Assembly: GCA_024637055.1 (NCBI GenBank)
Contig: JAGXFZ010000124.1
Coordinates: forward strand, 1 to 44,391
Source: Gracilibacter sp.
GTDB taxonomy: Bacteria; Bacillota; Desulfitobacteriia; Desulfitobacteriales; Syntrophobotulaceae
Direction: 5' to 3'
Length of the DNA stretch: 44,391 nucleotides
Translations under genes and position numbers: made by a program
Notes under the pieces: generated by a model
What the model saw: only the letters and a program-made list of their open reading frames with translations
Databases searched by the model: none
What the model was told of the DNA's origin: nothing
Shown here: one piece after another, positions 1 through 44,391 of the stretch
How the letters are laid out: every line of letters begins with the position of its first letter
Numbering within the stretch: the first letter of the stretch is position 1

Positions 1-201
1 AGGATAACGAAATCCGATTCTGTCAGACACCCTGCCTGCATAAACAGCAAAAAACATTGGGAAAAAAGCAGCTAAAGCAACGATAATTCCTATCTGCAAT
101 GTGCTTGCCTGTAAATCAATGGCATATAAAGTTGTTAGAACTGCATTCCCACGTAAACTAGTTTGAACAAACAAGAAGACAAGAACAATTAAATAAACCA
201 T
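1..201 (-). CDS. MFS transporter, N-terminal fragment (runs off the window start)
   Basis: Manual reverse-strand translation MVYLIVLVFLFVQTSLRGNAVLTTLYAIDLQASTLQIGIIVALAAFFPMFFAVYAGRVSDRIGFRYP; hydrophobic helices and the MFS motif-A-like GRVSDRIGFR. Not in the ORF track because it is truncated. Confidence 0.75.
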   Translation of the reverse strand, partial: MVYLIVLVFLFVQTSLRGNAVLTTLYAIDLQASTLQIGIIVALAAFFPMFFAVYAGRVSDRIGFRYP

Positions 202-257
202 TCAAATTAACACCTTAAAATGTAATGCTAATTGTATAATATCAGAACTTTAAAACA

Positions 258-1232
258 TTAAATATAACCAAGTTGCTTCAAATCTTCCTTGAGTTTAACT
301 ACAACATCTACCGAAGCTAAGAATAGTTCTCGTTCTTTTTTATCAAGATCAATTTCTAAGACTCTCTCAACGCCATCTCGTCCTAAGACTACAGGAACTC
401 CAGCATAATAACCTTCTATTCCATACTCACCCTCAAGCATAGCACAGGCAGGGACAACGCGTTTTTTATCATATATAATCGCTTCAGCCATCATATATGC
501 GGATGATGCTGGAGAGAAGTATGCCGAACCGTTACCTAGTAGTTTTACTATTTCTTCCCCTGCTTTTTTCGTTCTTTCTACTATGTCATGCATAACTTGG
601 TCAGCTTTTTCGCGATTACCATACTTTCGATACAGAAGCTCCTGTACAGGAATACCATTTACATTTGCGTGTCGTATTAAAGGTACCATCATATCGCCAT
701 GACTACCTAACACCAAGGCATTCACATCTTGGACTGATACACCTAATTCGGTGGCAATAAAAGTAGCAAATCTAGAGGAATCGAGTACTCCTGCTTGGCC
801 GAGGACCCGGTTCTTTGGAAAACCTGTTGTTGCTTGCATTAGAGTTACCATAGCATCAAGAGGGTTTGTAATTACAATTATATAGGAGTCAGGTGCATAT
901 AACTTTATATTCTCGCCAATTGTTTTAATAATCTTAGCGTTAGCCACTAACAGATCTTCTCTGTTCATCCCTGGTTTTCTAGGAAGGCCAGCAGTTACAA
1001 TACAAAGATCTGCATTTTCAATGCTCTGGTATTCATGATCACCTGTTACATTAACATTAAACTGTTCGGTTCGTGAGGCTTCGGCGATATCTAAGGCTAC
1101 TCCTTTAGTAAAATTAGCAGTGATATCAAACAAAACTGTATCCCCTAGTTGCCGGTAGGAACACATTTGTGCGAGAAGGCTACCTATTTTTCCTCCGCCG
1201 ATAAGGGCTATCTTAGGACGTTTAAAAATCAT
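258..1232 (-). CDS. mdh: Malate/lactate dehydrogenase family (malate dehydrogenase-like)
   Basis: MIFKRPKIALIGGGKIGSLLA Rossmann motif, AGLPRKPGMNREDLL, ITNPLDAM, GQAGVLDSSRFATFIA, GSHGDMMVPL. Start chosen at the ATG preceded by AGGAG rather than the track start at 1274. Confidence 0.88.
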   Translation of the reverse strand: MIFKRPKIALIGGGKIGSLLAQMCSYRQLGDTVLFDITANFTKGVALDIAEASRTEQFNVNVTGDHEYQSIENADLCIVTAGLPRKPGMNREDLLVANAKIIKTIGENIKLYAPDSYIIVITNPLDAMVTLMQATTGFPKNRVLGQAGVLDSSRFATFIATELGVSVQDVNALVLGSHGDMMVPLIRHANVNGIPVQELLYRKYGNREKADQVMHDIVERTKKAGEEIVKLLGNGSAYFSPASSAYMMAEAIIYDKKRVVPACAMLEGEYGIEGYYAGVPVVLGRDGVERVLEIDLDKKERELFLASVDVVVKLKEDLKQLGYI

Positions 1233-1345
1233 AATACTTTCTCCTAGTTTATTATTATTATATATCTTAAACAATTGTATTCATGATATTGTATACACAA
1301 GATATGTTCTAATTCACGCTTGTTCTATATTGATTAAAATAAATA

Positions 1346-1394
1346 TACTGGTTTTTTATTTCTAATAATTCAACTAAATAATAAAAAACCAGTA
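1346..1394. repeat. Inverted repeat with 15-bp perfect arms (TACTGGTTTTTTATT / AATAAAAAACCAGTA)
   Basis: Read directly; lies upstream of mdh and upstream of divergent lysR. Confidence 0.7.
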
Positions 1395-1663
1395 CTAAAA
1401 AAAGGGGAGGACTGAAATAAAAAACAAAATTTATCTAAACTCTCTTTTCCCTCTCCTCTTTCTTCTCCTTAGGTTTCGAGATAGTGTCAAGCACTTATCA
1501 CTTTTTGGTGATAGATAATGAAGGGGAAAAGAGCATCTGCTATTCGATTTTTCGACCAGCCTATATAATCCTTTGAAACGGGAAGACCGAAATCTTTTTT
1601 TTGAGATAAGAAATCTATGATATAATAACAAAAAAATAGTAAAAAGAGGAAATGGGGGGTTCC

Positions 1664-2578
1664 ATGAAAATCACCCAGTTACAATATTTTCAGGCTGTCT
1701 GCTACTACAATAGCGTCACCAAAGCAGCAAATGCCCTCCATGTGGCTCAACCGAGCATCTCTGCCGCTATCCGGGACCTGGAGCAGGAGTTCGGTGTCAA
1801 TCTATTTTTGCGAGTAAAACAGAGGCTAATTCTAACCAATGAGGGGACCTTTTTTCTCCAGAACGTCAACGAGATACTCGAACGAACAAGTCGTCTGGAG
1901 CAAAAAATGCTGGATCTTGGGCAGGATCACAAGCAGATCCGAATCGCGGTACCGCCTCTAAGCGCAACCTTCGCTTTTAATCCGCTTTATCTCGCCTATC
2001 GCCACGCATATCCCGACGCACGGATGAAGATTATTGAATCGGGGTCAAGCAAAAATATCCTCGCCGTAGCCGATGAATCGGTCGACGTTGCGCTCGCAAC
2101 CATCGGCGTCATCGTCAATGAACAACTTAATGTCCTGCCGCTAAAAAAGGTGCAGGTTAAATTCTGTGTCTCACCTTCTCATCGTCTGGCGAAGGCGTCT
2201 CAAATTACATTCGATATGCTCGAAAATGAGCCTCTGATTCTGTTCAAAAGCGGTTCCCGACATAATGAGGTCATTAAGCAACGCTTTGCGGGCTTTGGTA
2301 TCAAGCCAAATGTGATTCTATATTCCAGCCAAATCCACACCGTGCGTGAGTTTGTCGCGAGCGGCTACGCTGGTGCATTTATTTTCGATGGCGTAATCGA
2401 CCTGTTCGACAACCTCGTAAAGATTTCGGTTTCCGACCTTCCTAGCCAGACCGTGGACCTCGTGTGGAAGAAGGAAGAGTATCTCAACAACCGCCAACGC
2501 TATCTCTCCCGTGAAGTTGCACAGTTTGTTTCTTTCGCACGTTCCTATGTCGCCCAGGAGGAGAATAAAAACTACTGA
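1664..2578 (+). CDS. LysR-family transcriptional regulator
   Basis: MKITQLQYFQAVCYYNSVTKAANALHVAQPSISAAIRDLEQEFGVNLFLR, a classic LysR winged-HTH; start after GGGGGG RBS. Confidence 0.93.
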   Translation: MKITQLQYFQAVCYYNSVTKAANALHVAQPSISAAIRDLEQEFGVNLFLRVKQRLILTNEGTFFLQNVNEILERTSRLEQKMLDLGQDHKQIRIAVPPLSATFAFNPLYLAYRHAYPDARMKIIESGSSKNILAVADESVDVALATIGVIVNEQLNVLPLKKVQVKFCVSPSHRLAKASQITFDMLENEPLILFKSGSRHNEVIKQRFAGFGIKPNVILYSSQIHTVREFVASGYAGAFIFDGVIDLFDNLVKISVSDLPSQTVDLVWKKEEYLNNRQRYLSREVAQFVSFARSYVAQEENKNY

Positions 2579-2610
2579 AATATGTAGTTGATTGGCTTAT
2601 AATAAATTAG

Positions 2611-2634
2611 TGACGGGTGCTTTTCGCACCCGTC
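2611..2634. terminator. Bidirectional terminator-like hairpin between convergent lysR and tctA
   Basis: TGACGGGTGC-tttt-GCACCCGTCA, located between two convergent stop codons. Confidence 0.75.
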
Positions 2635-2636
2635 AT

Positions 2637-4145
2637 TTAAATTGCCTTAGGCTGCTTCAGCCGTTTTATGATCCATCGGAACACTGGCGAGGCGAAGATT
2701 AGGATGTTGAAAACCAGTAGGACGACGAACAACGGACGATCCAGCAAGATGTGGTAACGATCACTGTAAAGTGCCACCGTTCGGGCGAACTGTGCGTCGG
2801 CTAAGCCTCCCAAAATGAAGCCCAGCACCAACGGGAGCACTGGATAGTCGGCCATCCGAAGCAAGTAAGCAAACAGTGCAAAAATATAAAGCACCAGGAC
2901 GTCAAGGTAGAGGTAGCGCACCCCGTAGGCTCCAATAACAGCTAATACGGTAATAACGGTAGCAAGGATTTGGGTCGGGATGTAAATGACCTTGCAAAAG
3001 TAGCGGATAAAAACCAACCCTACTGCTATTATCAGGACAGCACTTATGATGTTGCCCCATACAACCGCGTAGGCTACGTCCATGTTCTCCCGTACCATAT
3101 ACGGACCAGGGATGTAGCCGGCAATCATGAAGGCAGCCATAATCATGGCAGTAACACCCGAGCCAGGAATACCAAATGCCATCATAGTAGCCATCGAGCC
3201 GCCTTCACAGGAGCTGTTAGCCGACTCAGCGCAGACAACCCCAGATGGTTCTCCGTTGCCGAAGTTTTTGCGGTTTTTGGAGTGAGTCTGTGCGAATCCG
3301 TAGGAGAGGGTAGCTGCGATGCTTGATCCTGCCGCTGGTAGCAGGCCTATTATTACGCCTATTATTCCCGATATAAGGACGTTAAGCTTATCCCGCAAGG
3401 GATAAAGTAAGCCCTTGGTGATGTCGGAAAATTTGTTCTGTTTCTCGCTATCACTATGGACGATAGAATCTTGGCCAACTAAAACGATAATCATAGAAAT
3501 TGCCAGCGTTCCTATAGTGACTGGAGCAAGCGGGAGGCCTTCGACCAGCAAAATGTTGCCGAAAGTGCCTCGCGGCACACCATATGCTGAAGCACCTACT
3601 GTTCCTAGCAGCAGTCCTATAACTCCCATAAATAGTGCCTTAGAGATTTCTCCCTTAAGCAATCCAATAATGGAGATCGCAAACAGGGTAAGCATCAGCA
3701 TCTCTCCGGGACCAAACTTGAGCACCACTTTTCCGATGGACTGGATGGCGAAAAGGACGAACAGCCAACCAACTAAGGCACCTGCTGCTGAACTGAGCAA
3801 TCCTATACCCAGTGCCTCGTTCTGTCTACCGTTTTTCGTCATCTCATAACCATCGAATACCGTAGCGATTGCACCCGAGTTACCAGGCATACCCATCAAG
3901 ATTGCGAGGATCCCGCCACCGTAGTTTGAGCCAGTGAAGACTGAAGAAAGAAACATAATGCTGACGATTGGATCAAAATAGTAGACGAACGGCAGCATGA
4001 TTGCAATCGCGGTCGAGCCCTTAATTCCAGGCATCGCCCCAAATGTGACACCGAGCACCAGGCCAAAGAATATTGAGAGTAAAACCTGTGGCATCAAGAT
4101 TATGCTCAGCCCGTCCATCATTGCAGAATAGTTAAACAGTTCCAA
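2637..4145 (-). CDS. tctA: Tripartite tricarboxylate transporter, large permease TctA family
   Basis: 502 aa polytopic protein; GVTFGAMPGIKGSTAIAIMLPFVYYFDP, GEPSGVVCAESANSSCEGGSMATMMAFGIPGSGVTAMIMAAF are typical TctA segments. Confidence 0.93.
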   Translation of the reverse strand: MELFNYSAMMDGLSIILMPQVLLSIFFGLVLGVTFGAMPGIKGSTAIAIMLPFVYYFDPIVSIMFLSSVFTGSNYGGGILAILMGMPGNSGAIATVFDGYEMTKNGRQNEALGIGLLSSAAGALVGWLFVLFAIQSIGKVVLKFGPGEMLMLTLFAISIIGLLKGEISKALFMGVIGLLLGTVGASAYGVPRGTFGNILLVEGLPLAPVTIGTLAISMIIVLVGQDSIVHSDSEKQNKFSDITKGLLYPLRDKLNVLISGIIGVIIGLLPAAGSSIAATLSYGFAQTHSKNRKNFGNGEPSGVVCAESANSSCEGGSMATMMAFGIPGSGVTAMIMAAFMIAGYIPGPYMVRENMDVAYAVVWGNIISAVLIIAVGLVFIRYFCKVIYIPTQILATVITVLAVIGAYGVRYLYLDVLVLYIFALFAYLLRMADYPVLPLVLGFILGGLADAQFARTVALYSDRYHILLDRPLFVVLLVFNILIFASPVFRWIIKRLKQPKAI

Positions 4146-4187
4146 AAAACTACCTCCTTTTTCGGATCAAAAACTCTCTTTACGTTG

Positions 4188-4661
4188 TTAGAAAAGTATC
4201 CCACTTGGGAGCTTGATATTAAACACTGACCCGAACAGGAGATAGGCAAACAGTACTAGACCTGCCGGAATGGCGAACAGCTTGAGTTTTCCCCGGATGC
4301 CAAGCAAGTAGTTGGCGACCAGTACGTAGATAAACGAGGAAACAAAGAAGCCAATCTTTGGGAACAGAGCGACATACAGTGCCGTAGCGATCAGAAAGGT
4401 GACCTCCTTAGTTCGAAGGACACGTCTAGCCGCTGTCTGAAATGATTCGCCCTTCTCCCCGGACTCACGGCGCTGAGCAAGAAATCGGGAAAAGTTGATA
4501 ATCGTCGCCACCGTCCTGAACAACAGGGCGACGGCGAGAAACACGAGTAAAATTTCGACTATCAACTTATCCTGATGTGCAAGATGCATGATGTCGGAGT
4601 AATACGCAAGTCCAAATACCAGCGTGATCAGTAAAACAGAGAAACTAGCAATATAACCGGC
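4188..4661 (-). CDS. tctB: Tripartite tricarboxylate transporter, small permease TctB family
   Basis: Small 4-TM protein between tctA and tctC; start MAGYIASF after GGAGGG RBS, shorter than the track ORF. Confidence 0.8.
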   Translation of the reverse strand, partial: AGYIASFSVLLITLVFGLAYYSDIMHLAHQDKLIVEILLVFLAVALLFRTVATIINFSRFLAQRRESGEKGESFQTAARRVLRTKEVTFLIATALYVALFPKIGFFVSSFIYVLVANYLLGIRGKLKLFAIPAGLVLFAYLLFGSVFNIKLPSGILF

Positions 4662-4737
4662 CATGACATAAACCCTCCTATCATTAGAACCCATCTTGTT
4701 TTAAACAATATAACCGGCCATAACAAAATTTTATTTT

Positions 4738-5748
4738 CTAGAACGCATCTTTGTATTGGAGGACGCTTTCATAAAGATCATAGAAGATTGGTTCCACTTC
4801 CGCAGGGGGCTTGGGATCAAAAACGTAACCCGCTTTCTTCATCGTTGCGGTAAACTCAGGATTTTTTGCTGCTTCCATGAGTTTCTCACTCAGGAATTCG
4901 AAACGTTCAGGATAATTCTGCTTAAACTCACTCTTAGCCTGGAAGTATCTTGGAGTGGCCATGTTCGGGAAGGTATCGTAGCCGAGTTCCTTCATCACGT
5001 CATTGGCAATTGTAAACTCAGGATATGGTGATTCGTCGGAAAGCACCGCCAGCACCCTGTATTCCTCAGGAGCGAAGATTGCAACATTACTCTCATAGTC
5101 ACTGATATAGAAGTCGATATCGCCTGCCATAAACATAACGCGATCATCACTGCCGCCATCAACAGGCACGGCACGGGTGATTAAGCCTTCACTTTGTAGT
5201 ATGATGTCAAACACCTTACTCCAACCGGCACCTACAGGTTGGGAATACTCATTCGGATTAGCCTTAACCAGCTCGAGGAACTCTTTAAAGTCCTTGATAT
5301 CGTTGTACTTAGGATTGACCATTATCACTGGGTGACCAGTTGACATGCTACCGAGTGCATCAAATTCGTCGTATTCGTACTCACCGGCGACTACTTGTTT
5401 ACTGAAGGAAGTGTGGTGACCGAAGAGGACATAGGATCCGTCGTCGGGATCATTGTCTTTGTGAGAATGGTACCCAACCGTAGTACCACCACCACCACGG
5501 TTCTCTATTTCTATCGGCACACCCAATACCTTCTCAATATAGGGAGCCAGAGCACGAGCCTGACGGTCGTTAGTACCGCCTGCATTATATGGCACTACGA
5601 CAGTTAGCTTCTCATGAGGGAACTCTTCCACAGAAGCTTCGGGTGCAGCAGGAGCAGCGGGAGCAGCTGGACTCTGTCCGCATCCAGTGATTGTCACTGT
5701 TAAAACCAGAACAGTAATGATAATAATACTCAATAGACTTTTTTTCAT
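4738..5748 (-). CDS. tctC: Tripartite tricarboxylate transporter substrate-binding lipoprotein, TctC family
   Basis: Lipobox TITGC after signal peptide; KLTVVVPYNAGGTNDRQARALAPYIEKVLGVPIEIENRGGGGT matches the TctC/Bug pattern. Confidence 0.92.
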   Translation of the reverse strand: MKKSLLSIIIITVLVLTVTITGCGQSPAAPAAPAAPEASVEEFPHEKLTVVVPYNAGGTNDRQARALAPYIEKVLGVPIEIENRGGGGTTVGYHSHKDNDPDDGSYVLFGHHTSFSKQVVAGEYEYDEFDALGSMSTGHPVIMVNPKYNDIKDFKEFLELVKANPNEYSQPVGAGWSKVFDIILQSEGLITRAVPVDGGSDDRVMFMAGDIDFYISDYESNVAIFAPEEYRVLAVLSDESPYPEFTIANDVMKELGYDTFPNMATPRYFQAKSEFKQNYPERFEFLSEKLMEAAKNPEFTATMKKAGYVFDPKPPAEVEPIFYDLYESVLQYKDAF

Positions 5749-5824
5749 TTCTTTAATCTCCTCTTCCTAATATTTTTTTATATGAAGATCGGTCTCACCC
5801 TCCGCGGGGGGCTAAACGAAACTC

Positions 5825-6985
5825 CTAGCGGTTGGTACAAGATCCGTCGTCCATAATGATTGCCTGCGCACTCCGCAGGGTATGAGCGTACTGGGGATTG
5901 TCGATTACGTCATCGTTAATGGTAGCACCGATGCCAGGAGTTTCGGGTATTATCAGATATCCTTTTTCCAGTCTGACGTCGCTTATTACGATCTCCTTCT
6001 TTGGTGAACAGTACTCGTCATGAGGAAGCTCCATAATTCCGAAATTAGGGATTGCGGCGCAGAGTTGGAGGCAGGCTGCTGTGCTAATTGGGCTCAAGTT
6101 GCCCGGATTATGTGGTGCCACCTTAACACCGAAGCCCTCGGCCATGGCTGCTATCTTTTTGGCTGGGGTTAGACCGCCAACTGCGCAGACCGACACCCTC
6201 GCGTATCGCATAGCATCGCGGGCAAACAGCATGGCAAATTCCTGGATGTTAAGTAACCTCTCTCCTGTCGCTATGGGCAACGATATTTGTCTAGCAAGAT
6301 TGCCCATCGAATCTAGATTTTCGGGCTTGATCGGGTCTTCGTAGAATAAGGGGTGATAAGCCTCAATACCCTTTGCTAGGGTAACGGCCTCGGCAAGGTC
6401 TAGCCTACGATGGATCTCTAGGCAGAGATCTACTTCGTTGCCTGCGGCCTCCCTGAAACGCGCGACGTTTTCTATTGCTGTTCCAATCTTTTGGGCATAG
6501 GATACGGACTTCCCAATCGCGTCCCTAGGTGGATCGAGGAAGGGATTTATATGCCCCACAGCGGTAAAGCCCTGCTCCTTCGCCTCCTTAATTAGGCGTA
6601 CGTGTTCCTCAACGGAAGGAGATTTAACATGATAATAGGTTCGGACCTTATCCCTGCATCGTTCTCCACCGCCTAGTAACCGGTAGACCGGAACGCCGTA
6701 ATACTTTCCAGCAATATCCCACAACGCAACGTCGATGGCACTCAGGGCTCCCATAATAGCCGCGCCTCGGAAGCAGAAGCTTTGATACAAATACTGCCAG
6801 TGGTGCTCGATGCGCAAAGGGTCTTTACCAATAAGATATTCCCGAAACACATCTACGACGGCGGCTGAAGCCTCTAAAAACCCCCACGCTCCAGATTCGC
6901 CGTACCCGATGATGCCGTTGTCAGTCTCTATCCTGACATACAAGTACTTTCCTACAAAGATTGGTTTGACTTCTACAATTTTAAT
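5825..6985 (-). CDS. Mandelate racemase/muconate lactonizing enzyme-type enolase-superfamily protein (sugar-acid dehydratase-like)
   Basis: VRIETDNGIIGYGESG, SAIDVALWDIAGKYYGVPVYRLLGG, LEIHRR, FYEDPIKPEN, ATGERL, APHNPGNLSP. Track ORF starts at TTG 6943; in-frame extension to an ATT codon at 6985 with RBS GAGGTGAT upstream restores the expected N-terminal strand (KIVEVKPIFVGKYLYVRIET). Confidence 0.85.
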   Translation of the reverse strand: MKIVEVKPIFVGKYLYVRIETDNGIIGYGESGAWGFLEASAAVVDVFREYLIGKDPLRIEHHWQYLYQSFCFRGAAIMGALSAIDVALWDIAGKYYGVPVYRLLGGGERCRDKVRTYYHVKSPSVEEHVRLIKEAKEQGFTAVGHINPFLDPPRDAIGKSVSYAQKIGTAIENVARFREAAGNEVDLCLEIHRRLDLAEAVTLAKGIEAYHPLFYEDPIKPENLDSMGNLARQISLPIATGERLLNIQEFAMLFARDAMRYARVSVCAVGGLTPAKKIAAMAEGFGVKVAPHNPGNLSPISTAACLQLCAAIPNFGIMELPHDEYCSPKKEIVISDVRLEKGYLIIPETPGIGATINDDVIDNPQYAHTLRSAQAIIMDDGSCTNR

Positions 6986-7117
6986 AAATAATCACCTCTT
7001 ACATACATATCATTTCTTTTGAAAATGCTATAACAATTCCAGATAATTAGAGCGAAAGAGTATTCTCACTATTCTAATTATATTTGAGTCATACATATTC
7101 GTAAAATATATGATTCC

Positions 7118-7150
7118 AATGAGTTAATAGGAAATTCCTATTAACTCATT
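7118..7150. repeat. Perfect inverted repeat, 16-bp arms with a 1-nt centre
   Basis: AATGAGTTAATAGGAA-a-TTCCTATTAACTCATT, in the divergent intergenic region. Confidence 0.85.
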
Positions 7151-7190
7151 TTCTGTACTCTTTTTTTGTCCAAACACCCTCCAGAAAAGA

Positions 7191-7236
7191 AATAGTCCAT
7201 TTCACTGATTACTGTCTGTCAGTTAAATGGACTATT
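7191..7236. repeat. Long inverted repeat (12 bp + 1 mismatch + 5 bp arms)
   Basis: AATAGTCCATTTcACTGA-ttactgtctg-TCAGTtAAATGGACTATT read directly. Confidence 0.85.
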
Positions 7237-7334
7237 CCTATCAATATTTTCCTATTGCTTTTTTAGATAGTTTGTTATATAGTTAATTACATAAGCAACT
7301 AACTAATTAGGTGTCGATAGCTAGGAGTGAAAAA

Positions 7335-7712
7335 ATGTTATTATCAAACGAAAGTCCGAAACCAATATACCAGCAAATTGCTGAAGGTATTGAGGACGAC
7401 ATTCTTACCAGACGACTCAAGGAAGGCGAACAAGCCTATTCGACTAATCACATAGCTAAAGTATACCAAATCAATCCTGCAACGGCCGGAAAGGGGATAA
7501 ATATGTTAGTAGATGAAGAAATATTATTTAAACGTCGAGGATTAGGTATGTTTGTAGCGGATGGAGCCGTCAAGAGAATACGCCAAAAACGTAAGCAATC
7601 ATTTTATAATGACTACCTGATTAAGGCCTTGTTAGAGGCAAAAAAAATAGGTATTGGGTCCAATGAAATCATAGAGATGATTGCTAAATACGAGAAAGGA
7701 GAGAGACCATAA
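7335..7712 (+). CDS. GntR-family transcriptional regulator, YtrA-like short form
   Basis: KPIYQQIAEGIEDDILTRRLKEGEQAYSTNHIAKVYQINPATAGKGINMLVDEEILFKRRGLGMFV; AGGAG RBS before MLLSNESPK; followed directly by ABC genes. Confidence 0.9.
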   Translation: MLLSNESPKPIYQQIAEGIEDDILTRRLKEGEQAYSTNHIAKVYQINPATAGKGINMLVDEEILFKRRGLGMFVADGAVKRIRQKRKQSFYNDYLIKALLEAKKIGIGSNEIIEMIAKYEKGERP

Positions 7713-7714
7713 CC

Positions 7715-8608
7715 ATGAAGAATGCTATAGAAATATATAATCTTACGAAAGAATATGGAAATACTATCGCTTTAGAAAATGTCACTATATCATGTGCCCA
7801 TAATAAAATATACGGTCTATTAGGACGAAACGGTGCCGGCAAAACAACCCTGATGCATCTATTAGCTGGTCAATTACTTCCGACAGAGGGATCGATTCAT
7901 ATATATGGAGAAAATGTGTATGAAAATCACGAAGCGCTAGCAAAGATTTGCTATATAGGGCCTTTTAGTAATATTAACAACTATGTTAAAGCATATAGAG
8001 TCCGAGATTTTTTCAAAACTGCTTCCCTGTTCTATCCTAATTGGGACCAAGACTTTGCAGACAAACTTATAAGATTATTCTCTTTAGACATTAAGAAGCA
8101 CTACCGAAATCTCTCTTCAGGTATGCTATCTATGGTTTCTATAGTCATCAGCTTAGCCAGCCGTGCTCCTCTCACCTTGCTTGACGAACCATATACTGGC
8201 TTAGATGCTGCAGCTAGACAAGAATTCTACGATGTTCTAGCAGAAGATTACAGCAACCATCCTCGCACAATAATTTTCTCCACTCATCTTATAGATGAGG
8301 CCAGCAAATTATTTGAAGATGTGATTCTATTACATCAAGGGCAGATACTCTTACAAAAGTCTTTAGAAACCTTAGAGGAATCATCTTTTGTTATTACCGG
8401 AGATGAAGAGATACTCAAATCTGTGCTAAGTAATAAGAATATAATTAGGATAGAGAATATGGGTCGTAGAGCAGCTTATTCTCTGTATGATACACTGTCT
8501 GAACAGGAAAAACCTGTCTTAACACAAGCTGGCTTGGAAGTACGTAGTCTGACTTTACAACAACTGTTTGTCTATCTGACAGCCAACAAGGAGGGATTAA
8601 GATGTTAA
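7715..8608 (+). CDS. ABC transporter ATP-binding protein
   Basis: Walker A GRNGAGKTT, signature-like LSSGMLSMV, Walker B LTLLDEPYTGLD, H-loop STHLIDE. Confidence 0.92.
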   Translation: MKNAIEIYNLTKEYGNTIALENVTISCAHNKIYGLLGRNGAGKTTLMHLLAGQLLPTEGSIHIYGENVYENHEALAKICYIGPFSNINNYVKAYRVRDFFKTASLFYPNWDQDFADKLIRLFSLDIKKHYRNLSSGMLSMVSIVISLASRAPLTLLDEPYTGLDAAARQEFYDVLAEDYSNHPRTIIFSTHLIDEASKLFEDVILLHQGQILLQKSLETLEESSFVITGDEEILKSVLSNKNIIRIENMGRRAAYSLYDTLSEQEKPVLTQAGLEVRSLTLQQLFVYLTANKEGLRC

Positions 8609-9684
8609 ACCCTACTGTTATTAAAGCTCATTTAGGGGTATATTGGAGAACTCAAAAAATCCTATTTCTAATTTTCTTTACTATACTGATTGTGAACTTA
8701 AGCTTACAGACTTTTATTGTAACCATTATCAATGCTTCTCCCCAAAGTTTTAATATTGCTACATTATTGCCCACTCTAATAGGTGTTCTAATCGGAATGC
8801 TCGTTGCAATCCCGATCATACAGGTAACCTCCATACCCTATTTATTAACTTTAGGTAGTCGTAGAAAAGACATATTGTTCTCATCAACAGTAAACAATGC
8901 TCTGTATACTACTGGAATTACTGCCATCTTATCTACATTACTCGGTATCTATGCAACTACCAGCAATGATCTAGCAGCAATCTATATGGGAACATTCTTA
9001 ACTGGTTGGAGTAGTATCTTACCGATTAGTCTTTTTAACCTCTTTCTATTCTTTCTGGTTACTAATATCATTTTCTTCATCGGCGCTACCTTCCAGCGTT
9101 GGGGTTTAATGTGGGGATTAGGATCATTGTTATTGATACTTTCTTTTTCCGTTATATTTTTAAAGGAGTTCTACCATTTCTATTTATGGGGGGAATCGTA
9201 CCTCTTCGCACATTTGGTCATAATTCTTATTAGCGTTTTCTTCGTATCACTGAGTACATTGACACTATCTAAGATTGAAGTTCGTTCCTACCGTCCGAGA
9301 ATTACTTTCCCAAGTTTCATCTTCTTCGTTGGAATGTTAATTATTTTGATATCTTCCTCTTATCATGGTGTGGATCGACTTAGTTCCGATACGAGTACAA
9401 TCAATATTAACGACCGTTTCGTTTCTTATGATCAGGGAGTACGTGAAAATAGCTTTTATAGTGCAGGGAATCAAAATCTACATCTATCTTGGAGATCACA
9501 CATAAAAGAAGGCGACTTAGTTATCACCCTCAAATCTCCTACCCATGAGATTGCCTACACTGCTTCAGGGTCTACTAACGAAATGGTAACCATACCCTTA
9601 ACCGAAGGTGAATGGAACTACTCTGTTACCGTTAAGAATGCTTTTGATGGCCGTTATTCGTTCAGGGGTCTAATAAAAAAGTAG
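8602..9684 (+). CDS. ABC-2-like membrane permease with a C-terminal extracytoplasmic region
   Basis: About six hydrophobic segments followed by a roughly 95-residue hydrophilic C-terminus; translationally overlaps the ATPase gene. Confidence 0.75.
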   Translation: MLNPTVIKAHLGVYWRTQKILFLIFFTILIVNLSLQTFIVTIINASPQSFNIATLLPTLIGVLIGMLVAIPIIQVTSIPYLLTLGSRRKDILFSSTVNNALYTTGITAILSTLLGIYATTSNDLAAIYMGTFLTGWSSILPISLFNLFLFFLVTNIIFFIGATFQRWGLMWGLGSLLLILSFSVIFLKEFYHFYLWGESYLFAHLVIILISVFFVSLSTLTLSKIEVRSYRPRITFPSFIFFVGMLIILISSSYHGVDRLSSDTSTININDRFVSYDQGVRENSFYSAGNQNLHLSWRSHIKEGDLVITLKSPTHEIAYTASGSTNEMVTIPLTEGEWNYSVTVKNAFDGRYSFRGLIKK

Positions 9685-9693
9685 TTGCAAAAC

Positions 9694-9763
9694 AGATGGA
9701 GGGACGGGACAGGGACTCGTCTGGTTCATTTGGCACCATACAAGTCCCTGCCCCTCCGTCTTA
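9694..9763. repeat. Imperfect inverted repeat / terminator-like element between convergent genes
   Basis: AGATGGAGGGacgGGACAGGGACTcGT ... ACaAGTCCCTGCCCCTCCGTCTT. Confidence 0.6.
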
Positions 9764-9770
9764 GAACCTT

Positions 9771-12700
9771 TTATTTAGCTAAACGCTTTTGTGGACTCAC
9801 CATCCCAAGGTATTCCTGCAAAGTCATATTTTCTGGTTTCGTAGCTGTCCTCATCTTCTGAAGTGCCCTGATAACAGCCTTAGCTGTATCCATAGATGTA
9901 AAACAAGGAACCCTATGTTCAGCAGCCAAGCGACGAAGGAGATAACTGGTTCTTTCTGTTGATTTTCCTTTAGCTGGAGTGCTTAGTATAAAGGCAAATT
10001 CTTTCTTCCTAATCGCATCTTTAAGACTATCACTGGCTTCATCTACTTCTTCAGCTTCTATCCCACAAAGGGAAAGCGCTTTAAACGAATCTCCGGTTGC
10101 TTTAATCTTGAATCCGAGCTTAAAGAATTCCCGTGTTATTCCTAAAGCTTCGGGTAGTTCCTTAGGACCAACCGACACTAATATATAACCCTCTTCTGGA
10201 AGGTTAATCTGAGCGCCAGCCAGAGCTTTAGCCAGCGCGTAGGCAAAACAAGTATCCATTCCTAGTACTTCACCGGTAGATTTCATCTCCGGCCCCAAGG
10301 AAGTTTCTACTTTTGTCAGTTTCTCAAACGAGAAGACTGGTGCTTTGACAACAACATACGGTACCTCTGGAATAAGACCACTCTCGTAACCGAGATCAGC
10401 CAATTTATTGCCTATGGCTACTTGGACTGCCAAGTTAACCATAGGTATTCCTGTGACTTTAGAGAGGATAGGGACTGTACGGCTGGCTCGGGGGTTAACC
10501 TCAAGCACATATACCCAGCCATTAACCACAACAAATTGAATATTTATAAGTCCTTTAATATCTAGTTTTTTGGCAATCCTGCATGTTATATTCTCAATCT
10601 GTTTTATCTCACCCATTGTTAAACTTTGGGGAGGATAGACAGCTAAACTATCTCCTGAATGAGCCCCAGCTCTTTCAATATGTTCCATAACTCCAGGTAT
10701 AACTGTTGTTTCTCCATCTGAGATAGCATCTACTTCTACTTCCTTACCCTCTAGATATTTGTCTACAAGGATAGGATGTTCAGGAGAAAGATGAATAGCC
10801 TGTCTCAGATAAGATTCCAGCTCTTCTAGGCTGTACACAACCTGCATAGCCCGTCCTCCAATTACATAAGACGGACGAACCAATACTGGAAAGCCTAGTT
10901 CCTCAGCTATCTGCTTCGCAGCAGAGACATTGGTAGCTGTCCTGCCTTCTGACTGAAGTATCCCTAACTCATTAAGGACTGCCGCAAACCTTTCCCGGTC
11001 TTCAGCGATATCTATAGCATCAAATGATGTTCCCAGAATCTTCACACCTGCTTTGCTTAGAGGTTCAGCTAAGTTGATGGCCGTCTGGCCCCCGAACTGA
11101 ACCAGGACACCATCAGCTTTTTCTTTCTTCACCACATGAAGAACATCCTCTGTAGTAAGAGGTTCGAAGTAAAGTTTATCCCCTGTATCAAAATCAGTAG
11201 ATACTGTTTCTGGATTATTGTTTATCATTATGGATTGAATTCCGGCCTGCTGTAAAGCCCAAAGAGCGTGAACTGAACAATAGTCAAACTCAATTCCCTG
11301 GCCAATCCTGATGGGACCTGAGCCCAAGACAATTATTTTAGGTACATCATTTACTTCAACTTCGTCTTCTTCCTCATAGGTAGAGTAGTAATAAGGGGTG
11401 ACTGAGAGAAATTCTGCCGCACAAGTATCCACCATTTTATATACCGGCATTATTCCTTGGCTTAGTCTTTGCTGTCGGATGTTTTCTTCAGTGTTACCTG
11501 TTAGCTTAGCTATAGCTAAATCAGAAAAACCTTTAACCTTGGCTTCTCTGAGAAGGCTGAAAGCTAAAGAATCCTTCTGTAACCTTCTCTCTAAAGAAAC
11601 TAAATCTTTGATTTTAGTTAGAAAAAATCTATCTATTTTGGTTCTTTGCTCTACTTCAGTAATGGTCCAATCTCTTCGAAAAGCTTCTACGATAGCAAAA
11701 AGTCTTTCATGGTCTGTATAAATCAATTTGTCTTCTATCTCTATTTCTGTCCAGCTTCCAGCTTCAGGTATGGTTAAGCCAATGGCTCCAATCTCCAGAG
11801 AACGGATCGCTTTAAGCAAGGCTCCTTCCAGACTTCTTTCCAGTGCCATTACTTCTCCTGTAGCTTTCATCTGCGTCCCAAGCTTATTATCTGCAGCAGG
11901 AAACTTGTCAAAAGGCCACCTTGGGAACTTAACCACTACGTAGTCTAAAGCTGGTTCAAAGCAGGCACTTGTGTGGCCCGTAACAGGGTTGGTGAGTTCA
12001 GGAAGGGTATAACCAACAGCCAATAGGGCCGCTATCTTGGCAATGGGGTAACCCGTAGCCTTGGAAGCCAAAGCGCTGGAGCGGCTTACCCTTGGATTAA
12101 CTTCTATAACCACATATTCACGACTTTTAGGATTGAGAGCATACTGCACATTGCAGCCACCATTTACTTTTAGTTCCCTGATTATCTTCAAAGAAGCCGC
12201 TCTGAGCATCTGATACTCAACGTCAGATAGCGTCTGAGATGGGGCTACAACTATACTATCCCCTGTATGAATTCCAACAGGGTCAATGTTTTCCATGTTA
12301 CAGACAGTTATGCAGTTATCCTTTGCATCCCGCATAACCTCATATTCAATCTCTTTCCACCCAGCTACACTTTTTTCAAGTAGGCACTGAGATATAGGGC
12401 TAGCCTGTAGGCCTCTTTGCATTACCTCAGCTAGCTCTTTGTTATTGTGGACGATTCCGCCCCCAGTGCCACCCAAAGTGTAGGCAGGACGGATAATAAG
12501 TGGAAATCCAGCCTCTTGGGCAAAGATATTTCCCTCTTCCAAGGTACTTACTATTGCACTTTGAGCGATGGGTTCATTTATTTCTAACATCATCTGTTTG
12601 AATGCTTCACGATCTTCAGCTTTGTAGATAGTTTCTGCATTGCAGCCGATAAGTTCTACTTCATATTTTTGGAGTATTCCTCTTTTCTCTAGTTCCATCG

Positions 12701-12995
12701 CTAAGTTCAGTCCAGTCTGACCGCCAAGAGAAGGGAGAAGAGCATCCGGGCGTTCTTTCTGAATGATTTCTTCCAGTCTTTCTGGTAGAAGAGGCTCCAG
12801 ATAAGTCTTATCAGCCATTTGAACATCTGTCATTATGGTAGCGGGATTACTATTTACTAATATTACTTCGAGCCCTATCTCCTTAAGTGCTTTACAGGCT
12901 TGAGTTCCAGCATAGTCAAACTCAGCAGCCTGGCCAATTATTATGGGACCCGAACCAATAACTAATATTTTTTTCAACATAGGATTATTTGGCAT
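9771..12995 (-). CDS. carB: Carbamoyl-phosphate synthase large subunit
   Basis: [27 protein letters not shown] and the second half [26 protein letters not shown]; two ATP-grasp halves. Start placed at MPNNPMLKK after GGGGG. Confidence 0.97.
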
Positions 12996-13045
12996 ACATT
13001 TTTCCCCCAACTGCTTATTAGGCTAACTGTACCACGCGGTTACTT

Positions 13046-14155
13046 TTAGCAAAACTCTTCCATTAAAGTCGCGAACTGATCAAATAAATATAGTGAATCA
13101 TTAGGTCCTGGCCCGGCTTCTGGATGATACTGCACAGAAAAAATAGGAAGCTTAGTATGAGCAAGCCCTTCAACGGTTTTGTCATTAAGATTAATATGGG
13201 TTACCTCTAAAGGTAGTCCTTCCAGGGACTTCTGTTCTACAGCATATCCGTGATTCTGAGAAGTGATATTTACTTTCTGTGTTTTTATATCCTGCACCGG
13301 TTGGTTCCCACCCCGATGCCCAAATTTTAGTTTGTAAGTATCTCCTCCAAGAGCAAGGGTAAGGAGTTGGTGGCCAAGACAAATTCCGAATATGGGTCGC
13401 TTTCCTGCAAGTTCACCAATCGTTGTTATTCCTTCGCGAACAACTTTAGGATCTCCTGGGCCGTTAGACAAGAAGATACCATCCGGATTTAGTGCTAGAA
13501 TCTCTTGAGCGGATGTCCGATAAGGTACCACAGTAATCCTAAATCCTTTTTTCTGCATGGCGTGCAGGATATTCTTCTTAATCCCAAAATCAATAGCTAC
13601 TACGTGGTATTCCTTCCTTAATCCATTATTTGATAGCAGCGCTGGGAGAGAGTAAGTCTCAGGTGTACTTACGGCAAAGACAATATTCTCTTCACCTTGC
13701 CAATTAATAATTTCTTCCTTTAATACATCGATGTTATCGAGGTCACAGGTTATTATACCTTTTAGGACACCATACTCTCTTATATGTCTAGTCAACGCTC
13801 TGGTATCTATACCTTTAATTCCTGCGATATTGGCTCTAGTAAGCTTATCGGCAAGGGTATTCTCGGACTGCCAGTGATTAGGGTCAACTGCAGCTTCCTT
13901 GACGATAAAGCCTCGAACCTGGATTCTTTCCGATTGTTCATCATTGGAGTTGATTCCGTAGTTACCAACTAAGGGATAGGTCATGCAAACTATCTGATCA
14001 GCATAAGAAGGGTCTGTCAGTACTTCTTGATAGCCTGTCATACCGGTATTGAATACAACTTCCCCTCTGGCTTCAACTTGAGCTCCAAATGATTCACCTA
14101 TAAAAACTTTTCCTGTTTCCAGTACAAGTGCACACTGCAAATTTCTGCCCTCCAT
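13046..14155 (-). CDS. carA: Carbamoyl-phosphate synthase small subunit (glutamine amidotransferase)
   Basis: ALVLETGKVFIGESFGA, NTGMTGYQEVLTDPSYADQIV, GICLGHQLL, QYHPEAGPGP. Confidence 0.97.
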   Translation of the reverse strand: MEGRNLQCALVLETGKVFIGESFGAQVEARGEVVFNTGMTGYQEVLTDPSYADQIVCMTYPLVGNYGINSNDEQSERIQVRGFIVKEAAVDPNHWQSENTLADKLTRANIAGIKGIDTRALTRHIREYGVLKGIITCDLDNIDVLKEEIINWQGEENIVFAVSTPETYSLPALLSNNGLRKEYHVVAIDFGIKKNILHAMQKKGFRITVVPYRTSAQEILALNPDGIFLSNGPGDPKVVREGITTIGELAGKRPIFGICLGHQLLTLALGGDTYKLKFGHRGGNQPVQDIKTQKVNITSQNHGYAVEQKSLEGLPLEVTHINLNDKTVEGLAHTKLPIFSVQYHPEAGPGPNDSLYLFDQFATLMEEFC

Positions 14156-14209
14156 TGCCTAGTTATAAGGATCTTTCTAGTCTAAAAACGAGTTATTGTT
14201 CTAGTAAAA

Positions 14210-15415
14210 TTATTTGTTTTGGAGTTTTTCTTTAAACGCCTGCTCCAAAATAGCCAGGGCCTCATCTATTTCCTTCATAGATACTGTGAGCGGTGGCAAG
14301 AAACGTAAAGTAGTACCACCCACACAGTTAATCAGTAGTCCTTTATCAGAACAATATTGGACAATCTCCGGTCCTTTTTCTTGGACAGGTAGTCCCAGCA
14401 TGAATCCTAAACCTCTGACTGTGCCTTCAAGCTTATACTTATCAGCTAATTCCTGAAGCTTATCTCTAAAATATGAACTTTTCGTCTCTACTTCGGCAAG
14501 GAATCCTTCACCAGTCATTATTTCCATCACTTTACAGCCTACAGCCGTAGATAAGTGATTCCCACCAAAAGTAGATGCATGATCGCCTGGTTGGAAAGTA
14601 TCGGCTACTTTAGCAGAAGCAAGGATAGCACCTATGGGAACACCATTTGCTAAAGCCTTGGCCACCGTCATGATATCGGGAGTTACATCAAGCCACTCAT
14701 AAGCAAATAGCTTTCCGGTTCTGCCCAAACCACACTGTACTTCATCAAATATCAGGAGTGCTCCGTGTTTTTCACATAATTGTTTGGTGCTGAGCAAGAA
14801 CTCTTTGGTGATGGGGTGCACACCTCCTTCACCTTGAATGGGTTCAATTATTACGGCGGCAGTATTCTGATCTACTGCTTGTTGAAGTTCAATCAGGTTT
14901 TCAGCTTCAATATGAGAAAACCCAATAGGTAATGGTTCAAAACCCTGATGGTATTTGAACTGTCCAGTGGCACTTAACGCAGCTAAAGTCCGGCCATGGA
15001 AAGAGTTCTTGAGTGAAACAATTTTATACTTATCTTCACCATAGTTCTTTTTAGCGTATTTCCGGACAAGTTTGATGGCACCCTCATTTGCTTCAGCTCC
15101 GCTATTACAGAAGAAAACTTTATCGGCAAAGGAATTATCTGTTAACAGCTTAGCCAATCTAACTTGATTTGGTATCCAGTATAGATTCGATGTATGCAAA
15201 ATTTCTGAAGCTTGTTCCTTAATGGTTTCCACAATAGCTGGATGAGAGTGTCCGAGGGAAGTAACTGCTAAACCTGTGACGAAATCCAAGTAGCTCCTGC
15301 CTTCACTATCCCATACTCTTGTACCAACACCTTTTATCAAGGCCATAGGTAGCCGGCCGTAGGTGTTCATCACATTTTCTTTGCCCAAATTTATAATCTG
15401 TTCTGTATTATTCAT
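14210..15415 (-). CDS. argD: Acetylornithine aminotransferase
   Basis: Class III aminotransferase: SGAEANEGAIKLVRKY, NSFHGRTLAALSATGQ, LIFDEVQCGLGRTGK, TFGGNHLS; in an arg cluster. Confidence 0.93.
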   Translation of the reverse strand: MNNTEQIINLGKENVMNTYGRLPMALIKGVGTRVWDSEGRSYLDFVTGLAVTSLGHSHPAIVETIKEQASEILHTSNLYWIPNQVRLAKLLTDNSFADKVFFCNSGAEANEGAIKLVRKYAKKNYGEDKYKIVSLKNSFHGRTLAALSATGQFKYHQGFEPLPIGFSHIEAENLIELQQAVDQNTAAVIIEPIQGEGGVHPITKEFLLSTKQLCEKHGALLIFDEVQCGLGRTGKLFAYEWLDVTPDIMTVAKALANGVPIGAILASAKVADTFQPGDHASTFGGNHLSTAVGCKVMEIMTGEGFLAEVETKSSYFRDKLQELADKYKLEGTVRGLGFMLGLPVQEKGPEIVQYCSDKGLLINCVGGTTLRFLPPLTVSMKEIDEALAILEQAFKEKLQNK

Positions 15416-15546
15416 CTAATCCAGACACCTTTCATTCAGTTTCTTTTCGGTTCTTTTACATTCTCGTTTATTTTAAGCATTACATGTATTAATGCATGTA
15501 TATTTGCACTATTTTTTAGCACTATTAATCTTCATTTTCAAAGATT

Positions 15547-16458
15547 TTATCGTATCATAGTACCTATACCACCGTCTGTGAATATTTCCAGAAGAATAGC
15601 ATGAGATTGTCGGCCATCGATGATATGAATCGAACCGACGCCCTGTTCCAATGCATTAACAGCACACTCTACCTTCGGAATCATCCCTCCCTGAAGGATT
15701 CCCTCAGAAAGCATTGATAGCACCCTATCCCTCTCTATGACAGAGATTAGCGATTCAGGGTTCTTCAGATCTTCCATAACCCCTTTGACATCTGTCAGAA
15801 GTAAGAGTTTATCGGCATCCAAAGCTCCGGCAATCATTCCTGCAGCTGTATCAGCATTAATATTATAATTATCACCGTTTTTTCCTCCGGCAACAGGTGA
15901 GATTACGGGAATGTATCCTTGATCTAGAAGGCTTGTAATAATACCGGGGGATACTTTCGTAATCTGCCCTACATATCCCAGATCAATATCTTCCATTAAC
16001 CCATCTTCGTTTTCCATCTTCATAGGCTTTTTATCGGCTTGTAGAAGCTCAGCGTCCTGCCCGCTTAAGCCCACTGCCTTCCCACCATAGGCATTGAGCA
16101 TAGAGACTATTTCCTTGTTAAGCTTGCCTACCAGAACCATAGCGGCTATCTCCATGGTTTCCTTATCAGTTACCCTTAAACCTTGGACAAAAGTGCTTTC
16201 CTTACCAACTCTTTTAAGCATGGTATTAATTTCAGGCCCACCACCGTGAATTATCACAGGTCTTATTCCTACTGAATGCAAAAGTAGGATATCCAGCATG
16301 ACCTTTTCCTTCAGATGTTTATCTATCATAGCATGACCACCATATTTAATTACTACGGTAGTTCCAGCGAATTTTTGGATATAAGGCAATGCTTCGATTA
16401 AGATATCCGCTTTATCTAAATTGCTTATATTTCTTCCACTATTTATTTTCTCTTCCAT
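15547..16458 (-). CDS. argB: Acetylglutamate kinase
   Basis: [52 protein letters not shown]. Start placed at MEEKINSG; the track start at 16509 is an alternative. Confidence 0.95.
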
Positions 16459-16527
16459 ACTAATATTCCTCTTTTCGTTTCCCTCTATGAGTACAGTGCC
16501 CTTAATCATCTTAACTGTGTCGACGTA

Positions 16528-17778
16528 TCATGTTCTGTAGTCGGCATTGATATCTACATATTTATGTGTTAGGTCACATCCCCAAGCTGTTGCTGTGGTA
16601 TTACCGTCTTGTAAACTGATTAGAATAACAATATCTTTTTCCTTCAGTCTGACAGATGCTTCTACTTCGGAAAATTCCAGGCCTTGACCATTCTTCGCCA
16701 CTTGCAGACCATTCAGAAAGATATCTGCTTTATGGGGATTGAAATCTGCTCCAGAATAACCTGCTGCAGCGAGGATCCTTCCCCAATTGGCATCTTCTCC
16801 GTAAAACGCTGATTTCACCAGACTAGAAGAAGTAACGCTTCGGGCTATCTTTCTGGCATCACCTAAAGTCTTAGCTCCTGTAACTCTAGCTTCCAAGAAT
16901 TTACTTGCACCTTCTCCATCTCTTGCTATGGCTTTAGCCATCTCGCAACAGGCTCCCCTAACCATCTTCGAGAATGCTTTCCAGTCATCTCCTTTAGGCT
17001 CCACCCCTGAAGCCCCATTAGCTAAGATGACTACCATATCATTCGTACTGGTATCACCATCAACTGTTATCATGTTAAAACTTTCATCCGTAGCTTCTTG
17101 CAATAGTTCTTTAAGTTTCCCTGCTTCAACCTTAGCATCAGTCGTGATAAAACAGAGCATAGTACCCATATTAGGATGAATCATTCCCGACCCTTTAGCC
17201 ATGATACCTAGCTTCACTGTTCCGCCCGTACATTTTAGTTCCATAGCCAGTTCTTTAGGGACTAGATCGGTGGTCATGATTGCCAAAGCTGCATTATGGG
17301 CCTGTTCTTCTTTTGTTTGTCCATCACCAAGTTTCTCAAGATGGTTTATCTCCCGAACAGCCAACTCTATGCCGGGAAGTACTCTCTCCATTGGCATGGC
17401 CTGCCCAATAACACCAGTTGAGGATACTAAAATATCCTGTGGGGAAATATCCGTCTGCTGCGCTGTCTCCTCAGCCATCTGCCAAGCTGCACTATCTCCG
17501 ATCTCCCCCATACAGGCATTCGCATTGCCACTGTTAATAATCACAGCCTGAGCCTTACCGTCCATAAGATGTTTCTCGGTAAGCACCAAAGGATGAGCCT
17601 TCACCAGATTACGGGTGAACATCCCGGCAGCTGTTGCTGGAGACTTAGATTTAAGAAGCGCTATATCATATTTTTCTTTATACTTGATTCCAGCTTTTAC
17701 TCCAACGGCATAAAAATCCCTTGGTGCTGAAATTCCTCCGTTAATTATCTTCCAGGTTTGATTCTGGGTGTTCATCAT
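16528..17778 (-). CDS. argJ: Glutamate N-acetyltransferase / amino-acid acetyltransferase (ArgJ)
   Basis: GMFTRNLVKAHPL, IINSGNANAC, autocleavage motif ITVDGDTSTNDMV, FYGEDANWGRILAAAGYSG. Confidence 0.96.
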   Translation of the reverse strand: MMNTQNQTWKIINGGISAPRDFYAVGVKAGIKYKEKYDIALLKSKSPATAAGMFTRNLVKAHPLVLTEKHLMDGKAQAVIINSGNANACMGEIGDSAAWQMAEETAQQTDISPQDILVSSTGVIGQAMPMERVLPGIELAVREINHLEKLGDGQTKEEQAHNAALAIMTTDLVPKELAMELKCTGGTVKLGIMAKGSGMIHPNMGTMLCFITTDAKVEAGKLKELLQEATDESFNMITVDGDTSTNDMVVILANGASGVEPKGDDWKAFSKMVRGACCEMAKAIARDGEGASKFLEARVTGAKTLGDARKIARSVTSSSLVKSAFYGEDANWGRILAAAGYSGADFNPHKADIFLNGLQVAKNGQGLEFSEVEASVRLKEKDIVILISLQDGNTTATAWGCDLTHKYVDINADYRT

Positions 17779-17840
17779 CTTGCCCTTTCTTTAAATATAT
17801 TTATCCTATACATATCCTTATCGTATTGTATCCTTATTTT

Positions 17841-18866
17841 CTAGGGCCATAATCCTGTGGTCACCAAGCCTGTAGTCTCTGGTAATCCGAACATAAGGTT
17901 CATATTCTGGATAGCCTGACCAGATGCACCCTTTACAAGGTTATCTATAACTCCTACCAAAACAGCCTTACCTGTCCTTGGCTCATATTTCAATTGAAGA
18001 AAAGCATGATTGCTCCCATAGCTATATTTGGTCTGAGGCCATACTCCTTCAGGAAGGAGATGGACGAAAGGTTCTCCTGCATAGTAATCCTGCCAACAGC
18101 TTCGTAGTTCTTTCTCACTTACCTTTCCATTGACATCGGCATAGATAGTTACCAATATTCCTCTGGTCATAGGTACTAGATGAGGGGTAAAGTTGATGAT
18201 AACGGAACTGCCTACAGCTAGACCTAATTGTTGCTCGATCTCCGGAGTATGCCTGTGTTCACCTACTGCGTATGCTTTAAAGTTTTCATTAACTTCTGCG
18301 AAGTGTACTGCTTGGTTCACTCCCCGTCCTGCACCAGATACTCCTGATTTGGCATCGATGACTATACCTTCTTTTTGCACTAGTCCTGCTTGCAATAAAG
18401 GTACAAGTGAGAGAAGTGATGCGGTCGGATAACATCCCGGGTTGGCAATAAGACTCCTATCCTTAATTTCTTCTCTATATAATTCTGGCAGCCCATACAC
18501 TGCTTCGTTTAGTATTTGAGGGTTAGGATGATTTAACTTATACCACTCTTCATAAATTTCAGGTCGTTGAAGACGAAAGTCTGCTCCAAGATCGATAATT
18601 TTAATTCCTCTAGCCAATAATTCATCTGCCCTAGATGCAGCTATTCCATGAGGGAGAGCCATAAACAGCACGTCGACATCAGGCACTTCCTCTTTTTCTA
18701 AAATTAACATATTACTATCTGTAAGATGAGGATATATTTCAGCTATTTTTTTATCTGCTGACGTAGATGAGCCTATATATACTATCTCTGCTTCAGAATG
18801 TGTTTTCAATATTCGTAGTAGTTCCTGCCCTGTATATCCTGTGGCTCCTAAAATCCCGACTTTCAA
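17841..18866 (-). CDS. argC: N-acetyl-gamma-glutamyl-phosphate reductase
   Basis: MKVGILGATGYTGQELLRIL, ANPGCYPTASLLSL, SGVSGAGRGV, GEHRHTPEIEQQL. Confidence 0.97.
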   Translation of the reverse strand: MKVGILGATGYTGQELLRILKTHSEAEIVYIGSSTSADKKIAEIYPHLTDSNMLILEKEEVPDVDVLFMALPHGIAASRADELLARGIKIIDLGADFRLQRPEIYEEWYKLNHPNPQILNEAVYGLPELYREEIKDRSLIANPGCYPTASLLSLVPLLQAGLVQKEGIVIDAKSGVSGAGRGVNQAVHFAEVNENFKAYAVGEHRHTPEIEQQLGLAVGSSVIINFTPHLVPMTRGILVTIYADVNGKVSEKELRSCWQDYYAGEPFVHLLPEGVWPQTKYSYGSNHAFLQLKYEPRTGKAVLVGVIDNLVKGASGQAIQNMNLMFGLPETTGLVTTGLWP

Positions 18867-18895
18867 AAGACAAACCTCCTCTAAACTACTTAATT

Positions 18896-18923
18896 ATAAT
18901 TATACATTCCAATGTATAATTAT
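18896..18923. promoter_or_regulatory. 28-bp palindrome upstream of argC, candidate ArgR operator
   Basis: ATAATTATACATT-CC-AATGTATAATTAT, perfect 13-bp arms just upstream of argC; an adjacent TGAATAATTATACAT (minus strand) resembles an ARG box. Confidence 0.5.
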
Positions 18924-18944
18924 TCAATAACTTTTTTTATCATA

Positions 18945-18992
18945 TTATTAAAGTGTCTAAAACTAAGGCCTTAGTTTTAGACACTTTAATAA
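18945..18992. repeat. 48-bp perfect gapless palindrome
   Basis: TTATTAAAGTGTCTAAAACTAAGG|CCTTAGTTTTAGACACTTTAATAA read directly. Confidence 0.9.
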
Positions 18993-19036
18993 ATCGCATT
19001 ATATTTTTTCCCTTTATAATTATAATATCCTTATAG

Positions 19037-19072
19037 TTACACATGACCATATATGCATATGTTCATGTGTAA
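19037..19072 (-). terminator. Hairpin just downstream of the response-regulator stop codon
   Basis: TTACACATGA ... TCATGTGTAA (10-bp perfect arms); no strong U-tract directly after it. Confidence 0.45.
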
Positions 19073-19078
19073 TAAGTC

Positions 19079-19783
19079 TCACACTCTAAATCTATACCCA
19101 GCACCCCATACGGTTTCAATATACTGAGGATTAGATGGGTCTGTCTCAATCTTCTCCCTTATCCTTGCTATATGTACGGTAATGGTAGCAGAGTCTCCTA
19201 ACGCTTCTAAGCCCCATACACGTTCAAATAATTCTTCCCGTCCAAAAACTCTATTGGGGTTCTGAGTTAGATACATAAGTAAGTCAAATTCTTTCTGAGC
19301 TAGATTCACTTCTGTGTCATGAATAAAAACTCGGCGAGCATCCTTTTCGATTTTTAAACCGCGAATTATTAAGGTATTGCTCCCTTTTAAATCATCCCTG
19401 AACTTAAGTCTTAATCTTTCATAATTAACTATATTAGCTTTTACTCTAGCAACCATCTCTCCTGGGCTGAACGGCTTGGTTATATAGTCATCAGCACCCA
19501 GACTCAACCCTTTGATCTTATCTATTTCTTCCTTTTTAGCAGATACCAGAAGTACAGGTATATCTTTTTCGTCTTTTATCTTACACAGTATCTCCAACCC
19601 ATCCATGCCAGGAAGCATGATATCCAGGATGAGTAGATCAAAATTTTTCTGTCTCAACATATCTAACCCATCCGAGCCATTAGAGCATACCTCAACTTGG
19701 AATTCTGCTACTTCCAAATAGTCTTTCTGTAACTCGGAAATACTCTTATCGTCTTCAATAATTAGAATCCTTTTCATATTCAT
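19079..19783 (-). CDS. Two-component response regulator, OmpR/PhoB family
   Basis: ILIIEDDKSISELQKDYL, DLLILDIMLPGMDGLEIL, LLVSAKKEE, ADDYITKPFSPGEMVARV, winged-helix C-terminus VWGAGYRFRV. Confidence 0.95.
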   Translation of the reverse strand: MNMKRILIIEDDKSISELQKDYLEVAEFQVEVCSNGSDGLDMLRQKNFDLLILDIMLPGMDGLEILCKIKDEKDIPVLLVSAKKEEIDKIKGLSLGADDYITKPFSPGEMVARVKANIVNYERLRLKFRDDLKGSNTLIIRGLKIEKDARRVFIHDTEVNLAQKEFDLLMYLTQNPNRVFGREELFERVWGLEALGDSATITVHIARIREKIETDPSNPQYIETVWGAGYRFRV

Positions 19784-21222
19784 TCCCTCATTTGCGATTT
19801 ACTTAGTGAAATCATTATCCCGGTACCCTCATTGCCATGGGAAAGGGCCCATACCTTGCCTCCATGACCCTCGATGATATGTTTGGCTATAGCCAACCCT
19901 AAACCGCTTCCTTTGACCTCACCTCTCGCTATATCTGAACGATAGAAGCGGTCAAAAATGTGTGGGAGATCTTTTTCTTTTATTCCTATGCCGTTATCTC
20001 TAATCTCAATAATTATGCTAGTACTCGTTTCTCGTAGAAATATTTTTATCTCGCCTTGATTCTTATCCATATATTTGAGGGAATTATCGAGTATATTCAT
20101 AATTACTCTTCTCATTCTTTCTTGATCGAGCAAGACATGATATTTCTCTTTCAAGTCGTTTATTAGGGATAATTTAATGTTATGCCTTTCCAGCTCGGGC
20201 TCACTTTCCTCGATACATCTCAGGATATAGTTTTCTACCTCAGTCCTTTCAAAATTAAAGGGAATTTGATTGAGATCCAACTTGGCATAGAGCAAGAGGT
20301 CATCTATCATTTCATCTACCTGCTGGGCTTTTGTATAGATAGTTTTTAGATATCTATCTGTTTTCTCCGGTGAGTTGGCAATTCCATCGAGTATGCCTTC
20401 GACATAGCCTTTGATAGAAGTTACCGGAGTCTTCAGATCATGAGATATACTGGATATAAGCATTTTGCGATTATCTTCAAGTTTTAATTGTTCATTAACT
20501 GAATTCTTTAGTTTTATCCTCATGAGTTCTAAATCCCGACATAATTCCTGAATCTCTTTATCACCTTCCTCAACTATCTCGTAATTAAGATTCCCTCCGC
20601 TGATCTCCGAAGCAGCCTTCTGTAGATTATTAAGAGGACTTAAGATGGTCCTGGAAAACTGACGCGATACATAGATATTCATAAACGCAAAGGATAAGCC
20701 AAATGAAACTGCTATTAAGATGAGGAAGCCTGCTAGTCCGTTTACTCCCTTCTCCAAAGGTGCCATTAACACTATCCTTCCTTGGGAACCGTTCATTAAA
20801 TCAACTTCTATCGTTTGGACTGTATAAGATATACTATCGAGGAGAACAGGTTCTTTTCTACTATCCATCTGTCCCATATCTAAAACTTTAGCTATGTCTA
20901 TTTTGCTAAATGAACTGGTGGAAAATACTAACCTTTCATCCTTTAGTATAAATAGTTCTCCATCTATTCCCGCTATTCTTTCCTGTAGGTATGTTTGAAA
21001 GCTTTTCTCTTCAAGTATTTCAGGTGTCTGTTGTAAATTGCTTTTCTCACTCAATAATTCCAATTTTATTTGATTTAACTTCTGATAATTATCAAATGAT
21101 AAATTAGTATTTGTTACTTTGCTATAGATAAAAAGATAAGCTAACACAAGCAAAGCAGTAATAATTATTGGAATTATTACTGTTGCAGCATTAGCAAAGA
21201 TTACACGTCTATTAAGATTCAT
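19780..21222 (-). CDS. Sensor histidine kinase with HAMP domain
   Basis: Two TM segments, HAMP-like region, H-box SSISHDLKTPVTSIKGYVEGI, N-box NILDNSLKYM, G-boxes DNGIGIKEKDLPHIFDRFYRSD and GSGLGLAIAKHIIEGHGG. Confidence 0.95.
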   Translation of the reverse strand: MNLNRRVIFANAATVIIPIIITALLVLAYLFIYSKVTNTNLSFDNYQKLNQIKLELLSEKSNLQQTPEILEEKSFQTYLQERIAGIDGELFILKDERLVFSTSSFSKIDIAKVLDMGQMDSRKEPVLLDSISYTVQTIEVDLMNGSQGRIVLMAPLEKGVNGLAGFLILIAVSFGLSFAFMNIYVSRQFSRTILSPLNNLQKAASEISGGNLNYEIVEEGDKEIQELCRDLELMRIKLKNSVNEQLKLEDNRKMLISSISHDLKTPVTSIKGYVEGILDGIANSPEKTDRYLKTIYTKAQQVDEMIDDLLLYAKLDLNQIPFNFERTEVENYILRCIEESEPELERHNIKLSLINDLKEKYHVLLDQERMRRVIMNILDNSLKYMDKNQGEIKIFLRETSTSIIIEIRDNGIGIKEKDLPHIFDRFYRSDIARGEVKGSGLGLAIAKHIIEGHGGKVWALSHGNEGTGIMISLSKSQMRE

Positions 21223-21230
21223 CTTCCCAC

Positions 21231-21983
21231 CTAATACTCTTTTTTATCAAATAGGTAATAACCTGCTGTGAAAAACATTATACCATATCCCAGCATTATC
21301 AGAAGCTGATGTCCAATTCTACTAAAGGGGAATGAACTTGCCAGCCATAAATTGTACCAATCAAGCTGGGAGGTTATGAATAAGCTGGAATATTGAGAAA
21401 AGAGCACCGCTCCAGCTTTGAGAATAAGAAATCCCAAAATCGACACAAAGAATACCGATGTACCGTTTTTAAATATGTTGGCTAAAAAGACTATTCCTAA
21501 AGCCAATACTATCATTGGTATTAGACTTACACTATACGACAAGACAATCTTGAAAAATCCGGCTACCGTAGCTGAATTGGCGTTGAATAAAAAACCTGCT
21601 AGCAAAGAAAACGCGAAAAGAACAAACAAGTTAAATAGGATAAAGATAACAATAGTAGTTACTTTCGCAGTAAAAATCTTGAATCTGCTAACCGGCCTTG
21701 TTAAGGTAACTCTCATCATATTGTTGGAGAATTCACTCGAGAAACAATCGATAGCTACTAAGGCTGTTAAAAGTGGTAGGATGGTGTTGACTACTACCGA
21801 TAAGACGAGGATAGGGAATTCAACGCTACCTACCCCTCTAAGCCCAAATCCAGTTCTCATCCCCACGATGATAAGCTGTCCAACAACTATGACAGCGAGG
21901 GAAATAAAAATGGCTACCATTACTTTTTTCTTTTTATATAATTTCTCTATTTCATTGATTAGTGCTGCTTGGAACACGGCCAT
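21231..21983 (-). CDS. ABC transporter permease (ABC-2 type)
   Basis: About six hydrophobic segments; FSNNMMRVTLTRPVSRFKIFTAK typical of ABC-2 permeases; overlaps the end of the ATPase gene. Confidence 0.82.
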   Translation of the reverse strand: MAVFQAALINEIEKLYKKKKVMVAIFISLAVIVVGQLIIVGMRTGFGLRGVGSVEFPILVLSVVVNTILPLLTALVAIDCFSSEFSNNMMRVTLTRPVSRFKIFTAKVTTIVIFILFNLFVLFAFSLLAGFLFNANSATVAGFFKIVLSYSVSLIPMIVLALGIVFLANIFKNGTSVFFVSILGFLILKAGAVLFSQYSSLFITSQLDWYNLWLASSFPFSRIGHQLLIMLGYGIMFFTAGYYLFDKKEY

Positions 21984-22695
21984 TTCTCTCCACCTCACTT
22001 ACAAAGTAATTCTCCAAAGTAGCATAGTTTTGAAGTATGTTATCCGTACGGTCAACATTAAGCATTTTACCGTTATAAATGACCCCGATGCGGTCACAAG
22101 TTAATTCTACGTCATGTATTAAATGGCTGGAGATAAAAAATGTCGTCTTCTCTTTTTCCGCTAGAAGCATGATAAGTTTACGAATATCGATCATTCCTTC
22201 GACATCTAAGCCATTAAGGGGTTCATCAAGAATCAGAATCTTTGGTCTGGAAATTATAGCAGCAGCCAAGCCTAAGCGTTGCTTCATCCCTAACGAAAAC
22301 TTTCTAGGTTTTTCATGTTTAAACTTAATCATCCCTGTAATTTCCAGAACCTCATCTATTCTTTGATCATCTACTCCTGGGTAATAACGGGAAAACTGTT
22401 TCAAATTTTCATAGGCACTAAGGAACGGAAAAGAATCTGCTACTTCTATGATACACCCAACTTCCGCCATGGCCTTTTCATATTCTTCCGTGATACTATG
22501 TCCAAAAATCCTGACATCTCCGCTATCGGCGCTGATAAGGCCTGTCATGATTTTCATGGCTGTTGTTTTCCCCGCACCGTTAGGGCCAAGAAAACCAAAA
22601 ATATCTCCTTCATAGATATCGAGGTTGATATCTAAAATCCCGCGGCCGTTTGGATATACCTTAGTTAAATCTTTTATTTCAATGACTTTATTCAT
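21952..22695 (-). CDS. ABC transporter ATP-binding protein
   Basis: GFLGPNGAGKTTAMKIMTGL, FSLGMKQRLGLAAAIISRPKILILDEPLNGLD, ISSHLIHDVE. Confidence 0.95.
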   Translation of the reverse strand: MNKVIEIKDLTKVYPNGRGILDINLDIYEGDIFGFLGPNGAGKTTAMKIMTGLISADSGDVRIFGHSITEEYEKAMAEVGCIIEVADSFPFLSAYENLKQFSRYYPGVDDQRIDEVLEITGMIKFKHEKPRKFSLGMKQRLGLAAAIISRPKILILDEPLNGLDVEGMIDIRKLIMLLAEKEKTTFFISSHLIHDVELTCDRIGVIYNGKMLNVDRTDNILQNYATLENYFVSEVERNGRVPSSTNQ

Positions 22696-22722
22696 ATACT
22701 TTCCTCCAGAGAATGAACGATA

Positions 22723-22746
22723 GCTGCCGGGAATAACCCCGGCAGC
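22723..22746. terminator. Hairpin between secreted-protein gene and ABC ATPase gene
   Basis: GCTGCCGGG-aataac-CCCGGCAGC; T6 follows only on the + strand, so its role for the minus-strand genes is unclear. Confidence 0.4.
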
Positions 22747-22787
22747 AAACCTTTTTTAGATTAAGAGCTGTTTCTAATAGATGATTA

Positions 22788-24026
22788 TTAGTCAAACACT
22801 CTACTGAACATAGAATCGTAAAGCACATTCCCACTATCCTGATTGATATGGAAGTTTACTTTTCCTAAATACTCATCAAGGTAGATGTTTACATTTGTTG
22901 TGTTTCCCGCTTCAGTAGAGTATTCAAAATTGGCTTGACGTTTGTCATTCTCAAAGTTGGCATCAAATTTAAACTCTTGAGATATAGCTGCATATTGTTC
23001 ATAATCAGTTCTATATTCCTCATAGTATCTACCTACAATAGAGCTATCATCAATATTCGTAATTTCTACAAACCGCTCGCCAATTTTAACGTATTTTCCG
23101 TCCTTCTCAATGAGAATATCATTTTTGAATAGTCCTTGAAATTTTTCGGGATTATTGATTTCTGGTCCATAGCCTGGTCTTTCAACGTCGTTTACGACCT
23201 TCTTGCCAGTTAAGTCGGGTTTCATCACTTCAGTGTTATTGATATCGCTCATCTTCATTAAGACTTCAAAACTAAGCTCATGTGTCTGCCCTTGTTTATC
23301 TTTACCGGAAAGTATTGCTGTTCCAAGCATGCTCTCCATTAGACCATCTGAGTTTATTAATGATTTACCACTGACTTCTTTGACGAAAATATCTTGGGTC
23401 AAGTGAGGTAAAGCAGACTGTCTACCATTGAATTCTTGTTTCAGCTGAAAAGATGACACCGCATTTATCAAGGCAGGTATCTGCATTTCAGACAAGGAGC
23501 CTGATATTTCTTTACTCCCATCTGGATTTTCCTTAACCATAACATGATCTTTCAGGCTTCCCACTACTGCATCCATAATTCTTTCAACATCTTCGGCACC
23601 TTGTTCATCGAAAGGATTCACAAAGTTAGTTGGGGAAGATTCACTGATAAGCTCCGTTACATAGTAGGTGTCTTGATCTTCGTTCCACCTAATTCTCACC
23701 TTGTCATCTGAATAATTATAGGAATTATAATTATCACCATTAATACTTTTCTGATTTGAGAGACTTTCTTGAGTATTATTGTCTCTATCGATTTTGCTAA
23801 CATCGTTGCTGGACATAAGTGTTTCACCGTTATTCTTAACTTCCATCGAAATGTCTATTGTGAAACTATCCAGCTCCTCGCTACATTTCTCCGCAGTTGT
23901 CTTTAGCCCATCTTTAAGCTGTTCGTAGCCGCTCTTACTAACAATATCAGCCAGGGCCGTAGACGCAAACAGTAAGGCACCGATAGAAAAACTTATCAGC
24001 ATTACTGTTTTCTTCTTCAACTTCAT
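22788..24026 (-). CDS. Uncharacterised secreted protein
   Basis: Signal peptide MKLKKKTVMLISFSIGALLFASTALA; rest hydrophilic, predicted beta-rich by eye; first gene of the ABC/two-component cluster. Confidence 0.75.
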   Translation of the reverse strand: MKLKKKTVMLISFSIGALLFASTALADIVSKSGYEQLKDGLKTTAEKCSEELDSFTIDISMEVKNNGETLMSSNDVSKIDRDNNTQESLSNQKSINGDNYNSYNYSDDKVRIRWNEDQDTYYVTELISESSPTNFVNPFDEQGAEDVERIMDAVVGSLKDHVMVKENPDGSKEISGSLSEMQIPALINAVSSFQLKQEFNGRQSALPHLTQDIFVKEVSGKSLINSDGLMESMLGTAILSGKDKQGQTHELSFEVLMKMSDINNTEVMKPDLTGKKVVNDVERPGYGPEINNPEKFQGLFKNDILIEKDGKYVKIGERFVEITNIDDSSIVGRYYEEYRTDYEQYAAISQEFKFDANFENDKRQANFEYSTEAGNTTNVNIYLDEYLGKVNFHINQDSGNVLYDSMFSRVFD

Positions 24027-24129
24027 ATGCTCAACTCCTTAAGTAATATATTTTTTAGAAGCTCCTGACTATATTCTAACCCGTAGGTCTTGATAATCTG
24101 TAAACAGATTCTAAACAAATTATAAACAA

Positions 24130-25314
24130 TTACAGCCTTCCCAACCAATGCTTGCCTTTTCTGAGTTCTCTTTGCATTCCCTCCAGAAGTTTTTGATCTG
24201 ATAGTATGTCCCATCCAGTTAGCGCTAAGGCTTTTACTGCCAGTGAAAGTACTCCCTTCCCATCATCTGAGAGTGCGGCTTTCATGAACTCTAATGTATG
24301 AGGCAACTCTTGTCCTTTACCCATCTTAAGATAGGGATGGATAGTCGGGACAACATGACTGATATTTCCCATATCGACTGATCCCATCATCGTCTGTGGA
24401 GGTTCAATATCATCAATGCCCAATTCTTGTAAGTTATCTCTAAAACGTCCAGCAAGAACACTGTTACTTTTCATCTCATGATAGGAGTTTTCATAGTATT
24501 TCCAGGACATCTGTGCTCCGACTCTACCGGCTGCTTTACTTGCTAAGTCTAGAAACTTCTGCCGGTTTCTGTTCAAGACGTCCCTAGTTGCAGCTCTTAA
24601 ATAGAATCTAGCTACTGCCTTATCGGGAACTATATTTGGTACTTTTCCACCTTCTACAATAATACCGTCTATTCTTTCTGAATTAGACAATTTGCGTTTT
24701 AACTTCGATAGCATTTCAAAAAGTATAAGCATAGCATCAAGAGCATTTACTCCTGAACTCTCTGAGATAGCCATATGCCCAGCTTTTCCATAGAAAGTTA
24801 TCTCCAGAGCATCAAGAGCCAAGCTGGATATCTCGGGCACATTGCAGCTTCCAGGGTGGAACATCAGAGCCGCATCCATATCTTTAAAAACTCCCTGCTC
24901 TACCAATACAACTTTCGCGCCACTCGATTCTTCTGCAGGGCTACCTACGACTACTACCTCTCCGACAAGATTGGAGATACTACTTAGGACGACTGCTGCT
25001 CCAACGCTGGCTGCTCCAATCAAGTTATGCCCACACCCATGTCCAATCTCAGGTAATGCATCATATTCTGCCAATAAAGCTATCTTTGGTCCTTTATACT
25101 TCCCTTGGAAGCTAGCTAGGAAAGAAGTCTCAATATCAGCCAACGGTTTCTCTATTATAAATCCTCTATTACCCAAGAAATCGGTAAGTATCTTCTGAGC
25201 AAAATACTCTTTATACCCTTCTTCTGGGTTATTGCCTATTTCGGAAGCAAGTTCCCATATCTCTTCTTGGAGAGAGTGAGCTATTTCTATCATTTTACTT
25301 TTATGTTCTTCCAT
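24130..25314 (-). CDS. M20-family metallopeptidase/amidohydrolase (aminoacylase or p-aminobenzoyl-glutamate hydrolase-like)
   Basis: ALLAEYDALPEIGHGCGHNLIGAASVGAA, GSPAEESSGAKVVLVEQGVFKDMDAALMFHPG, MMGSVDMGNISHVVPTIHPYLKMG. Start placed at MEEHKSKM. Confidence 0.88.
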   Translation of the reverse strand: MEEHKSKMIEIAHSLQEEIWELASEIGNNPEEGYKEYFAQKILTDFLGNRGFIIEKPLADIETSFLASFQGKYKGPKIALLAEYDALPEIGHGCGHNLIGAASVGAAVVLSSISNLVGEVVVVGSPAEESSGAKVVLVEQGVFKDMDAALMFHPGSCNVPEISSLALDALEITFYGKAGHMAISESSGVNALDAMLILFEMLSKLKRKLSNSERIDGIIVEGGKVPNIVPDKAVARFYLRAATRDVLNRNRQKFLDLASKAAGRVGAQMSWKYYENSYHEMKSNSVLAGRFRDNLQELGIDDIEPPQTMMGSVDMGNISHVVPTIHPYLKMGKGQELPHTLEFMKAALSDDGKGVLSLAVKALALTGWDILSDQKLLEGMQRELRKGKHWLGRL

Positions 25315-25472
25315 GCCACACCCGCTTTTTATATTTTGTTGTTTATAAAAATAATCCCGAAATTCACTATGCAAATGTAGTTCAGAACCAGAAGGTTCCT
25401 GAATCCATTTCTAGTAAATATTCGAGATTAGTACATTTTTCCCTTTTATTTAATGAATAATGTTAGTATTCC

Positions 25473-26228
25473 TTATTCATATTTCTTCGTTAAATAGCCG
25501 CCTAATCCTTCAAATATTGCCATTGCTAATCTTTGTTGATGATCAGCTTGATTGAGTTTTATCTCTTCTTCGGGGTTAGTAAGAAATCCTAACTCTACAG
25601 TAACAGCTACCATACCCGTGTTTTTCAAAATAAAGTAACTTTGATTAGCCTTTGCTGATCTTTCCTTTTCACTCAGTATATTAAGCCTTTCTTGAATGCT
25701 CACAGCTAAATTTTCTCCCTCGGGTGAATTAGGGTGATAAAACACCTGGGGTCCAAACTGCCCAGGATCAGGAAAGCTATTAGCATGGATACTCAAATAT
25801 ATATCTGCTTCAGTTTCTACGGCTGCCTTAATCCGGAAAGCTAAATCTTCTCTTTTCCTCTGCATAAGTTTATTAGAGCTACCAAAGTCTCGGTCTTCTT
25901 CTCGAAGCATTACAACGTTACAACCGGCTTGCTCAAGAAGCAAATGAATTCTTTTGGCGACTTCTAGATTAACATCTTTCTCCAACGTATTGTTATACCC
26001 AACAGCCCCTGGATCAACTCCTCCATGACCTGCATCTATAAATATTGTTTTACCCCCAAGAACCCAGGACCATCCTGGAACTTCATTATTTACCTTAGTA
26101 GCTTTCTGGAGTATTAAACTCCCTCCTGCTATAACTATAAAAAGGCCTATAACAATACCAATCATTATTCTACGGTTAAACAAATTCAATCTGTTTCTCT
26201 TTTTAAAAGAGTTCACTTGTTTATACAT
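25473..26228 (-). CDS. cwlD: N-acetylmuramoyl-L-alanine amidase, CwlD-like (Amidase_3)
   Basis: IFIDAGHGGVDPGAVGYNNTLEKDVNLEVAKRI, IYLSIHANSF, VELGFLTNPEEE; N-terminal TM anchor; adjacent to rplM-rpsI as in spore-formers. Confidence 0.85.
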   Translation of the reverse strand: MYKQVNSFKKRNRLNLFNRRIMIGIVIGLFIVIAGGSLILQKATKVNNEVPGWSWVLGGKTIFIDAGHGGVDPGAVGYNNTLEKDVNLEVAKRIHLLLEQAGCNVVMLREEDRDFGSSNKLMQRKREDLAFRIKAAVETEADIYLSIHANSFPDPGQFGPQVFYHPNSPEGENLAVSIQERLNILSEKERSAKANQSYFILKNTGMVAVTVELGFLTNPEEEIKLNQADHQQRLAMAIFEGLGGYLTKKYE

Positions 26229-26304
26229 CCCTCATCCCCCCTCACATATATTTATGGGGGAAAAGCTTTTATTATTCGATGTAGCTCAAAAAGTATTTAT
26301 GGCT

Positions 26305-26336
26305 AAAAAAAAGAGTGTCCTCTGTGGACACCCTCT
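26305..26336 (-). terminator. Rho-independent terminator downstream of rpsI
   Basis: Minus strand GAGGGTGTCC-acaga-GGACACTC followed by T8. Confidence 0.88.
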
Positions 26337-26359
26337 TGATATTTCGATAAAATCCGATA

Positions 26360-26755
26360 TTAACGTTTTGAGAATTGAGGAGCTTTACGGGCTTTTTTCA
26401 GTCCGTATTTACGACGCTCTTTCATACGAGGATCACGAGTTAGGAATCCTGCTCTTTTCAAGGTAGGACGAAGACTTTCGTCAACTTTCAGGAGAGCTCT
26501 GGCGATACCCATTCTTAGTGCTCCAGCTTGACCAGTTGTTCCGCCACCATGTACGCGAGCAAAAACATCATATTTGCCAAGGGTCTCAGTGATTTCCAAC
26601 GGCTGTTGAACAATCATTTCTAAAGTTTTCTTGCCAAAATACTCGCTTAAACCTCTATCATTAATACTATATTTACCATCACCGGCAAGAAGTCTAACCC
26701 GGGCTACCGCATTTTTTCTTCTTCCGGTTCCTAAATGTTGAAGTTGTGCTGCCAT
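26360..26755 (-). CDS. rpsI: Ribosomal protein S9 (uS9)
   Basis: [15 protein letters not shown]-terminal [14 protein letters not shown]. Confidence 0.98.
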
Positions 26756-26774
26756 GCTTTAACCTCCTTCCAAC

Positions 26775-27206
26775 CTATTTAATGGACCATATTTCAGCTT
26801 TTTGTGCTGAATGTGGATGTTCAGAACCTTTATAAACTTTAAGCTTTTTATACATCTGTGCTCCAAGTTTGTTATGAGGAAGCATTCCTTTTACAGCATG
26901 TTCCATAGCTCTTTCCGGCGCTTTATTCATCAGGACTCTATAAGTCATTTCTTTAAGTCCACCTGGATATCCAGAATGCCAGCGATACTTTTTGTCATCA
27001 AGTTTTTTTCCAGTTAGTACGATCTTCTCAGCATTAATTACTATAACAAAATCACCCGTATCGACGTTAGGAGTAAATATGGGCTTATGTTTACCTCTAA
27101 GCAAGCGAGCGACTTCTGTCGCAACTCGTCCGAGAGGAATACCTGCTGCATCAATGACGTACCATTTACGTTCCACCTCATGCGCTTTCGCAAACTGAGT
27201 GGTCAT
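26775..27206 (-). CDS. rplM: Ribosomal protein L13 (uL13)
   Basis: [67 protein letters not shown] supports start at 27206, not 27293. Confidence 0.97.
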
Positions 27207-27368
27207 AGCGTTCCCTCCATTTGTTCGTATCTGAAATTTTTCTGGTATTATACATGTTGTTATATTATCACCAAGAACGTGGGGCTCAATCACGATCCAG
27301 TAAAATAATCACTTCTTAAAATTTTATCTAAAATTGCCTTTAAAGTCAATACTAATCGCTGTAAGCGA

Positions 27369-27426
27369 TTGGGGGACATTCCTGTACCGAGAGTCTACCA
27401 CTTGCTTCAGCAGGTGTGTCCCCATT
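27369..27426. repeat. Imperfect inverted repeat (GGGGGACA ... TGTCCCC) between truA and rplM
   Basis: ATTGGGGGACATTCCTG ... CAGGTGTGTCCCCATT. Confidence 0.5.
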
Positions 27427-27429
27427 CTT

Positions 27430-28233
27430 CTATATCAACTCTTCAAATTCGTTCTCTTCGATATCAGCAAAGATACTACTCGGTTTCTGCCCATCGTAAT
27501 TTACGGTGGTAAGCGTTAATCCCGAGGCTGAAACCGTCTTTCCCGCCCGAATTCGTTCCTGAGATGCGATAACCTCTGGAATATCCTCCGGCCGAATTCT
27601 CCCTTTGCCAACATATACAAGAGTCCCTGCGATAATTCTAACCATGTTGTATAGAAAACCATTTCCTATACAGGTAACAAGAATTTCTCTTCCTGTCTGT
27701 CTAGCCTCGCAGTGGTAAAGTGTCCGGACAAAACTTTTGGCCGAAGATCCGGTAGCTGCAAAAGCCCTAAAATCATGTATTCCTTCTATGAGGGAAGCTG
27801 CCTGTTGCATTTTAACTATATCTAGTGGTACTGGTTCATGAAGGGTATACAGTCGGGTAAAGATATTAGGGATCCGTCCGTTATCTATCCTGTAATCATA
27901 TCTCTTCCATTTGGCACCTAAGCGAGCATTGAAGTCTTCAGATGTATCCTGAGCCTCCAAAACCCTGATATCAAAAGGCAGGATACTATTTAAAGCTTTA
28001 GGAATTTTCTCCTGAGGTATACTAACTTTTGAGTTAAAATTAGTAACTTGGCCCGCGGCGTGTACCCCAGTATCTGTCCTACCTGCTGTGGTAACCTTAA
28101 TTTCTTCGACAAAAAGTTTCTTCCAGGCCTTTTCCAATTCCCCTTGGATAGTCAGCCCATGTTCTGCAGGCTGACGCTGGAATCCGTGGTAGTTCGTACC
28201 ATCATAGGCTAGTCGCAGAAGGATATTTCGCAT
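27430..28233 (-). CDS. truA: tRNA pseudouridine(38-40) synthase TruA
   Basis: LRLAYDGTNYHGFQRQP, TTAGRTDTGVHAAGQV, RIDNGRIPNIF, GNGFLYNMVRIIAGTLVYVG. Start at MRNILLR after GGGAG. Confidence 0.96.
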   Translation of the reverse strand: MRNILLRLAYDGTNYHGFQRQPAEHGLTIQGELEKAWKKLFVEEIKVTTAGRTDTGVHAAGQVTNFNSKVSIPQEKIPKALNSILPFDIRVLEAQDTSEDFNARLGAKWKRYDYRIDNGRIPNIFTRLYTLHEPVPLDIVKMQQAASLIEGIHDFRAFAATGSSAKSFVRTLYHCEARQTGREILVTCIGNGFLYNMVRIIAGTLVYVGKGRIRPEDIPEVIASQERIRAGKTVSASGLTLTTVNYDGQKPSSIFADIEENEFEELI

Positions 28234-28268
28234 GTGCTCTCCCAAGTAAATTGACCGCTGTGCTAGCT

Positions 28269-28396
28269 ACCTTGGAACTGTACCGCAGTATTTGCGTCAA
28301 GCGGAGCAAGGATGCGGAGCGCGGCAGTTAGCGACAGGAGGTCGCTATTGCCGAAAAGCATTACTGCGGTGCAGTTCCGTGCACCAGCTCCAAGGT
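28269..28396. repeat. Nested imperfect inverted-repeat element in rplQ-truA intergenic region
   Basis: Outer arms CCTTGGAACTGTACCGCAGTA / TACTGCGGTGCAGTTCCgtgcaccagctCCAAGG; inner arms GGCAGTTAGCGAC-aggag-GTCGCTATTGCC. Confidence 0.7.
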
Positions 28397-28424
28397 CAGG
28401 TTACTTTGACTCAGTAACCTGACC
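28394..28424. terminator. Perfect 12-bp stem hairpin downstream of rplQ
   Basis: GGTCAGGTTACT-ttgactc-AGTAACCTGACC; no U-tract, so could be a processing or structural element instead. Confidence 0.45.
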
Positions 28425-28434
28425 GCTATGCAGT

Positions 28435-28776
28435 TCAGTCAACAAGTTCAACCAAGACCATTTGAGCAGCATCTCCACGACGGAAGCCTGTTCTTACAAT
28501 CCTGGTATAGCCCCCCTGCCTGTCGGCATATTTAGGACCGATATTATCGAACAATTCCTTGACTACAGTTTCGTCAAGTAAGAATTCCATTGCTTGCCTT
28601 CTAGCAGCAAGATCACCTCGTTTACCGAGAGTAATCATCTTTTCAGCTAGAGAGTGCATTTCTTTGGCTCTTGCTTCAGTAGTCTCGATTCGTCCATGTT
28701 TCAGAAATGAAGTTACAATATTTCTTAACAGAGCTTTTCTTTGACTCATGTTAATTCCTAGCTTACGATATGCCAA
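28435..28776 (-). CDS. rplQ: Ribosomal protein L17 (bL17)
   Basis: [39 protein letters not shown]. Confidence 0.98.
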
Positions 28777-28797
28777 CTGTGATCCCCCCTTTAAGCT

Positions 28798-29754
28798 TTA
28801 CTCTTCCGGAGTACGGAATCCCAGTCCTAGTTCTCTGAGTTTATTTTCAACTTCCTCGAGAGATTTACGTCCAAGATTGCGCACTTTAATCATGTCTTCT
28901 TCTGTTCTTTGGGTCAGTTCTTCAACGCTGTTAATACCTGCTCGTTTAAGGCAGTTATAGGATCTTACGGACAAATCTAGTTCCTCAATGGTCATCTCCA
29001 GTATCTTGTCCTTCGCTTCTTCTTCTTTTTCTACCATAATCTCAACATTGCCGAGGTTATCGGTAAGCCCTATGAATAAGCGTAAGTGTTCACTCAATAT
29101 CTTGGCAGCTAAACTAGTAGCCTCTTCTGGAGTTATACTACCATTCGAGTATACCTCCAAAGTAAGTCTGTCAAAGTCGGTCATCATACCTACACGTGTA
29201 TCTTCTACAGCATAGTTAACTTTATAGATAGGTGCGAATATCGAATCTACAGGAATAACACCTATAGCATGATCATTCTTCTTGTTCTTCTCAGCAGGTA
29301 CATATCCACGTGAACGGTCCACATTCATTTCCATGAAGAGTCGTCCATCTTTGTCTAGCGTAGCAATTTTTAAATCAGGGTTAAGAATTTCAATATCAGG
29401 ACCTGTGATAATATCACTGCCTGTGACAACTCTCTCACCTTCACATTCCAAACGAAGAACTCTTGGTTCATCCGTATGGCCTTTAAGCGCCAAGGATTTT
29501 ATATTGAGGATTATTTCTGTTACGTCTTCCAAGACTCCTGGAATGGTTGAGAATTCGTGAAGTACTCCTTCTATTTTGACCGAACTAACCGCCGACCCTG
29601 GTAAGGAAGAAAGTAGAATGCGACGTAAGGAATTCCCTAGTGTTATCCCATATCCTCTTTCCAACGGTTCGATTACGAATTTGGCATAGGTATTGTCTTC
29701 TGATCGCTCAACGCACTCGATATTGGGCTTCTCGATTTCAAGCATCGGATGCAC
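28798..29754 (-). CDS. rpoA: DNA-directed RNA polymerase subunit alpha
   Basis: [31 protein letters not shown]; alpha-[26 protein letters not shown]. Confidence 0.98.
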
Positions 29755-29772
29755 CTTCTTTCTCGGAAAAGT

Positions 29773-30402
29773 TTAACGTGAATACTTCTCAACAATTAGA
29801 TGTTCCTCAATAGGAATCTGGATATCTTCACGTGCTGGTAAGTTAATCACTGTACCAGTTAGATTGTTAACATCTAAACTGAGCCAAGCTGGAACTGCAC
29901 GATCCTTGAGTATCTCTGCCATTTCCTTGATTCTGTTGATATCTCTGCTCTTTTCTTTGATGGAGATTAACTCTCCTGTGTTAACAAGATAAGAGGCGAT
30001 ATCTACACGCCTACCATTTACTGTGATATGACCATGATTAACAAACTGACGAGCTTCCGCTCTGGAAGCCGCGAATCCTAGTCTGTATACAACGTTATCT
30101 AGACGACGCTCAAGTAAACGCAGGAGGTTCTCCCCTGCCATTCCTTTTTGGCGATTACCTATCACAAAGTATTTGTGGAATTGTTTCTCCAAGACACCAT
30201 AAATTCTACGAACTTTTTGCTTTTCTCTCAGCTGAATGCTGAAATCGCTAGGCTTTTTACCTCTACTCTGTCCATGCATTCCTGGGGCATATTGACGACG
30301 GTCAATAGCGCATTTGCTTGAGTAGCAACGGTCACCTTTGAGAAACAGTTTCTGTCCTTCACGCCTGCACAAACGGCAGACTGAATCTGTATATTTTGCC
30401 AT
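29773..30402 (-). CDS. rpsD: Ribosomal protein S4 (uS4)
   Basis: [66 protein letters not shown]. Confidence 0.98.
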
Positions 30403-30417
30403 ATTTGCTTACACCCC

Positions 30418-30807
30418 CTATACTCTTCTGCGTTTGGGTGCGCGACACCCGTTATGCGGAATTGGTGTTACGTCTCTTATAAGGTTGACTTCCAATCCTG
30501 CTGCTTGCAAGGCTCTTATCGCTGCTTCCCTGCCAGCGCCCGGGCCTTTAACTAAACATTCAACACTTTTTAATCCATGTTCCATCGCTGCTTTAGCAGC
30601 AGTATCAGCGGCCATTTGAGCAGCAAAAGGAGTGCTTTTGCGTGACCCCCTGAATCCTAATGATCCGGAACTTGACCAGGAAACAGCGTTTCCAGTAGGA
30701 TCAGTGATGGTGACGATAGTATTGTTAAAAGTTGATTTGATATGCGCTACGCCACTTTCGATGTTCTTGCGTTCTCTTCTTCTCGTACGAGCAACTTTCC
30801 GTGCCAT
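30418..30807 (-). CDS. rpsK: Ribosomal protein S11 (uS11)
   Basis: [45 protein letters not shown]. Confidence 0.98.
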
Positions 30808-30823
30808 GCTTCAATGCCCTCCT

Positions 30824-31195
30824 TTACTTTTTCTTCTTACCGCCGATTGCTCTAGCAGGTCCTTTGCGTGTACGGGCATTGGTTTTGGTCCTTTGACCAC
30901 GTACAGGTAGTCCTCGTCTATGACGGATTCCACGATAACAGCCTATTTCCATCAATCTTTTAATGTTGAGAGATACTTCACGACGAAGATCTCCTTCAAC
31001 CTTAAATCCTTTATCAATAGCTTCCCTGATTTTTGCTATTTCGTCATCTGTGAGATCCTTAACCCTGGTATCTGGGCTAACCTGAGCTTGGGTCAGGATT
31101 TTTTTTGATTGAGAGTCTCCTATTCCATAAATGTAAGTCAGAGATATCTCAACACGTTTGTCTCGAGGTAAATCAACCCCTGCGATACGTGCCAT
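30824..31195 (-). CDS. rpsM: Ribosomal protein S13 (uS13)
   Basis: [53 protein letters not shown]. Confidence 0.98.
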
Positions 31196-31326
31196 CTAGA
31201 TGTCACACCCCCATTTTCTATTTGGTTCTTTGTAATAGTATTCAATAACATTTTGTCTTAAGTTTTTTATGACCAAGACATTTAATTTTAGCAGAAATTC
31301 GGTATGGAAGCAATTATCTTCTGAGT

Positions 31327-31440
31327 TTAGCCTTGGCGCTGCTTATGCTTTGGGTTTTCGCATATTACCATGACTTTTCCGTGCCGTTTAATTATTTTGC
31401 ACTTTTCACAAATCGGTTTCACAGAAGGCCTTACTTTCAT
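31327..31440 (-). CDS. rpmJ: Ribosomal protein L36 (bL36), zinc-binding form
   Basis: Manual translation [37 protein letters not shown]; below the ORF-track length cutoff. Confidence 0.97.
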
Positions 31441-31461
31441 TGGTAATCCCCCCTTAATCCT

Positions 31462-31680
31462 TTACTTAAATCTATATACAATGCGTCCTCTGGTCAGGTC
31501 ATAAGGAGAAAGCTCCACTGTGACCCGATCTCCTGGAAGAATCTTAATGAAATGCATGCGGATTTTTCCTGATACATGTGCGAGTACCTTGTGTCCATTA
31601 TTCAGTTCCACCCTGAACATTGCGTTCGGTAGTGGTTCAAGAACTTTACCTTCTACTTCAATAACATCTTCTTTGGACAT
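31462..31680 (-). CDS. infA: Translation initiation factor IF-1
   Basis: [72 protein letters not shown]. Confidence 0.98.
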
Positions 31681-31718
31681 AAGCATTTTCCTCCTTTGAC
31701 TTTTTATCCCTCTAGAGA

Positions 31719-32465
31719 CTAGGTTCGAGTTAGTATTTCAGGCCCATTTTCCGTGATAGCTATTGTATGCTCGAAATGTGCCGAGGCTCGGCGATCTTTG
31801 GTTACTACTGTCCATTCGTCCTTAAGAGTTTCTACATTATATCCTCCTAAGTTCACCATGGGCTCTATCGCCAGGGCCATTCCTACCTCGAGTCTCGGCC
31901 CCCTGCCGGGTTTGCCAAAGTTGGGCAGCTGTGGTTCCTCGTGCATTTTTGTCCCGATTCCGTGACCTACATAATCACGTACAACCGACATACCGTTTCT
32001 TTCGACATAGGACTGAATAGCATAAGAGATATCAAAAAGACGATTCCCTTTCCAGGCTTGGGCAATCCCCAACTTCAGTGATTCATCGCACACTGTAAGA
32101 AGTCTTTTGTTATCTTCTGAGATATCCCCTACGGGTAGCGTTATGGCTGAATCACCATAATACCCATGATATAACGCTCCACAATCGATACTGATAATAT
32201 CTCCATTTTTCAGAGCTCTTAAACTAGGAATCCCATGAACAACCTCTTCATTGATTGAAGTACATAAAGTAGCGGGAAAACCATTATATCCTTTAAAAGC
32301 TGGAACTGCGCCATAGCTACGGATATGTTCTTCAGCTGCCTTATCAAGTTCTTCGGTAGATACTCCCGGCTTAACCATCTCTTTCATGATCTCCAACACT
32401 TCAGCTACGATTCGGCCGGCACTACGCATGCGGTCAAGTTGTTCTTTATTCTTCACTTCAATCAT
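31719..32465 (-). CDS. map: Methionine aminopeptidase type I
   Basis: [54 protein letters not shown]. Confidence 0.97.
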
Positions 32466-32468
32466 ACG

Positions 32469-34419
<1,951 letters not shown>

Positions 34420-34420
34420 T

Positions 34421-34864
34421 TTATTCCACCTCTACTTTTCCACCTGCAGCGGTTATTTTTTCTGCTGCTGTTTTGCTCACTTTATTTACTTTTATTGTAA
34501 GTGCCTTGGTCAGCTCACCGTCGCCCAATACTTTAACACCATCTTGAATTTTGTTAATCAATCCGACAGCAAAGAGAGCTTCAACAGTGACTTCGGCTCC
34601 TTGTTCAAATCGTTCCTCTAAATCGGAAACGTTTACAACTGTGTATTCTTTACGAAATATATTATGAAACCCTCGTTTAGGAAGTCTACGGGTCATTGGC
34701 ATTTGTCCACCCTCAAAACCAGGACGGACTCCTCCTCCTGATCGAGCGTTTTGACCATTATGACCTCTACCGGCTGTATTTCCCAAACCAGATCCGGTAC
34801 CACGTCCCAAACGTTTACGTGTTTTAGTTGACCCTTTGGCAGGTTTGAGTTCATGGAGTTTCAA
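34421..34864 (-). CDS. rplO: Ribosomal protein L15 (uL15)
   Basis: [56 protein letters not shown]. Confidence 0.98.
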
Positions 34865-34906
34865 ATACGGACACCTCCTTACTTTTTGCAGTTCTATCAG
34901 TATCTT

Positions 34907-35410
34907 TTAGCTGATTATCTCTTCCACTGTCTTGCCACGCAACTTGGCTACTTCGCTTTCACGCTTCAATCCTTGAAGGCCAGCCATAGTAGCATTAACT
35001 ACGTTGTGGGCATTAGAAGTTCCTAATGATTTGGTGAGTATATCTTTAACCCCTGCTACTTCAAGTACAGCACGGACCGGTCCACCAGCAATAACTCCAG
35101 TACCTTTAGCTGCCGGCTTTAACATAACCTGACCAGCTCCATACTTGCCAATTATTGGATGGGGAATCGTAGTTCCTTTGAGAGGTATTGAAACCAGGTT
35201 TTTCTTAGCATCTTCTATTCCTTTGCGAATAGCTTCAGGAACTTCTCCAGCTTTACCTAAACCTGCGCCAATAATACCGTTTCCGTCTCCCACTACAACC
35301 AAAGCACTAAAGCTAAATCGTCTTCCGCCTTTAACAACTTTGGCTACGCGAGCAATATGCACAATCTTTTCAGTAAGCTCAAGTTTGTTAGGATCGATAT
35401 TTGATGACAA
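34907..35410 (-). CDS. rpsE: Ribosomal protein S5 (uS5)
   Basis: [44 protein letters not shown]. Confidence 0.98.
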
Positions 35411-35435
35411 TTATTTTCCCTCCTTTACATTAGTT

Positions 35436-35804
35436 TTAGAAGCTAAGACCTGCTTCTCTCGCACCCTCTGCTAAGGCTGCTATTCTACCATGGTAAAGAC
35501 TCCCACCACGGTCATAGACAACTTTGGTGATCCCTTTTTCATGTGCTTTCTTGGCAATGAGTTCTCCTACCTTTTTAGCACCTTCTATATTGCCACCTGA
35601 CATCCCGGCTTCCTTGAAAACTAAATCAAGGGATGAGGCTGCAGCAAGTGTTACAGCAAGATCATCATTTATAATCTGAGCATAAATATGATTTAAGCTC
35701 CTAAATACTGCTAGACGTGGTCTTTCTGCAGTACCATGGATTTTATTACGAACACTTTTATGCTTCTTTTTTAGAATCTCTCTGCGGTCAGTCCGCTTTA
35801 TCAA
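35436..35804 (-). CDS. rplR: Ribosomal protein L18 (uL18)
   Basis: [64 protein letters not shown]. Confidence 0.98.
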
Positions 35805-35844
35805 AGTTTTTCACCCTTTCCTAGTAAGAGATTTTGCCCTTACC

Positions 35845-36387
35845 TTATTTCTTGGCGCCGGTCTTTCCTTCTTTACGGCGAACAACTTCTTTTTCATATC
35901 TAATACCTTTGCCTTTATAAGGCTCAGGAGGACGTTGTTCACGGACATTAGCAGCAAAGATTCCCACTTTTTCCTTATCGATTCCTTTAATGGTAATCTT
36001 AGTTGGTGCGGGAACCTCTATCTCTATACCTTCCCACGGCTCCATCTCAACAGGATGTGATTTACCCACTGTCAAGGCAAGTTTTTTTCCTTTTAGAGCC
36101 GCACGGTAACCTACACCAACCATCTCTAGATTTTTACTATACCCATTGGTTACTCCTTCGATCATATTAAAAAGAAGTGAACGGGTTAATCCATGGTAGG
36201 AACGGTGTAACGGTTTATCGCTAGAGCGTGTGAGATTAATTGTGTTTTCTTCGATACTAATATTTATTTCAGGTCTTAGTTCTTTAGTAAGTGTTCCCTT
36301 AGGACCCTTAACTGTGTAAACGTGACCTTCTTGTATTACTTCTACTCCGCTTGGAATAGTAATAGCTTTTCTACCAATTCGAGACAT
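35845..36387 (-). CDS. rplF: Ribosomal protein L6 (uL6)
   Basis: [68 protein letters not shown]. Confidence 0.98.
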
Positions 36388-36405
36388 ATTCTACACCTCC
36401 ATCCT

Positions 36406-36807
36406 TTACCAAATGTAGCAAATGACTTCTCCACCTAAACCTTCATTGCGAGCCTGTCTGTCAGGCATGATGCCTTTGGAGGTAGATATTATAGCAACTC
36501 CTAGACCGCTTAGAACTCTGGGAATATTATCTTTCTTGGCATAAACGCGTAAACCAGGACGGCTAATACGCTTAAGACCAGATATAACTCTTTCCCGATT
36601 AGGACCGTATTTAAGGTAGAGCCTTAAGACACCCTGTTTGCTATCTGCAATATATTCGTAGTCCTTAATATAGCCTTCTTGTTTAAGGACTTCAGCAAGA
36701 TCTTTTTTCATGTTTGATGCCGGAATTTCAACTTTTTCATGGTAAACCATGCCCGCATTACGAATACGTGTTAAGAAATCGGCAATTGGATCTGATGATA
36801 TTGACAC
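36406..36807 (-). CDS. rpsH: Ribosomal protein S8 (uS8)
   Basis: [41 protein letters not shown]. Confidence 0.98.
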
Positions 36808-36839
36808 TTAGTCTTCCCCCTTTCTCCAATAGTCGGTGC

Positions 36840-37025
36840 TTACCAACTAGCTTTGGTGATACCAGGTAATTCTCCATTATGAGCTAGTTCTCTAAAGCAT
36901 ATCCTACATATTCCGAATTTGCGCATATAAGCGTGTGGGCGACCGCATACTTTACAGCGATTGTGCCAGCGTACAGAATATTTCGGTTTGCGCGATTGAC
37001 GAACTATCATTGACGTTTTGGCCAT
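36840..37025 (-). CDS. rpsZ: Ribosomal protein S14 type Z (zinc-binding)
   Basis: 61 aa; [38 protein letters not shown]. Confidence 0.97.
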
Positions 37026-37045
37026 AATTTATGCCTCCTTAAATT

Positions 37046-37585
37046 CTAGTCACGAAACGGCATTCCGAATCCTTTTAGAAGCTCTTTTGCTTCTTCATCG
37101 GTATTAGCTGTAGTTACAAAAACTATATCCATACCCCTGATTTTATCTACTTTATCATAGTTAATCTCAGGAAATATTAGCTGCTCTTTAATGCCTAAAG
37201 TATAGTTACCTCTACCATCGAAAGCCTTCGCAGACACACCTTGAAAGTCACGGACACGTGGAAGAGCTACATTCAGAAGTCTATCAACGAATTCATACAT
37301 CCGCTTGCCTCTTAATGTTACTTTCACACCTATTGGCATCCCAGCACGTAGCTTAAACGCAGCGATTGATTTCTTAGCACGGGTGACAACAGGTTTCTGT
37401 CCTGCAATAGTCATGATATCTTCTACTGCTGAATCGATAGTTTTAGGATTTTGAACTGCTTCTCCTAATCCGACGTTGATTACAACTTTGTTTAACTTAG
37501 GAGTTTGCATAATGTTAGTGTAGTTGAACTTCTTCTGAAGATTCGGGGTTATTTCATTTTTATAAAATTCTATTAAGCGAGCCAC
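37046..37585 (-). CDS. rplE: Ribosomal protein L5 (uL5)
   Basis: [51 protein letters not shown]. Confidence 0.98.
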
Positions 37586-37606
37586 CAGAGTACCTCCCTC
37601 CTGGAA

Positions 37607-37951
37607 TTACTTCTTTTCTTTATCAGGTAAGTTATGTCCACATTTTTTGCAGACTCTCACCTTTCCTTCTCCGGTAATCTTCATACTCCTTCTAGTCACA
37701 GAATTACATTCTGAGCAGAAAAGCATAACATTGGAAACGTTAATTGGAGCTTCCTGATCCATAATTCCACCCTGAGGTATACTCTTGGTTGGTTTCTGGT
37801 GTTTCTTAACAATGTTGGTCTTTTCAACCACAATTCTATTCTTGCTAGGGATTACTTCCAATACTTTACCTTTTTTTCCAGCATCTTTACCGGAGATCAC
37901 CATTACCGTATCGCCTTTTCTGACGTTTAGTTTATTCTTTTCGGTGGTCAT
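37607..37951 (-). CDS. rplX: Ribosomal protein L24 (uL24)
   Basis: VRKGDTVMVISGKDAGKKGKVLEVIPSKNRIVVE; CSEC ... CKKC. Confidence 0.97.
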   Translation of the reverse strand: MTTEKNKLNVRKGDTVMVISGKDAGKKGKVLEVIPSKNRIVVEKTNIVKKHQKPTKSIPQGGIMDQEAPINVSNVMLFCSECNSVTRRSMKITGEGKVRVCKKCGHNLPDKEKK

Positions 37952-37975
37952 ATTTCTTCACCTCCATCCGGCATC

Positions 37976-38344
37976 TTATAATACTTCCGGTGCCAGCGAA
38001 ACAATTTTCATATAGTCTCTTTCCCTGAGTTCACGGGCAACTGGTCCAAAAATACGTGTTCCTTTTGGGCTTTTATCATCCTTGATGATTACTGCAGCAT
38101 TTTCGCTGAACTTAATATATGAACCATCAGGCCTTTTAATCTCTTTAGTTGTGCGGACTATAACCGCTTTTACAACTTCACCTTTTTTGACAACGCCGCC
38201 TGGTGTTGCCTCTTTAACAGAAGCAATGATTACATCACCAATTGATGCGTAGCGGCGTCTAGTGCCACCCAGAACACGGATGCATAATAGTTTCTTTGCT
38301 CCGGTATTGTCCCCCACCTTTAGGGTTGATTCTTGCTGAATCAT
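37976..38344 (-). CDS. rplN: Ribosomal protein L14 (uL14)
   Basis: [46 protein letters not shown]. Confidence 0.98.
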
Positions 38345-38385
38345 TGGGCGGTACCTCCTTTCTGGCTGCTTCTTTTTCTCTCAGA

Positions 38386-38646
38386 CTAGAGAACAATTGC
38401 TTTTTCTACAACCTTAACCAGTCTCCAGCATTTATCTTTGCTTAGAGGTCTTGTCTCCATTATTAAGACGATATCACCTATTTTAGCTTCGCTGTTCTCA
38501 TCATGCGCCTTATATTTCTTAGTAACTCTTATGGTCTTTTTATACACAGGATGCTTCATAGTAGTTTCAACAGATACTACTATGGTTTTATCCATCTTAT
38601 CACTGACTACTTTACCGAACTTATTCCTACGGTTCGTTCTTTCCAA
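38386..38646 (-). CDS. rpsQ: Ribosomal protein S17 (uS17), TTG start
   Basis: (M)[52 protein letters not shown] at 38646 preceded by GGAGG; track start 38694 lies inside rpmC. Confidence 0.93.
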
Positions 38647-38668
38647 TGTTACTGCCTCCTTTCCTGCC

Positions 38669-38869
38669 TTAAGCACGCTTGAGTTCGCGCTCACGGAGAA
38701 TGGTCTTACCTCGGGCTATTCCTTTACGAACTTCTCTAATCCGCATATGATTATCGAGCTGTCCAGTAGCTAGTTGAAAACGCAAATTGAATAGTTCCGT
38801 CTTAAACTGGTCAATCTGTTTACCCAGTTCTTCATCTGTCATATCACGGAAATTCTTATTCTTGGCCAT
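38669..38869 (-). CDS. rpmC: Ribosomal protein L29 (uL29)
   Basis: [53 protein letters not shown]. Confidence 0.96.
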
Positions 38870-39308
38870 TTGCGTCACCTCCAACCTCTTCATCAACCTG
38901 ATCTTCTTTACGGACAAACTTACATTTAACAGAAAGTTTGTGTGCTGCCAGACGCAACGCCTCACGGGCTACTTCCTCAGAAACTCCAGCAAGTTCAAAC
39001 ATTATTCTCTTAGGCTTAACAACCGCGACCCAGTATTCAGGGGTACCTTTACCACTTCCCATACGGGTTTCAGCAGGTTTTGCAGTAATCGGCCTGTCTG
39101 GGAAGATATCTATCCAAACCTTACCACCACGCTTGATATAACGTGTCATGGCGATACGGGCCGCCTCAATCTGGCGATTAGTAATCCAACCATTTTCCAG
39201 TGCCATCAAACCATACTCGCCATAAACGATTTTAGTGCCTCTTTGAGCTACACCTTTGAGGCTGGGACGATGCTGTTTACGACGTTTTACTCGGGTAGGT
39301 ACTAGCAT
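38856..39308 (-). CDS. rplP: Ribosomal protein L16 (uL16)
   Basis: [56 protein letters not shown]. Confidence 0.98.
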
Positions 39309-39309
39309 C

Positions 39310-39969
39310 TTATACTCCTCCTTCCTCCTGAGCAACCTTCTTGGTAGGAAGAATTTCTCCGCGATAAATCCAAACTTTTATACCGATTTTGCCGTAGGTT
39401 GTATTCGCTTCAGCAAATCCATAATCGATATCTGCACGTAGGGTATGAAGGGGTACTTTTCCTTCGTTATACCATTCTGTGCGAGCAATTTCCGCTCCAC
39501 CAAGACGACCACCACATGAAATTTTAATGCCTTGGGCACCGACACGCATTGTGCGGCCCACTGTTTGTTTCATAGCTCTACGGAAGGAAACACGTTTCTC
39601 GAGCTGCTGGGCCACACCTTCGGCAACCAGCTGAGCATCAAGTTCTGGTTTCTTAATCTCCACGATATTAACAGCTACCTGCTTACCTGTCATTGCTTCG
39701 AGTGTTTTACGCAGGTTTTCTACTTCAGTTCCACCACGTCCGATAACTATTCCAGGTTTAGCAGCATGTATGGATATCTTTACTCTGTTAGCTGCTCTTT
39801 CTATTTCAACCTTAGGAACTCCAGCTTGATGGAGTTTCTTTAGGATGAACTTACGGATTTTGAGATCTTCGTGAAGGAGCTCCTCGTAGTTTCTATCAGC
39901 ATACCAACGGCCTTCCCAGGTACGGATAATTCCCATTCGAAGACCTTTGGGGTTTACTTTTTGACCCAT
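39310..39969 (-). CDS. rpsC: Ribosomal protein S3 (uS3)
   Basis: [44 protein letters not shown]-domain [17 protein letters not shown]. Confidence 0.98.
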
Positions 39970-39976
39970 GCTTTGC

Positions 39977-40318
39977 CTATTCCTCCTTCTTATCACCGAC
40001 AACTACGGTTATGTGGCTGGTCCGTTTACGGATCTTATCAGCTCGTCCCATAGCGCGGGGCATAATTCGCTTTAGCGTAGGTCCCTGATCTACATAAATA
40101 CAAGTTACATACAGATCATCAGGACTTAATTCCAAGTTGTGTTCAGCGTTAGCAACAGCTGAATTTAATACTTTACTCACCGGGTCTGTGGATACCTTAG
40201 GTGTAAACTTTAGAATAGCTAAGGCTTCATCCACTTTCTTTCCACGAATTAAGTTAACAACTTGGCGCACTTTGCGAGGAGAGATACGAATATATTTGGC
40301 AGTCGCTTTTGTTTCCAT
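39977..40318 (-). CDS. rplV: Ribosomal protein L22 (uL22)
   Basis: [51 protein letters not shown]. Confidence 0.98.
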
Positions 40319-40337
40319 CTTGTTTACCTCCTCTCAA

Positions 40338-40619
40338 CTAGCGTAAGCCACTAGACTTTTCGCTTCCGGCATGTCCTTTAAATGTTCTTGTTAGCGAAAA
40401 TTCACCAAGTTTGTGTCCCACCATATCTTCGGTTACATAAACAGGTACATGTTTGCGCCCGTCATGAACTGCAATTGTATGACCTACCATCTGAGGAAAA
40501 ATGGTTGACCTTCTAGACCAGGTCTTTAAAACTTTCTTTTCCCCAGCTTTATTCATTTCTTCTACCCGTTTTAAGAGGCGATCACTAATATACGGTCCTT
40601 TTTTAACAGATCTGCCCAT
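40338..40619 (-). CDS. rpsS: Ribosomal protein S19 (uS19)
   Basis: [70 protein letters not shown]. Confidence 0.98.
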
Positions 40620-40636
40620 TTAAAGTCTCCTTTCGC

Positions 40637-41467
40637 TTACTTCTTGCCTCTACGCTTGACAATGAATTTATTGCTTTGATTCTTCTTTTTACGTGTTTTT
40701 GCGCCTAGAGCAGGTTTGCCCCATGGAGTAACTGGATTACGTCCGAGCGGATTACGACCCTCACCACCACCATGTGGATGGTCTACAGGATTCATAACTT
40801 TACCACGTACTGTCGGGCGTTTTCCTAGCCAGCGATTTCTCCCAGCCTTACCTATTCTAACATTTTCATAATCCACATTACCTACTTGGCCAATAGTAGC
40901 GCGACACTCTAGAAGGATCATTCTCATTTCGCCTGAAGGCAACCTGAAAGTTGCATATCTTCCTTCTTTAGCCATTAACTGAGCTGAACCACCAGCAGAG
41001 CGAACAAGTTGTCCACCTTTGCCAGGCTTCATCTCAATATTATGCACTAGCGTGCCTACTGGGATGTTTTTGATGGGCATGGTGTTCCCAACTTTGATAT
41101 CAGCTCCAGAACCAGTAATAACTTCCTGACCTACTTTTATACCGTTCGGTGCAATAATATAGGTTTTTAAACCATCAGCGTAGTTTAGAAGTGCGATATT
41201 AGCTGAGCGATTAGGGTCATACTCGATACTTGCTACCTTGGCAACGATTCCATCCTTATTACGTTTAAAATCAATAATACGGTAACGCCTTTTATGACCG
41301 CCACCCTGGTGACGTATGGTCAAGCGACCTTGATTATTTCTTCCTGCTCTTTTGCGCAGGGGAGCGAGCAGCGAACGTTCAGGGTCAACCCTGGTAATCT
41401 CTTCAAAAGTAAGCACTGACATTTTTCTGCGTCCCGGTGATGTTGGCTTATATACTCTTGTTGGCAT
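40637..41467 (-). CDS. rplB: Ribosomal protein L2 (uL2)
   Basis: [72 protein letters not shown]. Confidence 0.98.
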
Positions 41468-41495
41468 ATTTTTTCCCTCCTTTGCCTAGGTTATT

Positions 41496-41783
41496 TTACA
41501 GACCTGCAAATCCTTCAATTTTGTTTCCAGGCTCAAGGGTTACTATGGCTTTCTTTTTGGTTGTTGTCTTACCTACATAGCGACCCATGCGTTTTTCTTT
41601 GGGCTTGACTGTTAGAGTATGAACATTATCTACCTTAACCTTGAACATTTTCTCAACAGCTTTTTTAATCTCAATCTTGTTCGAGTTAACATCGACATAG
41701 AAGGTGTATTTACTATCTCCAATCATCCCTACCGATTTCTCAGAAACTACAGGGCGGATAAGGACATCACGTGCGTCACGCAT
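41496..41783 (-). CDS. rplW: Ribosomal protein L23 (uL23)
   Basis: DVLIRPVVSEKSVGMIGDSKYTFYVDVNSNKIEIKKAVEKMFKVKVDNVHTL. Confidence 0.97.
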   Translation of the reverse strand: MRDARDVLIRPVVSEKSVGMIGDSKYTFYVDVNSNKIEIKKAVEKMFKVKVDNVHTLTVKPKEKRMGRYVGKTTTKKKAIVTLEPGNKIEGFAGL

Positions 41784-42405
41784 TGCTTAACACCTCCTCT
41801 GTTCTTGTAACAGCCGCTTTGGTAAAGATAACAACATCGTGTTTCAATAAATCAACTATATTTAAGCCATCAGCTCTTGCTGTAATTACACCTTGGATAT
41901 TACGAGCGGAGATTTGAATGTTGTTATCATTGCTCTCCAGTACCAACAATGCTTTTTTGTTTACCTTAAGAGCTTCTAAAAATTTAATCATGTCTTTAGT
42001 CTTAGGCTTTTCAAAGCTCATCTGATCAACAACGATAAAACTATTTTCTTTTACTTTACTAGAAAGTGCAGAGCAAAGGGCCAACCGCTTCACTTTCTTA
42101 GGCAAATTTTGTCTATAATCTCTAGGCTTAGGGCCAAATATAATACCGCCGCCTCTCCAAAGTGGAGAACGAATAGTCCCTACTCTAGCGCGACCTGTAC
42201 CTTTTTGTCTCCATGGCTTACGTCCGCCACCTCTAACTTCACTACGACCAAGTGTTGAATGCGTACCAACTCTGGCATTAGCCTGTTGAGCTACAACAGC
42301 CGAGTGCATTACATGGACATTAGGTTCAATTCCAAATATCCGATCATTCAATTCCAACTCTCCAACCGGAGATCCTTGCATATCTACTACCTGTACCTTA
42401 GGCAT
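41776..42405 (-). CDS. rplD: Ribosomal protein L4 (uL4)
   Basis: RVGTHSTLGRSEVRGGGRKPWRQKGTGRARVGTIRSPLWRGGGIIFGPKPRDY. Confidence 0.98.
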   Translation of the reverse strand: MPKVQVVDMQGSPVGELELNDRIFGIEPNVHVMHSAVVAQQANARVGTHSTLGRSEVRGGGRKPWRQKGTGRARVGTIRSPLWRGGGIIFGPKPRDYRQNLPKKVKRLALCSALSSKVKENSFIVVDQMSFEKPKTKDMIKFLEALKVNKKALLVLESNDNNIQISARNIQGVITARADGLNIVDLLKHDVVIFTKAAVTRTEEVLSNA

Positions 42406-42429
42406 TGTGTATCCTCCTTTCCTCCCGGA

Positions 42430-43059
42430 TTACTGAGCTTTTACCGAATTATTCAGTATAAGCAGGCTTTTCTTAGCACCAGGTACACATCCTTTGACAA
42501 GGATGACATTTTTATCAACATCAACCCTAATGACTTCCAGGTTTTGAACAGTAACTCTTTCGCCACCCTTACGTCCAGGCAAGTTTCTTCCTTTGAAAAC
42601 ACGAGCTGGGCCCATCGCGCCCATGGAACCTGTACGCTTGTGATATTTCGATCCATGACTCTTTGGTCCGCGAGCGCTACCATGACGCTTGTGCATTCCT
42701 GTAAATCCTTTTCCTCTGGAAACTCCTACAACATCAATTTTGTCTCCGGCTGCGAAAATATCAGCTTTAATTTCCTGTCCAACTTCAAAATTTTCCACTT
42801 CGTTGGTTCTGAACTCTCTGATAAAGCGCAATATTTTACTACCGGCTTTTTTCAAATGTCCTTTTTCAGGTTTGTTAGCGAGACTTTCTCTTTTCTCATC
42901 AAAACCAACCTGAATAGCATTGTAACCATCAGAGGCTTCATTTTTTTTCTGCAGAACATAACATGGTCCCGCTTGGACTACTGTTACCGGAATTACTTTT
43001 CCATCTTCAGAAAAGATTTGAGTCATTCCTACTTTTCTTCCCAGAATTCCTTTAGACAC
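42430..43059 (-). CDS. rplC: Ribosomal protein L3 (uL3), GTG start
   Basis: [69 protein letters not shown] after GGAGGTGGC. Confidence 0.98.
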
Positions 43060-43121
43060 GACGCCACCTCCTATACACTTTGAAGTGCACCTAGCTTACG
43101 CTGGAGCACGAAAGTGTGTTT

Positions 43122-43139
43122 AAAATAAATATTTATTTT
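43122..43139. repeat. 18-bp perfect AT palindrome in an enlarged rpsJ-rplC intergenic region
   Basis: AAAATAAATATTTATTTT, flanked by further imperfect hairpins at 43075-43118 and 43145-43186. Confidence 0.7.
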
Positions 43140-43237
43140 GATCGGCGAAATACTTAGTAGGTGTTCCACACCCCCGTGTGTTTCGCGTAGCAAACATGAA
43201 TATAGTACCACATTCTTGAACAGAATGCCAGTATTAT

Positions 43238-43543
43238 TTATAGTTTTATCTCGATATCCACACCAGAAGGTAAATCCAGCCTCATCAGCGCATCTACTGT
43301 TTTAGATGTAGGGTCTATGATATCGATTAAACGTTTATGAGTCCTCATCTCGAATTGTTCACGAGAGTCCTTATTGACGTGGGGAGAACGCAAAATTGTA
43401 TAAATGCTTTTCTCTGTCGGAAGGGGTATTGGACCATTAACACTGGCTCCAGTCCTTTTAGCAGTTTCAACTATTCTTTCAGCTGATTGGTCAAGAGTCT
43501 TATGATCAAACGCTTTAAGTCTTATTCTAATTTTCTGGTTCAT
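43238..43543 (-). CDS. rpsJ: Ribosomal protein S10 (uS10)
   Basis: [73 protein letters not shown]. Confidence 0.98.
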
Positions 43544-43659
43544 ATTTATCCTCCTATTTTTTGTCTGTTGATCAGACTTATTCCATGTGAAAATTCCCTG
43601 TCTTCGGACGGAGTCACCCTACAACAGCAACCTCTCACAGGTTTTACAGTGCTACAGAA

Positions 43660-43691
43660 GGGAAGCTGCGTTTGTTTGTTCGCAGCTTCCC
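43660..43691 (-). terminator. Strong hairpin between tuf and rpsJ
   Basis: GGGAAGCTGCG-10 nt-CGCAGCTTCCC perfect 11-bp stem; weak T-tract on the minus strand. Confidence 0.5.
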
Positions 43692-43713
43692 AGAGCTTTA
43701 ATCGCATTAACAA

Positions 43714-44372
43714 TTATTCAATAACCTCGGCAACAACACCAGAACCAACTGTACGTCCACCTTCACGGATAGCAAAACGAAGTCCTTCTTCCATGGCGAT
43801 AGGAGTAATTAGTTCACACTCAATAGCAATGTTATCTCCAGGCATAATCATCTCAACACCTTCTGGTAATTGGATGACGCCAGTAACGTCAGTAGTACGG
43901 AAATAGAACTGTGGACGATAATTATTGAAGAACGGAGTATGACGTCCACCCTCTTCTTTGCTCAGAACATAAATCTGACCTTTGAATTTGGTATGAGGTT
44001 TAATACTACCTGGCTTAGCCAGAACCTGGCCACGTTCGATATCCTTACGCTCAACACCACGGAGCAGTGCTCCGATGTTATCGCCAGCTTGGGCGAAATC
44101 CAGAAGTTTACGGAACATCTCTACGCCAGTGCAAACAGTTTTACGTGGTTTTTCACTTAGACCGACAATTTCAAGCTCTTCGCCAACTTTAATCTGACCA
44201 CGTTCCACACGTCCAGTGGCAACAGTACCACGACCGGTAATGGTGAACACGTCCTCAACTGGCATTAGGAAAGGCTTATCAACTGCACGCTCAGGATCTG
44301 GAATGAAGGAGTCAACAGCATCCATAAGCTTCCAGATAGGACCACAAGCTTCACACTCTCTAGTTCCACAAC
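43714..44372 (-). CDS. tuf: Elongation factor Tu, C-terminal part (truncated by contig end/adapter)
   Basis: [55 protein letters not shown]; the reading frame stays open upstream of the track start as [15 protein letters not shown]. Confidence 0.97.
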
Positions 44373-44391
44373 CTGTCTCTTATACACATCT
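44373..44391. other. Nextera/Tn5 mosaic-end adapter sequence (artefact)
   Basis: CTGTCTCTTATACACATCT is the exact reverse complement of the 19-bp Tn5 mosaic end AGATGTGTATAAGAGACAG. Confidence 0.98.

Follow-up and report, generated by a model that had tools for sequence, protein, structure and literature searches.

In Nextera tagmentation libraries, the Tn5 mosaic end (ME) has the sequence CTGTCTCTTATACACATCT (PMC3046479), and both adapter arms joined to the ME have been listed as sequences for trimming (PMC6460022). Adapters that persist at the contig ends of public microbial assemblies, together with their effect on contiguity, have been described in MGnify species assemblies, of which 15,657 were tested (Moeller et al. 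2024, PMC11536531). That screen used only a TruSeq 12-mer, AGATCGGAAGAG.

The window analysed here, 44,391 nucleotides from Gracilibacter sp., is the entire contig C53 of an assembly of 2.58 Mb (129 contigs, 85% complete); base 44391 is its last, so the contig really ends there and was not clipped by the scan. The original prediction held that the last 19 bases match the Tn5 mosaic end exactly, and an exact pattern search of the window bears this out. That is, the contig runs through ...CTAGTTCCACAAC directly into CTGTCTCTTATACACATCT, letter for letter the ME, and stops there. With up to three mismatches allowed, the window contains this one match, where shuffled sequence would give 0.01. The 19 bases are identical to those used in tagmentation (PMC3046479), here as an untrimmed remnant inside an assembly. 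The feature is confirmed as a technical artefact to be trimmed off and is no discovery in biology; it almost certainly stems from untrimmed adapter read-through of a short insert, an explanation against which no evidence was found. The features at this contig end are collected in Table 1.

Table 1. Genuine and adapter-derived features at the right-hand end of the window
Feature	Position	Strand	Evidence
Nextera/Tn5 mosaic-end adapter remnant, non-genomic	44373..44391	+	Exact match; 13 outward contig-end copies in the assembly, six of which go on into adapter arms
Genuine 3' portion of tuf, encoding EF-Tu residues 183-400, with its stop	43714..44372	-	209/218 identity to same-genus EF-Tu; bases 1-7 of C12 equal 44366-44372
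Adapter-derived false stop (TAA) in frame with tuf	44380..44382	-	Tuf-frame translation RCV*ET
Complete-looking but false 203-aa ORF; its ATG (44325) is an internal EF-Tu Met	43714..44325	-	ORF listing compared with 400-aa relatives

Adapter copies across the assembly

The assembly contains 13 exact copies of the 19-mer (10 forward and 3 reverse) against about 1.9e-5 expected by chance, and the reversed control pattern has no match in the whole assembly. When copy positions are compared with contig sizes, all 13 prove to point outward, with 0-17 bases between them and the end of the contig: forward copies sit at right ends and reverse copies at left ends. A 13-base search also found 17 or 18 bases of the reversed ME at the very start of three left ends (C4, C31 and C112), again all outward. 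Altogether, the screen of contig ends that had been proposed with the original prediction returned 16 affected ends, every one outward and the window end among them; at least 16 of the 258 contig ends thus carry 17-19 ME bases. A chance match of 19 bases in genuine tuf has no point in its favour and is vanishingly improbable, given this number of copies, their confinement to contig ends and the true continuation of tuf seen on another contig (C12).

Seven of the 13 full copies, including that of the window, stop exactly at the ME end, and the other six extend 4-17 bases further. All six of these enter a Nextera arm, three of them CCGAGCCCAC... and three GACGCTGCCGACG.... The first of these arms reads CCGAGCCCAC on C21, CCGA on C32 and CCGAGCCC on C113 (that is, CCGAGCCCAC or its first 4-8 bases at all three ends). 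The other arm, present at three ends of the kind GACGCTGCCG(ACGAC), reads GACGCTGCCGACGAC on C41 and GACGCTGCCG on C60; the left end of C58 starts with ATATCGTCGGCAGCGTC, the complement of the GACGCTGCCG arm plus a few extra bases, and then passes into the reversed ME. Since the ME continues into both adapter arms, the source is ordinary Nextera paired-end read-through. The claim that the bases are library-derived is upheld by the 16 outward ends and by the six that run on into the arms.

A Nextera mate-pair circularisation junction begins with the same 19-base ME and continues from it as an inverted ME. Such a junction, in place of ordinary paired-end read-through, would share its first 19 bases with the window end, but an inverted ME was seen at no end and 6 of 6 informative ends enter paired-end adapter arms, which makes this origin very unlikely.

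A genuine Tn5/IS50-type transposon or mobile-element end in tuf, repeated at many sites and breaking contigs, would draw on the origin of the ME from Tn5 ends and on the fact that repeats do break contigs. We nevertheless consider it extremely improbable. The natural outside and inside ends gave rise to the ME as a hyperactive derivative (PMC3046479), and an insertion here would disrupt an essential single-copy gene, yet the gene continues uninterrupted on C12. Moreover, IS50 or other transposon DNA is absent after the ME at the screened contig ends, where contigs either stop or enter adapter arms. The six copies that enter synthetic adapter arms, and not a transposon, exclude a natural Tn5 end. 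Copies placed and continued in this way are nothing that a natural element would produce.

Adapter read-through would have arisen where a short-read fragment carried an insert shorter than the read, so that the read ran into the adapter and was left untrimmed. The assembler may then have carried a contig end of low coverage on into this read-through, a route that we infer. The stop exactly at the ME boundary could reflect a branch in the assembly graph, since every fragment carries the ME and the two arms differ in the bases that come next; without more reads, an assembler would probably not cross such a branch.

The broken tuf gene and its annotation

On the minus strand, EF-Tu runs from codon TGT (44370-44368) to its stop (43716-43714), and the adapter replaces tuf upstream of the TGT. 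Translated, 44370-43714 encodes the C-terminal 218 residues of EF-Tu, and 209 of these are identical to residues 183-400 of EF-Tu from a genome of the same genus (G001). The remainder of the protein, residues 1-183, lies at the extreme left end of C12 in the same assembly; this end is adapter-free, and tuf there adjoins an EF-G-like gene, by position and family the predicted fusA. The first seven bases of C12, CCACAAC, equal the last seven genuine bases of the window, and the two contigs share EF-Tu residue 183 (Cys). On tuf DNA of G001 they are colinear, with a 7-base overlap, in frame and with no indel relative to the 400-aa homologues. The overlap becomes 8 if the first adapter base (C) is counted, a base that matches the genuine one by coincidence. 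Tuf is an uninterrupted 400 codons in all six relatives examined, and no tuf sequence is missing between C12 and C53. The 19-mer does interrupt tuf, as had been claimed. Once the adapter is trimmed, C53 can be placed beside C12 in the order fusA-tuf-rpsJ.

A contig break at a duplicated tuf was also considered and is unsupported: searches of the 85%-complete assembly found one tuf and no second copy.

The adapter has a definite effect on annotation. In the tuf frame it reads AGA TGT GTA TAA GAG ACA G(GT), which translates as RCV*ET, with the asterisk marking the stop. The warning that annotators may mistake the adapter for a genuine gene end proved apt, as this in-frame stop masks the incompleteness of tuf. 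The further claim, that translation into the adapter gives a false N-terminal residue string, stands only in part. Translation into the adapter does mislead; however, the stop lies inside the adapter, so at most Glu-Thr is prefixed and the main false effect is the in-frame stop, not a long N-terminal string. Gene callers would be inclined to return the complete-looking 203-aa ORF from the internal ATG, whose best named relative is LOEZ01000092 (97% identity). The value of the observation is for curation only: the adapter hides an incomplete tuf and gives rise to a false EF-Tu that is too short. In its other two minus-strand frames the ME has no stop (DVYKRQ and MCIRD) and could yield false residues at other contig ends; MCIRDR, a peptide derived from the adapter, had no match in a literature search.

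EF-Tu also shows a cysteine-rich stretch at about residues 181-193 (window 44326-44370 plus C12 bases 1-10), around the linker between domains 1 and 2. All six relatives read have it conserved (ECGCGxR/K-E/D-CxxC), and it is ordinary for the group; a metal site there is only a guess.

Unjoined contig ends

The pairing of C12 and C53 has an independent parallel. Once C41, which bears the GACGCTGCCG arm, is trimmed, its end matches the left end of C46 exactly over 39 bases, a second case of genuine, adapter-free sequence past an adapter end. End overlaps were compared among 136 contig ends (125 of 129 left ends and 11 right ends). Exact overlaps between different ends were found for C40/C90 (89 bases), C41/C46 (39), C25/C28 (34), C86/C115 (19) and C53/C12 (7). 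The assembler left the first four of these pairs unjoined despite their exact end-to-end overlaps, and they look like neighbours parted by thin coverage.

A single Tn5 cut, whose two fragments should have 9 bases in common and might so leave neighbouring contigs with a 9-base overlap, was tried as the cause of the breaks and rejected, as no overlap of 9 occurs among the 136 ends, nearly all of them left ends. On these ends, thin coverage or insufficient overlap therefore explains the breaks better than single cut sites.

Adapter remnants in other genomes and in earlier screens

Within the same order, 4 of 74 genomes contain the 19-mer, the source genome (G000) included. The other three, G022, G041 and G042, carry the same Nextera remnant, for example at L246 (495-513), L247 (368-386) and L248-L252. 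At the seven places read in these three genomes, the 19-mer either ends a contig or borders a stretch of N, with adapter-arm sequence before it; in two cases the N runs that adjoin it are inside scaffolds.

Contaminating adapters in public microbial assemblies are already on record (PMC11536531), and the present case is a correct but ordinary quality-control remark. It shares with that contamination the concentration at contig ends, the orientation (forward on the right, reverse-complemented on the left), the read-specific adapter arms that often come next, and the possibility of merging contigs after trimming. Unlike the TruSeq 12-mer counted there, the sequence here is the Nextera ME, a remnant that a TruSeq 12-mer screen alone would overlook and leave uncounted.
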